From an uncultured Winogradskyella sp. (GTDB lineage Bacteria; Bacteroidota; Bacteroidia; Flavobacteriales; Flavobacteriaceae): a stretch of DNA of 64,000 bases. Below are positions 1-64,000 of the stretch, one piece after another. The notes under the pieces are model-generated. The model was not told the DNA's origin and searched no databases. It saw nothing but the letters and a program-made list of their open reading frames with translations. The position numbers and the translations under genes were made by a program. Within the stretch, counting starts at the first letter, position 1, and each line of letters begins with the position of its first letter. The DNA is taken from assembly GCA_913055905.1 (NCBI GenBank), contig CAJXLB010000001.1:62001-126000 (forward strand). Reading direction: 5' to 3'.

Positions 1-2
1 TT

Positions 3-419
3 GAGAATGGTCATGCTATTGGAAATCATACGTTTAACCACTTAAAAGGATGGAACGTTAAAACCGATGACTATTTAAATGATGTTAGCCAAACAGATAA
101 TCTTATTACTACCCTAATTAGGCCCAGCAGTAATCACCAAAAAATGTTTAGGCCTCCTTATGGTAAATTTAAATCGGCACAAAGTAAGGCGCTTCAGGAA
201 CAGGGCTACAGAATTGTATTATGGGATGTTCTTTCCTTCGATTGGGACAAGCGAGTGTCGCCAGAACAATGTTTAAACAACGTGATTTCTAAAGCAAAGC
301 CAGGAAGTATTGTGGTTTTTCATGACAGCTTAAAAGCACAAAGAAATCTAAAATATGTCCTACCCAAAGTATTAGAACATTTTTCTGATAGAGGGTACAG
401 TTTTAAGGCGATTCATTAA
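3..419 (+). CDS. Polysaccharide deacetylase (NodB domain), 3' part only
   Basis: The gene enters from the left edge; the open frame runs from base 3 to the stop, so only the C-terminal about 138 residues are present. It encodes part of a carbohydrate esterase family 4 (NodB) domain, a metal-dependent enzyme that removes acetyl groups from chitin, peptidoglycan or similar polysaccharides. Visible motifs are the metal-binding HAIGNHTFNH segment near the start of the fragment, MFRPPYGKF (substrate groove) and the C-terminal VVFHDSLKA segment that carries the conserved histidine. An in-frame ATG at 144 would delete the metal-binding motif, so it is not the start. The gene converges on the thioredoxin gene with a 4-bp gap. 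The substrate cannot be told from the fragment. Confidence 0.85.
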   Translation, partial: ENGHAIGNHTFNHLKGWNVKTDDYLNDVSQTDNLITTLIRPSSNHQKMFRPPYGKFKSAQSKALQEQGYRIVLWDVLSFDWDKRVSPEQCLNNVISKAKPGSIVVFHDSLKAQRNLKYVLPKVLEHFSDRGYSFKAIH

Positions 420-423
420 GAAG

Positions 424-720
424 CTATACGTATTCTTGAATGATTCCAATTAGCGTATTGGCATCTTGCTCTCCGCTATGACGCCATTTCATTTCGCCAT
501 TCTTGTAAATAATCAATGTTGGGAGTCCTTTTACACGTAGGGCTTCTGCGAGTTCCTTATTCTTATCGACGTCGATTTTAATAACCTTAGCCTTATCGCC
601 TAAAGCTGCGGCAACATCTCTTAGAACAGGATGCATAGCTACTGATTGCTCATTCCACTCTGTGTAAAAGTCTAGCAGGACAGGAATATCTACATCAATT
701 AATTCCCCGAATTTTGACAT
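424..720 (-). CDS. Thioredoxin-fold protein lacking the CxxC active site
   Basis: A 98-residue cytoplasmic protein (no signal peptide) with full-length thioredoxin features: the WxxxxxxMHPVL helix, the IDVDKN strand and the cis-proline in GLPTL (about P67). The catalytic W-C-G-P-C is replaced by W22-N-E-Q-S26, so both redox cysteines are missing and the protein contains no cysteine at all. It therefore cannot be a dithiol oxidoreductase; a binding or chaperone-like role is an inference. The start at 720 fits the beginning of the fold. A TAGGTTTG-like -7 element lies upstream on the minus strand at 752-759. Confidence 0.85.
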   Translation of the reverse strand: MSKFGELIDVDIPVLLDFYTEWNEQSVAMHPVLRDVAAALGDKAKVIKIDVDKNKELAEALRVKGLPTLIIYKNGEMKWRHSGEQDANTLIGIIQEYV

Positions 721-829
721 ATAATATCGAATTTAGTCAAACCTTGTTATACAAACCTAATTAAAAATACAATACCAAAATTGTAGAAAGTTCATTATGA
801 GCTTTATAAAAATAAACAATTGTTAGTAA

Positions 830-2068
830 TTATGCATCTTTTGTGCCTTTCTTCAATTCAATTACTGTTATTTCGGGCCAAATCCCAACCCTCCCTGGAA
901 AGGCCAAATAGCCAAATCCACGATTAACATTGATATATTGCCCTAGCTGTTCATAAATACCAGCCCACTGCTTGTACCGCCATTTTACTGGACTCCATTT
1001 AAAAACCCCAGGGATTTCAATGCCAAATTGCATTCCATGGGTATGACCACTCAAGGTGAGATGGTAATGGTAATCGTCATTTACAACCTCAGCATCCCAA
1101 TGACTTGGGTCATGGCTCAACAAAACTTTAAAATCAGAACTATGAACACCTTTCTTAGCCCTTTTTAAATCGCCTGCCTTTTTAAATCCGCCTTTTCCCC
1201 AATTTTCAACACCTATAATAGCCAAGCGTTCTCCGTCCCTCTCAATAAAACGGTTTTCGTTGAGCAGCAAATCGAATCCAATTTCCTTTTGAAGACGCTT
1301 CAAATCTTCAAGATTCTGTCGTTTTTCATCTTCAGAATTCCATCTTATATAATCACCGTAATCATGATTTCCGAGAACTGAAAATAAACCGTCCTTAGCC
1401 TCTAAATTTTTAAATATAGGAACGTAAGGTTCTAATTCAGCAGCCTTATTGTTAACCATATCTCCCGTAAACAATATGACATCGCTGGCTTGCTCATTAA
1501 TAAGGTTTACCGCATATTTTACCTTTTCAACATTGTCAAAGCTACCCGAATGAATATCGCTTATTTGGGTGAGTCGGTAACCATCAAACGCATCTGGTAA
1601 ATCTTCAAAATGCAACACATATTTGAGCACCTTAAAATTGTACTTGCCCTTATACATCCCATAAAGAATGGAGGCAAAAGGAATAGCCGCAAGCCCCAAA
1701 CCAATTTGACTGATAAATTTTCGTCTAGACGGAAAGTGCTTTATACCATTTTCTGCACCAGTATCTTGCATGAAATAACTGTACAAGCCCTGCGGAACCC
1801 TAAAGACATCCTCAGTGAACATCACGGCGATAAGAACCAATTTTGGCACAACCATGGCAATAAGAAAGCCTACAGCCAAGGAGTTACTTTGTGAAAACCC
1901 ATTACTTCTGCTGAAACCATAAAACTGATACACAAAATTTCCGATAACCGCGACAGTGAACAACCAATATAAAAGGTACCACCAGTTACTTTTAGTTATA
2001 GTACGCAAAGCTTGAAACGCATAATAATCGGCTATACCAACGAGAAGAATAAAAATAAACCAGCGCAT
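830..2068 (-). CDS. Membrane-anchored calcineurin-like metallophosphoesterase
   Basis: A 412-residue protein with three to four hydrophobic segments in the first about 85 residues, then a positively charged stretch with another hydrophobic segment near 118-137, followed by a calcineurin-like phosphoesterase domain. All metal-binding motifs are present: D171-I-H173, GD203, GN234-H235-D, H319 in LLSHDP and GH342-T-H344. Members of this family with this layout (YkuE/YaeI-like) hydrolyse phosphodiester or pyrophosphate substrates at the membrane; the substrate cannot be deduced. The family is common in Flavobacteriaceae. It stands between the thioredoxin-like gene and the beta-mannosidase gene, all on the minus strand, with a 44-bp gap to the latter. 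Confidence 0.85.
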   Translation of the reverse strand: MRWFIFILLVGIADYYAFQALRTITKSNWWYLLYWLFTVAVIGNFVYQFYGFSRSNGFSQSNSLAVGFLIAMVVPKLVLIAVMFTEDVFRVPQGLYSYFMQDTGAENGIKHFPSRRKFISQIGLGLAAIPFASILYGMYKGKYNFKVLKYVLHFEDLPDAFDGYRLTQISDIHSGSFDNVEKVKYAVNLINEQASDVILFTGDMVNNKAAELEPYVPIFKNLEAKDGLFSVLGNHDYGDYIRWNSEDEKRQNLEDLKRLQKEIGFDLLLNENRFIERDGERLAIIGVENWGKGGFKKAGDLKRAKKGVHSSDFKVLLSHDPSHWDAEVVNDDYHYHLTLSGHTHGMQFGIEIPGVFKWSPVKWRYKQWAGIYEQLGQYINVNRGFGYLAFPGRVGIWPEITVIELKKGTKDA

Positions 2069-2112
2069 CTGCTATGTATTGTCAAATCAAATTTACGAAG
2101 AAGCCTATGGAG

Positions 2113-4578
2113 TTATCTTATGAAATTGTTAAAGCTTATTATGCTCACATCGTTGAGCGCTACGGAGGTTCTAAAAAATACAGTGTAAGTTTCATCAGGT
2201 AACATATCAAAAAAATTGTCCGAAAAATGCCCTTTAGCGTCACTAAACAAAAACACGTCTTTTTGGAGCGTTGTACTTGAGAGTTCAATACTATAGCCAG
2301 CACTATCTTTTTTAATGGTTTTATATATGGGCGCACTATTCAGTTTGAGCGTTTTTGGAGCAACCAACCAATGCAATCGTCTCGACCCATTAAATTTTGA
2401 AATGAAAGCAACTTCCTCCAAGTCAAAAGGCAAATTATGTATTGGTATTTTTAATATCTGATTGCCGGATTGCGGTGGTATCACCACATTTTTACTATAA
2501 TCCTTTAACACATTGCCCTTAAAATCTATACACTGAAAAGCTAAACTGTCTTTTAAGTTCTTGTAATTATCATTTATTAGCCAGACCTGTAACGAGTCGT
2601 TATCTACTTCACTACTTACCAAAACATTTTCAAAACTTCGCTTGGCCTTGTAGTGCAGTGCTTTCCAATTTCCAAAAAAATCGATACTCGACCATGATAC
2701 TGAGGGCCAGCAGTCGTTAAGCTGCCAATACAAAGTCCCCATATTATATGGTTTTGCCCTTCTATGGGCTTCGATGCCTTTGGTAATCCCATAAGCCTGA
2801 ACCAGCTGGCTCATGTAAATATAGTCCTTAGGCGAATTGGGAACTGGGAAATCTCGCTCCATATATTCTTCAATACGCTGGAAACCTATACGATGCTTTT
2901 GGTGATTCTTAAACACATCGGAATCTATAAAAAGACTGTCATTTTGATTGATGTAGCGTACCGTTTCATAGGAAGGTAAGGACTGAAACCCGAACTCGCT
3001 CATAAAGCGTGGTACATGGTTCTCATAGTGCTCAAAAGGATAGCCGTCATGCCAAACCCACCAATCATGAGCATCTCCTTCGGTTTTGTATTTTGGATTA
3101 CCTCGACCGTATTTTGGGGAAGTTTCCCAATAAGCTACATCTGAGAGTTGTCTTACCGTGTTTGGTAAAATCGAGTCGAACACTTTAAGATAGTTGTTCC
3201 AGATTTCGTCTTTCTCTTCGTCACTTCGATTGGCTTGCCAGCCCCAACGATGCCACCCTTCAGAATTCTCATTGTTGCCACACCAAAGTGCAAGTGCGGC
3301 ATGGTTTCGTAGTCGCCTCACCTGTTGTTCTGCTTCTACGGCTACATTGTTCAAAAAAGAATTGTCACCAGGATACATGGCGCAGGCAAACATAAAATCT
3401 TGCCAGACTAGAATACCTTTTTCATCACATAGCTCATAGAACAAATCATCTTCATAAATACCACCTCCCCAAACCCGCAGCATATTCATGTTGGCATCAA
3501 CCACATCAGTCAACAAGGTATTGTAATCGTCATCTTTAACCTCATTCTGAAAACTATGTTGCGGGATATAATTGGCGCCTTTTGCATAGATAGGTTTTCC
3601 ATTGACCCTAAAATAAAAGGACTCTCCAAGACTATCTTTTTCGGTAACTAAATCAATGGTTCGTAAACCCTTCTTAACTGTAAGCGTGTCTAAAACCCTT
3701 CTTCCTTCTTTTACAGTGACTTTTATATCATAGAGATAAGGGTTTCCTAGGTTATGAGGCCACCATAATTTAGGGTTTTCTATGGTCAGTGGAATCCAAA
3801 CTGGGATCAGCGGATTTGGATTTTTAAATTCAAGATACAAGCTGTCATTTACATAGACATTGAACTGATAATCGGTGTTAATTGGTCCACTCTCACTGAA
3901 GTCTAAGATAAGATGGGCTTTATCATCCTTCAATTCTAGTTGCTTCACATAGACATCTTCAATCTTAAAATCATCCCAAGCCTCTAGTTCTATCGAACGC
4001 CAAACCCCAGTTGTATTTAGCTTTGGTGCCCAATCCCAGCCGTATTGAAACTGTGCCTTTCTTGTAAAAACGCGATTACCTTCAGGGAGCTCATACGATA
4101 ACTTAGCCTTTTCTGATTCTTCATGAGTCGAATTCGGCTCAAAAATGATTCTTATCTCATTTTTAGCTTTTACTATGTTTTTTACATCGACTTTCCACTT
4201 GCGAAATGCATTGTTAGCCTTGAGTATTAAACTATCATTCAAATAAACTGAAGCGTAAGTATCCAAGCCTTCAAAATTAAGTTCAAGATGGTTTTTCAGT
4301 AGTATTGTTTCGTCTACATTAAATAAGGTTCTGTACTCCCAAGTTTCACCTGAAACCCATTGCACCTTATTCTCATGGTCACCAATAAACGGGTCTTCTA
4401 TTAGTTCATTATCCAATAAATCTGAAAATACATTTCCTGGCACCGTCGCTTTATGCCACAGACTGTCGCCAACCTGTCCAAACTCCCAATTCTTGTTTAG
4501 TTCAATTGTGATTGGAACATCATACTTGGTCTGACAGCCAAAAATTATGACTAAGATTAGAATGAAACTATAGCGCAT
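2113..4578 (-). CDS. Beta-mannosidase lipoprotein (GH2)
   Basis: An 821-residue glycoside hydrolase family 2 protein that should release beta-linked mannose, such as the core mannose of N-glycans. A lipoprotein signal ends at C15 (IIFGC), so the enzyme is lipid-anchored. The order is a galactose-binding-like N-terminal domain (about 20-190, with WEYRTLF and LNFEGLDTYASVYLND), an immunoglobulin-like domain (about 200-310), the TIM barrel (about 320-620) and C-terminal beta domains. The acid/base is E437 in CGNNEN and the nucleophile E528 in FMSEFGFQS; GGGIYEDDLFYELCDEKGILVWQDFMF is typical of beta-mannosidases, although split here it spans about 370-395. The gene overlaps the 3' end of cutC by 11 bp, so the two are co-transcribed. 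With the GH20 and GH92 neighbours it fits N-glycan breakdown. Confidence 0.9.
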   Translation of the reverse strand: MRYSFILILVIIFGCQTKYDVPITIELNKNWEFGQVGDSLWHKATVPGNVFSDLLDNELIEDPFIGDHENKVQWVSGETWEYRTLFNVDETILLKNHLELNFEGLDTYASVYLNDSLILKANNAFRKWKVDVKNIVKAKNEIRIIFEPNSTHEESEKAKLSYELPEGNRVFTRKAQFQYGWDWAPKLNTTGVWRSIELEAWDDFKIEDVYVKQLELKDDKAHLILDFSESGPINTDYQFNVYVNDSLYLEFKNPNPLIPVWIPLTIENPKLWWPHNLGNPYLYDIKVTVKEGRRVLDTLTVKKGLRTIDLVTEKDSLGESFYFRVNGKPIYAKGANYIPQHSFQNEVKDDDYNTLLTDVVDANMNMLRVWGGGIYEDDLFYELCDEKGILVWQDFMFACAMYPGDNSFLNNVAVEAEQQVRRLRNHAALALWCGNNENSEGWHRWGWQANRSDEEKDEIWNNYLKVFDSILPNTVRQLSDVAYWETSPKYGRGNPKYKTEGDAHDWWVWHDGYPFEHYENHVPRFMSEFGFQSLPSYETVRYINQNDSLFIDSDVFKNHQKHRIGFQRIEEYMERDFPVPNSPKDYIYMSQLVQAYGITKGIEAHRRAKPYNMGTLYWQLNDCWPSVSWSSIDFFGNWKALHYKAKRSFENVLVSSEVDNDSLQVWLINDNYKNLKDSLAFQCIDFKGNVLKDYSKNVVIPPQSGNQILKIPIHNLPFDLEEVAFISKFNGSRRLHWLVAPKTLKLNSAPIYKTIKKDSAGYSIELSSTTLQKDVFLFSDAKGHFSDNFFDMLPDETYTVFFRTSVALNDVSIISFNNFIR

Positions 4579-5257
4579 CTCGTATGGCTTTAATCGTTTT
4601 TAGGTCTGAAACTGTCTGCGGAGCGGAAAAAAGTCCTTGGTCTTGAGAAATCTGAACCGATGCTGAAGCATGAATTTCCGTAAATCCCTTAGTCTTAAAA
4701 ACTGCTGCATTTTTTGCATTGATTCCTCCACCTGGTAAAATTGTTAGTCTTCCTCTAGCGATTTCATTAAATTGCATTAATAAGGGCAAGACATCTACTG
4801 CACTTGACTCCTGACCTGAGGTTAACACACGGTCAACTCCTAATTCGATAAGTTGATTCAAACCTAGTACTGGATTATCCAATTCATCAAAAGCGCGATG
4901 AAAAGTAAAGGATAATGGTCTAGACCGCTCAAGCAACTCCTTTGTCCTCACTACATCTATGGTCTTATTTTTATTTAAAACACCAGAAACAATGCCTTGA
5001 ACACCGAGCTCTTTACAAAGGCTAATGTCCTGCTTCATAATATCAAACTCAGGTTCAGCATACACAAAATCCCCTGACCTTGGCCTGATTAAAACAAAAA
5101 CGGGAATAGTTAGCTCTGCTATTACTTTTTTTAAAAGTCCATAGGATGGCGTAAGCCCACCAACAGTCAATTCCTGGCACAGTTCTATACGTTGGGCTCC
5201 TGCGGTTTGAGCATTTTTGGCCGATTGAAACGAGTTTGCGCAGATCTCCAGCAGCAT
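4568..5257 (-). CDS. cutC: CutC family TIM-barrel protein
   Basis: A 229-residue protein matching CutC along its whole length: LEICANSFQSAKNAQTAGAQRIELC at the N-terminus (beta strand 1 and the E/R pair), IPVFVLIRPRSGDFVY, TFHRAFDE and LTSGQES, then LPGGGINAKNA near the C-terminus. CutC was named for copper homeostasis in E. coli, but its biochemical activity is not settled. It is cytoplasmic, with no signal peptide. It lies between the GH20 gene (1-bp gap) and the GH2 gene (11-bp overlap), so translation is coupled with two glycosidase genes. That context argues for a sugar-related role here, which is an inference. Confidence 0.9.
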   Translation of the reverse strand: MLLEICANSFQSAKNAQTAGAQRIELCQELTVGGLTPSYGLLKKVIAELTIPVFVLIRPRSGDFVYAEPEFDIMKQDISLCKELGVQGIVSGVLNKNKTIDVVRTKELLERSRPLSFTFHRAFDELDNPVLGLNQLIELGVDRVLTSGQESSAVDVLPLLMQFNEIARGRLTILPGGGINAKNAAVFKTKGFTEIHASASVQISQDQGLFSAPQTVSDLKTIKAIRDAL

Positions 5258-5258
5258 C

Positions 5259-7559
5259 TTAATTCACTATTATTTCATCAATAAACGTCCATGCCTTGTT
5301 ACCTGCACCTTGCTTGCCTTCTGGAATCATACCATAATTAGGAATTTTAAGTATAATAGATTTTACTTTTATATCCATGGTTTTAGGTGTATTGAAGTCA
5401 TAATCTAGTTTCACATGCGTTTTATCAAAAGGACCTAAGTTTCTTTTATCTGATACATAACTGCCATCCTCTAACAGAAACTCATATGACACTTCTTTTG
5501 GCGCATAGATCCATTGTCCATTTCCATTGTGAAATCTTGTTGTTATTGTGTTAATCGATTTTCCTTCTTCAAAATCCATAGTAATGACGATATCCTCTCC
5601 CCAAAACCCAAGCCATTCCTTATCACCAAACCGTTTATCACTTCCAGAAATTCCATTGATCAGTCCTTGCGCTCCACTGCCTTGATAGGCCTTATGTGGT
5701 TTTTTATCAATGCTAATGCTCGCTCCAACTGCTTTATGAAAGTTTATCCGTTGTGAAAAGACTCTACCATGTTGCTCACCATCTTTGAACACCGCAGCTT
5801 TTACAACGGCATTCTTTGTAATTGGAATTGGCCCTGAATAAAGAACTGAATTTGGATTTGGTTCTGAACCGTCCAAAGTGTATCTGATGGATTTTCCATC
5901 TGTCTGGGTTTTAAGTTCATAAAAAGCCTCACCGTTTTCTATTTTCATGTCACCATCAATTTCATACAAGTGATTGGCATAATTGAAGTCTAAAGCCTCC
6001 AATCGTTTATGAAACAGTTCAAGACGCTTAACAAAGTCCTTATAATTTTTTTGATCTGCATCTAACCACAAAACCTCACTCATGGCTAACATCCTTGGAA
6101 AAGCCATATATTCTACTTGACTTTCCGTAGGCATATACTCTGTCCAAACATTACCTTGAGCTCCAAGAACATATTTTCTTTCTCCTTCTGTTAATTCCTC
6201 TGGGATTGGATTAAATTGGTATACTTTTTCTAAAGGCAAAAAACCTCCAATGGCCAAAGGTTCTTCATCATTTTCGGACTGATAATAATCAAAATAACAA
6301 TGCGAGGTTGGCGTCATAACAACGTTATGGTGCTGCCTTGCGGCAGCAACGGCACCTTCGGTGCCACGCCAACTCATCACGGTTGCATTTGGCGCTAAAC
6401 CGCCTTCCAATATCTCATCCCAACCAATGATTTGTTTTCCTTTAGAGTTGATATAACGTTCCATACGCGCTATAAAATAGCTTTGTAAGCCATGCTCGTC
6501 TTTCAAGTCTTTTTCTTTTATCAATTGTTGACAATGACTGCAGTTTTTCCAGCGGGTTTTTGGTGCCTCATCGCCTCCAATATGAATATACTTCCCAGGA
6601 AATAGCGCAACAACTTCATCAATCACATCTTCCAAAAACTGAAAGGTGCTTTCTTTTGGGCAATAAATTTCTTCAAAAACGCCCCATTTAGTAGCTACTT
6701 CAACATTATTACCTGTGCATCCAAGTTGCGGATAGGCTGCAATGGCAGCCTGACTGTGACCTGGCATTTCAATTTCTGGAATGATGGTCACAAAACGTTC
6801 CTGGGCATAAGCAACAATATCCTTTATTTGTTCTTGAGTGTAAAAACCACCATAGCTCTCGCCATCAAACTGATGCGGCTGGTCATTGTAGTGTCCAACT
6901 AAAGTTTCCTTCCTGTAAGCCGCTACTTCTTGAAGTTTCGGATACTTTTTTATTTCTATACGCCAGCCTTGATCTTCAGTTAAATGCCAATGAAAGGTAT
7001 TCATCTTTAATAAGGCTAGTGCATCTATGTATTTCTTAATGAAATCTACTGAGTACATATGCCTGCCCACATCCAAGTGCATTCCTCTGTATTCAAATTG
7101 TGGTGCATCAGCAATGGTTTGGCATTTAAGAAATAGTTCGGTTTTACCATAAGTACCATTCTCTAAAGCAACTGGCAGTATTTGTCGTAAGGTTTGAATG
7201 GCATAAAACGCACCTTGATCTGAACTTGCTGAAATGCTTATTTTAGATGGTGCAATATCTAATTCATAGGCCTCATGGGCCAATTGTGGCTTATTATAAA
7301 AAACAACGTCATTCCCCTCCATGAGGTCGATACCACTTCCCTCTTTGATAAATGTTTTGAGAAATGGACCACTTATTTTAAAAATAGAATTGTCATACCT
7401 TACACCTGTGTTGGAATTAATTTTGAAATAGGAGTCTTTTATTTCTATGGATTGCGGAATAGGAATGAGTGCTGTCTCTTCAATGAATACATTAGGATTT
7501 GAACATCTAAAAACTACTAGAGTTAAAAAGAGAACAGATAAAAACCTATTGAGGTGCAT
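5259..7559 (-). CDS. Beta-N-acetylhexosaminidase (GH20) with C-terminal accessory domains
   Basis: A 766-residue secreted enzyme that should remove terminal beta-GlcNAc or GalNAc. The signal peptide ends near C19 (VVFRC), an imperfect lipobox. The order is a GH20b domain (about 30-150), the catalytic barrel (about 155-500) with the D330-E331 pair in HIGGDEAPKTRW (substrate-assisted catalysis), MHLDVGRHMY and FHWHLTEDQGWRIE, a chitobiase-type C-terminal domain (about 550-615, YTLDGSEPN) and an F5/8 type C-like carbohydrate-binding domain (about 625-766). It is the first gene of the minus-strand operon GH20-cutC-GH2 and is divergent from the GH92 gene across only 41 bp. The GH92 protein carries the same kind of C-terminal pair of domains. 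Confidence 0.93.
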   Translation of the reverse strand: MHLNRFLSVLFLTLVVFRCSNPNVFIEETALIPIPQSIEIKDSYFKINSNTGVRYDNSIFKISGPFLKTFIKEGSGIDLMEGNDVVFYNKPQLAHEAYELDIAPSKISISASSDQGAFYAIQTLRQILPVALENGTYGKTELFLKCQTIADAPQFEYRGMHLDVGRHMYSVDFIKKYIDALALLKMNTFHWHLTEDQGWRIEIKKYPKLQEVAAYRKETLVGHYNDQPHQFDGESYGGFYTQEQIKDIVAYAQERFVTIIPEIEMPGHSQAAIAAYPQLGCTGNNVEVATKWGVFEEIYCPKESTFQFLEDVIDEVVALFPGKYIHIGGDEAPKTRWKNCSHCQQLIKEKDLKDEHGLQSYFIARMERYINSKGKQIIGWDEILEGGLAPNATVMSWRGTEGAVAAARQHHNVVMTPTSHCYFDYYQSENDEEPLAIGGFLPLEKVYQFNPIPEELTEGERKYVLGAQGNVWTEYMPTESQVEYMAFPRMLAMSEVLWLDADQKNYKDFVKRLELFHKRLEALDFNYANHLYEIDGDMKIENGEAFYELKTQTDGKSIRYTLDGSEPNPNSVLYSGPIPITKNAVVKAAVFKDGEQHGRVFSQRINFHKAVGASISIDKKPHKAYQGSGAQGLINGISGSDKRFGDKEWLGFWGEDIVITMDFEEGKSINTITTRFHNGNGQWIYAPKEVSYEFLLEDGSYVSDKRNLGPFDKTHVKLDYDFNTPKTMDIKVKSIILKIPNYGMIPEGKQGAGNKAWTFIDEIIVN

Positions 7560-7584
7560 TTTAGTATATTAGTTCCACTAAAAT
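7558..7584. promoter_or_regulatory. Inverted repeat between divergent GH20 and GH92 genes
   Basis: The 41-bp gap holds an 8-bp perfect inverted repeat, ATTTTAGT (7558-7565) and ACTAAAAT (7577-7584), with an 11-bp spacer. It overlaps the start codon of the GH20 gene. The gap is too short for two separate promoters, so at least one promoter must lie inside the other gene. The repeat is a candidate operator for joint control of both arms of the glycan locus. No regulator gene is adjacent. Confidence 0.4.
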
Positions 7585-7600
7585 AAGGAATCCTTTTTCA

Positions 7601-10549
7601 ATGCGTTTAAAACTATTTTTTCTTTTATTCCTAGGTATTTCAATAGTAAGTTGTTCCAAGTCTAATTCAATCCTTCCTGCCAGAAAGGACCAACCACTTA
7701 TAAATTATGTGAATCCCTTCATTGGCACTGGTGGTCACGGCCACACCTATCCTGGTGCCTCTTTACCATTCGGAATGATGCAGCTAAGTCCTGACACTAG
7801 ACTCGATGGATGGGATGGCTGCTCAGGATATCACTACTCTGATAATTACATTTATGGGTTTTCCCATACGCATTTAAGCGGAACAGGAGTCTCAGATTAT
7901 GGCGACGTTTTGCTTATGCCTACAACTTCTATTCAATTTAATAATGGTGCCGACGGCAACCCTGGCTATCGTGCCCCCTTCACTCATGATAATGAAGTCG
8001 CTGAACCTGGCTATTACAAGGTACATTTAGATTCCACAAATATTGATGTAGAACTAACGGTTTCATTGCGAAGCGGTATTCATAGGTATCAATATCCCAA
8101 TCCTCAAAACCAGTTCATGGTCATAGATTTAGCCCATCGTGACGAACTGTTAGATTATAAGATAGAGTATATCGATTCCGTTACTTTGAAAGGTCACAGG
8201 CACTCTAAGGCATGGGCTGAGGACCAGCGCCTTTTTTATTACCTAAAGTTCTCCCATCCCATAAAATCCATGGCCTATAATGAAAATGGAACACCTCTTA
8301 GTAAGAACTACAAGTTTTTAGCCAAACAGGCGGTGGTTGAATTTAACAATCCTAAGAACGACCCTGTCCATGTGAAAATAGGAATTAGTGCCGTTGATGA
8401 CCATGGTGCGAAAGAAAATATGATAGCTGAAATTGGCAATAAGTCCTTCGAAGACATTAAAAAAGAAGGTCAAAACTATTGGGAGCAACAGCTTTCAAAA
8501 ATTATTGTTGAAAGCCCAAATACAGATTACAAAACCAATTTTTACACGTCTTTATATCACGCCATGTTGGCTCCAAATCGATACCAAGATGTCGATGGAC
8601 GCTATAGAGGTATGGACTTGGAAATCCATCAGGCAGATTTCGATTATTACACGGTATTTTCGCTATGGGACACCTATCGTGCTGCGCATCCCTTATATAC
8701 CATAATAGAGGAAGACCGTACCAACGATTTTATTAATACTTTCTTGGCAAAATATGATGAAGGCGGTATTATGCCCATTTGGGACCTATCTGCTAACTAT
8801 ACAGGCTGTATGATTGGCTATCACGCAGTACCTGTAATTGCAGATGCCTATCTCAAGGGCATAAGGAATTATGATGTTGAAAAAGCCTTTGAAGCTATGA
8901 AACACTCAGCCAATCAGGATAAACTAGGTTTAGCAGCCTACAAGGCTAATGGTTTTATTCCTGTTGAAGACGAAAGTGAATCCGTATCCAAAACCTTGGA
9001 GTACGCCTATGACGATTGGACCATATCCCAAATGGCGAAGGCCTTAGGTAAAGATGACGATTATAAGCTGTTTACACAAAGGGCACAGTTTTATAAGAAT
9101 GTGTTTGATCCGAGCTCTAAATTTATGCGTGGCCGCTTTCGCAATACCTGGTTTGCTCCGTTCGATCCCTACGAAGTTAATTTTAGTTATACCGAAGCTA
9201 ATGCTTGGCAATACAGTAATTATGTTCCACAGGACATTACAGGTTTAATTAAATTACACGGTGGAAAGCGTCAGTTTGAAAAACATTTGGATTCTGTCTT
9301 CACCGCTAAAGCCGGTACTACTGGTCGAAATCAAGCAGATATAACAGGCCTCATAGGACAGTACGCCCACGGAAACGAACCCAGTCATCACATGGCTTAC
9401 CTGTACAATTACGTTAATCGGCCTCATAAAACCCAAGAAAAGGTTTATCACATTTTAACGGAACTGTACCAAAATGCCCCAGACGGTATTTCTGGCAATG
9501 AGGATTGTGGCCAAATGAGCGCTTGGTACGTCTTTTCTGCTATGGGATTTTATCCCGTAACTCCTGGCAGCAATCAATACGCCATTGGTTTACCGCTTAT
9601 GAATAAAGCAACTATTAATCTGGAAAATGGCAAGCAATTTACGATTAAGGCCCATAGCTTAAGTGCCTCCAATATATATGTTGAACACGTATATCTAAAT
9701 GATGAAAAACTAGATAGAACTTACCTTACCCATAGCGAAATAATGAATGGCGGTGTTCTTGAATTTCATATGACTGATAATCCAGCGGTTTGGGGAAGCC
9801 GAGAGGGCCAAGAGCCTCAAACGTCAATTGATGATCACATTATCGTTCCTGCGCCTTTCATTGCCGAAGGAGACGTAGCTTTTAAAGGACAAACCGAAGT
9901 CACTCTCGGATGTGCTACTAAAGATGTGACTATTTACTACAGCTTGGGTGATGGTGAAATGAAAGCGTACAGTGATTCATTTACAATTTCAGAACCAACT
10001 AGACTGAAAGTGTACTCAGAAAAAAATGGTAAAAAAAGCGCTACTATCGAAACCCAGTTTTATAAAATTGACCCAAACCTTTCGATAAAACTGGAAACGG
10101 ATTATGCCAATCAATATAATGCTGGAGGCAATGACGCCTTGATTGATGGAATTTTTGGGACCAAGGACTTTAGAACTGGAACATGGCAAGGCTATTGGAA
10201 CGAAGATGTGGTTGCTATTGTTGACCTTGGAAGTGTTAAAGCCATAAATAATGTAAGCGTCAATTTTCTACAAGACCAACGGTCATGGATTTTTTATCCC
10301 ACGGAAGTGACTTGCTTGGTTTCAGAAGATTCTAAAACCTTCACTCCCATTTCACCAAAAATCGCTATTGCTGCTACCAAACCAGCAGAAGATTCAGAAA
10401 TAAAAACCATAAATTTTTTAGCATCTGATGTGAATGCTAGATACATTAAGCTCGTAGCAAAAAAACTTGGCGAACTTCCTGAATGGCATTTAGGTCACAA
10501 ACATGATGGTAGAAGCTGGATTTTTGTAGACGAAATTACCATAGACTAA
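7601..10549 (+). CDS. Alpha-mannosidase lipoprotein (GH92)
   Basis: A 982-residue GH92 enzyme; the family consists of calcium-dependent exo-alpha-mannosidases acting on N-glycan mannose. The lipoprotein signal ends at C18 (SIVSC). Diagnostic stretches are NPFIGTGGHGHTYPGASLPFG at about 38-58, GCSGYHYSD, YDEGGIMPIWDLSANYTGCM, HMAYLYNY and the active-site GNEDCGQMSAWYVFSAMGFYPV around 632-653. After the catalytic domain (to about 745) come a chitobiase-like C-terminal repeat (about 760-820) and an F5/8-type C domain (about 830-982), as in the GH20 neighbour. It heads a plus-strand operon with the MFS permease (30-bp gap) and the glycosylasparaginase. The exact linkage preference (alpha-1,2, -1,3 or -1,6) cannot be read from sequence. 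Confidence 0.93.
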   Translation: MRLKLFFLLFLGISIVSCSKSNSILPARKDQPLINYVNPFIGTGGHGHTYPGASLPFGMMQLSPDTRLDGWDGCSGYHYSDNYIYGFSHTHLSGTGVSDYGDVLLMPTTSIQFNNGADGNPGYRAPFTHDNEVAEPGYYKVHLDSTNIDVELTVSLRSGIHRYQYPNPQNQFMVIDLAHRDELLDYKIEYIDSVTLKGHRHSKAWAEDQRLFYYLKFSHPIKSMAYNENGTPLSKNYKFLAKQAVVEFNNPKNDPVHVKIGISAVDDHGAKENMIAEIGNKSFEDIKKEGQNYWEQQLSKIIVESPNTDYKTNFYTSLYHAMLAPNRYQDVDGRYRGMDLEIHQADFDYYTVFSLWDTYRAAHPLYTIIEEDRTNDFINTFLAKYDEGGIMPIWDLSANYTGCMIGYHAVPVIADAYLKGIRNYDVEKAFEAMKHSANQDKLGLAAYKANGFIPVEDESESVSKTLEYAYDDWTISQMAKALGKDDDYKLFTQRAQFYKNVFDPSSKFMRGRFRNTWFAPFDPYEVNFSYTEANAWQYSNYVPQDITGLIKLHGGKRQFEKHLDSVFTAKAGTTGRNQADITGLIGQYAHGNEPSHHMAYLYNYVNRPHKTQEKVYHILTELYQNAPDGISGNEDCGQMSAWYVFSAMGFYPVTPGSNQYAIGLPLMNKATINLENGKQFTIKAHSLSASNIYVEHVYLNDEKLDRTYLTHSEIMNGGVLEFHMTDNPAVWGSREGQEPQTSIDDHIIVPAPFIAEGDVAFKGQTEVTLGCATKDVTIYYSLGDGEMKAYSDSFTISEPTRLKVYSEKNGKKSATIETQFYKIDPNLSIKLETDYANQYNAGGNDALIDGIFGTKDFRTGTWQGYWNEDVVAIVDLGSVKAINNVSVNFLQDQRSWIFYPTEVTCLVSEDSKTFTPISPKIAIAATKPAEDSEIKTINFLASDVNARYIKLVAKKLGELPEWHLGHKHDGRSWIFVDEITID

Positions 10550-10579
10550 TTGATATCTTAAACTCTAACTAACTAAAAT

Positions 10580-12244
10580 ATGACAAAGACCAATAATCAA
10601 TCTGCCCTAGCTACCCTTGTTACGGTGTTTTTTTTCTGGGGCTTTATTGCAGCCTCGAATGGTGTGTTTATTCCTTTTTGTAAAACTTATTTCAACATTG
10701 ATCAGTTTCAATCCCAATTAGTCGATTTTGCATTCTATGGCGCTTATTATCTTGGAGCTCTTTTGTTGTTCATTATTTCTAGTGGCATAAAAAAGGACAT
10801 CATAAATTCTTGGGGTTACAAAAATGGTATTATCTACGGTTTGCTGTTATCCGCAGTCGGAGCCTTTGTTATGTACCCATCACTATTGAATGCTGAGCAG
10901 GGCCAAACAAACATTTTTTATTACGTTCTTTTAGCACTTTTTATCGTAGGTCTTGGCTTTTCCTTGCAGCAAACTACGGCTAACCCCTTTGCCATAGCAC
11001 TTGGTAAACCCGAAACAGGTTCACATCGCTTAAATTTAGCTGGAGGTATTAATTCATTCGGTACTACCATAGGTCCTGTTGTAGTATCCTTTATTTTGTT
11101 TGGCTCGGCAGTAAGCGGTGAGGAATTAACAGAAATGATTAAAAATAATGAGATAAAACTGACCACCATCCAACTGTTATACATTGGCGTTGGTCTGCTA
11201 TTTTTATTAGCTGCAGCATTATTTCATTTTTCTAAAAAATTACCGGAACTAAAATCAGAAACAGCTTTTGAACCAGCGAATAAGGCGCGTAACCTTCTTA
11301 TTTTCTTAACACTAATCATTGTGAGTTGTTTCGGTTATATTTTTACCACTTATTCTGATGAAATCGACGTCTCTTCTAACACTGAAAATACACGCTTGTT
11401 ACTGCTCTTTGTGGCACTTTTAGCTGTAGTTGCTACCGCTGTAATAGCCAATTCTATGGCAAGCAAATCCTCTAAAGGTTGGGGCGCCATGCGCTATCCT
11501 CAACTTGTCTTGGGTATGCTAGCCATTTTTACCTACGTAGGAGTTGAAGTTACCATTCAAAGCAATTTAGGAGAGCTCTTAAAATCTGTTGCAGACAAAG
11601 CCTCAAATTTAAATCCTTTAGGCTTACCTGTATTTAATGATGCAGAAATAGCACCATTTATATCCCTTTACTGGGGCGGACTAATGATTGGTCGCTGGGT
11701 GGGAGCTATTACAGTTTTTAATCCAAGTAAGGGTTTGAAAAAAGCATTATTGATTATTGTTCCCTACGTTGCTTTTGGAGTAATTCTTCTAGTGAATTAT
11801 GGTGACTACACCATGAACGAGATACTTATATTCTGTGTTTGTATAGCGGTTCAAATAATTGGGTTTTTTCTGGCTAAGGACAATCCCGTGAGAACCATGA
11901 AAATATTTAGTCTATTTGGTATCCTAGGTATGTTGATAGGCTTATTTTCAACAGGTCATTTAGCGCTCTTTGCCTTTTTGTCTGGAGGGCTTTTTTGCTC
12001 TATTATGTGGCCCTGCATATTCGCACTAAGTATTGCCGGATTGGGCAAATACACCTCACAAGGTTCGGCCTTTTTAATTATGATGATATTAGGCGGTGCA
12101 ATCATTCCACCACTTCAGGGTAAAATAGCTGATATCTTTAGTATACAATCATCCTATTGGGTAGCGGTAGTTTGTTTTCTATATTTATTTTTCTACGCCT
12201 TTAGAACTAAATCAGTATTGGACAAACAAGGTGTTACGTACTAA
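10580..12244 (+). CDS. MFS sugar permease (FucP/GluP-like)
   Basis: A 554-residue polytopic membrane protein of the sugar:proton symporter branch of the major facilitator superfamily. The N-terminus [24 protein letters not shown] and the segment [38 protein letters not shown] (split here over about 130-170) are hallmarks of FucP/GluP relatives. It is about 120 residues longer than a typical FucP; the extra length is a long central region with additional hydrophobic segments (about 235-330) and an extramembrane loop before about 355. It sits between the GH92 and glycosylasparaginase genes with gaps of 30 and 11 bp. It probably imports a monosaccharide or small saccharide released by the locus, such as mannose or GlcNAc; the substrate is inferred. 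Confidence 0.88.
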
Positions 12245-12255
12245 ATCCTATTTCT

Positions 12256-13266
12256 ATGAAAAGAAGACAATTCATTAAAAAAACCTCGCTAACTAGCGCA
12301 GGTATTGCTATTGGAGCTTCATTAACCAACTGTACTAATTCCAATAAAAAGGAAATTTCTGAAGCCACAGGCAGTACAGTAGAAAAGACTGCAAGCCTAC
12401 CTCTGGTTATAGCTACCTGGAATGTTAAAAATGCGACTGCCGCCGCTATGGAAGTTCTAGAGGAAGGCGGTAATGCGCTTGATGCGGTTGAACAAGGCTG
12501 TAGAGTCGAGGAAGCAAACGAAAAAGGGCAATCCGTGGGTAAAGGTGGTTTACCCGATCGCGATGGTCACGTAACTCTTGATGCTTGTATTATGAATCAC
12601 AAAGGAGATTGCGGTGCGGTTGTCTATTTAAAAGATATCAAACATGCTGTTTCCGTGGCTCGTAAGGTTATGGAAGACACACCACATGTCATGTTAGCAG
12701 GTGATGGTGCCAAACAGTTTGCTATTTCCAGCGGATTTCAACCCGAGGATTTATTAACAGAAGCCTCTAAAAAAGCTTGGGAAGACTGGAAAGTAGAAAG
12801 CGAATACAAACCCATCATTAACATAGAAAATCATGACACGATTGGTATGCTAGCCATTGATAAGAATGGTGATATTTCCGGTGCTTGTACCACTAGTGGT
12901 TTGGCCTATAAAATGGCAGGACGCGTTGGCGACTCTCCTATTATTGGTTCTGGGTTATTTGTAGATAATGAAATTGGGGCTTGCGTTGCCACTGGGCTTG
13001 GAGAGGAAGTTGTGAAAACTGTGGGAAGTTTTTTGGTCGTGGAATTAATGCGTCAAGGCAAATCACCACAAGAAGCCTGTGAAGAGGCCATTAAGCGTAT
13101 AGTGTCTAAACCCGAAAGTAATTACAAGGATTTTCAAGTGGGTTATATTGCCGTAAACAAAAAAGGAGAAACGGGCAGTTACGCCATTCACAAGGGGTTT
13201 ACCATGACGAAGTGCCAGGATGGTGAAAACGAGGCTTTGGAATCCGGTTTTTTTAATAAAACTTAA
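12256..13266 (+). CDS. N4-(beta-N-acetylglucosaminyl)-L-asparaginase, Tat lipoprotein
   Basis: A 336-residue Ntn-hydrolase that cleaves the GlcNAc-Asn bond, the last step of N-glycoprotein breakdown. The twin-arginine motif RRQFIKK (3-9) plus LTNC26 indicates Tat export and lipidation. The self-cleavage site is HD194-T195-IGMLAID, with T195 becoming the catalytic N-terminal nucleophile. SVGKGGLPDRDG (about 93-104) and ACTTSGLAYKMAGRVGDSPIIG (about 216-237) match glycosylasparaginases rather than plain isoaspartyl peptidases. It is the last gene of the GH92-MFS operon, 11 bp after the permease. Its stop overlaps the convergent aldehyde dehydrogenase gene by 4 bp, so no separate terminator fits between them. 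Confidence 0.9.
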   Translation: MKRRQFIKKTSLTSAGIAIGASLTNCTNSNKKEISEATGSTVEKTASLPLVIATWNVKNATAAAMEVLEEGGNALDAVEQGCRVEEANEKGQSVGKGGLPDRDGHVTLDACIMNHKGDCGAVVYLKDIKHAVSVARKVMEDTPHVMLAGDGAKQFAISSGFQPEDLLTEASKKAWEDWKVESEYKPIINIENHDTIGMLAIDKNGDISGACTTSGLAYKMAGRVGDSPIIGSGLFVDNEIGACVATGLGEEVVKTVGSFLVVELMRQGKSPQEACEEAIKRIVSKPESNYKDFQVGYIAVNKKGETGSYAIHKGFTMTKCQDGENEALESGFFNKT

Positions 13267-14675
13267 AACCACTTAATCGTGAATCTTGCCATCTTTTCTT
13301 TTGCCTTAGTGTAAGGCGGAAATAGCAATTCCGTAATTCCGAATCGAGACTGTTTTACTATAGCGCGTTCATTTGAAAAGGCCTTAAATCCATGGAATCC
13401 ATGGCTTTTTCCAATACCACTATTATTAATGCCTCCAAAAGGAAGATTGTGATTGGCATAGTGCACAATACTGTTGTTAATACAAGTCCCTCCTGCCCTA
13501 GTATTTGAAATTATCTTTTCAATATTCTTTTTTGACTTACTGTAAATATATAAAGCCAATGGGCGCTCCTTAGAATTGATATATTCAATAGCCTCTTCCA
13601 AAGTCTTATAAGTAACAATGGGCAGTAAAGGGCCAAAAATTTCTTCTTTCAATACTTTGGAATCTTCTTTTAGTTCCGTCAGAATGGTTGGTGCAATATA
13701 TTTTTGAGTTTCGTTGTCTTGTCCACCGATTTCAACTTTTGCGCCCTTTTCACGAGCGTCTTCTAGATAGGAATTTAATCTTTTAAAGTGCTTTTTTGTG
13801 ACTATTTTACCGTATGAGTCGGACGTCTCCGGTGTTTCGCCATAATATGTTTTAATCCATTTTTTACAGTGTTCAATAAATTCATCCTTTATCTCGGCAT
13901 CAATCAATACATAATCTGGTGACACACAGATTTGACCGGAATTAAGAAACTTGCCCCAAACAATCCGTTTAGCCGCTAACTCCAAATTTGAAGTTTTGTC
14001 TACGACCGTTGGTGATTTGCCTCCAAGTTCCAAGGTCACCGAGGCTAGATTTTTTGCTGCGGCTTCCATCACAATTTTTCCTACTTGAGGCGACCCTGTG
14101 AAAAAGATGTGATTAAAAGGCAGTGCAAGAAGGGCTGTTGCTACTTCAACTTCCCCTTCAATTAAAGCTACCTCATCTTCATTAAAAACAGATTCTACTA
14201 TCGTTTTCATCAACGACGAAGACCGAGGTGTCATTTCAGAAGGCTTAATAATGGCCGTATTTCCCGCCGCAATTGCAGAGATTAATGGTCCAAAAGTTAA
14301 ATTAAAAGGGAAATTCCAAGGCGAAATAATTAAACAAACGCCTTTTGACTCGTACACATAATATGAGCTTGAACCCAACATAGACATAGGAGTACTAACC
14401 CGCTGCTTTTGCATCCATTGGCGTAAATGCTTCTTCACAAACTTTATATCGCCTATGATTTGATAGATTTCAGTCATCTCACTCTCGACCTGCGGTTTGC
14501 CTAAATCTTCGAATAATGCCTCTTGTATGGCCTTTCTATAGGTCTTTTCAATTGCCGTTTGTAATAAGCTCAGTTTTTTTATTCTCTCCTTATAAGTGGT
14601 TTTACCAACCTTATATTGATTTGATTTTTGCTTTGAGAAAAGGTCAAAAAAGGGATTATCTCGGTGCGTTTTCAT
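13263..14675 (-). CDS. NAD(P)-dependent aldehyde dehydrogenase
   Basis: A 470-residue class 3-like aldehyde dehydrogenase that oxidises aldehydes to acids. Visible features are ISPWNFPFNLTFGPLISA and IKPSEMTPRSS (cofactor fold), FTGSPQVGKIVM (glycine motif), VTLELGGKSPTVVD with the general-base glutamate, and NSGQICVSPDYVL with the catalytic cysteine. The C-terminal hydrophobic tail is short; no clear membrane anchor is seen. It is transcribed toward the glycosylasparaginase gene and overlaps its end by 4 bp. Nothing ties it functionally to the glycan locus. Its upstream region is shared with the small secreted-protein gene at 14951. Confidence 0.92.
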   Translation of the reverse strand: MKTHRDNPFFDLFSKQKSNQYKVGKTTYKERIKKLSLLQTAIEKTYRKAIQEALFEDLGKPQVESEMTEIYQIIGDIKFVKKHLRQWMQKQRVSTPMSMLGSSSYYVYESKGVCLIISPWNFPFNLTFGPLISAIAAGNTAIIKPSEMTPRSSSLMKTIVESVFNEDEVALIEGEVEVATALLALPFNHIFFTGSPQVGKIVMEAAAKNLASVTLELGGKSPTVVDKTSNLELAAKRIVWGKFLNSGQICVSPDYVLIDAEIKDEFIEHCKKWIKTYYGETPETSDSYGKIVTKKHFKRLNSYLEDAREKGAKVEIGGQDNETQKYIAPTILTELKEDSKVLKEEIFGPLLPIVTYKTLEEAIEYINSKERPLALYIYSKSKKNIEKIISNTRAGGTCINNSIVHYANHNLPFGGINNSGIGKSHGFHGFKAFSNERAIVKQSRFGITELLFPPYTKAKEKMARFTIKWF

Positions 14676-14711
14676 AGTGCTTGGTATACTATTTTTTTAA
14701 AGCGATTCTTG

Positions 14712-14835
14712 TTTGTGCATTTTATCGATGTTATCTGTAAAGCAACGTATTTTAACGAAAAACAGTCTTTTTTAGATATAGAAACTTAGGGTTTTTAAAG
14801 GGCTTAAAGCTCATTTTGTGCATTTCATCGATGTT
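14712..14835 (+). repeat. Pair of 21-bp direct repeats in divergent intergenic region
   Basis: A 21-bp sequence containing GTGCATTT and ATCGATG occurs at 14712-14732 and again at 14815-14835 with a single mismatch (T or C before ATCGATG). Both copies have the same orientation, 103 bp apart, inside the 275-bp gap between the divergent aldehyde dehydrogenase and small secreted-protein genes. They look like binding sites or remnants of a local duplication. I see no gene or strong promoter match in the rest of the gap. Confidence 0.45.
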
Positions 14836-14950
14836 TTTAACTTGAGCATGTAAATCATCTAATTATCCCCTTGTTTCATCCAAAATATTAAAGTCCAACT
14901 TGGATTGCGTTGTTTCTTTGTATCGAAGTTAAAGAAAAAGGACTTCTTTT

Positions 14951-15211
14951 ATGAAAAAATTTTGTGCCATATTAGTTTTTCTTACCGTGTCTGCCTTAAG
15001 TTTTGGTCAGTCAACTACTGCTACGATAGAAGGTAACGAAGATGAAAAACAGACTAAGCTTGAACAACCTATGGCCAAAAAATCAAAATTATCTTCCGAG
15101 ATTAAGGCTAGGGTCCTTAAAATCAATCGAAAGAAAAGTAATGATATTATTAGCATCAAGGCTTACAGAAAGAGTCTTCAAATTAAGGTGAAAACTGTAA
15201 AACTTTGCTAA
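14951..15211 (+). CDS. Small secreted basic protein, unknown function
   Basis: An 86-residue protein with a clear signal peptide (MKKFCAILVFLTVSALSFGQ, cleavage after FGQ likely). The mature part is rich in lysine and has no cysteine except near the C-terminus. I recognise no family. It is a single-gene unit: a promoter region with direct repeats lies upstream and a strong intrinsic terminator follows 26 bp after the stop, which supports that it is real. Confidence 0.65.
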   Translation: MKKFCAILVFLTVSALSFGQSTTATIEGNEDEKQTKLEQPMAKKSKLSSEIKARVLKINRKKSNDIISIKAYRKSLQIKVKTVKLC

Positions 15212-15237
15212 TAGAATATAAATGTGCTATTAATTAG

Positions 15238-15263
15238 GCCAGAACAATGTTCTGGCTTTTTTT
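15238..15263 (+). terminator. Intrinsic terminator after small secreted protein
   Basis: GCCAGAA and TTCTGGC pair around a 5-nt loop and are followed directly by seven T residues. Confidence 0.85.
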
Positions 15264-15421
15264 ATTTGCTCAATACGGTAAACAATCCTTTCAAGCCTGT
15301 ACAGCCAAGACTTATTTAAAGAATACCGTTTAAATCATGTTACCTTGTTTAGAAGCACTTGAAGACCAACGTTTCAAATATGTTTAAGTTTTAGTATTTT
15401 AGTAAGGACTATTTTTCTCTA

Positions 15422-18400
15422 ATGGCTTATTCACTTAACTGTTGTTTTAGAAGATTACTTAACATTGCCTTTTTCTTAATTCTTTGCCTAGCCAGTTTTA
15501 CAACTTATGGCCAGAATTACACCTTTTATCATTACGGCATAAAAGACGGATTATCGCAAGAAACCATCAGAACTATATTGAAGGATTCCAACGGCTTTTT
15601 ATGGTTGGGTACACAAGACGGATTAAACAGATTTGATGGTACGTCATTCAAGGTTTATAAAAATCAAAAAAATGATAGTCTTAGTTTATCGGGCAACTTC
15701 ATCAACACACTATTAGAAGACAATCAAGGCAATATATGGATTGGCACCAATGATAATGGCATTTCGATATACAACTCACAAGTCAATAGCTTTAATTCAT
15801 CACCGGTAAATACAGGCAATTGTACGAGTATATCCAAAACTTCTGACGGAACTATAATTGCAACCGTTTTAAATCAAGGCATTTACATATTTGAAAATGG
15901 AGGCGATACATTCTATAAAATATCTGAAGTTAATGGTGAAACATTACAATTCAACAGAACCTTTGTTAATAATGATAGCCTGTATGTAAGCACACAAGAT
16001 GGTAGACTTTTTGTGTCTGAATCTGACTTGAAGACAACTATTAAACTCAAAGAAATAAAGCTTAGTCTACCTGTTGGAACCATCGAAGCCATATTTATTG
16101 AGAATAACAACATTTGGCTAGGTACCATAAACGGACTTTTCATTTATGAAAAAAACAAAAAACGACTTTCTAAAATAACCCTTAATGAAAAGATAGAATC
16201 TAAGGAAAAGTTGAGGGTATCATCAATTGATGTTAGCGAAAACATATTTTATATTGGAACTTTTGACGGGCTCTATATTACCAAGGATTTTGATGACAAA
16301 GACCTAAAGTTTCAGGACATAAAATCTTACTTTGGAGAACAAAGTCACCGCAATTCCATAACGTCAAATCGTGTTTATGACACATACACGGATGGGAGTT
16401 TACTCTGGATAGGCACGAATAATCTAGACGTTGTTCCGTTAGCACAGCCCGTTTTCAAAACCATCAATACAACTTCTGAGATAAAACTGAACAATGCCTT
16501 TACGCTATCATTTGCCAAAAATGACGACTACATTTTTATAGGGACCAGAAAGGGTATTAACTGCATAGACAATCAAGGTAATGTCACATACATAACCAAG
16601 GAAAACACGAATGAGGCTTTGGCATTTAATGTCATTAGAAGCCTAGCCATAGACCATAACAATTACATGTGGGTTGGCACTATAAAAGGGGCTTCAATTA
16701 TTGACTTAAATAACTTCAACCCAAAATCGCCTAAAATAATCAGCTTCTATCACGATAACGAAAATCCTAAATCCTTAAGCTCAGATGCTACAAGAGGTGT
16801 CTTTGTGGATCACAATGGGACTGTTTGGATCATGACGTACGGAGGCGGTGTCAATCGTTTCGTTGGTGATGTTGGAAAAAACAATATCGCCTTTGAGCAT
16901 TACAAAACCAAAGCAAATGAAAATTCCATAAGTTCTAACTTCACCTATAATATGTCTCAAGACAAAAACATGGACTATTGGATAACATCTGAAGAAGGAC
17001 TTAACAAGCTTCATTTTAATGCTGATAACTATGAGGAACCCATATTTACCAATTTTTTTAACGAGGAAACCGATTCTACAACAATAAGTAGTAATACTAC
17101 CTTGCATACGTGGCACGATGCCAATGGTACGCTATGGGTAGCCACACAGGATGGATTTAACAAATTTAACTCCCAAAATAAAACGTTTAAGCGTTATGGT
17201 TTGGACCAAGGGTTAAGCAATACCTTTGTTTACAGCATTACAGAAGACCAAGACAATAACCTCTGGCTAACAACAAATGGCGGGTTGTTTCGATTTAACA
17301 AAAAAACTGAAGTCTTTACCAACTATACACCAAATGATGGTTTACAAAGCTCCGAGTTTAACCTAGGCGCACATTATTACAATAAAGACACGAACGAAAT
17401 CTATGTTGGAGGCATCAACGGAGTCAATATTTTTAATCCTAGAAATGTCCCTCAACTCGACATTCCCGGGAATTTAACCTTCACCTCTTTGCGGATTAAA
17501 GATGAGGAAATCAATCCCTTGCTCAATTCTGGAATTATTACCAAGAGCATAACAGAAACAGATGAAATTACACTAAGGCATACCGATTTTCCCTGTTATA
17601 TTTCCTTTTCGGATTTAGACTTAAGACCCAACAAAAACAATCAATTTGTGTATTCCTTGGATGACAATGAATGGAACAATCTTTCTGGCGACAGAGAAAT
17701 TCCCTTATTAGATCTTCCAAAAGGAAAACATGTTTTAAAAATTCAAGGCGCTTCCAGGAACATTATTTGGGAAAAAGAACCTTTGGCCTTGCAAATTGAG
17801 GTTATCCCTCCTTGGTATCAGAGTAATATTGCGTACCTCTTTTATTTGGCTCTGTTTTTAGGAACTGTTTATGCGTTTTATAAAATTAGCTTACAGCGCC
17901 AATTAGCAGCACAAGAGAGTAAGCGTCTGCAGGAATTAGATGACCTAAAAACACGCTTTATCACAAATATCACACACGAATTTAGAACACCTTTAACCAT
18001 AGTTCTAGGCTATTTAGAGAATCTCAAAGCTAGATTCTCAAAAGACAAGGATGTGAGTAAGTCGCTTGACACTATTGAGCAGAATAGTTTTAGCCTCTTG
18101 AGTTTGGTAAACCAAATGCTGGATCTTGCCAAATTAGAAAAAGGCCAACTTAAGGTTGAACATATTCATGGCGACATAGTTCCTTTCGTTTCCCAAATTG
18201 TTGACAGTTTTAAAAGCATTGCCGCAGACAGAAGCATTAGCGTGAGCTTTAATGCGCAACCAAGCCAAATACACCTGGATTTTGATCCGGAAAAAATGCG
18301 TCAGATTGTTACCAACCTTATTTCAAATGCCTTAAAATTCTCTCCTGATAATTCAACTGTTGATATCAGTTTAAATAAGACTACTGCAAACAGATTGGAA

Positions 18401-19468
18401 TTCAAAATAAAAGATGAAGGTTATGGCATACCCAAAGACAAGCTGCCATTTATTTTTGACCGTTTTTATCAAGTAGAACATAGTGCACATAAAATTTCCC
18501 AAGGCACAGGAATAGGATTAGCGCTTACCAAAGAACTGGTAGAATTGTTAGATGGCAGTTTAAAGGTACAATCTAAGGAAAATCGTGGTACCACCTTTAT
18601 TATAGACCTACCTATTACTTCCAATGCTGCAACTCAGGATATAAGCCTGCCAAAAAGCCCAACGAATCGTGGAGTAGTCTTTCCCAAGTCTAATGATGTC
18701 ATTGCCATTGATGATGCCAACTCTGTACTCATTGTAGAAGACAATACAGATATGGCCCATTTTATTGCCTCATGTTTAAGACCTAACTATAAGGTCATTT
18801 TTGCTCAAAATGGCGAGGAAGGGCTAACAATGGCCAACGAAACCATTCCCGACATTATAATTACTGATGTTATGATGCCTGTAATGGACGGTTTTGAACT
18901 CACACAAAAGCTTCAAAACAGTACTCAAACCAACCATATTCCCATTATAATGTTAACCTCTAAAGCTATGCAAGAGGATAAAATTGCAGGAATTGGAAGT
19001 GGTGCCGATGCGTATTTAACCAAACCCTTTCAAAAGGAAGAGCTGTTGCTACGCATGCAAAAGCTCATCGAGAAACGTAAAAAACTACAAGAATTCTATT
19101 CTATGGGTACTGTCGTTGCGCATTCAAATAGACCTAAGAAAAGTGCAGACAAAAATCTTATATTCTTAAATTCGGTGATAGAAACCATAAATGAGCACCT
19201 TGAGGACTCTAATTTTGGCCCTACAGAGTTGGCCCAGCAGCTCGCCATGAGCGACTCTCAATTGTACCGTAAACTAAAAGCCATATCCAATACCAGTACC
19301 GCCCTTTTTATGAGAAAAGTGCGGTTGGAAAAAGGCAAGAAATTACTCAAAACCACAGATTTAAACGTTTCTGAAATTGCTTTTGCCACCGGTTTTAATG
19401 ACCCTAACTGGTTCAGCAAGACGTTTAAAGAAGAATTTGGCAAAAGCCCTACCTCTTATCGTAACTAG
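15422..19468 (+). CDS. Hybrid two-component system sensor/regulator (HTCS)
   Basis: A 1348-residue one-protein two-component system. A signal peptide or N-terminal membrane segment (about 10-30) precedes a periplasmic two-bladed-propeller region of Reg_prop repeats (about 35-700; repeated G-LWLGT-DGLNRFD-like units) and a Y_Y_Y domain (about 710-795). One membrane segment follows (about 800-822). Next are HisKA with the phospho-acceptor H852 in THEFRTPLT, HATPase (GTGIGLAL), a receiver with D1149 in TDVMMPVMDG, and an AraC-type helix-turn-helix (about 1245-1348, ending FKEEFGKSPTSYRN). In Bacteroidota such proteins sense a glycan fragment and activate a neighbouring utilisation locus. Here the downstream genes are surface proteins without SusC/SusD, so the ligand is unclear. 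Confidence 0.95.
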   Translation: MAYSLNCCFRRLLNIAFFLILCLASFTTYGQNYTFYHYGIKDGLSQETIRTILKDSNGFLWLGTQDGLNRFDGTSFKVYKNQKNDSLSLSGNFINTLLEDNQGNIWIGTNDNGISIYNSQVNSFNSSPVNTGNCTSISKTSDGTIIATVLNQGIYIFENGGDTFYKISEVNGETLQFNRTFVNNDSLYVSTQDGRLFVSESDLKTTIKLKEIKLSLPVGTIEAIFIENNNIWLGTINGLFIYEKNKKRLSKITLNEKIESKEKLRVSSIDVSENIFYIGTFDGLYITKDFDDKDLKFQDIKSYFGEQSHRNSITSNRVYDTYTDGSLLWIGTNNLDVVPLAQPVFKTINTTSEIKLNNAFTLSFAKNDDYIFIGTRKGINCIDNQGNVTYITKENTNEALAFNVIRSLAIDHNNYMWVGTIKGASIIDLNNFNPKSPKIISFYHDNENPKSLSSDATRGVFVDHNGTVWIMTYGGGVNRFVGDVGKNNIAFEHYKTKANENSISSNFTYNMSQDKNMDYWITSEEGLNKLHFNADNYEEPIFTNFFNEETDSTTISSNTTLHTWHDANGTLWVATQDGFNKFNSQNKTFKRYGLDQGLSNTFVYSITEDQDNNLWLTTNGGLFRFNKKTEVFTNYTPNDGLQSSEFNLGAHYYNKDTNEIYVGGINGVNIFNPRNVPQLDIPGNLTFTSLRIKDEEINPLLNSGIITKSITETDEITLRHTDFPCYISFSDLDLRPNKNNQFVYSLDDNEWNNLSGDREIPLLDLPKGKHVLKIQGASRNIIWEKEPLALQIEVIPPWYQSNIAYLFYLALFLGTVYAFYKISLQRQLAAQESKRLQELDDLKTRFITNITHEFRTPLTIVLGYLENLKARFSKDKDVSKSLDTIEQNSFSLLSLVNQMLDLAKLEKGQLKVEHIHGDIVPFVSQIVDSFKSIAADRSISVSFNAQPSQIHLDFDPEKMRQIVTNLISNALKFSPDNSTVDISLNKTTANRLEFKIKDEGYGIPKDKLPFIFDRFYQVEHSAHKISQGTGIGLALTKELVELLDGSLKVQSKENRGTTFIIDLPITSNAATQDISLPKSPTNRGVVFPKSNDVIAIDDANSVLIVEDNTDMAHFIASCLRPNYKVIFAQNGEEGLTMANETIPDIIITDVMMPVMDGFELTQKLQNSTQTNHIPIIMLTSKAMQEDKIAGIGSGADAYLTKPFQKEELLLRMQKLIEKRKKLQEFYSMGTVVAHSNRPKKSADKNLIFLNSVIETINEHLEDSNFGPTELAQQLAMSDSQLYRKLKAISNTSTALFMRKVRLEKGKKLLKTTDLNVSEIAFATGFNDPNWFSKTFKEEFGKSPTSYRN

Positions 19469-19492
19469 CTGTTTTTGTTTGCTTTACGAATG

Positions 19493-19540
19493 TTTTGACA
19501 TAATACTACCTCTTATATTTCTTCATTTTGACAAAATACT
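19493..19540 (+). promoter_or_regulatory. Direct repeats with 33-bp period, candidate HTCS operator
   Basis: TTTTGACATAATACT (19493-19507) and TTTTGACAAAATACT (19526-19540) differ at one position. Their start-to-start distance is 33 bp, about three helical turns, as expected for an AraC-type dimer on one DNA face. They lie between the HTCS gene and the first gene of the downstream cluster, 85-130 bp before its start. Confidence 0.5.
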
Positions 19541-19624
19541 CCTTGCTTTTGCAAGAATAATCTAGACCGTTTCCAGGTAGTCGTGTTAGGTTTGAGGAGC
19601 TATTAATTTTAAATCTCATTAGTT

Positions 19625-19822
19625 ATGAAAACCTCCACAGTACTCTTTTTGATTTTATTAGTGAATTCTGGCTTCTTGGCAGGCCATTTCTCTGTACAAT
19701 TCCTCGGGCAAATCAACCCTCTAATTCTAGGTGGCAGCGAACTGCTCCTTGGAGTTGCATATTATGTACATACAATACTAAGAGATGTAAGAAACGTATT
19801 TGATGTGGATATAAAATTTTAA
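19625..19822 (+). CDS. Small membrane protein, unknown
   Basis: A possible 65-residue protein, mostly hydrophobic, with two likely membrane segments (about 5-22 and 30-50) and a polar C-terminal tail. I recognise no family. It begins 156 bp after the HTCS gene, downstream of the candidate HTCS operator, and ends 23 bp before the SUMF1-fold gene in the same direction, which makes it the probable first gene of the cluster. The small size means it could be spurious. Confidence 0.55.
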   Translation: MKTSTVLFLILLVNSGFLAGHFSVQFLGQINPLILGGSELLLGVAYYVHTILRDVRNVFDVDIKF

Positions 19823-19845
19823 CCAATCTATAAAACACGCTAAAA

Positions 19846-21309
19846 ATGAAAAAAACAATTCTATTAATCTTTGCCCTCATACAAATTAGTGTTGCATGGG
19901 CTAATGGTATTAATGTAGAAAATGTAAGCCTTGAAAATTTTAATGAATCTGAAGGTTGGGTGCATATCAATTGCCGCATTACATGGCAAGGCTCTTGGCG
20001 TATAGATGCTGGACCCAGCAATTGGGATGCTGCCTGGGTCTTTGCAAAATACAGAGCTGATGGTGGTGCTTGGCAACATGTAACTCTAACTCCAGCACAA
20101 TCCGAAATGCTAAATGCTAATTTTACATTGCAAATTAGTGGTGATAATAAGGGTGGAATGATTTATCGCTCCGAGGTATCTAATGGGTTAAGTGTCACAG
20201 ATATTAATCTTGGATGGGACTTAGCAAACGATGGCATTGACATTAACAGTACTATAGAAGTAAAAGTATTCGCCATAGAAATGGTCTATGTACCAGAAGG
20301 AGCCTTTTATATAGGTAATGGTGGTCCAGGACCTGAAACGGACGCTTTTAGAAAAGGCAACACCATTAGTAGCTATTTAATTGCATCGGAAGCAGAGATT
20401 GCGATTGGCAACACCAGTGGCCTATTGCTTTATTACGATAACAACAGTACTTATGCAGGTGACCAACAAGGTCCAATTCCTGCTGCTTTTCCTAAAGGCT
20501 ATAATGCCTTTTATTGTATGAAATATGAGATATCGGAAGAGCAATATGCAGCATTCTTTAACACACTAACCATTGACCAACAAGAAGATAGGGACATTAC
20601 AGGTACTTTAGGTAAAGATACCGATGATGAGGTTGATGGCAATACCATTGCATGGGATGGTCCAGGTAACGAAATGACAACTTTAGCTCCCGATAGAGCT
20701 TGTAGTTTTTTATCAGGAAACGATGTTACCAATTACTTACATTGGGCTGCATTGCGCCCTATGACAGAGTTAGAATATGAAAAAGCGGCGCGAGGTCCAG
20801 GTACGCCTGTACCAGGAGTGTATGCCTGGGGAACAGAGTTTATTCTTAATACCCCTTACAGTCTTTGGTCACCCGGCACTAACGGAGAATACATAAATAG
20901 TGCATCTGCAGCAAATATGGGAAGAGCAAATTATAATTTAACCAACACTTTGTATCCGCGACCAGTTCGTTGTGGTATGTTTTCTTATGTTACAGGCGGA
21001 ACAAGAGAAAAAGCTGGAGCCAGTTATTATGGAGTTATGGAATTGTCAGGCAATTTAGCAGAACGGGTTATATCGGTGGGCTCACCCAATGAAAGAGAAT
21101 ATAAAGGAATTCATGGTAATGGCAATTTAAGTTCATTGGATTCTGACTCATTTGTTAATTTATTGGTTTATGCCGTTAGAGGAGGGAGCTGGATTGATGA
21201 TGCCAATTTATTGCTTATAGCTGATAGAACAAGAGGTGGTGGATTTGGTGGTGGTCTTAATTTAAGGCAAAACTATATTGGTGGTCGTGGTGTTCGTACA
21301 GCAGATTAG
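19846..21309 (+). CDS. Secreted SUMF1/formylglycine-generating-enzyme-fold protein
   Basis: A 487-residue exported protein (signal peptide MKKTILLIFALIQISVAWA). Residues about 20-145 form a beta-rich domain of unknown type (VENVSLENFNESEGWVHI). Residues about 146-487 form a FGE-sulfatase/SUMF1 domain: MVYVPEGAFYIGNG, EISEEQYAAFFNTL, RPMTELEYEKAARGPG, GVMELSGNLAERV and VRGGSWID. The cysteine pair that makes a true formylglycine-generating enzyme catalytic is not evident, and no sulfatase gene is nearby. A structural or ligand-binding role at the cell surface is more likely than sulfatase activation. The next gene starts 4 bp after the stop, so they form one operon. Confidence 0.8.
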   Translation: MKKTILLIFALIQISVAWANGINVENVSLENFNESEGWVHINCRITWQGSWRIDAGPSNWDAAWVFAKYRADGGAWQHVTLTPAQSEMLNANFTLQISGDNKGGMIYRSEVSNGLSVTDINLGWDLANDGIDINSTIEVKVFAIEMVYVPEGAFYIGNGGPGPETDAFRKGNTISSYLIASEAEIAIGNTSGLLLYYDNNSTYAGDQQGPIPAAFPKGYNAFYCMKYEISEEQYAAFFNTLTIDQQEDRDITGTLGKDTDDEVDGNTIAWDGPGNEMTTLAPDRACSFLSGNDVTNYLHWAALRPMTELEYEKAARGPGTPVPGVYAWGTEFILNTPYSLWSPGTNGEYINSASAANMGRANYNLTNTLYPRPVRCGMFSYVTGGTREKAGASYYGVMELSGNLAERVISVGSPNEREYKGIHGNGNLSSLDSDSFVNLLVYAVRGGSWIDDANLLLIADRTRGGGFGGGLNLRQNYIGGRGVRTAD

Positions 21310-21313
21310 TAAT

Positions 21314-22570
21314 ATGAGCATGTACAAGTTATTAAAAAATAGCATCTGCTTTTTAATGATCAATGGCCTAATCGCACAAACTGAACTTTACCAAGGTGGT
21401 ACTGGTGATGGCTTTGCAGTAGCCAGTCTCCCAGAAACTACTTTAACCAATACAGATTTATCCGTGTTGTATCAAGGTGGTTCAGGAGATGGATTTGCCA
21501 TGGGTAGTATACCTATAACTACTTTAACCAATACAGATTTATCCGTGTTGTATCAAGGTGGTTCTGGCGATGGTTTTGCCTACAACAGCGTCGATGTTAC
21601 CACACTTACCAATACAGACCTAAGTGTACTTTACCAAGGTGGTGCTGGTGACGGTTTTGCCTACAACAGCATCGATGTTACTACACTTACCAATACAGAC
21701 CTAAGTGTGCTTTTTCAAGGTGGTTCTGGTGATGGTTTTGCAACACTAAGTGCAGACCCAATAGTTCTCGATGACTTTCCTAGGATAAAATTGGCCATAA
21801 AAGTTATACTACAAGGTGCTGCATTACATCCCAATGCTGGAGAAACCAATTTAATGCGTGACGATTTAAGACAAAATAACTTATTACCAACTACATCACC
21901 TTATGGAGATGGTATCGTATGCGATGCTTCAGTATTTAATACAGGTGGCAGTGATGGTACAGGAACAGTATCAGATGATATTGTAGATTGGGTGCTTGTA
22001 GAATTAAGAAATAACCTTAATCCTAGCTCGGTTGTTACCTCAAAATCTGCTTTATTACAACGCGATGGTGATGTTGTGGATATTGATGGGAAATCACCAT
22101 TGGTCATACCTTTTACACCAGGAGATTATTATGTTGCAGTAAAACATCGCAATCACCTAGGTGTTATGACGGCCAATAGCGCTACTTTATCTCAGGTAAC
22201 CAGAGATGCCAATTTTCTCAGTAGTAGTTTCAATACTTTTGGCACTAATGCTAGAGTTCCAATTGGCAATGGTAAATTGGCATTATGGTGTGGAGATGTT
22301 AACAGCAATGGGAACAGCCAATTTTCTGGTGCCAATAATGATAGCAATAGCATAAAAGACCATGTCATTGCAGACCCATTGAATATATTAGGCTTTATTA
22401 CCTACTCTTCCTCAGGTTACCTAAATAGTGATGTAGACTTAAATGGCGTTGCCCGTTTTTCGGGAACCCAAAACGATAGTAATCTTATCAAAGATAATGT
22501 CCTAATACATCCGAATAATATTCTAGGACTTTCAACTTTCACAATAACCGAACAAATACCAAATAATTAA
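21314..22570 (+). CDS. Surface protein with five 27-residue repeats and dockerin-like C-terminal repeats
   Basis: A 418-residue exported protein. The ATG at 21314 is chosen because it follows the upstream stop by 4 bp and starts the signal peptide MSMYKLLKNSICFLMINGLIAQ; an upstream in-frame ATG at 21278 lies inside the preceding gene. The mature N-terminus carries five copies of a 27-residue unit with core YQGGxGDGFA and linker TLTNTDLSVL. A middle domain (about 145-300) has the RDGDVVDIDG and YYVAVKHRNHLGVMT stretches common in Bacteroidota surface proteins. The C-terminus has a twofold repeat, DVNSNGNSQFSG and DVDLNGVARFSG, each followed by NDSN-IKD, resembling calcium-binding dockerin-like loops. 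No T9SS sorting domain is seen. Function unknown; adhesion or surface display is inferred. Confidence 0.75.
   Translation: MSMYKLLKNSICFLMINGLIAQTELYQGGTGDGFAVASLPETTLTNTDLSVLYQGGSGDGFAMGSIPITTLTNTDLSVLYQGGSGDGFAYNSVDVTTLTNTDLSVLYQGGAGDGFAYNSIDVTTLTNTDLSVLFQGGSGDGFATLSADPIVLDDFPRIKLAIKVILQGAALHPNAGETNLMRDDLRQNNLLPTTSPYGDGIVCDASVFNTGGSDGTGTVSDDIVDWVLVELRNNLNPSSVVTSKSALLQRDGDVVDIDGKSPLVIPFTPGDYYVAVKHRNHLGVMTANSATLSQVTRDANFLSSSFNTFGTNARVPIGNGKLALWCGDVNSNGNSQFSGANNDSNSIKDHVIADPLNILGFITYSSSGYLNSDVDLNGVARFSGTQNDSNLIKDNVLIHPNNILGLSTFTITEQIPNN
21386..21753 (+). repeat. 81-bp tandem coding repeats
   Basis: Five units start with CAAGGTGG at 21392, 21473, 21554, 21635 and 21716, exactly 81 bp apart, so each unit is 27 codons. 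Units 2-3 and 4-5 are nearly identical at DNA level, which points to recent unequal recombination. The last unit is cut short after GDGFA. Confidence 0.9.
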
Positions 22571-22574
22571 AAAC

Positions 22575-23366
22575 ATGAAAAACATTACTTACATTTTAAT
22601 AGTTATACTATTTAACTCACTAAATGCACAGAATTATGGTTTTGGTATCATACCAAATGGTGGAAATTCTGCACTGGTGCAGGCTACAACAAACTTTAAT
22701 GGTAACAACGTAGATGTTTCAGATGTTGGCTTTGCACTATTAATACCAACCGGCAATACAACCCTCACAAACCTGTCAACTTTCAACGGACGTGTTTGGA
22801 CGGTCACAAAAATTACTGCTAGCCAACTTACGAGCTTGTCTCTTGGAGACGGTTCTAAAGATTTGTTTGTTCTAAATCTGGCGCCTGGCCAATCCATAAT
22901 ATCGCATGGTATTGGCACGTCATTTGATCTTGTAAGTTTTGATATCATCAATCCACCAAACTCAGGTAATGCAGAATTTCTTGATAATAATGATGCTATA
23001 GCAATAGGTCTTGGAGGCGTAGCCAATAGTTTTTTTAATGCCAATATTGATGAAACTACGACTCAAGACTATTTTGGAGGAATTGTACCAGGTGAAGAAA
23101 ATATCGTTTTTGACACTTTAGGTGTCCCTGAGATTACCATTTCAAAAAATGATATAAAGATCTATCCTAACCCTTTTTCAGATGTTATAATGATTGAAAC
23201 AGATGTAGAAGTCATTAGTGTTCAAATTTTCGACACCAATGGAAGAATAGTGTTGAGCCATAAAAATTCAAAAGTCATACCTGCAAAGTCCCTTGCTAAT
23301 GGTAATTATTTAGTTAAAGTCAATTATAACGGTGACTATATTTCCAAAAAAATCATTAAAAAATAA
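22575..23366 (+). CDS. T9SS type A sorting-domain protein
   Basis: A 263-residue secreted protein with signal peptide (MKNITYILIVILFNSLNAQ). The C-terminal about 75 residues are a type A sorting domain of the type IX secretion system: IKIYPNPFSDVIMIE, QIFDTNGRIVL, LANGNYLVKV and the terminal ISKKIIKK. It is therefore exported through the outer membrane and attached to the surface or released. The central about 170 residues (GNGGNSA-rich, no cysteine) match no family I recognise. It starts 4 bp after the repeat-protein gene and is the last gene of the cluster, followed by a terminator. Confidence 0.85.
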   Translation: MKNITYILIVILFNSLNAQNYGFGIIPNGGNSALVQATTNFNGNNVDVSDVGFALLIPTGNTTLTNLSTFNGRVWTVTKITASQLTSLSLGDGSKDLFVLNLAPGQSIISHGIGTSFDLVSFDIINPPNSGNAEFLDNNDAIAIGLGGVANSFFNANIDETTTQDYFGGIVPGEENIVFDTLGVPEITISKNDIKIYPNPFSDVIMIETDVEVISVQIFDTNGRIVLSHKNSKVIPAKSLANGNYLVKVNYNGDYISKKIIKK

Positions 23367-23425
23367 TGGGACTGAAAAATCCCCTAAAGTTTATAATTGG
23401 ATTGTCTTCAATTATTTTTAGAGCG

Positions 23426-23460
23426 AAGAAGGTCGTAGTAGAGAGCGGCCTTCTTTTTTT
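23426..23460 (+). terminator. Intrinsic terminator after T9SS protein gene
   Basis: AAGAAGGTCG pairs with CGGCCTTCTT (one G-T pair) around a 10-nt loop, followed by a T run. It closes the surface-protein cluster. The rest of the 205-bp gap before polA holds no other clear signal. Confidence 0.85.
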
Positions 23461-23571
23461 AGACCAATAATGATAGTTAATCCTAAATACTTTGCATTTA
23501 ACTTTTAAAACTGTATTCCTTCATTTCAAGCCCTAAGTTTTGTAGTTTTATAGACTTCAAAATTAAACTTC

Positions 23572-26427
23572 ATGTCAGAACAAAAACGACTCTTTTTAGT
23601 CGATGCCTATGCGCTCATATTTCGAGGATATTATGCATTTATAAAAAACCCCAGAATCAATTCCAAAGGCGAAGACACGTCAGCCATAATGGGTTTTATG
23701 AATTCTCTCTTAGATGTTATTAAACGGGAACGACCAGACCATTTGGCCGTATGTTTCGATAAAGGTGGGAGTACAGATCGTGTAGAAATGTACGAAGCCT
23801 ACAAAGCCAACCGAGACGAAACGCCAGAAGGCATTAGAACAGCCATTCCTCATATATGCAATATTCTAGAAGCCATGCATATTCCAATTATGGTCAAGGA
23901 AGGCTATGAGGCAGACGATGTCATTGGGACCCTCTCCAGGCAAGCTGAGAAAGAAGGCTACAAAGTGTTTATGGTAACACCAGATAAGGATTTTGCCCAA
24001 TTGGTTACAGATAATATTTTTATGTATAAACCTGTCTTTGGCGGTGGTTACGAAACTTGGGGTATTCCAGAGGTAAAAAAGAAGTTTGATGTAGAAAAAC
24101 CAGAACAGGTCATAGATTTTCTTGGTATGATGGGCGACTCTAGCGATAATATTCCTGGTTTGCCAGGCGTTGGTGAGAAAACAGCTAAAAAATTCATCAA
24201 GCAGTTTGGCAGCATGGAAGGGCTATTGGAAAATACCGACCAGCTCAAAGGAAAAATGAAAGAAAAGGTTGAAGCCAATGCCGAGTTGGGACGACTTTCA
24301 AAAGAACTAGCAAGAATAATGCTAGATGTCCCTGTAGAGTTTGATGCTACAGATTTTGAATTGAACCATCCAGATGTCGAGAAAGTAAAGGAAATATTCC
24401 AGGAATTGGAGTTTAGACGTCTTACTGATAATTTCCTCAAAACATTTGCGCCTCAAGAAGAAGCGTCTCAAGCGTCAAATTCTACAAAAGAAGATACCGA
24501 AAAAAAACCAACTAATACATCTAAAACAACTTCAAAAAACGCTGGCGCAGGTCAGTTTAGCCTATTTGGAAACAGTGACGATAACAAAAAAGATGGAGCA
24601 GCTTCTTTAAAAAGAAAGACTCTAGAAAATACATCTCACTTGTATCAAAGTGTAGCTCCTGGCATGGGAACCAAATTGTTTTTAAACAATTTGACCAAAC
24701 AGACCTCTGTCTGTTTTGATACTGAAACTACTAGTCTTAATCCCTTAGAGGCCGAACTTGTAGGAATAGCCTTTTCTTGGGAAGCTGGCAAAGGTTTCTA
24801 TTTACCATTTCCAACTGATCAAAAAGAAGCACAATCGCTCATTGATGAATTAAGACCTTTTTTTGAAAACGAAGCGATAGAAAAAATTGGCCAAAACTTA
24901 AAATACGACATTAAAGTACTGGCTAAATACAATGTCGAAGTCAAGGGTAAATTATTTGATACCATGCTAGCGCATTATTTAATAAATCCAGATATGCGCC
25001 ACAATATGGATGTATTGGCAGAGACCTATCTTAACTACACACCCATCTCCATAGAATCGATTATTGGCAAAAAAGGAAAAAACCAAAAATCCATGCGGGA
25101 AGTTCCTTTAGAAAAACAAACAGAATATGCCGTTGAAGATGCTGATATTACTTTACAATTAAAAGAACATTTCGAGAAGGAATTGGGCGAAGCCAATACC
25201 CAACAATTATTTGATGACATTGAAATTCCACTCTTACGCGTTTTAGCAGACATGGAGTTGGAAGGAATCAATCTTGATAAGGACTTTTTAAACTCCCTGG
25301 CTGAGGCTTTGAATTCTGATATAGCCGAATTGGAAAAAAGCATTTTTAAAGCTGCAGGTGAGGAATTTAATATTGCTTCACCCAAACAACTGGGCGTTAT
25401 TCTTTTTGAAAAAATGAAATTGGTAGATAAGCCAAAAAAAACAAAGACGGGCCAGTATTCTACTGCAGAGGATGTTTTGAGCTATCTAGCTAAAGACCAC
25501 AAGATTGTTCAGGATATATTAGATTATAGAGGTCTATCTAAATTGAAAAGTACTTACGTTGAGGCTCTGCCTAATCAAGTACAACCATCCACAGGCCGTG
25601 TCCATACCGACTATATGCAAACCGTAGCCGCTACCGGACGTCTCAGCAGCAACAATCCTAATTTACAAAACATCCCAATAAGAACTGAGAGAGGTAGACA
25701 AGTAAGAAAGGCATTTATTCCACGAAATGAAGACTATACCTTATTAGCGGCAGATTATTCACAAATAGAACTGAGAATTATTGCCGCCCTTAGCGAAGAG
25801 GAAAATATGATTCAAGCGTTTAAAAACGGTGAAGACATCCATGCTTCAACAGCTTCAAAAGTTTTTAATGTTCCAATAAACGAGGTGACAAGAGAACAGC
25901 GAAGTAACGCTAAAACAGTAAACTTTGGAATTATTTATGGTGTTTCGGCTTTTGGCTTAAGCAATCAAACCAATCTTTCACGCACTGAAGCCAAGGAGTT
26001 GATTGACACCTATTATGAAACCTACCCAAAACTTAGAAGCTTTATTCATGAGCAGGTTGACTTTGCTAGGGACCACGGTTATGTGCAAACGGTTTTAGGC
26101 AGAAGACGTTACTTGAAGGACATCAATTCTAGAAATGCTGTAGTCCGAGGTGCTGCAGAGCGTAATGCCGTTAATGCTCCTATTCAAGGAAGTGCGGCTG
26201 ATATTATAAAGGTTGCCATGATAAGAATTCACAAGAAGCTTAAAGAAGGTAATTTTAAATCAAAGATGCTGCTTCAAGTGCATGATGAATTGGTTTTTGA
26301 CGCTTACAAAAAAGAAGTTGAGGCCCTTAAAACTTTGGTTAAAACAGAAATGGAAAATGCCTTTGAGCTTGAAGTTCCTTTGGTGGTTGACATAGATACA
26401 GGCGCCAATTGGTTAGAAGCGCATTAA
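23572..26427 (+). CDS. polA: DNA polymerase I
   Basis: A 951-residue family A DNA polymerase for gap filling, Okazaki-fragment processing and repair. The 5' nuclease domain occupies about 1-295 (LFLVDAYALIFRGYYAF, GYEADDVIGTL, GDSSDNIPGLPGVGEKTA). A charged linker spans about 296-360. The 3'-5' exonuclease domain (about 365-560) retains D383 and E385 in FDTETTSL, so proofreading should be active. The polymerase domain carries D728 in DYSQIELR, the O-helix region RSNAKTVNFGIIYG and D905 in VHDELVFD. The linker contains QFSLF (328-332), a match to the bacterial beta-clamp-binding motif. Confidence 0.97.
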   Translation: MSEQKRLFLVDAYALIFRGYYAFIKNPRINSKGEDTSAIMGFMNSLLDVIKRERPDHLAVCFDKGGSTDRVEMYEAYKANRDETPEGIRTAIPHICNILEAMHIPIMVKEGYEADDVIGTLSRQAEKEGYKVFMVTPDKDFAQLVTDNIFMYKPVFGGGYETWGIPEVKKKFDVEKPEQVIDFLGMMGDSSDNIPGLPGVGEKTAKKFIKQFGSMEGLLENTDQLKGKMKEKVEANAELGRLSKELARIMLDVPVEFDATDFELNHPDVEKVKEIFQELEFRRLTDNFLKTFAPQEEASQASNSTKEDTEKKPTNTSKTTSKNAGAGQFSLFGNSDDNKKDGAASLKRKTLENTSHLYQSVAPGMGTKLFLNNLTKQTSVCFDTETTSLNPLEAELVGIAFSWEAGKGFYLPFPTDQKEAQSLIDELRPFFENEAIEKIGQNLKYDIKVLAKYNVEVKGKLFDTMLAHYLINPDMRHNMDVLAETYLNYTPISIESIIGKKGKNQKSMREVPLEKQTEYAVEDADITLQLKEHFEKELGEANTQQLFDDIEIPLLRVLADMELEGINLDKDFLNSLAEALNSDIAELEKSIFKAAGEEFNIASPKQLGVILFEKMKLVDKPKKTKTGQYSTAEDVLSYLAKDHKIVQDILDYRGLSKLKSTYVEALPNQVQPSTGRVHTDYMQTVAATGRLSSNNPNLQNIPIRTERGRQVRKAFIPRNEDYTLLAADYSQIELRIIAALSEEENMIQAFKNGEDIHASTASKVFNVPINEVTREQRSNAKTVNFGIIYGVSAFGLSNQTNLSRTEAKELIDTYYETYPKLRSFIHEQVDFARDHGYVQTVLGRRRYLKDINSRNAVVRGAAERNAVNAPIQGSAADIIKVAMIRIHKKLKEGNFKSKMLLQVHDELVFDAYKKEVEALKTLVKTEMENAFELEVPLVVDIDTGANWLEAH

Positions 26428-26454
26428 GCATAACCACAATCTTATTGGAATTTA

Positions 26455-27411
26455 ATGAGCATTATCTCTAAAGACATAAACAAGGCCATTACGTTACTTA
26501 AGGCTAACAAATTAGTAGCGATACCAACAGAAACGGTCTATGGTTTGGCTGGCAACATATTTAGCGAAGATGCGATTAGAGCAATCTTCCAAACAAAAGG
26601 ACGACCGCATTTTAATCCACTTATTGTACATATTGGCAGTACTGAGGATTTAGAAGCCATCGTATCATATGTTCCTGAGAAAGCGAAACGATTAGCAGAA
26701 GCTTTTTGGCCAGGCCCTTTAACATTGGTTTTACCAAAAAAAGACCTCATCCCAGATTTAATTACTTCTGGTAAATCCACAGTTGCCGTTAGAATCCCTA
26801 ATCATCCTTTAACTTTAGAACTCTTAAATAAATTAGATTTCCCCCTAGCGGCTCCAAGTGCCAATCCTTTTAATCGTATTAGCCCAACTACGGCAGAGCA
26901 TGTTGAAGGCTACTTTAAGGATGACATAGAATTGGTCCTAGATGGTGGTCCGTGTAAAAAGGGAATCGAATCCACCATAATTGGATTTGAAGATGACGAA
27001 CCCATCATTTACCGCTTAGGTTCAACATCCATTGAATCTATCGAGTCTGTTATTGGTCACATTAAAATAAAAAACAAAAACAACGAGCTTCCTAGTGCTC
27101 CTGGTATGTTAGATCGGCACTACGCTCCTATTACCAAAACGATTTTAACGGCAAACATAAAGAACGCTATAAAAAACTACTCAGGTCTTAAAATAGGTCT
27201 TTTGGTGTTCAATGAGTATTTAGATGATGACGTTAGTTTTAAAATTGTATTATCCAATACGGGTAACGACTTAGACGAAGCAGCCGCAAAACTCTACGAT
27301 GCCCTTCACACCCTTGATAAGGAAGACCTTGATATTATTATTGCTGAACGTTTACCAGATTATGGCATTGGGAAATCGATTAACGACCGGTTAGAGCGCG
27401 CCACAAAATAA
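26455..27411 (+). CDS. sua5: L-threonylcarbamoyladenylate synthase (Sua5 type)
   Basis: A 318-residue enzyme making threonylcarbamoyl-AMP from threonine, bicarbonate and ATP for the t6A37 modification of ANN-decoding tRNAs. The YrdC/TsaC domain covers about 1-195 with IPTETVYGLAGN, KGRPHFNPLIVH and SANPFNRISPT. The C-terminal Sua5 domain (about 205-318) includes the linker SAPGMLDRHYAPIT. The length fits Sua5 rather than the short TsaC. It follows polA by 27 bp in the same direction, so the two may share a transcript. Confidence 0.95.
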   Translation: MSIISKDINKAITLLKANKLVAIPTETVYGLAGNIFSEDAIRAIFQTKGRPHFNPLIVHIGSTEDLEAIVSYVPEKAKRLAEAFWPGPLTLVLPKKDLIPDLITSGKSTVAVRIPNHPLTLELLNKLDFPLAAPSANPFNRISPTTAEHVEGYFKDDIELVLDGGPCKKGIESTIIGFEDDEPIIYRLGSTSIESIESVIGHIKIKNKNNELPSAPGMLDRHYAPITKTILTANIKNAIKNYSGLKIGLLVFNEYLDDDVSFKIVLSNTGNDLDEAAAKLYDALHTLDKEDLDIIIAERLPDYGIGKSINDRLERATK

Positions 27412-27526
27412 ACCATCTTATACCCATTTTTAAACTCAACATTTATAGAAAACATAACTCTGGTTTAAAACTGAAATTTTCGTATCTTTTACTATAAATA
27501 GTTGTCAACGAGGCCAAAATTGAAAT

Positions 27527-27970
27527 ATGAAAAATATACTTGTCACCATAGACTTCGATAGCGGTGAAGAAAAGCTTTTAGAGACAGCGTTAACAATGGC
27601 CAATAAATTTTCAGCTAAGGTTTGGCTACTGCATGTTACCGCTCCAGACCCAGAGTTCGTTGGCTATGACGTAGGGCCGCAATATATAAGGGATTTTAGG
27701 GCTGAGGAGTTGAGAAATGAACATAAAACCTTGCAAGAATTTGCCAAGCGTTTGGAGCAAAAAGGAATTGATGCCGAAGGTCTCTTAATTCAGGGGGCAA
27801 CCTTGGAAATGATTTTGAATGAAGCCCAAAAACTCAAAATTGATTTAATTATCGTAGGATACGAACAGCATAATTTCCTATATGAAGCTCTCATTGGCAG
27901 TGTCTCGAGTAAACTTATAAAAAAATCAAAAATCCCGGTTTTAGTAGTTCCGCTAGAAGAAGAACCTTAA
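27527..27970 (+). CDS. Universal stress protein (UspA family)
   Basis: A 147-residue single-domain Usp. It has the N-terminal strand ILVTIDFDSGEEKLL, the DLIIVGYEQH strand and the ATP-binding signature GSVSSKLIKKSKIPVLVVP at the C-terminus (G-x2-S-x9-P variant). The ATP-binding type is therefore likely. It is a single gene; a TATCTTTT sequence at 27483-27490 may be part of its promoter. The physiological trigger is unknown. Confidence 0.9.
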   Translation: MKNILVTIDFDSGEEKLLETALTMANKFSAKVWLLHVTAPDPEFVGYDVGPQYIRDFRAEELRNEHKTLQEFAKRLEQKGIDAEGLLIQGATLEMILNEAQKLKIDLIIVGYEQHNFLYEALIGSVSSKLIKKSKIPVLVVPLEEEP

Positions 27971-28093
27971 AAAACCCATCATCAATACATAATATTTAGT
28001 CGATGAAATTTAAGAATAGAAGCTAAGGTTTGTTCAAAGATATCTTTGCTGGCATGGTATTGATTTTCAACCCTAAAAATATCTTACCCAACA

Positions 28094-28124
28094 TTTGTTT
28101 ATCAAATAGTTTATCGTAAATTTG
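28094..28124 (+). promoter_or_regulatory. Consensus Bacteroidota promoter of rplM-rpsI
   Basis: TTTG at 28094-28097, a 19-bp spacer, then TAAATTTG at 28117-28124: an exact match to the TTTG-N19-TAnnTTTG pattern. Transcription should start near 28130, giving a leader of about 65 nt before the rplM start. Confidence 0.8.
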
Positions 28125-28155
28125 CAAACTCTTTTTTAGAGAGGAATGTTTAATC

Positions 28156-28178
28156 GATTGCGCTTAAGGAGCGCAGTT
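28156..28178 (+). promoter_or_regulatory. Hairpin in rplM leader, candidate autoregulatory element
   Basis: TGCGCT (28159-28164) and AGCGCA (28170-28175) pair around TAAGG, and the stem extends by three more A-T or G-T pairs. It ends 15 nt before the GTG start of rplM, inside the leader. Ribosomal-protein leaders that bind L13 have been reported in Bacteroidia; whether this hairpin matches that consensus is not tested here. Confidence 0.5.
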
Positions 28179-28193
28179 CTAAATCAAATTAGT

Positions 28194-28649
28194 GTGGATA
28201 CATTAAGCTATAAGACAGTTTCTGCTAACAAAGCCACTGTTAACAAAGAGTGGGTTGTTGTAGATGCTGAAGGACAAAACTTAGGTCGCTTAGCTTCTCG
28301 AGTAGCAATTTTACTTAGAGGTAAGCACAAACCTAACTTTACGCCACACGTTGATTGCGGAGACAACGTTATTGTTGTAAATGCAGAAAAAGTCAACTTA
28401 ACTGGTAACAAATGGACAGATAAAAGTTATATCCGTCATACAGGTTATCCAGGTGGTCAAAAAAGTCTGACAGCTACTGAAATGTTTGAAAAAGACCCAA
28501 CAAGATTAGTAGAAAAGTCAGTAAAAGGCATGTTGCCTAAAAACAAACTCGGAGCTCAATTGTTCCGTAATTTAACCGTTGTTTCTGGTTCTGAGCACAA
28601 GCACGAAGCTCAAAAACCAAAAGCAATTAATTTAAACGACATTAACTAA
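28194..28649 (+). CDS. rplM: 50S ribosomal protein L13
   Basis: The large-subunit protein L13, 151 residues, with [44 protein letters not shown] and [16 protein letters not shown]. The GTG at 28194 is chosen as start: it gives [14 protein letters not shown], the usual flavobacterial N-terminus, and the normal length. An upstream in-frame ATG at 28146 would add 16 residues and lies within the leader hairpin region. The stop overlaps the rpsI start by 1 nt (TAATG), so translation is coupled. Confidence 0.95.
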
Positions 28650-29035
28650 TGGAAGTAATTCACAAAATCGGCCGTAGAAAGACGGCTGTTGCCCGTGTAT
28701 ATGTTGCCAAAGGAAAAGGGAACATTACGGTGAACAAAAAAGACATGGCAGAATACTTTACTACTGCTCCTTTGCAGTATAAAGTAAATCAACCTTTGGC
28801 CATGACTAACAATGATGGCAACTTTGATATTACTGTAAACGTATATGGAGGTGGAATCACCGGCCAGGCTGAAGCCGTACGTTTGGCATTGTCTCGCGCT
28901 ATGTGCGAAGTAGATGCAGAAAACAGAGCAATATTAAAGCCAGAAGGTCTATTAACTAGAGATCCTAGAATGGTGGAACGTAAAAAATACGGCCAGAAGA
29001 AGGCTCGTAAGAAGTTCCAGTTCTCTAAACGTTAA
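28649..29035 (+). CDS. rpsI: 30S ribosomal protein S9
   Basis: The small-subunit protein S9, 128 residues, with GRRKTAVARVYV at the N-terminus, GGGITGQAEAVRLALSRAM in the middle and the basic tail KKYGQKKARKKFQFSKR, whose last residues contact P-site tRNA in the ribosome. It is the second gene of the rplM-rpsI operon and overlaps rplM by 1 nt. Confidence 0.97.
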   Translation: MEVIHKIGRRKTAVARVYVAKGKGNITVNKKDMAEYFTTAPLQYKVNQPLAMTNNDGNFDITVNVYGGGITGQAEAVRLALSRAMCEVDAENRAILKPEGLLTRDPRMVERKKYGQKKARKKFQFSKR

Positions 29036-29051
29036 TATCCAACAACTCTTA

Positions 29052-29181
29052 ATCCAGAACCTGCTAATCCAGGTTCTGGATATCATTGAAATTTTGAAAT
29101 CGCTGAAAAGTTCAGCAAAACTTAAACCCAGTTTTTGTTGTCCATCATGCCTAGCATGAGGATTTAGTTTAGCATCTAAAT
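29052..29181 (+). promoter_or_regulatory. Four successive hairpins in rpsB leader
   Basis: Between rpsI and rpsB (211 bp) lie four perfect stems: a 10-bp stem ATCCAGAACC/GGTTCTGGAT (29052-29081), GCTGAA/TTCAGC (29102-29116), TCATGC/GCATGA (29145-29159) and ATTTAG/CTAAAT (29162-29181). None is followed by a T run, so they are not ordinary terminators. They suggest a structured 5' leader of rpsB, possibly for S2 autoregulation. Confidence 0.45.
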
Positions 29182-29246
29182 GACTGAGGCTTGCACACGC
29201 ATCCACTTGGTCATTGCTAATTCAACAGAAAGTAAACTATCACAAA

Positions 29247-30032
29247 ATGGAAAAAGTAGAAGTAAAAGATTTACTTGAAGCAGGTGTGCACTTTGGACAC
29301 CTCACCCGTAAGTGGAACCCAAACATGGCTCCTTACATCTATATGGAGCGTAACGGTATCCATATTATCAACCTTTACAAAACCTCTGCCAAGATTGAAG
29401 AAGCTTGTACTGCACTAAGTAAAATTGCAGCCTCAGGTAAAAAAATCCTGTTCGTAGCTACAAAAAAGCAAGCTAAGGATATCGTAGCAGAAAAAGCAGC
29501 TGCAGTAAACCAACCTTACATTACAGAGCGTTGGCCAGGTGGTATGCTAACCAATTTCGTAACTATCAGAAAGGCTGTAAAAAAGATGGCAGCCATTGAT
29601 AGAATGAAAAAAGACGGCACCTTTGACTCTCTATCTAAAAAAGAGCGTTTACAAGTGACCAGACAACGTGCTAAATTAGAAAAGAACCTTGGTTCTATTT
29701 CTGACATGACACGTCTTCCAGGCGCTTTGTTCGTAGTTGACATAAAGCGCGAGCATATAGCCATAAAGGAAGCTCAAAAATTGAATATACCAATTTTTGC
29801 AATGGTAGACACAAACTCAGATCCACGTGAAGTAGACTTTGTTATTCCGTCTAACGATGATGCGTCAAAATCCATTCAAAAAATCTTATCCATTGTAACC
29901 TCTGCAGTAGAGGATGGATTAAACGAGAGAAAAGCTGACCGCGCAGATAAAGAAGCTAAAGCCTCTAAGAAATCAGAGGGTAAGGCTAAAAAAGCTAAAG
30001 CTGTTGCAGCAACAAATGACGAAGAAGAATAA
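29247..30032 (+). CDS. rpsB: 30S ribosomal protein S2
   Basis: The small-subunit protein S2, 261 residues, with VHFGHLTRKWNPNMAPYIY, ITERWPGGMLTNF and VDTNSDPREVDFVIPSNDDA. The ATG at 29247 begins the usual MEKVEVKDLLEAGVHFGH; an in-frame ATG at 29214 adds an atypical 11 residues within the leader. The C-terminus carries a lysine/alanine-rich extension common in Bacteroidota. It is followed by tsf, the usual partner. Confidence 0.96.
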   Translation: MEKVEVKDLLEAGVHFGHLTRKWNPNMAPYIYMERNGIHIINLYKTSAKIEEACTALSKIAASGKKILFVATKKQAKDIVAEKAAAVNQPYITERWPGGMLTNFVTIRKAVKKMAAIDRMKKDGTFDSLSKKERLQVTRQRAKLEKNLGSISDMTRLPGALFVVDIKREHIAIKEAQKLNIPIFAMVDTNSDPREVDFVIPSNDDASKSIQKILSIVTSAVEDGLNERKADRADKEAKASKKSEGKAKKAKAVAATNDEEE

Positions 30033-30052
30033 AACTAAATTATAAATTCATG

Positions 30053-30101
30053 AAAAAGGCGATTTTTTGATTTAGTAAGCCTACAAAAAATCGCTCTTTT
30101 T
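30053..30101 (+). terminator. Long hairpin between rpsB and tsf (terminator or attenuator)
   Basis: GCGATTTTTTG (30059-30069) pairs perfectly with CAAAAAATCGC (30084-30094), and flanking A and T runs extend the stem past one mismatch. A T run follows. It could end or attenuate transcription from rpsB into tsf. Confidence 0.65.
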
Positions 30102-30115
30102 AAACTAAAAATAAC

Positions 30116-30946
30116 ATGGGAAATACTGTAAAAGTTACCGCAGCCGAAGTAAACAAACTAAGAAAAGCAACAGGCGCTGGGATGATGGACTGCAAAAAAG
30201 CTCTAGTGGAAGCTGGTGGCGATTTTGACAAAGCCATAGAAATTTTACGTAAAAAAGGACAAAAGGTTGCTGCAAAAAGAGCCGACAGGGAATCTACTGA
30301 AGGTGCAGCAATTGCAAAAGTAAATGCAGATCAAACCGTTGGTGTTTCAATTGTATTAGGATGTGAAACAGATTTCGTTGGTAAAAATGAAAGCTTTGTA
30401 GCATTGGCGAATGATTTAGCAGAACTCGCTTTAAATTACAACTCAAAAGAAGAATTTTTAGCAGCTGATTTTAATGGGATGACCGTTGCTGATAAATTAA
30501 TCGAACAAACAGGAGTTATCGGTGAGAAATTAGACATCAACGCTTTTGAAAAAATCGAAGCGCCATTTGTTGGGTCTTACATCCATGCTGGTAATAAAAT
30601 TGCTTCTATGGTTGGCCTTTCAGACAATGTTGAAGGTGCTGAGACCGTAGCTAAAGATGTTGCCATGCAAGTTGCTGCCATGAATCCTATAGCTCTTGAT
30701 GAAGATGGTGTAGATGCAGAAACAGTAGAAAAAGAAATTGAGATTGCTAAAGATCAGTTGCGCCAAGAAGGCAAACCAGAAGCTATGTTAGACAACATTG
30801 CAAAAGGTAAGCTAAAGCGTTTCTTTAAAGACAATACTTTGGTTAACCAAGCCTTTATTAAAGATAGTAAAGTTAGTGTCGCAGACTATGTTAAGTCTAT
30901 CGGTGACGTTAAGGTTACATCTTACAGTAGAGTTGCTTTAGGATAG
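30116..30946 (+). CDS. tsf: Elongation factor Ts
   Basis: The nucleotide-exchange factor for EF-Tu, 276 residues. The N-terminal UBA-like domain has VNKLRKATGAGMMDCKKALVEA-type residues at about 10-30, followed by the core with CETDFVGKN (about 82-90) that interacts with EF-Tu and the repeated core subdomain SYIHAGNKIASMVGL. It starts 14 nt after the long hairpin that separates it from rpsB. A strong terminator follows. Confidence 0.96.
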   Translation: MGNTVKVTAAEVNKLRKATGAGMMDCKKALVEAGGDFDKAIEILRKKGQKVAAKRADRESTEGAAIAKVNADQTVGVSIVLGCETDFVGKNESFVALANDLAELALNYNSKEEFLAADFNGMTVADKLIEQTGVIGEKLDINAFEKIEAPFVGSYIHAGNKIASMVGLSDNVEGAETVAKDVAMQVAAMNPIALDEDGVDAETVEKEIEIAKDQLRQEGKPEAMLDNIAKGKLKRFFKDNTLVNQAFIKDSKVSVADYVKSIGDVKVTSYSRVALG

Positions 30947-30969
30947 CCAGTCAAAATTAAATTAATTAA

Positions 30970-30997
30970 AAAGTCTCCATTGGAGGCTTTTTTTTTT
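30970..30997 (+). terminator. Intrinsic terminator after tsf
   Basis: AGTCTCC and GGAGGCT pair (one G-T) around a 3-nt loop; flanking A-T pairs extend the stem and a run of T residues follows. Confidence 0.88.
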
Positions 30998-31010
30998 GGT
31001 TTTTTTTCGC

Positions 31011-31041
31011 TTTTAAGACTAGCAATAATTATGTAGTTTTG
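31011..31041 (+). promoter_or_regulatory. Probable promoter of pyrH-frr
   Basis: TAGTTTTG at 31034-31041 fits TAnnTTTG exactly; TTTT at 31011-31014 lies 19 bp upstream at the -33 position. The leader would be about 80 nt. Confidence 0.6.
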
Positions 31042-31128
31042 TTTGATTTGTAATTAGCGTTCATCTCAATAAAAATTTGAGATTAGATTTTAGATTACAA
31101 CTATAATAAAAGACCATTACAGCCACTG

Positions 31129-31836
31129 ATGAAATACAATAGAATACTACTCAAACTATCTGGAGAAGCCCTAATGGGAAAACGCCAATACGGCATTGAC
31201 CCTGAACGGCTAGCGGAATACGCACAAGATATTAAATCTATTACGGATAAAGGCGTTCAGGTTGCCATTGTTATTGGTGGTGGAAATATTTTTAGAGGCG
31301 TAGCAGGAGCTAGTAATGGGATGGATCGCGTTCAAGGCGATCACATGGGAATGTTAGCTACAGTAATCAACGGCCTAGCGCTTCAGAGCGCTCTCGAAGA
31401 TGCTGGCATACCAACACGGCTGCAATCTGCCATAAAAATTAATGAAGTTGCAGAGCCTTTTATTCGAAGAAAGGCGCTTCGACATTTAGAAAAAGGCCGC
31501 GTAGTTATCTTCGGAGGAGGAACTGGCAACCCATATTTTACTACAGATTCTGCAGCAGTGCTCAGGGCTATTGAAATTGAGGCAGATGTTATCTTAAAAG
31601 GAACACGTGTAGATGGAATTTATAACACGGATCCAGAAAAGGACAATTCAGCCATAAAATTTGACGACATCACCTTTGAAGATGTCCTGAGAAAAGGCTT
31701 AAAGGTTATGGACACCACTGCATTTACGTTAAGTCAAGAAAATAAGCTCCCAATTATTGTTTTTGACATGAATAAAAAAGGAAATCTACTTAAAGTAGTT
31801 TCTGGTGAAAATATAGGTACCAAGGTTAAATTGTAA
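31129..31836 (+). CDS. pyrH: UMP kinase
   Basis: A 235-residue bacterial UMP kinase of the amino-acid kinase fold, converting UMP to UDP. Motifs are [11 protein letters not shown] at the N-terminus, [46 protein letters not shown]-type residues around 128-147, and [11 protein letters not shown]. It is followed by frr 40 bp downstream, the usual pyrH-frr order. Confidence 0.97.
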
Positions 31837-31876
31837 ACATAGCAAGGGCTATCATAGCTCAATTAAACAATACGTT

Positions 31877-32431
31877 ATGAACGAAGAAATTGAATTTATT
31901 TTAGACACGGCCAAGGAAGCCATGGAAGCTGCCGTAAAACATCTGGAAAAAGAGTTTGTTAATATTCGCGCGGGCAAGGCCAGTCCAGCCATGTTAGGAA
32001 GTGTTATGGTGGAGTACTACGGTTCTCAAACACCTTTGAATCAAGTGGCCAATGTAAATACACCCGATGGTAGAACAATTTCTGTTCAACCATGGGAAAA
32101 AAGTATGCTTCAGGAAATAGAACGCGCTATTATGCTGGCAAACATAGGCTTCAACCCAATGAATAATGGAGAGATGATAATCATTAACGTTCCTCCGTTA
32201 ACAGAAGAGCGCAGAAAAACTCTGGCCAAACAAGCAAAATCTGAAGCCGAAGATGCCAAAGTAGGCGTAAGAAATGCGCGAAAGGAAGCCATGAACGAGA
32301 TTAAGAAAGCTGATGTTTCCGAAGACCTTCAAAGCAACGCAGAAATTGATGTACAAGAATTAACAGATAAATACGTTAAGCGTATAGACGACATTCTAGA
32401 TGTCAAAGAAAAAGAGATTATGACCGTGTAA
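31877..32431 (+). CDS. frr: Ribosome recycling factor
   Basis: A 184-residue RRF that, with EF-G, splits ribosomes after termination. It has the coiled-coil domain I (HLEKEFVNIRAGKASPAML) and domain II with YYGSQTPLNQVANVNTPDGRTISVQPW-type residues at about 48-75, then PPLTEERRKTLAKQAK. Full length. A perfect 15-bp terminator hairpin follows. Confidence 0.97.
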   Translation: MNEEIEFILDTAKEAMEAAVKHLEKEFVNIRAGKASPAMLGSVMVEYYGSQTPLNQVANVNTPDGRTISVQPWEKSMLQEIERAIMLANIGFNPMNNGEMIIINVPPLTEERRKTLAKQAKSEAEDAKVGVRNARKEAMNEIKKADVSEDLQSNAEIDVQELTDKYVKRIDDILDVKEKEIMTV

Positions 32432-32444
32432 TACTAAAACTCAT

Positions 32445-32482
32445 AAAAAACATCCCATGGCTATTACATGGGATGTTTTTTT
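32445..32482 (+). terminator. Intrinsic terminator after frr
   Basis: CATCCCATG (32451-32459) pairs with CATGGGATG (32467-32475); A and T runs extend the stem by six more pairs. The loop is 7 nt. It ends 14 bp before the start of the next gene. Confidence 0.9.
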
Positions 32483-32495
32483 ATACTCTATTCAA

Positions 32496-33776
32496 ATGAT
32501 TAAGCATTTACTGGTTGTTCTTTCAATGGTCTTTCTAACAGCCAGTGTTGCTCAAAATCCGGTTAGACAAGAAAAAGATTCCATCAAAAGGGAAAAAGAC
32601 TCTATTCGCAAAGCAGAGTTTTTTAAAAATTTAGGTAATGGCTATTTACCTATTAGTTTCTTTAATCTAGACTTAAGATATCTCATAAAATTCAATCAGT
32701 ATGAAGGCTTTAGAACTGGCCTTGGCGGTACCACCAACGACAAGTTCTCTAAAATTTATCGTCTAAACGCCTATGGCGTTTACGGATTTAGGGATAAACG
32801 CTACAAATACAGTTTTGGAGGTGGCTTTAGAATTCACGAACCAACAAATACTTGGATAAACCTAAGCTATACGGATGATTTACAAGAAACCGGTAGCTCC
32901 ACATTTCTTACGGATAAACGCTATTTTACTTTCTTTGAGCCAAGACTTTTAAACATAGATTTATTTCATAGGCACATTACAAAAACGGTTGGTGTAGAGC
33001 ATCAAATCTCTCCTCGCCTCTTATCGGAGACCCAGTTATCTACCAGTAAAATAGATCCTACTTACAATTACACCTTTGTATTGGGTGACGAACAATTTAC
33101 AAACTACGACTTGAGCATGGCCAAGGTGAGCCTGCAATGGAGTCCGTTTAGCATTTATGAAATAGTTAACGATAGAGCTGTAGAAAAAAAGAATGGTTAT
33201 CCCAAATTTACATTGCAAGTAACACAGGCGTTTAGTTCTGTATTTGGAAGTGATTTCACTTTTACTAAGTTGGATTTCAGAACGATTCAGCGCTTTATGC
33301 ATCGTAATGAAAGTACTACGGAACTTACACTAGTTGCCGGAATTGCTGACGGTGAGGCACCATTAACACATCTCTATCACGCCTATCCAAACAACATTAA
33401 CAAAGAAACCATTCTTCAACGTTTTTCAGTTGCCGGACTCAATAGTTTTGAGACCATGTACTTTAATGAATTCTTTAGCGATAAATTCTCTACACTTCAG
33501 TTTAAACACTTTTTTAAACCCTTTAAGTTTTCTGAATGGTTTAAGCCGCAACTTGTTCTTATATCCCGCTTTGCACTTGGCGATATGAACAGCATTGACA
33601 GACACCAAGGGCTTACATTTAACACCTTAAATGACTTGTACACGGAATCTGGATTTGAAATCAATAAACTTTTATTTGGTTTTGGATTGAGCTTTGCCTA
33701 CCGCTATGGAGCCTATCATCTGCCCAATTTTGAAGATAATATTGCCTTTAAATTCACCTTTAATATTTCGCTGTAG
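32496..33776 (+). CDS. Outer-membrane beta-barrel protein (DUF5686-like barrel)
   Basis: A 426-residue protein. The ATG at 32496 starts a signal peptide (MIKHLLVVLSMVFLTASVAQ); the in-frame ATG at 32457 lies in the frr terminator stem and is rejected. A short charged segment with two KDSIRK-type repeats follows, then about 16 amphipathic strands ending in a C-terminal phenylalanine-rich strand (FKFTFNISL), typical of an outer-membrane barrel. The sequence resembles the C-terminal barrel of the larger DUF5686/CarboxypepD_reg-like flavobacterial proteins, but the N-terminal regulatory-like domain is absent. Function unknown. Confidence 0.75.
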   Translation: MIKHLLVVLSMVFLTASVAQNPVRQEKDSIKREKDSIRKAEFFKNLGNGYLPISFFNLDLRYLIKFNQYEGFRTGLGGTTNDKFSKIYRLNAYGVYGFRDKRYKYSFGGGFRIHEPTNTWINLSYTDDLQETGSSTFLTDKRYFTFFEPRLLNIDLFHRHITKTVGVEHQISPRLLSETQLSTSKIDPTYNYTFVLGDEQFTNYDLSMAKVSLQWSPFSIYEIVNDRAVEKKNGYPKFTLQVTQAFSSVFGSDFTFTKLDFRTIQRFMHRNESTTELTLVAGIADGEAPLTHLYHAYPNNINKETILQRFSVAGLNSFETMYFNEFFSDKFSTLQFKHFFKPFKFSEWFKPQLVLISRFALGDMNSIDRHQGLTFNTLNDLYTESGFEINKLLFGFGLSFAYRYGAYHLPNFEDNIAFKFTFNISL

Positions 33777-33981
33777 TTTAAAAGTAGAAATAAACAGGCA
33801 TAAATTCAGCTTAAACTTTAGGAGAAAGAGCTCTCAATAAGCTATCTGTTACCATGACGAAAAAATGTAGTGGCATCAAAAGAATTTTTTATTTCAACAA
33901 TAAAAGAAATTTTAATGTTAAAGCCTTCGTAACCCCTTGTAAAATCTTTCTAAAACCTCATTTTTTCCTATAGCTTTTTTC

Positions 33982-33989
33982 TACCTTTG
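33982..33989 (+). promoter_or_regulatory. -7 element of MMPL transporter promoter
   Basis: TACCTTTG fits TAnnTTTG, 20 bp before the start codon at 34010; a T run 19 bp upstream may serve as the -33 region. The rest of the 233-bp gap after the barrel gene shows no other clear signal. Confidence 0.5.
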
Positions 33990-34009
33990 CGGCTCATTTT
34001 CAGAACTGC

Positions 34010-36403
34010 ATGCTTAAACTTTTAACAACTGGATTTTGGGAGGCTGTTGCACGACTTATTCTTCGCAATAAAATCTTTATTCTTATTGCAATTGCAGCAG
34101 CAACCATTTTTTTAAGCCTGCAGTGGAAAAACATGCGGTTTACTTACACCGAAGCCAATCTTCTACCTGATGATCATAAGGTAAATCTCACGTACAATGC
34201 GTTTTTAGAAATTTTTGGAGAAGAAGGCAACCTTATTGTTCTTGGCATCAAAGATTCTAGCGTTTATGAGGTTGAAAAATTGAATGCATGGAACAACCTT
34301 GCAGAGCGTTTTAAAGCCTATGATGAGATTGAGACCGTAATCTCTATCAAAGATCTGCAAAAACTGGTTAAAAATACAGAGGAGAAGCAGTTTGAGCTAG
34401 AACCATTTATCCAAGATTCCATATCGAGCATTGAGGAGATCAAACAACTTCAAAACGACTTGTTTAAGAAGTACCCTTTTTATGATAATTTTTTGTTCAA
34501 TGCCCAGACAAAAACCCTTAGAACAGCATTATATCTAAAAAAGGACATTGTAAATACTTCTGTGCGGAAAGATTTTATCATTGAGGATTTACTAGCCGAG
34601 ATTGAAGCCTTTGAAAAAGCAAACAATCTTGATGTTCGGGTGTCTGGGATGCCCTATATACGGACTTTAAATTCACAAAATATTGTTGATGAAATCGGCA
34701 TATTTATCGTTGCCGCACTACTGGTTACTTCTATAATTTTCTTCTTCTTCTTTAGATCGTTCAGAGCCACCTTTATATCATTGATCGTGGTTTGTATTGG
34801 TGTCATGTGGACCTTTGGTATCCTTGGACTCCTGAATTACGAAATCACCGTTCTAACAGCTCTTATACCGCCTCTGATTATTGTTATTGGCATTCCCAAC
34901 TGTATTTTCTTAATTAATAAATACCAACACGAGGTTAAATCTCATGGTAATAAGGTAAAATCCCTACAACGGGTTATTACCAAAATAGGAAATGCAACCT
35001 TAATGACAAACGTTACTACAGCTTCTGGCTTTGCCACCTTTATTCTTACAGAAAGTAAACTATTAAAGGAATTTGGTACCGTAGCATCGCTGAGTATTTT
35101 GGCCATTTTTATTCTTTGTCTTCTAATCATTCCTATTATCTACACGTTTTTACCTTATCCTAAAGACAGACACCTAGAACATCTTAATAAACGCTGGATT
35201 GGTGGTTTTGTAGATTGGATGGAGCGTATGGTAAAACACAAAAAAATAACTATTTACACCACAGCCGTTATCTTGATGATGGCGAGTATGATCGGGATCA
35301 ATCAAATTAAGATATCTGGTAGCCTCATTGAAGACATGCCCAAAAACAAACAATTTTTTAAAGACATCCGTTTCTTTGAAAACGAGTTTAATGGAATTAT
35401 GCCGTTGGAAATAATGGTAGATACCAAACGTAAGAAAGGGGTAATGAAACTGGCCACCCTAAAGCGCATAAACGAGGTTGAAGAATTAATTAATGAGATT
35501 CCAGAATTATCTAAACCTATTTCAGTTGTAAGCTTGGTAAAATACAGTAAACAGGCCTATTATAATGGTAACCCAAAATACTACCAACTGCCAACGAGCC
35601 AGGAAAACAGTTTCATATTGTCCTATGCTAAAAACTCTAATTCGGATGTAGACTTGCTTAAGAATTTCGTTGACAGCACTGGTCAATACGCACGTATTAC
35701 CACCTTCATGAAAGATATTGGCACAGATAAAATGGAACGGATCCAAGAAGATATCCAAAATAAAATCAATAAGGTATTTCCCAAGGAACGTTACGATGTC
35801 ACTATGACAGGAAAGGCTTTGGTATTTCAAAAGGGTACAAAATATCTTGTACGGAATCTCATTATTTCATTATCACTAGCCATATTTCTCATATCGCTCT
35901 TTATGGCGTATTTATTCCGTTCTTTTAGAATGATCATTGTATCACTCATCCCAAACCTACTTCCTTTATTGGTTACGGCTGGTCTAATGGGTTATCTGGG
36001 CGTGCCAATAAAACCTTCAACAATTTTGGTATTCAGTATAGCCTTCGGTATATCTGTAGATGACACCATTCACTTTTTAGCAAAATATAGACAGGAATTA
36101 CAAGCTAATCACTGGAAAATTAGAAAATCTGTATACGCAGCCCTAAAAGAAACTGGTGTAAGTATGTTCTATACGTCTATCGTATTATTCTTTGGTTTTT
36201 CTGTATTTACCATTTCCAGTTTTGGTGGTACTGTGGCTTTAGGTGCGCTTGTGTCTGTAACGTTGCTCTTTGCCATGTTGTCTAATTTATTGTTACTGCC
36301 GTCGCTGTTATTATCATTAGAGCGTAACATTGCGAACAAAGAAGTTCTGAGGAAACCGACTATAGACATTATACCATCTGAAGACGAAGATTTAGATAAA
36401 TAA
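34010..36403 (+). CDS. MMPL/RND superfamily transporter
   Basis: A 797-residue membrane protein of the MMPL/patched branch of the RND superfamily. It has the two-half layout: TM1 (about 22-38), a periplasmic loop (about 40-215), a bundle of TM2-6 (about 225-390), TM7 (about 418-435), a second loop (about 440-625) and TM8-12 (about 630-775). The second-half motif IAFGISVDDTIHFLAKYRQEL is typical of this group. Members export lipids, hopanoids or other hydrophobic compounds; the substrate cannot be inferred. It is followed by asnS 37 bp downstream, with no terminator seen. Confidence 0.88.
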   Translation: MLKLLTTGFWEAVARLILRNKIFILIAIAAATIFLSLQWKNMRFTYTEANLLPDDHKVNLTYNAFLEIFGEEGNLIVLGIKDSSVYEVEKLNAWNNLAERFKAYDEIETVISIKDLQKLVKNTEEKQFELEPFIQDSISSIEEIKQLQNDLFKKYPFYDNFLFNAQTKTLRTALYLKKDIVNTSVRKDFIIEDLLAEIEAFEKANNLDVRVSGMPYIRTLNSQNIVDEIGIFIVAALLVTSIIFFFFFRSFRATFISLIVVCIGVMWTFGILGLLNYEITVLTALIPPLIIVIGIPNCIFLINKYQHEVKSHGNKVKSLQRVITKIGNATLMTNVTTASGFATFILTESKLLKEFGTVASLSILAIFILCLLIIPIIYTFLPYPKDRHLEHLNKRWIGGFVDWMERMVKHKKITIYTTAVILMMASMIGINQIKISGSLIEDMPKNKQFFKDIRFFENEFNGIMPLEIMVDTKRKKGVMKLATLKRINEVEELINEIPELSKPISVVSLVKYSKQAYYNGNPKYYQLPTSQENSFILSYAKNSNSDVDLLKNFVDSTGQYARITTFMKDIGTDKMERIQEDIQNKINKVFPKERYDVTMTGKALVFQKGTKYLVRNLIISLSLAIFLISLFMAYLFRSFRMIIVSLIPNLLPLLVTAGLMGYLGVPIKPSTILVFSIAFGISVDDTIHFLAKYRQELQANHWKIRKSVYAALKETGVSMFYTSIVLFFGFSVFTISSFGGTVALGALVSVTLLFAMLSNLLLLPSLLLSLERNIANKEVLRKPTIDIIPSEDEDLDK

Positions 36404-36440
36404 GAATAAGATGTATTTTAGCACTTTAAATTAAGTATTC

Positions 36441-37874
36441 ATGACATCAAAAACAGTAGCACAATTATTAGCTCAAGATTCTACATTAGAAGAAGTTTCC
36501 GTAAAAGGTTGGGTAAGAACCTTTAGGGCCAACAGATTTATTGCCTTAAATGATGGATCTTGCCTAAATAATATTCAATGCGTTGTTGATTTTGAAAACT
36601 TTAATGAAGATGAATTAAAGCGCATTACAACTGGTGCCGCTATACATGTTACTGGTGATTTGGTTGAAAGCCAAGGCAAGGGACAGTCTGTAGAAATTCA
36701 AGTTAAGGACTTAAAGGTTTTAGGAGATTCGCATCCTGAGGATTATCCCATTCAGCCTAAAAAACACACCTTTGAATTCCTACGGAAAAACGCCCATTTA
36801 CGCACACGTACCAACACCTTCAGCGCCGTTATGCGCTTACGATCATCGTTATCCTTTGCCATACATAAATATTTTACCGAAAACGGGTTCTATAATATGC
36901 ACACGCCTATTATTACAGGAAGTGATGCAGAAGGAGCAGGAGAAATGTTTAGAGTATCTACTCTAGATCCTAAATCGCCTCCCTTAAATCCGGATGGTTC
37001 TGTAAATTACAAAGAAGACTTTTTTGGCAAGGAAACCAATTTAACGGTGTCTGGGCAGCTAGAAGCAGAAACCTATGCCATGTCATTGGGTAAGGTGTAC
37101 ACCTTTGGACCAACCTTTAGAGCAGAAAATTCTAACACCTCTAGACATTTAGCAGAGTTTTGGATGATTGAACCAGAAGTGGCTTTTATGGATTTGGATG
37201 GAAACATGGATTTGGCAGAAGATTTTCTTAAAAACGTACTCAACTATATTTTAGAGAACAATGCCCAGGATTTAGAGTTTCTTGAAAAACGTCTTATCGA
37301 CGAAGAAAAAACAAAACCCCAAGCGGAGCGCAGCCCAATGCCGCTTATCGAGAAAATAAAATTTGTGGTTGACAACAATTTTAAGCGCGTTAGCTATACA
37401 GAGGCCATTGAGATTTTGAAAAATTCTAAACCCAACAAAAAGAAAAAGTTCAAATTCTTAATTTCTGAATGGGGCGCTGACCTACAATCTGAACACGAAC
37501 GCTATTTAGTGGAGAAACACTTTAAATGTCCGGTTATCTTATTTGACTATCCGGCTAACATCAAAGCCTTTTACATGCGCTTAAACGAGGATGGAAAAAC
37601 CGTGAGAGCTATGGATATTTTATTCCCTGGTATTGGTGAGATGGTTGGTGGTTCACAACGTGAAGAACGTTTAGAGGTCCTAAAAGAAAAGATGAAGGCA
37701 CTGGACATTCCGGAAGAAGACCTATGGTGGTATCTCGATTTGAGAAAATATGGTACAGCCGTTCACTCTGGCTTCGGACTTGGTTTTGAACGCTTAGTGA
37801 TGTTCGCCACAGGCATGGGTAATATTAGGGATGTTATTCCATATCCACGAACGCCTCAAAATGCAGAATTCTAA
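36441..37874 (+). CDS. asnS: Asparagine--tRNA ligase
   Basis: A 477-residue class IIb aminoacyl-tRNA synthetase charging tRNA-Asn. The N-terminal OB-fold (about 1-105: VKGWVRTFRANRFIALNDGS) is followed by the catalytic core with motif 2 YTFGPTFRAENSNTSRHLAEFWMIEPE (split about 218-245) and motif 3 GFGLGFERLVMFATGM. The presence of AENSNTSRHL and absence of the aspartate-specific elements distinguish it from the aspS product at 59839. Direct Asn-tRNA synthesis is therefore available in this organism. Confidence 0.97.
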   Translation: MTSKTVAQLLAQDSTLEEVSVKGWVRTFRANRFIALNDGSCLNNIQCVVDFENFNEDELKRITTGAAIHVTGDLVESQGKGQSVEIQVKDLKVLGDSHPEDYPIQPKKHTFEFLRKNAHLRTRTNTFSAVMRLRSSLSFAIHKYFTENGFYNMHTPIITGSDAEGAGEMFRVSTLDPKSPPLNPDGSVNYKEDFFGKETNLTVSGQLEAETYAMSLGKVYTFGPTFRAENSNTSRHLAEFWMIEPEVAFMDLDGNMDLAEDFLKNVLNYILENNAQDLEFLEKRLIDEEKTKPQAERSPMPLIEKIKFVVDNNFKRVSYTEAIEILKNSKPNKKKKFKFLISEWGADLQSEHERYLVEKHFKCPVILFDYPANIKAFYMRLNEDGKTVRAMDILFPGIGEMVGGSQREERLEVLKEKMKALDIPEEDLWWYLDLRKYGTAVHSGFGLGFERLVMFATGMGNIRDVIPYPRTPQNAEF

Positions 37875-37881
37875 AACCAAT

Positions 37882-37918
37882 AAAACCAAGAGTTAGTAGA
37901 AAGCTGCTAGGTTTTTTT
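37882..37918 (+). terminator. Probable terminator after asnS
   Basis: AAAACC pairs with GGTTTT, and an inner stem TAGTAG/CTGCTA forms with one G-T pair; seven T residues follow. It separates asnS from rpoN. Confidence 0.65.
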
Positions 37919-37948
37919 ATATTTTTATAGTAATTCTTACACGTACTC

Positions 37949-39412
37949 ATGGCCTTAAAGCAGTTTTTACAATTTAAACTTTCGCAAAAGCTCTCGCCAC
38001 AGCAAATTCAGTTAATGAAACTGATTCAATTGCCTACGCAAGCATTTGAACAGCGCTTAAAACAAGAGCTTGAGGAAAACCCTGCTTTAGATACCGGCAA
38101 GGATACAAATACAGAAGATAGTTTAGACGAATTTGACAATTCTACGGACGACTACGAAGACAATGATGTAATTGATGCCGAAGATATTAATGTAGACGAA
38201 TACCTTAGTGACGATGAGATACCAGACTACCGCACGCAGGCCAACAACTATAGTTCGGATGATGACGAAAAGCAAATTCCCTATGCCTCGGGTACCACAT
38301 TCACCCAGCATCTTATCAATCAATTAAACACCTTCAGGCTAGATGAGCAGGAGGAAGAAGTCGCCTACTTTTTGGTTGGCAGCGTTGATGATAGTGGTTA
38401 TATAAGACGGTCGCTCTCTGATATCACAGACGATCTGGCCTTTACCCAAAATGTTTACACTACAGAAGAAGAGGTGGAAAAAATACTCCATATTGTACAG
38501 CAACTAGATCCACCAGGAGTCGCAGCAAGAAACCTACAAGAGTGCTTAAGTATCCAACTTCATAGGAAGCCTAAGACCGAATCTATTGAATTAGCTATTT
38601 CTATCATTGATGACGCCTTTGAGCATTTTACGAAAAAGCATTACAAAAAGTTAATGCAAAAATTCAACATTAACGAAGACCAACTAAGAGACGCTGTTGA
38701 AGAAATCGAGCGCCTCAACCCAAAACCAGGAGGCACATACGCTGGCAATAACAGAATTATAGAGCACATTGTTCCAGATTTTGCCATCCGAATTGTCGAT
38801 GGCGAATTGGAGCTAACCCTCAACGGCAGAAATGCTCCAGAACTCCACGTATCTAAAGAGTATAGCAATATGCTTAAGGCATATAAGGCCAGTAAGGAAA
38901 AATCTAAATCACAAAAGGACGCTGTACTTTTTATTAAGCAAAAACTCGATGCCGCAAAATGGTTTATTGAGGCCGTACAGCAACGTCAACAAACGCTTTT
39001 TGTTACAATGAGCGCCATAATGAACTACCAAAAAGAATATTTTCTTACAGGAGATGAGCGCAAATTACGGCCCATGATCTTAAAGGATATTGCAGATGAA
39101 ATTGATATGGATGTCTCTACCGTTTCTCGTGTGGCTAATAGCAAATATGTAGACACTCCTTATGGCACAAAGCTTATTAAAGAATTCTTTTCGGAATCCA
39201 TGACTAATGACCAGGGTGAGGAAGTTTCAACAAGAGAGATTAAAAAAATTCTGGAAACGGTTATAGAAGAGGAAAACAAAAAGAAGCCACTTACGGATGA
39301 AGCCTTATCCAAAATATTGAAAGAGAAAGGCTACCCAATTGCAAGACGGACCGTTGCTAAATATAGAGAGCAGTTAGATATCCCTGTAGCTCGACTTAGA
39401 AAGAAAATTTAG
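37949..39412 (+). CDS. rpoN: RNA polymerase sigma-54 factor
   Basis: A 487-residue sigma-54. Region I (about 1-50) shows LSQKLSPQQIQLMKLIQLPTQAFEQRL-type residues; an acidic region II follows (about 50-105). The core-binding domain covers about 120-300, and the DNA-binding part has a helix-turn-helix (about 375-400, DIADEIDMDVSTVSRVANSKY) and the RpoN box ARRTVAKYRE near the C-terminus. It recognises GG-N10-GC promoters and needs AAA+ activators; none is encoded in this window. Confidence 0.97.
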   Translation: MALKQFLQFKLSQKLSPQQIQLMKLIQLPTQAFEQRLKQELEENPALDTGKDTNTEDSLDEFDNSTDDYEDNDVIDAEDINVDEYLSDDEIPDYRTQANNYSSDDDEKQIPYASGTTFTQHLINQLNTFRLDEQEEEVAYFLVGSVDDSGYIRRSLSDITDDLAFTQNVYTTEEEVEKILHIVQQLDPPGVAARNLQECLSIQLHRKPKTESIELAISIIDDAFEHFTKKHYKKLMQKFNINEDQLRDAVEEIERLNPKPGGTYAGNNRIIEHIVPDFAIRIVDGELELTLNGRNAPELHVSKEYSNMLKAYKASKEKSKSQKDAVLFIKQKLDAAKWFIEAVQQRQQTLFVTMSAIMNYQKEYFLTGDERKLRPMILKDIADEIDMDVSTVSRVANSKYVDTPYGTKLIKEFFSESMTNDQGEEVSTREIKKILETVIEEENKKKPLTDEALSKILKEKGYPIARRTVAKYREQLDIPVARLRKKI

Positions 39413-39422
39413 TTCTTTTCTT

Positions 39423-40031
39423 ATGAAGGATTTTATCTTGAAGAGTATTTCGTTTGTTTTCCATCCGCTCATTATGCCATTGCTTGGTGTCTTATTCTAT
39501 TTTTCCAAAACACCACGTTTTATTCCGGAGCCCGTGATGAAAGCAAAGATTTTTTCAATCGTTATCCTCACAATTATTTTGCCCATTTTACTTTTTTTTC
39601 TACTCAAAACTATAAATAAGGTTGAGACCATTTACCTCAAAAAGACTAAGGAACGTCTTATCCCACTTCTCATCAATTGTATAATAGTTACACTAATTTT
39701 AATAAGGGTATTGCCGCCCAGTGAAATTTTAGAGCTCTATTACTTCTTTTTAGGCATCCTCTGCTCTACCCTAGCTTGCTTTATTCTAGCACTTTTTAAG
39801 ATAAAAGCGAGCATTCATATGATTGCAGCATCCGGTTTTTTTATGTTTGCCGTTGCACTAGGCATCCACTATAAAATAAATATCAATGGTACAATAGCTT
39901 TGATGATGATAATACTGGGTGCCATTGCCACTTCACGCCTACATCTCAAAGCCCACACCAACCAAGAGCTTATCATCGGATTATTTACAGGCTTATTTCC
40001 CCAACTTATTTTTGTAAACTATTGGTTATAG
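39423..40031 (+). CDS. Integral membrane protein, PAP2-like
   Basis: A 202-residue protein with about six membrane segments and no signal peptide. The segments KASIHMIAASG and SRLHLKAHTNQELIIG sit where the second and third phosphatase motifs of PAP2 phosphatases lie (SRxxxxxH-like with H later), but the first motif KxxxxxxRP is not clear, so activity is uncertain. It follows rpoN by 10 bp and is likely co-transcribed. Its 3' end overlaps the convergent barrel gene by 6 bp. Confidence 0.7.
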   Translation: MKDFILKSISFVFHPLIMPLLGVLFYFSKTPRFIPEPVMKAKIFSIVILTIILPILLFFLLKTINKVETIYLKKTKERLIPLLINCIIVTLILIRVLPPSEILELYYFFLGILCSTLACFILALFKIKASIHMIAASGFFMFAVALGIHYKININGTIALMMIILGAIATSRLHLKAHTNQELIIGLFTGLFPQLIFVNYWL

Positions 40032-40724
40032 AATGTAGAAGATTAGGCCTATCTTAAAAGCGGCCAAATCAAGGGAAGTATCGTTTAGTAAGGCATCGTC
40101 ATTAAATAATGAAGACAAATTATAATTAAGATGTAAATTCCAAGTGTTTAAGCCAGCACTGAACGTTAGCCCATACTGAAATCTATTGAATACGTCTAAA
40201 TTAGACAAGCGTTGATTTCCTAAGGAGCTTTCCAAGACAGCTGAATTATAAAACATATAGCCTATTTTCATTCCAGCATAGATGCGCCAGAAGCTATACT
40301 TTGTTGGTGTAGAGGTACGCCATCTAAACTCTAATGGCAGCTCTATCAAATAAGTCGAAAATCGATTCTTATCTACGCTTACGAGACGTTCATTAAATAC
40401 AGCGAATTCAATAGCACTCCCATTATTTACAATAGAAAGGTTTTGATTGTACGAATTGGCAGAAAGTCCAAGACCCAAGCCTATGGCTACGTTACGTCTC
40501 TCATTTATAGGCATGTCCCTGATAAAGCCAAAATGAACTCCTGGGGAAAATCCTGTTTGTGCAATAGGGTCTATCTTGTTATTTAAGACATTATATGTAA
40601 TTGAAATATAAAATTGATCTTCTCTATAATCCTTATATAGCTCTTCATTTTCTCTTTTAGACAGAGATTGAGACCAACTATTACAAACAATCAAAAACCA
40701 GCCGAGGGCTATTAAATATTTCAT
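40026..40724 (-). CDS. Outer-membrane beta-barrel (porin family) protein
   Basis: A 232-residue protein with a signal peptide (MKYLIALGWFLIVCNSWSQ) and alternating strands such as FSPGVHFGFIRDM, VAIGLGLGLSANSYNQNL, YLIELPLEFRWR, AGMKIGYMFYNS and LAAFKIGLIFYIL, which fit the outer-membrane barrel domain PF13568 (PorT-like fold). It lies downstream of the ExbB/ExbD operon in the same direction but is separated by a strong terminator. A partner role with the energising complex is only suggested by proximity. Confidence 0.75.
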   Translation of the reverse strand: MKYLIALGWFLIVCNSWSQSLSKRENEELYKDYREDQFYISITYNVLNNKIDPIAQTGFSPGVHFGFIRDMPINERRNVAIGLGLGLSANSYNQNLSIVNNGSAIEFAVFNERLVSVDKNRFSTYLIELPLEFRWRTSTPTKYSFWRIYAGMKIGYMFYNSAVLESSLGNQRLSNLDVFNRFQYGLTFSAGLNTWNLHLNYNLSSLFNDDALLNDTSLDLAAFKIGLIFYIL

Positions 40725-40761
40725 AGATTAAAGCTACAAAATCTTTAGTCCACTCCATATA

Positions 40762-40797
40762 AAAAAGCGTCTTGATTGCAATCAAAACGCTTTTTAA
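40762..40797. terminator. Terminator after exbD operon (bidirectional hairpin)
   Basis: A 17-bp near-perfect stem (one mismatch) from AAAAAGCGT to CGCTTTTT with T runs on both strands. It terminates the minus-strand ExbB/ExbD operon, upstream of the barrel gene. Confidence 0.85.
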
Positions 40798-40817
40798 TAA
40801 AATTAAGACTTAAATAG

Positions 40818-41282
40818 TTATTCGTCAGCTCTTGCGTTAGTAATGTACATCACTTTCAAGGTGTTTGCTTTACGCAATTCTTGCTTGATGTCAGACACCA
40901 ATCCTGCATGAGTGTTTTTATCTACCTTAAGACCAACCACGATTTTACTTTGTAACTCCTCGTTTAATTCGGATTGTGCCTGAAGTACCGCTGGCATTAT
41001 GTCTTCTATACCAACAAATTGATCATTGATTTGAATACGAGGCTCCTCACCGAACTGCTTGTACTGACTGCTTGGTTTCCCTGCATAAATAAAAGTCGTA
41101 CGATCTTTTTTCAATTTTTCAACTTGATCTGCACTAGGCAAGATATTTTCAATCATTAAAGAGCTGTCTCGCATCACTGTTGCCACCATAAAAAAGAAAA
41201 GCAACATAAATACAATATCTGGTAAGGATGCCGTTGAAATCGCTGGCAAGTCTCCTTGTTTCTTATTCTTAAACTTAGACAT
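40818..41282 (-). CDS. ExbD/TolR family biopolymer transporter (second copy)
   Basis: A 154-residue ExbD-like protein: a short cytoplasmic start, one membrane segment (about 20-38: LPDIVFMLLFFFMVATVM, with the conserved aspartate D22 that conducts protons) and a periplasmic domain. With ExbB it uses the proton gradient to drive TonB-dependent transport. It is the last gene of the operon, 11 bp after the first exbD copy. The periplasmic part (KIVVGLKVDKNTHAGLVSDIKQELR) is of the usual length. Confidence 0.9.
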   Translation of the reverse strand: MSKFKNKKQGDLPAISTASLPDIVFMLLFFFMVATVMRDSSLMIENILPSADQVEKLKKDRTTFIYAGKPSSQYKQFGEEPRIQINDQFVGIEDIMPAVLQAQSELNEELQSKIVVGLKVDKNTHAGLVSDIKQELRKANTLKVMYITNARADE

Positions 41283-41293
41283 AAGTGTTACTT

Positions 41294-41908
41294 TTAATTT
41301 TTATCTGGTTCTGCTTCAGAGAGCTTCATAGGGAACAATGTTTTTATGGTCTCTATCTGCTCATTCAATTTCTCGTCTTTCTTAAATTGGTTCTTTTCCT
41401 TCTCCGCTAACATGGATTCAAAAGACCTATTGTATAGACGTTGTGCTTCGCGTTCACGTAGGTAATTATAGGCCGCAACGAGTTCATTTTGAACTTCGAT
41501 ATATTGCTCATAAGAAGTCTCCCTATCGTGCTTCATGGAGATGATTGCCTTATCAGGATGGTCAGATGACGACGGATCGCGTTTTCCACGACAATAATCG
41601 CATCGTTCTCCCTCTGCATTTTCTCCACCACCATTATCTAAAAAGTCTATTGCAGCTTGTCTTAAATCCTTAAGCTCCATTTGCTCATCTTCAACCAAAA
41701 GTTGATTGTTCCTATTGATAAGCACGGTAAACAGATTCTTTTGCTTAATTATTGGTGGCTCGGTCTCAGAATCGTCTATTGGAGGCAAACTTCTAAGTAT
41801 CCCTTTATCTTTTTCTATGGTAGTAGTTACCAAGAAAAAGATTAGCAGTAAGAAAGCAATATCGGCCATTGACCCTGCATTAACTTCTGGTGCTGCTCTT
41901 TTTGCCAT
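41294..41908 (-). CDS. ExbD/TolR family biopolymer transporter with periplasmic insertion
   Basis: A 204-residue ExbD-like protein with membrane segment SMADIAFLLLIFFLVTTTI (D16 the proton-carrying residue). The periplasmic domain is longer than usual: an insertion at about 92-112 contains CDYC (a CxxC pair) in a charged setting, and a C-terminal extension is helical and rich in E, K and R. Two different ExbD proteins with one ExbB is the normal flavobacterial arrangement. It starts 6 bp after the unknown membrane protein gene. Confidence 0.9.
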   Translation of the reverse strand: MAKRAAPEVNAGSMADIAFLLLIFFLVTTTIEKDKGILRSLPPIDDSETEPPIIKQKNLFTVLINRNNQLLVEDEQMELKDLRQAAIDFLDNGGGENAEGERCDYCRGKRDPSSSDHPDKAIISMKHDRETSYEQYIEVQNELVAAYNYLREREAQRLYNRSFESMLAEKEKNQFKKDEKLNEQIETIKTLFPMKLSEAEPDKN

Positions 41909-41914
41909 AAATGT

Positions 41915-42364
41915 TTATTTACTAATTACTTTTTTAACTCCTGAGAAAATCATTGCAACAACAGCAACGATTATTAATATGTAGAATGCCGTTAATCCTG
42001 CACCTACTAATTGCGATTGTGATTCTGTTGCAAAGCCTTCTCTTAATTTGTATTGCATAGTATCTCCTCCGGAAACAACGTAAGAAATTATCAATACTGC
42101 TGCAAAGGCACCAACACCAATTAAGGTGTTTCTAAGGCCTGCGGTATTCGTAAATAAGTTTTTAAGAACAAAAACCACTACAAATAACAGAACAAGACCT
42201 AAAGTTATGTAAGCCACGAATGCAATTGGATCAACGATAGCCGTGTCTCCCGCAAGTGCAGCAGCTTTGATTTCATCGTCACCCTCGGCAATGATTCTTC
42301 CTAAGAATACGATGCCAAGAACGCTGAGAATTGCTGCAACAATTTTTAATATTTTGTGTAACAT
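41915..42364 (-). CDS. Unknown four-helix membrane protein in ExbB/ExbD operon
   Basis: A 149-residue protein with four membrane segments (about 5-24, 45-66, 80-99, 122-142). It lies between exbB (19-bp gap) and the first exbD (6-bp gap), so it is part of the same transcript. I recognise no named family. Its position suggests a structural or regulatory subunit of the proton-driven complex, which is an inference from context only. Confidence 0.8.
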   Translation of the reverse strand: MLHKILKIVAAILSVLGIVFLGRIIAEGDDEIKAAALAGDTAIVDPIAFVAYITLGLVLLFVVVFVLKNLFTNTAGLRNTLIGVGAFAAVLIISYVVSGGDTMQYKLREGFATESQSQLVGAGLTAFYILIIVAVVAMIFSGVKKVISK

Positions 42365-42383
42365 AATGTTTTTGGTCTTTTAA

Positions 42384-43148
42384 TTATTTTTTATGTCTTA
42401 CCAATAAATCCATAAGGGTAATGGAAGCATCTTCCATATCATTTACAATACCGTCTATTTTAGCAATAATGTAGTTGTAAAATATTTGAAGAATGATGGC
42501 AACAATAAGACCAAATACCGTTGTTAAAAGTGCTACTTTAATACCACCCGCTACCAATGAAGGCTGCATATCACCAGCTGCTTCAATTTTATCGAATGCT
42601 GTAATCATACCAATTACCGTTCCCATAAACCCAAGCATTGGTGCCAAGGCAATAAATAAGGAAATCCACGATACGTTTTTCTCCAATTGTCCCATTTGCA
42701 CACCACCATAGGCTACAACAGCCTTCTCAGCGGCGTCGATGTCTTCGTCTGCTCTATCTAGTCCTTGATAAAAAATCGATGCAACAGGACCTTTTGTATT
42801 TCTACAAACTTCTTTAGCGGCTTCGATACCTCCTGAAGCAAGAGCATCCTCAACATTTTTAGTAAGCTTCTTTGTATTTGTGGTAGAAAGATTTAAAAAG
42901 ATAATTCTCTCTATAGCTATGGCTAATCCAAGAATTAAACATAACAATACGATGCCCATAAATCCAGGACCACCTTCAATAAAACGTTTTTTCAATTCTT
43001 GATGAAAACTAATGTTCTCTGCTGGAGCATCATCTTGAGCCACTGTTGTTACGGTTGCCGCTGCAGTTGCGTATGTTGATGCATTGGCATTAGCAGTTCC
43101 GAAAGCCATTAAACATGTAATGGCAAGGATAGAAAATAATCTTTTCAT
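42384..43148 (-). CDS. exbB: MotA/TolQ/ExbB proton channel family protein
   Basis: A 254-residue ExbB-like proton channel subunit. An N-terminal hydrophobic segment (about 1-24) looks like a signal peptide and is followed by an alanine/threonine-rich periplasmic stretch; then come three membrane segments (about 58-80, 150-178, 195-222). SWISLFIALAPMLGFMGTVIGMITAF and VAGGIKVALLTTVFGLIVAI contain the conserved residues of the channel. It is the first gene of the ExbB-unknown-ExbD-ExbD operon, 75 bp downstream of tRNA-Ser in the same direction. Confidence 0.93.
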   Translation of the reverse strand: MKRLFSILAITCLMAFGTANANASTYATAAATVTTVAQDDAPAENISFHQELKKRFIEGGPGFMGIVLLCLILGLAIAIERIIFLNLSTTNTKKLTKNVEDALASGGIEAAKEVCRNTKGPVASIFYQGLDRADEDIDAAEKAVVAYGGVQMGQLEKNVSWISLFIALAPMLGFMGTVIGMITAFDKIEAAGDMQPSLVAGGIKVALLTTVFGLIVAIILQIFYNYIIAKIDGIVNDMEDASITLMDLLVRHKK

Positions 43149-43222
43149 TGTTCTTAATCTTAATTTTATTAGTTAATGTGTTAAAGATAAAAAAAATATA
43201 TTACTGAAACTTAAAATAAAAG

Positions 43223-43310
43223 CAGAGAGGAAGGGATTCGAACCCTCGATACCCTTTTGGGGTATACACACTTTCCAGGCGTGCGCCTTCGACCACTCGG
43301 CCACCTCTCT
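43223..43310 (-). tRNA. tRNA-Ser (GGA)
   Basis: On the minus strand an 88-nt tRNA is seen. The acceptor stem is AGAGAGG/CCTCTCT with discriminator G; the anticodon GGA lies at 43274-43276 in loop CTGGAAA; a long variable arm (TACCC..GGGTA) is typical of serine tRNA; and the T loop GGTTCGAATCC is canonical. The CCA end is not encoded. It reads UCC/UCU codons. Confidence 0.95.
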
Positions 43311-43385
43311 GAATAGCCTATTTCAAATTAACAGGTCGTGAAATAACGAAAAATTCTTTAAACACTAAAATTTACATGGTTATTT

Positions 43386-44411
43386 TTAAGCCATTTCTCC
43401 ACGTAAGGATTTCTCAAAGTAGTACTTGAATTCAGAAGGCTTTAAACCATAGCCCAATAGATACATTAACTTGGTCACCGCTGCTTCTGTAGTCATATCC
43501 TTACCAGAAATGACACCAATAGACTTTAACTGGGAACTTGTTTCGTATTGACCCATGTTTACGCTACCTGCCGTACACTGCGTTACATTTATGATATACA
43601 AGCCATTAGCGATAGCCTTTTTTAATAAATTGATAAACCAGGTTTCGGTTGTGGCATTACCTGCTCCATAAGTCTCCAAGATGAGGCCCTTTAGCAGTCG
43701 TTTCTCAAATACAGCTTCTAAAATTGGCTTGGACATACCTGGAAACAATTTTAGTATACCAATATTGGTATCCATCGCCGTCCTTACAATTAAACCGTCT
43801 TTATAGGTCTCGCGCCTTAAAAATTCGTAATTAATCTTAAGGTGTACCCCAGACTCTGCTAAAGTTGGATAATTTGGAGAGGCAAAGGCTTCAAAGTGTT
43901 CTGAATTGATCTTGGTTGTTCTATTTCCTCTGTATAACTTATATTCAAAATAAAGGCACACCTCTCTTATTACAGGTTTACCATCTTGCTGAAGCGAGGC
44001 CATCTGTATGGAGGTGATGAGATTCTCCTTGGCATCTGTTCTTAAATCTCCTATTGGCAATTGAGAACCCGTAAAAATTACCGGTTTATCTAAATTCTCT
44101 AGCATAAAGCTTAAAGCTGATGCCGAATAGCTCATGGTATCACTGCCGTGGAGTACAACAAAGCCATCATATGCCTCATAATTGTAATGCACGATATTGG
44201 CAATATCTGCCCAATACACTGGGTTCATATTTGAGGAATCTATAGGCTCATCAAATGACACCGTGGCAATCTCACATTCTAAAAGTCGTAACTCAGGGAT
44301 GCGCTGTAGGATGCTGTCAAAATCAAAGGCCCTTAATGCGCCTGTATCGGCATCCTTCATCATCCCAATGGTGCCACCTGTGTAAATCAGTAAAATCTTA
44401 GGATTTTCCAT
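43386..44411 (-). CDS. ansA: Type I L-asparaginase
   Basis: A 341-residue asparaginase, which hydrolyses asparagine to aspartate and ammonia. Both catalytic threonine motifs are present: IYTGGTIGMM (about 9-18) and LHGSDTMSYSASALSFML (about 87-104). No signal peptide is seen, so it is the cytoplasmic type I enzyme. It is 5 bp downstream of the tatD stop side in the same direction, suggesting co-transcription. Confidence 0.95.
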   Translation of the reverse strand: MENPKILLIYTGGTIGMMKDADTGALRAFDFDSILQRIPELRLLECEIATVSFDEPIDSSNMNPVYWADIANIVHYNYEAYDGFVVLHGSDTMSYSASALSFMLENLDKPVIFTGSQLPIGDLRTDAKENLITSIQMASLQQDGKPVIREVCLYFEYKLYRGNRTTKINSEHFEAFASPNYPTLAESGVHLKINYEFLRRETYKDGLIVRTAMDTNIGILKLFPGMSKPILEAVFEKRLLKGLILETYGAGNATTETWFINLLKKAIANGLYIINVTQCTAGSVNMGQYETSSQLKSIGVISGKDMTTEAAVTKLMYLLGYGLKPSEFKYYFEKSLRGEMA

Positions 44412-44416
44412 ATTAA

Positions 44417-45184
44417 TTATACGCCAAAAATTTGCTTTGAGTTTTCAGTGGTTATCCGAGCTACTTCTTCGGTACTTATACCGTAAAGTTCTGACAACTT
44501 TTCTAACACCTTGTAGATATAGGCACTTTCATTCCGTTTTCCTCTGTAGGGTTTAGGGGCTAAATATGGTGCATCCGTTTCTAAAACAATATGCTTAAGG
44601 TCTATTTGGTTAATAAACTGGTCTATTTTACCATTTTTAAAGGTAACCACACCTCCAATGCCAAGTTTCATATTGAAGGCAATAGCCTTCTGGGCTTGTT
44701 CTAGGGTTCCAGTAAAACAATGGAAAATACCAAATAGGTCGTCGGACTGTTCTCCTTCCAATACCTTAAATATTTCATCAAAGGCTTCCCTGCAATGTAT
44801 TACTATAGGTAGTTTATGCATTTTAGCCAATTCTATTTGTCGTTTAAAGGCATCAATCTGTAGGTTCAGGGTTGAGGTATCCCAATAGAGGTCAATACCA
44901 ATTTCCCCTACCGCATAAAATTTATGAGTCTTTAGCATTTGCTCCACATGAGCCAGCTCTTTCTCGTAATTAGCCTTAACGTGCGTTGGATGCAGACCCA
45001 TCATCAGAAAAATATGCTTGGGATAAGCCTTTTCTAATTTTAACATGTCTGCAGTGTAACTGGAATCTATGGCCGGCACAAAAAATCTGTCAACTCCAAT
45101 GTCCAGGGCACGCTTTATCATGCTGTCCCTATCATCATTAAAAGCCTCGGAATACAAATGGGTATGCGTATCTGTTATAATCAT
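44417..45184 (-). CDS. TatD family metal-dependent hydrolase
   Basis: A 255-residue TatD-type protein of the amidohydrolase fold, associated with DNase or related hydrolase activity. Metal ligands are seen in TDTHTHLYS at the N-terminus, GEIGIDLYWD, PIVIHCREAF, HCFTG and ETDAPYLAP. The ATG at 45184 is chosen because it directly precedes the metal motif; an in-frame ATG at 45223 adds 13 atypical residues. It is divergent from the retropepsin gene by 48 bp. Confidence 0.95.
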   Translation of the reverse strand: MIITDTHTHLYSEAFNDDRDSMIKRALDIGVDRFFVPAIDSSYTADMLKLEKAYPKHIFLMMGLHPTHVKANYEKELAHVEQMLKTHKFYAVGEIGIDLYWDTSTLNLQIDAFKRQIELAKMHKLPIVIHCREAFDEIFKVLEGEQSDDLFGIFHCFTGTLEQAQKAIAFNMKLGIGGVVTFKNGKIDQFINQIDLKHIVLETDAPYLAPKPYRGKRNESAYIYKVLEKLSELYGISTEEVARITTENSKQIFGV

Positions 45185-45232
45185 GATGCAAAAATAATCG
45201 TTTAGAATGTTATATTTACACAAAACAACGCT

Positions 45233-45694
45233 ATGGAGTTATTACATGATTTTTTGCTGGACAAAGGTTATTCAAAAATTAAACTGAAACTCACCAAAAC
45301 CAATCATTTTGAAATAAAGGCCCAAATCAATGGCGTAAAAGGCCGTTTTATTTTAGATACAGGTGCGTCAAGTAGCTGTGTAGGTTTTGAAGCCATTGAG
45401 CGCTTCAATCTAAAAGTTAAGGATTCTGAAATCAAAGCCGTAGGTGCTGGTGCTTCTAATATGGCGACCAAAATCTCAAAATCAAACAACCTCAAAATTG
45501 GCAAATGGAAAAAGAATAGGGTTGCTTTGATCTTATTTAACCTCACTCATGTCAATGAAGGCCTCATTAATCATAATGCTGAACCTGTTGATGGCATCAT
45601 TGGTGCAGACATCCTGAAAAAAGGCAAAGCCATCATTGATTACGAGAAAAAGTACCTGTATTTAAAAATGCAGGCACTAAACCGTAAATCGTAA
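45233..45694 (+). CDS. Retropepsin-like aspartic protease (clan AA)
   Basis: A 153-residue protein whose core is a single retropepsin-like domain: GRFILDTGASSSCVGFEAIERF with the catalytic D-T-G-A, a flap region VGAGASNMATKIS and the second-half motif DGIIGADIL. Such domains act as homodimers, each giving one aspartate. No signal peptide or membrane anchor is seen, so it appears cytoplasmic. It is 23 bp upstream of the response regulator in the same direction, which suggests a common transcript. Confidence 0.85.
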   Translation: MELLHDFLLDKGYSKIKLKLTKTNHFEIKAQINGVKGRFILDTGASSSCVGFEAIERFNLKVKDSEIKAVGAGASNMATKISKSNNLKIGKWKKNRVALILFNLTHVNEGLINHNAEPVDGIIGADILKKGKAIIDYEKKYLYLKMQALNRKS

Positions 45695-45717
45695 ATCCAA
45701 CTAAGCCCAAACTCACC

Positions 45718-46344
45718 ATGAAACCTAGTATTATAATTGCAGACGATCATCCCTTAGTACTAAAAGGACTGCACGACTTTTTAACCGAAAAAAAGTACAA
45801 TGTCCTTGCTAGCGCTAAAAACGGAAAGGAAGCCTTGGCCTTGATAAAAGCGCACAGACCCGAATTAGCCATATTGGATATTAAGATGCCTTTTTATTCA
45901 GGTCTGGAAATCGCCGAAAAATGTAAAGCTGATGGTATAAAGACTAAAATCGTACTTATAACCTTCGAGAAAGATGAAAGTGTGTACAAGGCCGCTAAAT
46001 CTTTAGGTGTTTACGGCTATGTTCTCAAGGAATTCGCTTTAGATGAAATTGAAACCTGTATTGCTACGGTTCTAAAGGATAAACCGTATTTTAGCCCTGA
46101 GCTTATTGCCTATATCGAAGTTGACGATACGCCAAAACTTCTGGAGGAACTAACGCCTTCGGAGTTGAATATTCTCAAGCTAATCGCACAAAATAAGACC
46201 GCTAAGGAAATTGGTGACGAATTATTCTGCTCTAGACGGACCGTTGAGAAGCACAAAAGCAATATTATAAGGAAGCTAGAGATTGATAAAACACCTAACA
46301 GCCTGTTAATCTGGGCTAAAGAGCACCAAGAGCATTTAATCTAA
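45718..46344 (+). CDS. NarL/FixJ-type response regulator, no adjacent kinase
   Basis: A 208-residue two-domain regulator. The receiver (about 1-120) has the acidic pair D9-D10, the phospho-acceptor D54 in ILDIKMP, T82 and K104. The LuxR-type helix-turn-helix is at about 141-190 (LTPSELNILKLIAQNKTAKEIGDELF and TVEKHKSNIIRKL). No histidine kinase gene is in the window, so the partner is elsewhere. Two perfect 7-2-7 inverted repeats, the spacing recognised by NarL-type dimers, lie directly downstream; the first begins 3 bp after the stop codon. Confidence 0.95.
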   Translation: MKPSIIIADDHPLVLKGLHDFLTEKKYNVLASAKNGKEALALIKAHRPELAILDIKMPFYSGLEIAEKCKADGIKTKIVLITFEKDESVYKAAKSLGVYGYVLKEFALDEIETCIATVLKDKPYFSPELIAYIEVDDTPKLLEELTPSELNILKLIAQNKTAKEIGDELFCSRRTVEKHKSNIIRKLEIDKTPNSLLIWAKEHQEHLI

Positions 46345-46346
46345 AA

Positions 46347-46366
46347 TATACGTAAGGTTACGTATA
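46347..46366. promoter_or_regulatory. 7-2-7 inverted repeat, site 1
   Basis: TACGTAA-GG-TTACGTA, with one more matched T-A pair and one A-T pair outside: a perfect palindrome apart from the 2-bp centre. Inverted heptamers with a 2-bp spacer are the known arrangement for NarL-type regulators. It lies 3 bp after the stop of the NarL-type regulator gene. Confidence 0.7.
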
Positions 46367-46483
46367 GTGTCTCATTATTTTATTTCTGAATTTTACGTAG
46401 TTATTAATTAAGGGTTAATAACGAGCTATTAATTAGTTCTTAGGGGATTAAGTAGCCTTGGATTTACGTCCAAGGCTTTTTTT
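46367..46483 (+). ncRNA. Candidate short transcript unit 1
   Basis: Between site 1 and terminator 1 there is no ORF. The stretch holds the block AATTTTAC (46389-46396) followed by G-TTATTAATTAAGGG, shared with unit 2 at the same offset from its palindrome, and an 8-bp hairpin GTTATTAA/TTAATAAC (46400-46422). If transcription starts in or after this block, an RNA of about 70-90 nt would end at the terminator. No consensus -7 element is seen, so expression is unproven. Confidence 0.35.
46454..46483 (+). terminator. Intrinsic terminator of unit 1
   Basis: AGCCTTGGA (46454-46462) and TCCAAGGCT (46469-46477) pair perfectly around TTTACG, followed by T residues. Confidence 0.9.
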
Positions 46484-46500
46484 GTGGATTCAATACTAAA

Positions 46501-46520
46501 AATACGTAATGTTACGTATT
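46501..46520. promoter_or_regulatory. 7-2-7 inverted repeat, site 2
   Basis: AATACGTAA-TG-TTACGTATT, a perfect palindrome apart from its 2-bp centre, with the same TACGTAA heptamers as site 1. The centres of the two sites are exactly 154 bp apart. Confidence 0.7.
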
Positions 46521-46622
46521 GCGGAGCATCGTTTTAATAGCCAATTTTACAATGCTATTAATCAACGGCCTCAAATTCAATTCTTAAAAGCCTTAGATTG
46601 AGAACGGTTCAAGGCTTTTTTA
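46521..46622 (+). ncRNA. Candidate short transcript unit 2
   Basis: The segment after site 2 repeats the unit-1 block: AATTTTAC at 46543-46550 followed by GCTATTAATCAACGG, at the same 33-bp offset from the palindrome centre as in unit 1. A hairpin TTAATAGC/GCTATTAA lies at 46534-46561. The segment ends in terminator 2. Only an 11-codon ORF (46552-46587) is present. A short regulatory RNA is one reading; expression is unproven. Confidence 0.35.
46586..46622 (+). terminator. Intrinsic terminator of unit 2
   Basis: AAAAGCCTT (46586-46594) pairs with AAGGCTTTT (46611-46619) around a 16-nt loop, followed by further T residues. The stem core AGCCTT/AAGGCT is the same as in terminator 1. Confidence 0.75.
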
Positions 46623-46631
46623 AAACATATA

Positions 46632-46748
46632 ATGACGTACAACATGGAACATCAATCGCAAACCTCTGACAAATTTTTAATTGTGCTCCTTACCATAGTC
46701 TCCTTAATTGTGGTTTCTGCAAACGTCGCAGTTAATTTTTTAAGTTAA
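46632..46748 (+). CDS. Membrane micro-protein, unknown
   Basis: A 38-codon ORF (or 34 codons from the second ATG at 46644). The product is a short polar N-terminus, MEHQSQTSDKF, then one hydrophobic segment (LIVLLTIVSLIVVSANVAV) ending NFLS, a typical single-pass small membrane protein. It lies right after the second short unit and is followed by its own hairpin terminator. Size alone would be weak evidence; the strongly membrane-like segment and the terminator support it. Confidence 0.45.
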   Translation: MTYNMEHQSQTSDKFLIVLLTIVSLIVVSANVAVNFLS

Positions 46749-46787
46749 TTTTAGTTAGTTAGTAAGCCCTTTGGCACAAAAGGGAAA

Positions 46788-46822
46788 TAAAGCACAGTTC
46801 TAGAGAGAGTTGTGCTTTTTTA
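46788..46822 (+). terminator. Intrinsic terminator after micro-ORF
   Basis: AAAGCACA (46789-46796) pairs with TGTGCTTT (46811-46818), followed by T residues. A smaller hairpin CCCTTT/AAAGGG (46767-46784) precedes it. Confidence 0.8.
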
Positions 46823-46836
46823 ATTAGTCTTAAACT

Positions 46837-46869
46837 AAAAAAGCAAGGCCAATTAGCCCTGCTTTTTTT
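46837..46869 (-). terminator. Terminator of sucA/sucB (bidirectional hairpin)
   Basis: AAAAAAGCA and TGCTTTTTT pair, with an inner GGC/GCC after one mismatch. T runs on both strands let it end the minus-strand suc genes as well as plus-strand transcripts. Confidence 0.8.
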
Positions 46870-46888
46870 AATCTCTTGTTGCCCTCTA

Positions 46889-48118
46889 CTATAACTCTAG
46901 AGCTTTCTTGATATCGTTATCCATCAACAGCTCTACAGGATTTTCAAGCGCTTCCTTAACAGCAACCAAAAATCCTACGGATTCCTTGCCATCAATGATT
47001 CTATGGTCATAGGATAAAGCCACATACATAATTGGACGTATCTCTACCTGCCCATTTACAGCAACTGGTCGCTCTACAATATTATGCATGCCTAATATTC
47101 CGCTTTGAGGAGGGTTTATAATCGGTGTAGACAACATGCTACCAAATACACCACCATTGGAAATGGTAAATGTTCCTCCTGTCATTTCATCTACAGTTAT
47201 TTGCCCATCGCGTGCTCTTATGGCTAAGCGCTTCACTTCAGATTCTACACCTCTAAAGGTTAGATTTTCGGCATTCCTAATCACAGGAACCATTAAGCCT
47301 TTAGGCCCGGAAACAGCAATACTGATATCACAAAAATCATAGGTAATCATTTCCTTGCCATCTATCATGGAATTTACGGCAGGATATTCTTTTAAAGCTC
47401 TTACTACAGCTAGGGTGAAGAAACTCATAAACCCTAGGCTAACACCGTGCTTTTCTTTAAAGGTTTCTTTGTACTCTTTACGAAGTTCAAAAATAGGAGA
47501 CATGTCTACCTCGTTAAAGGTGGTTAACATGGCCGTTTCGTTCTTAGCAGACACCAAGCGTTCAGCAACCTTACGTCTTAGCATAGATAATTTAGAACGC
47601 GACTCGCCTCTTGAGCCTCCCGTAGGTGTACCCATGGAAGGTACCGCCTTTACGGCATCGTCTTTTGTTATTCTTCCGTCTTTTCCTGTGCCCTTTATCT
47701 GATTTGGGTCAATCCCCTTTTCGTCTAAAATCTTTTTAGCGGCAGGACTTGGTGTGCCTGTCGCATAGGTTTTTGATTCAGTTGAAGTCTTCTCGACTGC
47801 GCTCGAAGTGACAGTTTCGTTCTTTGGAGCCTCTTCTTTGGTTTCCTTAGGTTTAGAGGATGTGTCGCCTTCTGGCTTTTCTGCACTTGTGTCTATTAAA
47901 CACACCACTTCACCTACGGCAACAGCATCACCTTCTTCGGCCTTTAGGGTAATAGTTCCACTGGCTTCTGCTGGTAATTCCAATGTTGCCTTGTCGCTAT
48001 CAACCTCAGCAATAGCTTGGTCTTTTTCAACATAATCGCCATCTTCTACTAACCATTCTGCGATTTCAACCTCAGTTATGGATTCGCCTGGTGAAGGCAC
48101 TTTCATTTCTAAAATCAT
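46889..48118 (-). CDS. sucB: Dihydrolipoyllysine-residue succinyltransferase (2-oxoglutarate dehydrogenase E2)
   Basis: A 409-residue E2 component that transfers the succinyl group to CoA in the TCA cycle. The lipoyl domain (about 1-77) has the lipoylated lysine in [13 protein letters not shown]. An extended linker (about 78-120) follows, then the E1/E3-binding domain (about 121-160, [27 protein letters not shown]) and the catalytic domain with [11 protein letters not shown] near the C-terminus. The linker is partly encoded by a 25-bp sequence (47789-47813) resembling a dispersed flavobacterial repeat. It lies 20 bp downstream of sucA. Confidence 0.96.
47789..47813. repeat. REP-like palindromic sequence inside the sucB linker
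   Basis: The plus strand reads CTTCTCGACTGCGCTCGAAG followed by TGACA, a bulged inverted repeat. From memory this resembles a short sequence found in many copies in Flavobacteriaceae genomes, mostly between genes. Here it is in frame and encodes the [11 protein letters not shown] part of the linker. No second copy was noticed in the window. Confidence 0.45.
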
Positions 48119-48138
48119 GCTCTTTATTGTATTAAGCT

Positions 48139-50922
48139 CTAGTTTGAGTTTTTATTGTTGGTATATTTTTTTTGATTGTCTTTAGACTTATCAAACACAT
48201 AATCTATGACTTCCTTATGTCTCATTTTTGAACGGACCGAACTACCAGCTGCTGGAGACCCATACGGTCTTCTGGTGGCAGCACGCCAGGTTCTTGCCTC
48301 TTCCAAATGCATCATCATGTGAGTATAAGCTCCCATATTCCTTGGTTCTTCCTGCGCCCAAACGATATCGTCTGCATTCTTATATTTTTTAAGTACGTCT
48401 CGAATAGCGTCCACTGGTAATGGAAAGAGTTGCTCAATACGAACTAGCGCAACATCATCTCGCTCCAAATTCTCGCGCTCATCCAACAGGTCGTAATAAA
48501 ACTTTCCTGTAACGAATACCAAGGTTTTTACTTTTTTGATATCAGCTTCAGAATCATCAATCAACATTTGAAAGCTGCCATTGGCAAACGCATCTACTGT
48601 TGAAATAACTCTTGGGTGGCGCAGTAAGCTCTTTGGTGTAAATACGATTAGTGGTTTTCTGTAATTCGCCTTCATTTGTCGTCTTAACAAATGAAACATA
48701 TTGGCAGGTGTTGTACAATCTGCAACGAACATGTTATCCTTAGCACATAGCTGAAGATAGCGCTCCATACGACCAGAGGAATGCTCTGCTCCCTGTCCTT
48801 CATAGCCATGAGGCAACAGCATAACCAATCCGTTTTGGGTTTTCCATTTATCCTCTCCCGATGAAATGTATTGGTCTATCATAATCTGGGCGCCATTGCT
48901 GAAATCGCCAAATTGTGCTTCCCAAATGGTTAAGGTGTTAGGGCTCGCCATAGCATACCCATAATCAAAACCAACGACACCGTATTCAGATAACAAGGAA
49001 TTATAAATATTGAACTCACCTTGATCGCCAGATAGGTGTTTTAGCAAAATGATTTCCTCTTCGCTGTCTTCTACCTTTACCACAGCATGACGGTGCGAAA
49101 ATGTCCCACGTTCTACATCTTGCCCTGATATACGCACATTATAACCTTCAAGCAATAATGACCCATAAGCCAGATGCTCTGCCATGGACCAATCCAGTTT
49201 GTCTTCATCAAACATGGTTTGACGCGATTCTACAAGACGTTGAATTTTACGTATAAATTTTTTGTCCTTTGGAAGGGTGGAAATAGTATTAGTAACTTCT
49301 TTTAAGGTTTCCTTTGGCACAGTGGTATCTACCTCTGCCATCATGGCTACCTCAGTGACACGGTTAAAGCCTTGCCACTCTTCTTGCATAAAAGCGGTAA
49401 TCTCTGTTTTATCTTGCTTACGGGAGTCTTCTAGTTTCTCTTCTAGCTGTTCTTTGTACGATGCTTCGATATGTTTCACATAGCTTTCATCCACTACGCC
49501 TTCCTTCATTAAACGCTCCGCATAGATGTCCCTCGGGTTTTTGTGCTTGGCTATAGCTTTATACAACAAAGGTTGCGTGAATTTTGGTTCGTCTCCTTCA
49601 TTATGCCCATATTTTCTATAACCTAACAAGTCAATGAAAACATCGCGTTTAAACCTCATCCTAAATTCTAACGCAAATAAAGCTGCGTGCACTACGGCTT
49701 CTGCGTCGTCTGCGTTAACGTGAAATACAGGAGACAGCGTGACTTTTCCAACGTCTGTACAGTACGTACTGGAACGACCATCTAGATAATTGGTTGTAAA
49801 TCCTATTTGGTTATTAACGACAATATGGATGGTTCCATTGGTTTTATAACCATCCAACTTGGCCATTTGGACTACTTCATAAACAATACCTTGCCCAGCA
49901 ATGGCAGCATCACCATGTACTACTATAGGAAGCACTTGTGAAGCATCTTCAATTTCTTTTTTATCTTGTTTGGCACGTGTTATCCCTTGAACCACTGCAC
50001 CAACCGTTTCTAAATGTGATGGGTTGGGAGCTATATTCAGGTTTATCTTCTTGTTGTTGTAGGTCTCACGGTTACTCGTCCAACCCAAATGGTACTTAAC
50101 ATCACCATCAAATATTTCCTCTTGATAATCCTTACCATCAAACTCGCTAAAGATGTCCTTAGCAGATTTCCCAAAAATATTGGTCAGTGTACTCAATCTA
50201 CCTCGGTGCGCCATTCCCATGACAAACTCCTTAACGCCTTGGTCTGCCGCTTTTTCTATGATAGCATCCACGGCTGGAATTAAAGACTCATTTCCTTCTA
50301 AAGAAAAACGCTTCTGTCCTACGTATTTGGTATGTAAAAAGGACTCAAAAGCAACGGCTTCGTTTAGCTTTTTAAGAATATATTTTTTTTCGTCTGCCGT
50401 AAAATTACTGTGGTTGTTGTTTACATTCAACTTGTCCTGAATCCATTGGATTTCCTCTGGCTTTCGAATGTACATGTACTCAACACCAATGGAATCGCAA
50501 TAAATAAGCTCTAAGTGATCTACTATTTTTTGAAGTGTTGCCGTACCCAAGCCTATTATTTCACCTGCAGAAAATGTGGTCTGTAAGTCATCGTTTGATA
50601 AGCCGAAGTTTTCTATTTCAAGAGTTGGTGCATACTTACGTCTGGCCCTAACTGGGTTGGTCTTTGTAAAAAGGTGTCCACGGGTTCTGTACCCATCAAT
50701 AAGCTTAACGACTTTAAATTCCTTCTCAAGATGTTCCGGGATTTGTGCCGAAACACCATCAACAATTTCACCTTCCAAGCCGTAATTCTCAGACCCAAAA
50801 TCGTAGCCTTGAAAAAAAGCTCGCCAGCTTGGCTCTACAGAATCAGGATTTTTAAGGTATTGGTCGTATAAATCAGCAAAGTATGCTGTATGTGCTGCGT
50901 TGAGAAAGGAATATTTATCCAT
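48139..50922 (-). CDS. sucA: 2-oxoglutarate dehydrogenase E1 component
   Basis: A 926-residue thiamine-diphosphate enzyme that decarboxylates 2-oxoglutarate. The start at 50922 gives [23 protein letters not shown], the standard N-terminus; an upstream in-frame ATG (50970) adds 16 atypical residues. Seen in order: the N-terminal SLNDAYF-like segment, [18 protein letters not shown], the ThDP site ([28 protein letters not shown]), [17 protein letters not shown], and the transketolase-like C-terminal half with [23 protein letters not shown]-type residues and [12 protein letters not shown]. It forms an operon with sucB; E3 is encoded elsewhere. Confidence 0.96.
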
Positions 50923-50959
50923 TATTTTTTCCGCTGTGGACGTTTCAACAAAATTTCTC

Positions 50960-50985
50960 CAAAAATACAACTTTTAGCAAATATA
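50960..50985 (-). promoter_or_regulatory. Candidate sucA promoter elements
   Basis: On the minus strand TATATTTG (50978-50985) and TATTTTTG (50960-50967) both fit TAnnTTTG. No TTTG at the ideal -33 spacing is seen for either. The leader would be about 30-50 nt. Confidence 0.35.
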
Positions 50986-51034
50986 GCTGGGGTTTTATTA
51001 TATTTATAACACTCTTAAAAACACAAGTAAATCT

Positions 51035-51580
51035 ATGGCCTTTCTTAAAACAAAAATTTTCAAATTGCTCTTGTTGTTTCTTCTGCCTGCATTGCTTGGC
51101 TCTTCGCATTTAAGAGCCCAAGATATGTCAAGCTTCTCTCCATCATTCTGGGATAAGGTGAGCTTTGGTGGTGGTATAGGACTAAATTTTGGCGATGGCT
51201 TTTTTGCGGGAATGCTAGCGCCCAGCGCTATGTACAGGTTAAGTCCTTATGTATCTGTTGGTGTTGGGCTTAATGGGCAATACAGTTCGCAACGCGATGT
51301 TTTTAAATCCACCGTTTTAGGCGGAAGTGTCTTTGGTTTGTTTAATCCCATTCCTGGCCTTCAGGTGTCAACGGAATTTGAACAACTCCATGTAAGTAGA
51401 GATTTTGAGCAACAGGTGGTTAGCAATTTAGATGAAGACTATTGGTATCCTGCTTTATTCCTTGGACTTGGCTATCGTTCGGGTTCAGTTACTTTTGGTA
51501 TTAGATACGATGTGCTTTATGATAGCGATAAAAGTATACAGCCTGAAGCTTGGATGCCTTTTGTTAGATTTTGGTTTTAG
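51035..51580 (+). CDS. Small outer-membrane beta-barrel protein
   Basis: A 181-residue protein with a signal peptide (MAFLKTKIFKLLLLFLLPALLGSSHLRAQ) followed by about eight alternating strands (VSFGGGIGLNFGDGFF, YVSVGVGLNGQYSS, LFLGLGYRSGSVTFGIRYDVLY) and a terminal aromatic residue (FVRFWF). This fits a small outer-membrane barrel. It is divergent from sucA by 112 bp. No specific function is apparent. Confidence 0.75.
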   Translation: MAFLKTKIFKLLLLFLLPALLGSSHLRAQDMSSFSPSFWDKVSFGGGIGLNFGDGFFAGMLAPSAMYRLSPYVSVGVGLNGQYSSQRDVFKSTVLGGSVFGLFNPIPGLQVSTEFEQLHVSRDFEQQVVSNLDEDYWYPALFLGLGYRSGSVTFGIRYDVLYDSDKSIQPEAWMPFVRFWF

Positions 51581-51590
51581 TCGTTCTTTA

Positions 51591-51944
51591 TTAGGTAGAA
51601 TATTTTGCTTTAAACCATACCTTTTGCCATTCGCGCTGTAAAATTAAAAATGTCACAGCTTCCGACAGTTTAAAAGTATCCATCTCATCTAGTCCTTTTA
51701 CCTTTTTTTCGGAAACATCAACTATATATAATAAATTGAGATAATCCATGAACTTCTCATTGATAAGCTTGTAGACGACTTCTTGCAACAAGAGCTTTAA
51801 TGACGTTGGAAGGACCTGTTTCTCAAACGATAAATCAATATTGGCATAATGCAAATCCTTATTAAGTTGCAGCACTAGTTTTTCATACAAATCGTGCGAC
51901 TGTGCTTCGTTAATTAAAGCACTGAATGTTTGAGGCAAGTTCAT
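51591..51944 (-). CDS. Conserved flavobacterial protein, unknown
   Basis: A 117-residue cytoplasmic protein, mostly helical, with no signal peptide and no recognised motif. It overlaps the end of the polyprenyl synthetase gene by 1 nt (TAATG arrangement), so it is translationally coupled and probably real. A link to isoprenoid metabolism is inferred only from this coupling. Confidence 0.7.
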   Translation of the reverse strand: MNLPQTFSALINEAQSHDLYEKLVLQLNKDLHYANIDLSFEKQVLPTSLKLLLQEVVYKLINEKFMDYLNLLYIVDVSEKKVKGLDEMDTFKLSEAVTFLILQREWQKVWFKAKYST

Positions 51945-52918
51945 TAGACATTTCTCGTCATTAGCATAGTACCAAACTGTTTTAAAATGGCTTTTTTATC
52001 GTCGGAAAACGAGAGCTCATTAAGTACGGCAAAAGCTTTATCAGTATAGTGCTTAACTGCATCTAGTGTAGCCTGCTTTGCTCCAGATGCTGCAAATAGT
52101 GCTTTAACGGCTTGCACCTTTTCCTCTGGGTCCTTTGGTTGGCTACTATACCATTGTAACAGATTATTTTTATCGTTGGTTTCCAAAAATTCCAAAGCCT
52201 TGAGATAGAGATAGGTTTTTTTGTTTTCCATGATATCGCCACCAACCTGTTTTCCAAAAGTCTCAGGATTACCGAAAGCATCGAGATAATCATCCTGAAG
52301 CTGAAATGCTATGCCTAAATTTCTACCAAAATCATAAAGTGCTTTTTGGTTCTTCTCTGAAGCACCTGCAACGATTGCTCCCATTTGCATGGCCGCCCCA
52401 ACCAAAACAGCTGTTTTGTACTCTATCATCTTCAAATAGTTGGGTATGGTAACATCATTGCGCGTCTCAAAGTCGATATCGTATTGCTGCCCCTCACAGA
52501 CCTCAATGGCTGTTTTACTGAAAAGACTTGTTAAGGATTTAAATTTTTCCGCAGGATAATTCTCCAATAATTGGTATGCCTTTATCAACATGGCATCTCC
52601 AGATAAAATACCTGTGTTGACATCCCATTTCTCATGGACTGTTTTTTTGCCGCGTCGCAGAGGTGCATCGTCCATGATATCGTCATGAATCAATGTAAAA
52701 TTATGAAAAACCTCAACGCACAAAGCGGCAGGCAAAGCAGCCTCTATGTCTCCACCACATAAATCACACGACATGAGTGTTAGAGTGGGCCGTAAGCGTT
52801 TTCCCCCTAATTGTAAAATATAATTAATGGGATTATAAAGGTTCTCAGGTTCCCGTGACCGAGCATAAGCATCTAGGAACTTTATAAGGCTTTTTTGGTA
52901 TTTATCTATGTTTTGCAT
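51944..52918 (-). CDS. Polyprenyl synthetase
   Basis: A 324-residue trans-isoprenyl diphosphate synthase that elongates allylic diphosphates with isopentenyl diphosphate. Both aspartate-rich motifs are present: LIHDDIMDDAPLRRGKKTVH (first, about 77-96) and FQLQDDYLDAFGNPE (second, about 211-225), with GGKRLRP near 33-39. The chain length of the product (farnesyl, geranylgeranyl or octaprenyl) cannot be assigned with confidence. A TATTTTTG element lies 4 bp before the start codon, so the message may have almost no leader. Confidence 0.93.
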   Translation of the reverse strand: MQNIDKYQKSLIKFLDAYARSREPENLYNPINYILQLGGKRLRPTLTLMSCDLCGGDIEAALPAALCVEVFHNFTLIHDDIMDDAPLRRGKKTVHEKWDVNTGILSGDAMLIKAYQLLENYPAEKFKSLTSLFSKTAIEVCEGQQYDIDFETRNDVTIPNYLKMIEYKTAVLVGAAMQMGAIVAGASEKNQKALYDFGRNLGIAFQLQDDYLDAFGNPETFGKQVGGDIMENKKTYLYLKALEFLETNDKNNLLQWYSSQPKDPEEKVQAVKALFAASGAKQATLDAVKHYTDKAFAVLNELSFSDDKKAILKQFGTMLMTRNV

Positions 52919-52922
52919 AAGA

Positions 52923-52930
52923 CAAAAATA
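52923..52930 (-). promoter_or_regulatory. -7 element of polyprenyl synthetase promoter
   Basis: TATTTTTG on the minus strand fits TAnnTTTG. It ends 4 bp before the ATG at 52918, so transcription would begin at or within a few bases of the start codon (leaderless or nearly so). Confidence 0.35.
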
Positions 52931-52958
52931 GGGTATCTCCCATATTTAAAGGCAATGT

Positions 52959-52977
52959 TAGTAATGTTAAATTACTA
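52959..52977. promoter_or_regulatory. Inverted repeat TAGTAAT-N5-ATTACTA
   Basis: A perfect 7-bp inverted repeat in the divergent gap between the polyprenyl synthetase and TetR genes, next to the larger operator candidate. Confidence 0.4.
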
Positions 52978-52987
52978 TTAAAACTAC

Positions 52988-53028
52988 GGAAACTTTTTTT
53001 GTTTTTAAAGTTTCCATATGTAGTTTTG
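52988..53028 (+). promoter_or_regulatory. TetR-gene promoter with overlapping inverted repeat
   Basis: TTTG (52998-53001), a 19-bp spacer and TAGTTTTG (53021-53028) make a full consensus promoter. A perfect 9-bp inverted repeat GGAAACTTT (52988-52996) and AAAGTTTCC (53007-53015) covers its -33 region and spacer; an outer AAACTAC (52981-52987) / GTAGTTT (53020-53026) pair reaches the -7 element. This is a strong candidate operator for autoregulation by the TetR protein. Confidence 0.7.
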
Positions 53029-53037
53029 CGAGCTCAA

Positions 53038-53640
53038 ATGAAGGAAAAAATTATACATACATCGTCGGAGTTATTCCTAAATCTAGGTTTCAAAAGTGTT
53101 ACCATGGATGATATTGCCAATGCCTTGGGAATTTCCAAAAAGACCATTTATGTTCATTTCCCTAACAAAACCAAGCTGGTAGAAGCCGTAACGTTTCATT
53201 TGTTTGATACGATATGTACAGGAATAGATGAAATAAGTGATAAGGCTCCAAATCCCATTGAGGAATTGTACGCCATCAAATTATTTGTGATGCATCATTT
53301 AAAAAATGAAAAAGCATCACCACAGTATCAGCTTAAAAAATATTATCCACAGATTCATAAACAACTGAACCTTAAACAGTTTGAAAAAATGCATTCTTCT
53401 GTTGAAGACAGTTTAAGACATGGTGTTGAAACTGGCTTATTTCGAGATAGCATAGACATTGATTTTATTTCGCGCATGTATTTTATGGGAATGACAGGTA
53501 TTAAAGATAGTGTATTCTTTCCGCCTGAATTGTTTCAAATGGAATACCTAACCGAAAGCTATCTCGAATATCATTTAAGGGCTATTGTAACAGATAAGGG
53601 CATGGCCATACTTAATAATTTCATCAACAAATCAAACTAA
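53038..53640 (+). CDS. TetR/AcrR family regulator of the efflux operon
   Basis: A 200-residue TetR-type repressor. The N-terminal helix-turn-helix is FKSVTMDDIANALGISKKTIYVHFPNKTKLVEAV (split over about 20-52). The C-terminal ligand-binding domain (about 60-200) is helical and unassigned. The ATG at 53038 is chosen because the in-frame ATG at 52999 falls inside the promoter's spacer. It heads an operon with TolC, adaptor and RND genes (3-bp gap to TolC), the usual layout for a self-controlled pump. Confidence 0.93.
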   Translation: MKEKIIHTSSELFLNLGFKSVTMDDIANALGISKKTIYVHFPNKTKLVEAVTFHLFDTICTGIDEISDKAPNPIEELYAIKLFVMHHLKNEKASPQYQLKKYYPQIHKQLNLKQFEKMHSSVEDSLRHGVETGLFRDSIDIDFISRMYFMGMTGIKDSVFFPPELFQMEYLTESYLEYHLRAIVTDKGMAILNNFINKSN

Positions 53641-53643
53641 TCA

Positions 53644-54987
53644 ATGAAACAATTAATCTTATTTCTTCTAAGCGTTTTTGGTTTTGGCCTAGGTCTTGCC
53701 CAAGAGGTTGAGCAAAGCTTTAGTCTCGAAGAGGCTATTGCCTTTGCGCTGGAGAACAATAGAAACATAAAAAACGCTGCAAGGGATGTTGAAGCTGCAG
53801 AAGAACAAAAGTGGGAAACCATAGCTACTGGACTGCCACAAATTGATGGGAATATCAATTATCAAAACTTCCTAAAGCAGCAAGTATCTGTCGTCCCTGC
53901 AGAGTTTTTTGGCGGTGAGCCCGGAGAATTTCAAGAAGTCATTTTTGGGACGGAGCAAAATGTGAATGCCACAGCTACCCTCAATCAACTCATTTTCGAT
54001 GGCTCCTACATTGTGGGCCTACAATCGGTAAAGGTGTTTTTGGAAATCTCTAAAAATGCAAAAGAGAAAACAGAACTTGAGGTGAGACAAAACGTTATAA
54101 ATGCTTACGGCAATGTTCTATTGGCCGTGGAGAGCGAGTCCATTTTAAGAAAAAACAGGGATGTTCTGAAAAAAAACCTTTATGAGACGCAAAAAATTTA
54201 CGAAAACGGTCTTGAAGAAGAAGAAAGCGTCGAACAATTGCAAATAACGCTTTCGGGCATAGAAAGCCAATTAAAAAATGCGACGCGGTTAAAGACCATC
54301 GCCTATCAAATGTTCAATATCACCTTAGGTATAGATGTTAACGCCAACACCGTATTAACAGACAATTTGGAAAATCTTGCTGAGGCTAACATTGTCTTGG
54401 ACCTTCTTAATGTCGAAGAAGATATAGACAATAATATAGATTACATCATCGCAGAAAACGATAGAACCTCAAAGGAATTAATGGTAAAATTGGAAAAGAG
54501 TAAAGCCCTTCCTCAACTCACAGGTTTTATTAATGGTGGATACCTAGGATTTAGTAACGATTTTACGTTTTTAGATGCCGACCAAAACTGGGCAGGTTTT
54601 TCTTCATTTGGCTTTAACCTCAATATTCCAATTTTCACTTCCCTAGGTCGTTCTGCTAAAACACAGAGAGCTAAAATTCAACTGGAAATCGCAGAAGAAA
54701 ACCTCACCGAACTCGAACAACAGATTCGATTGAAGATCGCTAGAGCCAAAAGTGATTACCAATTTTCCATTGAAGACTATGAGGTTAAAAAACAAAACCT
54801 AAAGCTCGCTGAGCGTATTGAAAAGAAAAACGAAACCAAATTTTTTGAAGGTATCGGGTCTAGTTTCGAATTACGACAAGCGCAAACCCAACTGTACAAC
54901 GCACAGTCAGAGTATTTACAATCAATGCTCAACGTTATCACTAACAAAACAGAACTTGAAACAGTTTTAAACCAACCCAATAATTAA
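53644..54987 (+). CDS. TolC-family outer-membrane efflux protein
   Basis: A 447-residue outer-membrane channel protein with signal peptide (MKQLILFLLSVFGFGLGLAQ). Two OEP repeats of long helices are visible (about 25-215 and 250-440), including SLEEAIAFALENNRNIKNA and the second-half ELRQAQTQLYNAQSEYLQ. It forms the exit duct for the adaptor and RND pump encoded next (26-bp gap). Confidence 0.93.
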   Translation: MKQLILFLLSVFGFGLGLAQEVEQSFSLEEAIAFALENNRNIKNAARDVEAAEEQKWETIATGLPQIDGNINYQNFLKQQVSVVPAEFFGGEPGEFQEVIFGTEQNVNATATLNQLIFDGSYIVGLQSVKVFLEISKNAKEKTELEVRQNVINAYGNVLLAVESESILRKNRDVLKKNLYETQKIYENGLEEEESVEQLQITLSGIESQLKNATRLKTIAYQMFNITLGIDVNANTVLTDNLENLAEANIVLDLLNVEEDIDNNIDYIIAENDRTSKELMVKLEKSKALPQLTGFINGGYLGFSNDFTFLDADQNWAGFSSFGFNLNIPIFTSLGRSAKTQRAKIQLEIAEENLTELEQQIRLKIARAKSDYQFSIEDYEVKKQNLKLAERIEKKNETKFFEGIGSSFELRQAQTQLYNAQSEYLQSMLNVITNKTELETVLNQPNN

Positions 54988-55012
54988 CATATCATCCCGA
55001 AAAACGAAAGTC

Positions 55013-56197
55013 ATGAAATTTCAATATATACTTTTAGCAACAACTCTTATGGTTCTTGTATCATGTGGCGAGGAAAAAACCATTGATGCGTCACAGATAA
55101 GTTTAGAACAGGTCTTAAATTCAAAAAACCTAGACTCCTTAAAAGCCAAAAAGGACGAACTCTATACCAATCAGCAAGAAATTTCCAAACAATTAAAGCT
55201 TCTTAACGATCGTATAGCCATTTTGGATGAAAACAGTAAACTCCCTCTGGTTACCACTATTCAATCACAAGCTGAAGTTTTCAATCATTATATAGAACTT
55301 CAAGGAAATGTTACAACAAAAAGTGTTGTTACCATCAGTTCTGAATTTAACGGACTTCTTACCAATGTTTTTGTTAAGGAAGGTGAAAAGGTAGCCAAAG
55401 GACAAGTCCTAGCAAAAATTGACGATGGCGGTCTATCGCAACAAATTGCACAGATGGAAATTCAAAAAGACCTTGCCAAGACTACCTTTGAGCGCCAAAA
55501 ACGCTTATGGGAACAAAATATAGGGAGCGAAATTCAATACCTGCAGGCAAAGTCCAACTATGAGGCACAAACTGAAGCTATAAATCAAATGAAACAACAG
55601 CTTGGCAAAACCCGAGTAACAGCTCCTTTTTCCGGTACAATCGATGAGATTTTCATTGAGCAAGGGAATTTGGTTACAGCAGGACTGTCGCTTATGCGCT
55701 TGGTTAATTTAAGCAACATGTATATTGAAACTGATGTACCTGAGCGCTATATTGCCGATGTTACCCAAGGCAAAAGTGTAGATATAGAATTTCCCGTTTT
55801 AGGAAAGCGTATGTCATCTACAGTAAGGCAAGCCAGTGATTATATCAATCCGGCAAACAGAACCTATGTCATAGAAATCCCTGTAACAGAGCCAGACCCA
55901 AACATAAAACCTAACCTAACGGCAAGATTGAAAATAAACGACTATTCCAACGATGAAGCCATTTTGATACCTCAGAGTATAATTTCTGAAGATGCCGAAG
56001 GCGCTCAGTATGTCTATATACTTAAAGATGTTAAAAACAATATCGGTACTGTACAACGTGTAGATATTACCACAGGGAAAACACAAGATGATGTTATTGA
56101 AGTCTTATCGGGCATAACCACGGACATGCAGCTGATTAAAGAAGGTGCGCGCAGCGTTAAAAACGGGCAACGTGTAAAAATTGAGACTAAGGCTTAA
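55013..56197 (+). CDS. Efflux RND periplasmic adaptor (membrane-fusion) lipoprotein
   Basis: A 394-residue adaptor. The lipobox MVLVSC18 gives a lipoprotein. A coiled-coil (about 30-75) precedes the lipoyl/barrel-sandwich (GLLTNVFVKEGEKVAKGQVLAKI and TRVTAPFSGTIDEIFIEQGNLV), then the beta-barrel and membrane-proximal domains. An extra heptad-like region before the first lipoyl half (SLKAKKDELYTNQQEISKQLKLLNDRI, about 45-72) is longer than in AcrA. It joins TolC with the inner-membrane RND pump. Confidence 0.93.
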   Translation: MKFQYILLATTLMVLVSCGEEKTIDASQISLEQVLNSKNLDSLKAKKDELYTNQQEISKQLKLLNDRIAILDENSKLPLVTTIQSQAEVFNHYIELQGNVTTKSVVTISSEFNGLLTNVFVKEGEKVAKGQVLAKIDDGGLSQQIAQMEIQKDLAKTTFERQKRLWEQNIGSEIQYLQAKSNYEAQTEAINQMKQQLGKTRVTAPFSGTIDEIFIEQGNLVTAGLSLMRLVNLSNMYIETDVPERYIADVTQGKSVDIEFPVLGKRMSSTVRQASDYINPANRTYVIEIPVTEPDPNIKPNLTARLKINDYSNDEAILIPQSIISEDAEGAQYVYILKDVKNNIGTVQRVDITTGKTQDDVIEVLSGITTDMQLIKEGARSVKNGQRVKIETKA

Positions 56198-56214
56198 GCA
56201 AAAGAATTATCCAC

Positions 56215-59200
56215 ATGGCTAAAAAGAAAAAAAATATAGATAAGGAATTTAAGTTATCCTCTTGGGCTATAAGCAATAAAACCACTATGTATGTGCTAAT
56301 GGCTTTTATACTGATTTTAGGCATAACAGCCTATTTTAGTATGCCTAGAGAGGATTTTCCTGAAATAAAGGAAACAAAAATTTATATCAGTTCCATTTAT
56401 CCAGGTAACACGGCAGAAGATATAGAAAAACTCATAACGGACCCTTTAGAGGATAAGCTTAAGACCATTAGCAATGTTGTAGAGATTATCTCAACATCCC
56501 AAGAAGATTATTCTCTTATTGTTGTCGAGTTTGATGATGATATGGATGTCGAAGTGGCTAAGCAACTGGTAAAAGATGAAATTGATACCGAAACAGCTGG
56601 CGAAGATTGGCCCACCTTTAACGGTGCCAAGGTAGATCCTAATGTTTTTGACCTTAGTCTATCAGAAGAGTTGCCCATTTTAAACATTAATCTTACAGGA
56701 GACTACCCTGTTCAAAAATTAAAGGACTTTGCTGAATACCTTCAAGATGACATAGAGGATTTATTGGAAATTAAGCAAGCCGATATCAGAGGGGCTCAAG
56801 AAAAGGAAGTAGAGGTTGCGGTAGATGTTTATAAAATGACTGCAATGCAGGTGAGCTTTGATGATATTATCAACGCCATTAATCGTGGCAATGTTACAAC
56901 CTCTGCAGGAAACCTCATTGCCAGTGGCCAACGTCGAACAATAAGAATTCTTGGTGAGATTGATGAGCCTGTAAACCTTTACAATTTTGTGGTCAAATCT
57001 GAAAATGACCAGCCTATATACCTTAGAGATTTAGCTACGGTAACCTTCAAAGAAAAGGACAAAACCACTTATGCCAGAAAAGATGGCAAAAAGGTGGTAA
57101 TGTTAGATGTTAAAAAACGTTCTGGTAAAAACATGGTTGCGGCAGCAGAAAAAATCAAAACCATTGTTAAAGCTGCCCAAGAAAATTACTTTCCTAAAAA
57201 TTTGGAAGTCACGATAACCAACGACCTATCAGATAAAACCATTAGCCAAGTTGATGACCTCGTCAATAACATCATTTTTGGTATTATCCTAGTGGTTACT
57301 GTCCTCATGTTCTTTTTAGGCTTTAAAAATGCATTATTTGTTGGTTTCGCCATCCCTATGTCTATGTTCATGTCCCTCATGATACTAAATGCCTTGGGGT
57401 ATACCTTGAACACCATGATTCTTTTTGGTCTTATTATGGGACTTGGAATGCTGGTAGATAACGGTATCGTTGTGGTAGAAAACGTCTACCGCCTTATGGA
57501 TGAAGAAGGTCTCTCTCGTGTAGAGGCTGCTAAAAAAGGTATCGGTGAGATAGCATTTCCTATAATTATATCTACAGTCACAACGGTCGCGGCCTTTGTA
57601 CCGCTTGGTTTATGGCCAGGTTTGTTCGGGCAATTTATGATTTATTTCCCTGTAACACTTTCAGTGGTTTTAGGATCATCCTTATTTGTAGCTATTTTTT
57701 TCAATTCTGTTCTGGTCTCTCAATTTATGACTACAGAAGACAAGGAAATGCCTCTAAAACGCATCATTACCATATCTTCGATTGTTGGAGGCATAGGGTT
57801 GATTATTCTTCTTATCGGTGGCCCTTATCGCGGTCTTGGAGGAGTGATGCTCTTTACAGCTATCATGCTTTGGGTTTATCGTTTGATGTTAAGAAAAGCG
57901 GCCAACTATTTTCAAAGACGCACTTTAACATGGCTAGAAAGTGCCTATGAAACCACCTTAAGAACCGCTCTGAGCGGATGGAGACCAGTTGGTATTGCTG
58001 TTGGTACCGTCATTTTACTATTCATAGCATTTGGAGGGTTTGGGGCTTCCATAGCTTCGCAGCGCACACAAGTGGAGTTCTTTCCAGACAATAAGCCCAA
58101 CCAGATTATAGTATACATTGAGTACCCTGAAGGCACTGACATAAAAAAAACCAATGCTATCACCAAGGAAATAGAGCAGCGCGTTTATGACATCTTAAAT
58201 GCCGATGAATACATGGACGACGGTTACAACTTTATGGTCGAAGCTGTTGTATCTCAGGTCGGTGAGGGCGCTGGAAATCCACAAACCGATGGTGGCTCGC
58301 AAGCCGAAATGCCTCACCGTGGGAAGATTACCGCCACTATGCGTCAGTATAAATATAGACGTGGTAAGGATAGTGAACTGTTACGCCAAAAAGTTCAGGA
58401 GGCTTTAACAGGAGTTTATCCAGGTGTCTTGATTTCTGTAGAAAAAGATGCCGCTGGGCCGCCTGCAGGAGCACCCATAAATATTGAATTGGAAGGTGAC
58501 AATTATGACGAATTAATTGCAACGGCAGAACAGATGCGTCGTTTTATCAATTCGAGAAATGTTCCTGGGGTTGATGAATTAAAGATTGACGTTAATAAGG
58601 ACAAGCCATCCATGAAGGTTGAGGTTGATCGGGAAAAAGCTGGTGAACTTGGTGTGAGTGTAGGGCAAGTTGGTATGCAATTACGAAATGCGCTATTTGG
58701 GTCCAAAGCAGGTATCTATAAAGAAGATGGCGACGATTACGATATTTATGTCCGCTTTAACGAAGACATTCGCTATAACAAGAGTGCTCTATTCAATCAG
58801 AACATTACCTTTAGGGACATGGCGTCAGGCCAAATTAAAGCCATTCCGGTTTCTGCCTTAGCGCGTCAAAGCAATACTTCTGGTTTTAGTGCCATTAAAC
58901 ACCGCGACACCAAGCGGGTGGTTACGGTATATTCTGCCTTAGCGCCAGGTTTCGTCGATGCAGCTGCTGTGGTAGACCAAATAAAAACGGAAATGAAAGG
59001 GTTTACAGATTTACCTCGCGGCATAAAAATTGACTATACAGGTCAAATTGAAGAACAAAACAAACAACAAGCCTTTTTAATGGGTGCTTTTTTTAAAGGC
59101 CTTGGATTAATTTTCTTTATTCTCATTTTTCAATTTAATTCGGTCTCTAAACCAGCCATTATAATGATGGCTATTTTCCTGAGTTTAATTGGTGTTTTTG

Positions 59201-59739
59201 GTGGTATTGTAATTACAGGCGCGTCGTTTGTTATTATGATGACCATGATGGGAATTATTTCCTTAGCAGGTATTGTTGTAAATAACGGTGTGGTTCTCCT
59301 GGATTATGCCCAACTTCTGGTGGACCGTAGGAAAGCTGCCCTTGATATTGACGATTCTGATTACCTTCCGGTTAAGGACCTATTTGAATGTGTGGTAAAG
59401 GCAGGAAAAGCACGTCTCAGACCCGTATTGTTAACCGCAATAACCACCATCTTAGGATTAATTCCTCTAGCCATAGGGTTGAATATAAATTTCTTTACCC
59501 TCTTTAGTGATTTTGACCCTAAAATATATATTGGTGGTGATAATGTGATTTTCTGGGGACCTTTGGCCTGGACCGTAATTTATGGTCTTTTGGTGGCAAC
59601 TTTTTTAACCCTTGTAGTGGTTCCTATTTTATTCTTTTTATCTACTAAATTCAAAATGTGGTTAAAGCGTAAATTCTCAAGCATCACGGAAGAAAACACG
59701 TCAGAAGAAGACCCATCTCCTGAAACGTCTCTAATTTAA
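56215..59739 (+). CDS. RND efflux permease (AcrB/HAE-like)
   Basis: A 1174-residue inner-membrane proton-driven pump with 12 membrane segments and two large periplasmic loops. The N-terminal segment TMYVLMAFILILGITAYFSMPREDFPEI is typical. TM4 carries GLGMLVDNGIVVVENVYRLMDEEG, where the second aspartate of the AcrB-type D-D pair is asparagine. An additional hydrophobic insertion (about 510-555) and a long C-terminal region make it larger than the about 1040 residues of AcrB. It is the last gene of the TetR-TolC-adaptor-RND operon, followed by a terminator. Substrates cannot be predicted. Confidence 0.94.
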   Translation: MAKKKKNIDKEFKLSSWAISNKTTMYVLMAFILILGITAYFSMPREDFPEIKETKIYISSIYPGNTAEDIEKLITDPLEDKLKTISNVVEIISTSQEDYSLIVVEFDDDMDVEVAKQLVKDEIDTETAGEDWPTFNGAKVDPNVFDLSLSEELPILNINLTGDYPVQKLKDFAEYLQDDIEDLLEIKQADIRGAQEKEVEVAVDVYKMTAMQVSFDDIINAINRGNVTTSAGNLIASGQRRTIRILGEIDEPVNLYNFVVKSENDQPIYLRDLATVTFKEKDKTTYARKDGKKVVMLDVKKRSGKNMVAAAEKIKTIVKAAQENYFPKNLEVTITNDLSDKTISQVDDLVNNIIFGIILVVTVLMFFLGFKNALFVGFAIPMSMFMSLMILNALGYTLNTMILFGLIMGLGMLVDNGIVVVENVYRLMDEEGLSRVEAAKKGIGEIAFPIIISTVTTVAAFVPLGLWPGLFGQFMIYFPVTLSVVLGSSLFVAIFFNSVLVSQFMTTEDKEMPLKRIITISSIVGGIGLIILLIGGPYRGLGGVMLFTAIMLWVYRLMLRKAANYFQRRTLTWLESAYETTLRTALSGWRPVGIAVGTVILLFIAFGGFGASIASQRTQVEFFPDNKPNQIIVYIEYPEGTDIKKTNAITKEIEQRVYDILNADEYMDDGYNFMVEAVVSQVGEGAGNPQTDGGSQAEMPHRGKITATMRQYKYRRGKDSELLRQKVQEALTGVYPGVLISVEKDAAGPPAGAPINIELEGDNYDELIATAEQMRRFINSRNVPGVDELKIDVNKDKPSMKVEVDREKAGELGVSVGQVGMQLRNALFGSKAGIYKEDGDDYDIYVRFNEDIRYNKSALFNQNITFRDMASGQIKAIPVSALARQSNTSGFSAIKHRDTKRVVTVYSALAPGFVDAAAVVDQIKTEMKGFTDLPRGIKIDYTGQIEEQNKQQAFLMGAFFKGLGLIFFILIFQFNSVSKPAIIMMAIFLSLIGVFGGIVITGASFVIMMTMMGIISLAGIVVNNGVVLLDYAQLLVDRRKAALDIDDSDYLPVKDLFECVVKAGKARLRPVLLTAITTILGLIPLAIGLNINFFTLFSDFDPKIYIGGDNVIFWGPLAWTVIYGLLVATFLTLVVVPILFFLSTKFKMWLKRKFSSITEENTSEEDPSPETSLI

Positions 59740-59757
59740 TTCTCATTTTTGGAACAA

Positions 59758-59790
59758 ACAAAAGCCTTGACAAATGTCAGGGCTTTTTTT
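59758..59790 (+). terminator. Intrinsic terminator of the efflux operon
   Basis: AAAGCCTTGACA and TGTCAGGGCTTT pair (one T-G) around AA, followed by T residues. Confidence 0.85.
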
Positions 59791-59812
59791 AGTGTTAATA
59801 GCCTAAGTTGCT

Positions 59813-59820
59813 TAAATTTG
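59813..59820 (+). promoter_or_regulatory. -7 element of aspS promoter
   Basis: TAAATTTG matches TAnnTTTG, 18 bp before the aspS start; no exact TTTG at -33. It lies directly after the efflux operon terminator. Confidence 0.5.
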
Positions 59821-59838
59821 CAGCCTTAATAATTAGTC

Positions 59839-61593
59839 ATGTACAGAAGTCATACTTGTGGCGAACTTAGGGCCACACATATCAATACAGAGGTTACACT
59901 TTCAGGCTGGGTGCAAGGTGTAAGAGACAAGGGTTTTATGGTTTATGTTGACCTTAGAGACCGTTATGGTATTACCCAATTGTACTTTGATGAGGAACGC
60001 TCATCGGAGGCTTTAATGGCGAAGGCTCAAAAATTAGGCAGGGAGTTTGTTATTCAGGTAACTGGGACCGTTGTAGAGCGCGCTTCAAAAAACCCAAATA
60101 TTCCAACAGGTTCAATTGAAGTTCTTGTGTCCGAATTAACGATTTTAAATAAATCGCTATTACCTCCATTTACTATTGAAGACAATACCGATGGTGGAGA
60201 CGAATTACGAATGAAATATCGCTACCTTGACATTAGGCGCAACCTAGTTAAGGACAGCTTAATCTTTAGACATAAGGTAACGCAAGCCGTAAGAAATTAT
60301 CTTTCTGCGCAAGGCTTTATAGAAATAGAAACACCTTATTTAATAAAATCAACACCTGAAGGTGCAAGGGATTTTGTGGTGCCGTCACGTATGAACGAAG
60401 GTCAATTCTATGCCTTACCACAGTCGCCACAAACATTCAAGCAACTCCTTATGGTAGGCGGTATGGACAAATATTTCCAAATAGTGAAATGCTTTAGGGA
60501 CGAAGATCTTAGGGCCGATCGCCAACCAGAATTCACCCAAATCGACTGCGAAATGGCTTTTGTGGAACAGGAAGATATCCTGGACACTTTTGAAGGCCTT
60601 ACGAGGCATTTGATCAAAGAAACACATGGCATTGATGTTGCAAAATTTCCACGAATGACCTATGATGAAGCCATGCGGCTTTATGGCAATGACAAACCTG
60701 ACATCCGTTTTGGGATGCAATTTGGCGAACTTAATGCTGTAACGCAGCATAAAGACTTCAAGGTATTCAATTCCGCCGAACTAGTCGTAGGTATTGCGGT
60801 ACCAGGCGGTAATAGTTTTACACGCAAAGAGATTGATAAGCTTATCGATTGGGTAAAACGACCACAAATAGGTGCTTTGGGCATGGTTTACTGTCGCTAC
60901 AACGAGGACGGTAGCTTTAAGTCTTCCGTTGATAAATTTTATGACCAGGAAGATTTGGCCCAATGGGCAAAAATCACAGGCGCTAAGCCAGGAGATCTTA
61001 TATGTGTTTTATCTGGCGAGACACACAAAGTAAGGGCTCAATTGAGTGCCTTGCGTATGGAGCTCGCTGAGCGTTTAGGTCTAAGAAAGCCAAAAGAATT
61101 CGCACCACTTTGGGTTGTTGATTTCCCTTTATTGGAATGGGATGAAGACACTGAGCGCTACCATGCTATGCACCATCCATTCACATCACCAAAACCAGGG
61201 CAATTGGAATTGTTGGATACCAAACCAGGAGAGGTTAAGGCCAATGCCTATGACTTGGTATTAAATGGTAACGAAATTGGTGGTGGTTCTATTAGGATAC
61301 ATGACAAAGCTACCCAAGCCATTATGCTTAAACACCTTGGGTTCTCAGATGACGAAGCCAGAGAACAATTTGGGTTTTTAATGGATGCCTTTGAATATGG
61401 CGCACCACCACATGGTGGTATTGCCTTTGGTTTAGATCGGCTTGTAGCTATTTTAGGTGGCCAAGAGACTATTAGGGATTTTATCGCTTTTCCAAAAAAC
61501 AATTCTGGCCGCGATGTAATGATAGATGCACCAGCCCCTTTAGATACCAAACAGTTGCAGGAATTGCATTTGAAATTAGACATACAATCGTAA
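59839..61593 (+). CDS. aspS: Aspartate--tRNA ligase
   Basis: A 584-residue bacterial-type class IIb synthetase. The OB-fold anticodon domain is at about 1-105 ([27 protein letters not shown]), followed by motif 2 [24 protein letters not shown] (about 214-237), the bacterial insertion domain (about 285-415) and motif 3 [13 protein letters not shown]. The full length and insertion domain separate it from asnS. Single gene with promoter and terminator. Confidence 0.98.
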
Positions 61594-61599
61594 AACTTT

Positions 61600-61625
61600 A
61601 ATCCTGCCAAGTGGCAGGATTTTTT
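61600..61625 (+). terminator. Intrinsic terminator after aspS
   Basis: AATCCTGCC and GGCAGGATT pair perfectly around AAGT, followed by T residues. It ends 15 bp before the next start codon. Confidence 0.9.
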
Positions 61626-61639
61626 GTTAGTTTTATCCT

Positions 61640-63418
61640 ATGGCAAAGTCAACCCTGTTTAAGCGCATCCTCATTTGGAGATATCGCCATATCTCCGAGA
61701 AAAATTTTGTGTTTTTATTAAGCTTAATTGTAGGACTATTGGCTGGTTTAATTTCCGTATTCATAAAGAACATAACCTTTGGAATTCAAGCGATACTCGA
61801 AAAAGGTATCATTCTTTCTAAAAATAGTATCTATTTTATACTTCCAATTATTGGCTTATTACTCGTATATCTTTTTGTACAATATATTGCCAAAAGACCT
61901 AGTGGACATGCCATTCCATCAATATTATACGCACTGTCAAAACGCAATGGGATTATAAATAGACACAATATGTATTTCCCTGTAATTACAGCTCCGTTAA
62001 CAGTTGGTTTTGGAGGATCTGTTGGATTATTGGGACCTGCCATTGCGTCTTCCTCTGCGGTAAGTTCTACTCTTGGTGGATTACTGCATACAGATAGAAA
62101 AACGCGGAGCTTACTTATAGGTTGTGCAGCAGCTGGTGCCATAGCCTCCATTTTTAAATCACCCATTGCCGCTATTATTTTTGCAATTGAAGTGTTTAGC
62201 CTGGATTTAACCTTTGCTTCATTATTGCCTCTTTTAATTGCATCGGTTTCATCCGTTATCACTTCCTATTTTTTTCTGGGTAATAGCGTTTTGTTCGACT
62301 TTACGGTAACCGAAAAGTTTGCCATTAAAGACACTTTATTCTACGTGGTCTTAGGCATTGGTACTGGCATAGCTTCCATTTACTTTTCTAAAATTTATTT
62401 TTCTATCACGGCACTTTTTAACAAACTAAAATCAGCAAGGCAAAAATTAATCATTGGTGGTCTTGCTATTGGTGTCATGTTATATTTTATTCCACCCCTT
62501 TATGGCGAAGGTTTCGGGTTTATCAATGACCTCATGCTAGGCAATGACCTCAATGCTTTAGGAAGTACACCATTTGATGCTTACCTAGACAATATATGGG
62601 TTGTCATAGCTCTTTTGATTGGCATTACGATTTTTAAAGCTATTGCCATGACCACGACCTTTGCTGCTGGCGGAACTGGTGGTATTATCATTCCAACCCT
62701 TGTTATGGGTAGTGCCTTAGGCAATGTCGTGGCCAAAATCATTAACAACACTGGTTTCGGGTTTTCTGTGTCTGAGGCGAATTTTACACTTATAGGAATG
62801 GCGGGACTTATAGCTGGTGTGCTCCATGCACCTTTAACCGCGATTTTTTTAATTGCTGAAATTACCGGAGGCTACGAGTTGTTTGTACCTCTAATGATAA
62901 CGGCTTCCATGTCCTTTATTATTAACAAAAACACTTTAGACCACACTATTTACACCAAGGAGCTATTGGAAAAGGGAGCACTTCTAACCCAAGACAAGGA
63001 CAAGAGTGTATTGACCTTAATGAATCTCGATTCTGTTATTGAAAAAGATTTTATTCAGCTCAGACCCGAAATGACCTTAGGTGAGATGTTGCTTAAAGGT
63101 GTAGCAAAATCTAGCCGAAACCTCTTCCCTGTTACGGACAGTAAGAGAAATTTCATTGGCATTATTTTATTGGATGACATCAGGACCGTGATGTTTGACC
63201 AATCCCTGTACAATTCCACAACTGTTGAAACCTTTATGCATAAGCCTCCTGAATACATTCAATATGATAGTGATTCCATGGAGGTTGTGATGAAAAAATT
63301 TCAGGATTCCGGAGCTTGGAACCTCCCGGTAATAAAGGATAAAAAATATTATGGATTCGTCTCTAAATCTAAATTGTTAACAGCTTACCGCCGAGAATTG
63401 ATTAATTTTACATCATGA
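61640..63418 (+). CDS. ClC-family chloride channel with C-terminal CBS pair
   Basis: A 592-residue ClC protein: a membrane domain with about 10 hydrophobic segments (about 25-430) and two CBS domains (about 450-585), as in regulated ClC proteins. The filter region reads GGSVGLLGPAI (about 126-136), so the gating glutamate of the usual G-R/L-E-G-P is leucine (L131). The helix motif SPIAAIIFAIEVF has E184 but V185 where the internal proton glutamate would be. GGTGGIIIPTLVMGSALG is the third conserved segment. Missing both glutamates suggests a passive channel rather than an exchanger. The end overlaps the next gene by 4 nt. Confidence 0.9.
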   Translation: MAKSTLFKRILIWRYRHISEKNFVFLLSLIVGLLAGLISVFIKNITFGIQAILEKGIILSKNSIYFILPIIGLLLVYLFVQYIAKRPSGHAIPSILYALSKRNGIINRHNMYFPVITAPLTVGFGGSVGLLGPAIASSSAVSSTLGGLLHTDRKTRSLLIGCAAAGAIASIFKSPIAAIIFAIEVFSLDLTFASLLPLLIASVSSVITSYFFLGNSVLFDFTVTEKFAIKDTLFYVVLGIGTGIASIYFSKIYFSITALFNKLKSARQKLIIGGLAIGVMLYFIPPLYGEGFGFINDLMLGNDLNALGSTPFDAYLDNIWVVIALLIGITIFKAIAMTTTFAAGGTGGIIIPTLVMGSALGNVVAKIINNTGFGFSVSEANFTLIGMAGLIAGVLHAPLTAIFLIAEITGGYELFVPLMITASMSFIINKNTLDHTIYTKELLEKGALLTQDKDKSVLTLMNLDSVIEKDFIQLRPEMTLGEMLLKGVAKSSRNLFPVTDSKRNFIGIILLDDIRTVMFDQSLYNSTTVETFMHKPPEYIQYDSDSMEVVMKKFQDSGAWNLPVIKDKKYYGFVSKSKLLTAYRRELINFTS

Positions 63419-63660
63419 ATTGGATAAAGCAAATAACTATTATAGCGTTTATTGCCGCCTTGGCGAGCATTGTGAGTGGCTATATATTAGAGGTTGAGTA
63501 CAGCCAAAAACTAATTGGTTTTGGTGTGGCAGGACTATTTTTTGTTGTATTTCCATTATTCTCATACTACCGCTGGAAAGACAAAAGTTTTAAGGATTAC
63601 ATGCTTACTCAAGAAAATCTGGACAAAATGCGCGAATCCCAAAAAGAGAAAAAGTTTTAA
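63415..63660 (+). CDS. Small two-helix membrane protein
   Basis: An 81-residue protein with two membrane segments (about 5-24 and 32-53) and a charged C-terminal tail (KESQKEKKF-like). It overlaps the ClC gene by 4 nt (ATGA), so translation is coupled and it may act with the channel. No named family is recognised with confidence. Confidence 0.75.
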   Translation: MNWIKQITIIAFIAALASIVSGYILEVEYSQKLIGFGVAGLFFVVFPLFSYYRWKDKSFKDYMLTQENLDKMRESQKEKKF

Positions 63661-63777
63661 TAGTCCTCTCTTTCGGTTAGCTATAAATTTTTGTTTTTTA
63701 AGCCTTTAAGAGGCTGCAAAATTTGCCACAATATTAAAATAATACAATTTCTTAACAATAGACTGTATTAAATAGTA

Positions 63778-63785
63778 TACCTTTG
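63778..63785 (+). promoter_or_regulatory. -7 element of cold-shock gene promoter
   Basis: TACCTTTG matches TAnnTTTG, 25 bp before the ATG at 63811. The predicted leader is only about 20 nt, A/T rich and unstructured, much shorter than the long leader of E. coli cspA. Confidence 0.5.
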
Positions 63786-63810
63786 TGCTTTAATTTTTTA
63801 TTTATTTACA

Positions 63811-64000
63811 ATGACTGGAACAGTTAAATTTTTCAATGACTCCAAAGGGTTTGGTTTCATTACAAACGAAGAAACAGGAAAAGACATCTTCGTACACGTA
63901 TCTAATCTAAATGGTTTAGAGTTGCGTGAAGGCGATAATGTTGAGTACACAGAAGAAGAAGGACGCAAAGGAATGGTTGCTGCTAATGTAAGCATCCTTT
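63811..64000 (+). CDS. Cold-shock domain protein, cut by window end
   Basis: The 63 visible codons encode a cold-shock domain starting [17 protein letters not shown], with the nucleic-acid binding motifs KGFGFI (RNP1) and DIFVHVS (RNP2) and the end [13 protein letters not shown]. Family members are about 63-70 residues, so only the last few codons are missing. It should act as an RNA chaperone. The gene continues beyond 64000. Confidence 0.95.

Follow-up and report, generated by a model that had tools for sequence, protein, structure and literature searches.

The locus lies in a 64,000-nucleotide stretch of DNA from an uncultured Winogradskyella sp. (the window, by which we mean the whole stretch analysed) and comprises a gene for an orphan NarL/FixJ-type response regulator (RR), two tandem cassettes that each begin with an inverted repeat, and a short gene for a predicted microprotein (Table 1). 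The regulator passes the Pfam cut-offs for both of its domains (Response_reg, E = 3.6e-25, 88.7 bits; GerE, E = 1.7e-14, 53.6 bits), and residues D9, D10, D54, T82 and K104, which we take to have roles in phosphorylation, are invariant in an alignment of 11 sequences, with the phospho-acceptor site intact. Among the nearest solved chains are the NarL/FixJ regulators VraR, DesR, NarL and DevR, which share the combination of receiver and GerE HTH. Against the NCBIfam NarL equivalog the protein scored 94.8 bits, below the cut-off of 250, and it fell under the cut-off of every NCBIfam model among the 25 matches listed.

The two inverted repeats are perfect and lie 154 bp apart. Each is followed by a AATTTTAC block (starting at 46389 and 46543) with G[TC]TATTAAT next to it, and then by a hairpin and an AGCCTT/AAGGCT inverted repeat with a T-run; a preliminary description of the interval had reported all of these features, and all of them are present. 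It had also called the repeats NarL-type sites. NarL/FixJ proteins recognize inverted repeats of 7-2-7 geometry, for which the NarL consensus heptamer is TACYYMT. The geometry agrees with this, but the half-site does not, since TACGTAA (TACGTAG in some relatives) carries G as its fourth base and A as its seventh. Two exact 16-bp palindromes were found in the window against 0.17 expected (up to two mismatches allowed), and two matches were reached in 1 of 100 shuffles. The 2.95-Mb genome holds the same two exact copies, both at the locus, and none of the reversed-pattern control; a whole-genome search for sites of the A type (TACGTAA) or G type (TACGTAG) gave none beyond the regulator locus.

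The spacing behind the palindromes is strict. TTTA[CG] or TTTG stands exactly 43 bases from the palindrome start in 133 of 140 cassettes, and a column profile over 139 cassettes reads.AnnTTT[A/G]C, where the flavobacterial sigma-A box is TAnnTTTG at −12 to −5 (PMC9723704). From this fixed offset and the position of the sigma-A box, transcription is predicted to start at 46400 and 46554, which would place the palindrome centres at about −43.5, a spacing that would suit an activator.

Table 1. Features of the regulator locus in the window (+, forward strand;., no strand assigned).
Feature	Position	Strand	Basis or remark
Retropepsin-like aspartic protease gene, syntenic with the regulator	45233..45694	+	Pfam Asp_protease_2, E 1.9e-13
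Orphan NarL/FixJ-type response regulator, receiver + GerE/LuxR HTH, 208 aa	45718..46344	+	Pfam
Regulator site 1 (predicted binding), TACGTAA-GG-TTACGTA, TACGTAAGGTTACGTA	46349..46364	.	centre ~-43.5 relative to predicted start 46400
-7 box 1, GAATTTTA	46388..46395	+	profile.AnnTTT[A/G], compare sigma-A TAnnTTTG
sRNA1 (predicted), ~84 nt	46400..46483	+	fold, alignment, model R1, terminator scan
sRNA1 hairpin I	46400-46422	+	GTTATTAATTAAGGGTTAATAAC
sRNA1 hairpin II	46423-46439	+	GAGCTATTAATTAGTTC
sRNA1 linker with AGGGG	46440-46453	+	TTAGGGGATTA
sRNA1 terminator	46454-46483	+	terminator scan
Regulator site 2 (predicted binding), TACGTAA-TG-TTACGTA, TACGTAATGTTACGTA	46503..46518	.	centre ~-43.5 relative to predicted start 46554
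-7 box 2, CAATTTTA	46542..46549	+	as for -7 box 1
Leader of predicted transcript 2: GCTATTAATCAA block, then terminator-like hairpin 46586-46617 with T6	46554..46643	+	sequence, fold
Microprotein gene, 34 aa, one hydrophobic stretch; alternative ATG 46632	46644..46748	+	conservation
Terminator-like hairpin behind the microprotein gene	46789..46821	+	terminator scan

Regulator and site type across relatives

A scan of GTDB genomes retained at least 80 named RR loci and placed the regulator also in Formosa, Gelidibacter, Psychroserpens, Bizionia, Xanthomarina, Aequorivita, Altibacter and others; within the genus, orthologues at 62–77% were found in 31 of the 36 genomes searched. The protease neighbour is present in 66 of 77 named loci, about 20 of which have a gap of ∼2 kb before the RR gene. 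Exact A-type palindromes occur in 45 of 149 relatives, distributed as 43 of 68 within the genus, 2 of 22 from other genera of the family and none of 59 from other families of the order; the reversed-pattern control gave a single match in each of two genomes (G037 and G132). The preliminary description had held that absence of the palindromes from close relatives that keep the regulator would speak against a link. All 31 genus genomes with the regulator carry A-type or G-type palindromes, and the five without an RR orthologue (G007, G019, G020, G023 and G026) have neither an A-type site nor a match to the small RNA described below.

By a TACGTA-based criterion, a site was found at 76 of 96 deduplicated RR loci, a set that includes far relatives and paralogues. 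The palindrome downstream of the RR gene is mostly of the form TACGTAA or TACGTAG, T and C forms being rarer, and the HTH of the regulator varies to match. Among the 76 loci with a site, 36 are A-type and 26 G-type; residues I184, N194, L197, I198 and W199 are present at every one of the 36 A-type loci, and the G-type loci have R184 in 15 of 26 and keep W199 in 3 of 26 (W199 accompanies G-type sites at L129 and a few other loci). A tree of 56 Flavobacteriaceae loci was based on three flanking proteins plus the receiver domain and excluded the HTH; on it, the seventh base of the site changes between A and G 13 times, and these changes track residues 197, 199, 194 and 184 of the DNA-binding domain. 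When all sufficiently variable RR positions were scanned, the top six were 197, 199, 198, 194, 193 and 184, all of them in that domain. Supported branches gave 10 independent pairs, in which residue 197 follows the site type 9.0 times and opposes it 0.0 times (p = 0.0039, a single-position value for a position picked from the scan). The tree from the receiver domain alone gave a paired test with just 2 supported pairs.

Site content across whole genomes was also compared with regulator type, and the two mostly agree. The 11 genomes whose regulator was seen to be G-like (G003, G004, G006, G009, G012, G016, G027, G030, G032, G035 and G063) each have 2–10 G-type sites, and an A-type site is absent from 9 of them, with one each in G012 and G063. 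The exception is G010, which has an A-like regulator yet holds two A-type and five G-type sites; several further A-type genomes have one or two G-type sites. At least one of the latter lies within ∼250 bp of a paralogous RR gene in G013, G017 and G031.

We conclude from coevolution, co-occurrence and fixed promoter geometry that the palindromes are very probably targets of the adjoining NarL/LuxR-type regulator. The many joint changes of regulator and sites suggest a unit of function, although shared movement of the HTH and its adjoining sites by recombination could also give rise to the coevolution signal. Paralogous regulators with an adjoining kinase gene were seen in three genomes (G013:C77:150895-153549, G017:C32:106703-109263 and G007:C2:402628-403274), each with its own palindrome 9–30 bp behind the regulator gene, and self-adjacent target sites may thus be a habit of this regulator family.

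The two cassettes

Cassette 1 is predicted to encode a conserved structured small RNA (sRNA1), a reading supported by fold, alignment and distribution. The RNA from 46399 to 46483 has a fold z-score of −4.46 relative to shuffles, of which 0 of 200 were as good. In an alignment of 25 relatives, drawn from 29 sequences pulled out by pattern, mean column identity is 83%; the 5′ half (both hairpins and the linker) is nearly invariant, and the terminator varies with compensatory changes. Ten of the 26 pairs of the consensus fold are changed on both sides in at least one sequence, nine of them in the terminator. With hairpins I and II almost unchanged, the evidence for covariation lies in the terminator and in one changed pair in L087. 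None of the 29 sequences contains a closed ORF of more than 6 codons. An extra hairpin of ∼30 nt at the 5′ end of sRNA1 was observed at six loci (L062, L064, L073, L075, L084 and L087).

A model of the RNA (R1) scores 95.6 bits on the sRNA1 of the window, a sequence that is part of its own training set, and matches 36 of 70 genomes, all of them among the 43 of the genus, with no match in the 27 from other families of the order. Each genome has one match, save G009 with two, and the matches adjoin the RR gene as judged by coordinates (for G060–G065, by reading the RR at the locus). The seven genus genomes without a match are the five that lack the regulator together with G012 and G015, which retain it; scores are weaker in a clade with a divergent first hairpin, and some other genera have a shorter core, GCTATTAATTAGTTCTTAGGGAGAATT, behind the site. 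The second sRNA1 copy of G009 (L081) has no palindrome and lies ∼400 bp behind the RR gene. A search of Rfam with window positions 45600–47000 gave six sub-threshold matches and none at the gathering threshold, and across 10 related loci tRNAs alone reached threshold.

The statement that no ORF of note lies in the interval holds within its limits, but a conserved ORF of 34 codons begins 14 bases beyond its end, at 46644. An ORF of 32–47 amino acids with one hydrophobic stretch is present at 65 of the 76 loci with sites, a count in which the ORF chosen is possibly not the orthologue where several short ORFs qualify. Over 37 sequences the ORF has a pN/pS of 0.20, with third codon positions the least conserved, and its product had no match in Pfam or NCBIfam. 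On these grounds the reading of cassette 2 is amended: it would also serve as promoter and leader of the conserved microprotein gene. The cassette 2 RNA has a fold z-score of −1.22, a structure that is not unusual, and its hairpin was not flagged by a simple terminator scan. At L027, the leader of cassette 2 carries an insertion of ∼160 nt, at a point ∼400 bp past the RR gene. In the window, a further inverted repeat with T-runs on either side (46837–46868) lies between the microprotein gene and the convergent sucB and is probably a shared terminator. Cross-pairing of the two hairpins of the window (12 nt) was considered and dropped, since by eye the pairing is lost in relatives.

Sites elsewhere in the genomes of relatives

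From the sites listed for relatives, 60 regions (L189–L248) were picked; one of them, L247, turned out to be the home locus itself and was set aside, so that 59 regions with 60 sites remained. The element A..TT[TC][AG] stands at one of two offsets in 48 of these 60 distant sites (offset 40, 35 sites; offset 39, 13 sites), with 0–4 at any other offset, and the stricter TTT form was found at offset 40 in 21 of 60 regions, L247 counted in. Forty-nine of the distant sites could be oriented, 44 of them with a downstream ORF. We took as cargo the longest ORF starting within 360 bp downstream, a rule by which some of the ORFs are probably no genes. Across other genomes of the genus, distant palindromes recur at pads beside core genes, each preceding a different single cargo gene, several of these defence-like. 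Thirteen pad pairs join different genomes, share related upstream ORFs and have cargo at both pads; in none of the 13 was similarity between the cargos detected at E 1e-8. Upstream identity was 73–95% in twelve pairs and 27% in one, and the pairs overlap, representing about eight pad groups.

When 20 cargo proteins were searched singly, Pfam gave no match for 10; the matched cargo includes DUF4062, DUF2971, AIPR, KAP NTPase, FRG, NACHT and SMODS proteins. Plainly non-defence cargo, such as MatE and lipoprotein-like ORFs, occurs as well. PADLOC gave strong single matches to cyclase, AbiU, PifA, RTasSLATT and other models (among 25 of 72 families listed). However, among 10 ordinary genes of the window 3 had a PADLOC match too, so that PADLOC alone does not discriminate as a defence test of the cargo.

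Many pad leaders look attC-like by eye. Membership of the distant sites in integrons is not supported by the IntI integrase model TIGR02249, which gave no match over its cut-off in any of 60 genomes, with sub-threshold matches in 59. No TACGTANNNNTACGTA was found in six regions around the best tyrosine recombinases. Three loci (L253:7672-9272, L256:832-2449 and L258:8603-10201) hold a tyrosine recombinase of ∼375–385 amino acids that is similar to integron integrases though below their cut-off, and next to it a small ORF whose product has CxxC-like motifs. Several short genes in a row follow the recombinase in L253, and L254 contains large repeated elements. Recurrent palindrome-bearing elements were also seen (L038, L041, L044, L046, L051, L203–L206 and L234–L236), twice in L235 with ∼2 kb between the copies, and several of them have a common upstream flank with ACTTACGGTAAACCGTAA or a leader ending ATATAAC[AG]AGTT.

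In the genus, the regulator might act as a genome-wide switch for exchangeable cargo, with the sRNA and microprotein as the core output of an alert system for defence genes and with regulator and pads shifting specificity in concert; we put this forward tentatively, as a possibility of less than even weight.

Readings of the locus and their meaning

We consider it likely that the orphan regulator activates two tandem promoters, one for sRNA1 and one for the leader and microprotein, and that the arrangement descends from a kinase-regulator pair. The regulator would bind both palindromes at about −43; promoter 1 would yield the highly conserved RNA of ∼84 nt ending at 46483, and promoter 2 a leader RNA, possibly attenuated at the hairpin, that continues into the microprotein gene, whose product has one likely membrane span. 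Phosphorylation would come from an unlinked kinase, the sRNA would base-pair or bind a protein through its invariant 5′ half, and the microprotein may give feedback. The computational support covers site-regulator coevolution and co-occurrence, promoter geometry, and conservation of the RNA and the ORF; from these we infer binding, activation rather than repression, the start sites and the order of evolutionary steps.

The origin proposed for the locus draws on TPR-HisKA_3 kinase and LuxR-type regulator pairs of Bacteroidota. In Aequorivita (L106:980-2989) and Altibacter (L113:977-2995) a TPR-HisKA_3-HATPase kinase gene lies directly upstream of the RR gene, so that both loci are such pairs at the same chromosomal place, and at both the microprotein ATG is immediately preceded by a variant site of the TACGTGT type with a −7 box. 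In contrast, the TPR-HisKA_3 kinase is missing at the corresponding place in the window and the regulator has no adjoining kinase; as the preliminary description had stated, none was seen among the neighbours examined. The genome of the window holds no close copy of this kinase elsewhere; the best matches reach 30% along one part of the protein and 27% along most of it. The locus would be most simply explained by a unit of kinase, regulator and microprotein from which the kinase was lost and to which the sRNA was added. The target of the ancestral pair would have been the microprotein gene itself, and in the lineage of Winogradskyella and its relatives the adjoining kinase gene would have been lost and the promoter duplicated, the new copy driving the sRNA.

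The preliminary description had proposed two paralogous short transcripts under control of the regulator. Its link between regulator and sites and the small RNA of cassette 1 are upheld by our analysis; cassette 2 is where the proposal falls short, as it is also the probable promoter and leader of the microprotein gene. In its original form, with two short RNAs ending at 46483 and 46622, we regard the proposal as unlikely; the microprotein would then be made, if at all, from another promoter or by minor read-through. The cassettes are 70% identical across 81 nt, T-runs stand behind both hairpins in the window, and 9 of 37 relatives have a TAnnTTT[GA] match within a stretch of 70 bases around the ORF start. 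The T-run behind the cassette 2 hairpin, examined in the same number of relatives, has at least 5 T in 19, which favours a transcript end, and 4 in 10, but 3 or fewer in 6 (2 were unparsed). Because the T-run varies in this way, the hairpin may either attenuate the transcript or terminate a second short RNA. What weighs against two short RNAs as the whole output is that a microprotein gene under purifying selection lies behind cassette 2 in most relatives and follows the site directly in the loci examined from Aequorivita and Altibacter. As the hairpin is terminator-like in roughly half of the relatives, a second short RNA combined with read-through is possible.

It is improbable that the regulator represses both promoters instead of activating them. 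NarL-family proteins are capable of either mode, but site centres near −43 and a tightly fixed distance to a degenerate −7 box are the usual design of an activator-dependent promoter, and this is the arrangement predicted at both cassettes. Still less probable is titration of the Rsm/Csr kind, in which the AGGG-bearing elements would sequester a CsrA-type protein, as do the GacA-controlled RsmX/Y/Z RNAs. A NarL-type regulator does adjoin an sRNA with repeated AGGG-bearing elements; however, neither CsrA (PF02599) nor Hfq (PF17209) had a match in the genome of the window, where 3 and 5 of 14 control genomes, respectively, were positive, so that neither classical CsrA titration nor Hfq-assisted pairing is likely. 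Another RNA-binding protein could take the part of CsrA, and our guesses for the invariant AGGG-bearing elements are pairing with CCCU stretches or binding of another protein. That the palindromes belong to another factor and adjoin this regulator by coincidence is scarcely credible, given that they co-occur and coevolve with its HTH.

A response regulator that activates small RNAs is a known kind of circuit, exemplified by GacA-RsmX/Y/Z, LuxO-Qrr and OmpR-OmrA/B. The locus resembles these in that a response regulator is predicted to drive an sRNA, and differs from them in having no Rfam match and no CsrA or Hfq, and in that the sRNA gene adjoins that of the regulator and is paired with a microprotein gene. 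The arrangement, the RNA and the microprotein were not found in the literature searched, Rfam, Pfam or NCBIfam, and no paper naming the locus in its title or the opening of its abstract was found. A conserved structured sRNA of Flavobacteriaceae, Rfp18, is described in Flavobacterium psychrophilum (PMC9723704); its likeness to sRNA1 is one of description, and the term 'response regulator' is absent from the main text of that paper.

Judged from sequence and its conservation, we regard the conserved regulator-sRNA-microprotein locus as real. With it the Flavobacteriaceae would gain an sRNA together with its probable transcription factor, binding site and promoter and an accompanying microprotein. 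The repeated switch between A and G sites with matching HTH changes offers a natural experiment in the rewiring of a response-regulator regulon and, as the site marks predicted promoters of swappable accessory and defence-like genes in relatives, regulated defence expression would be directly testable.
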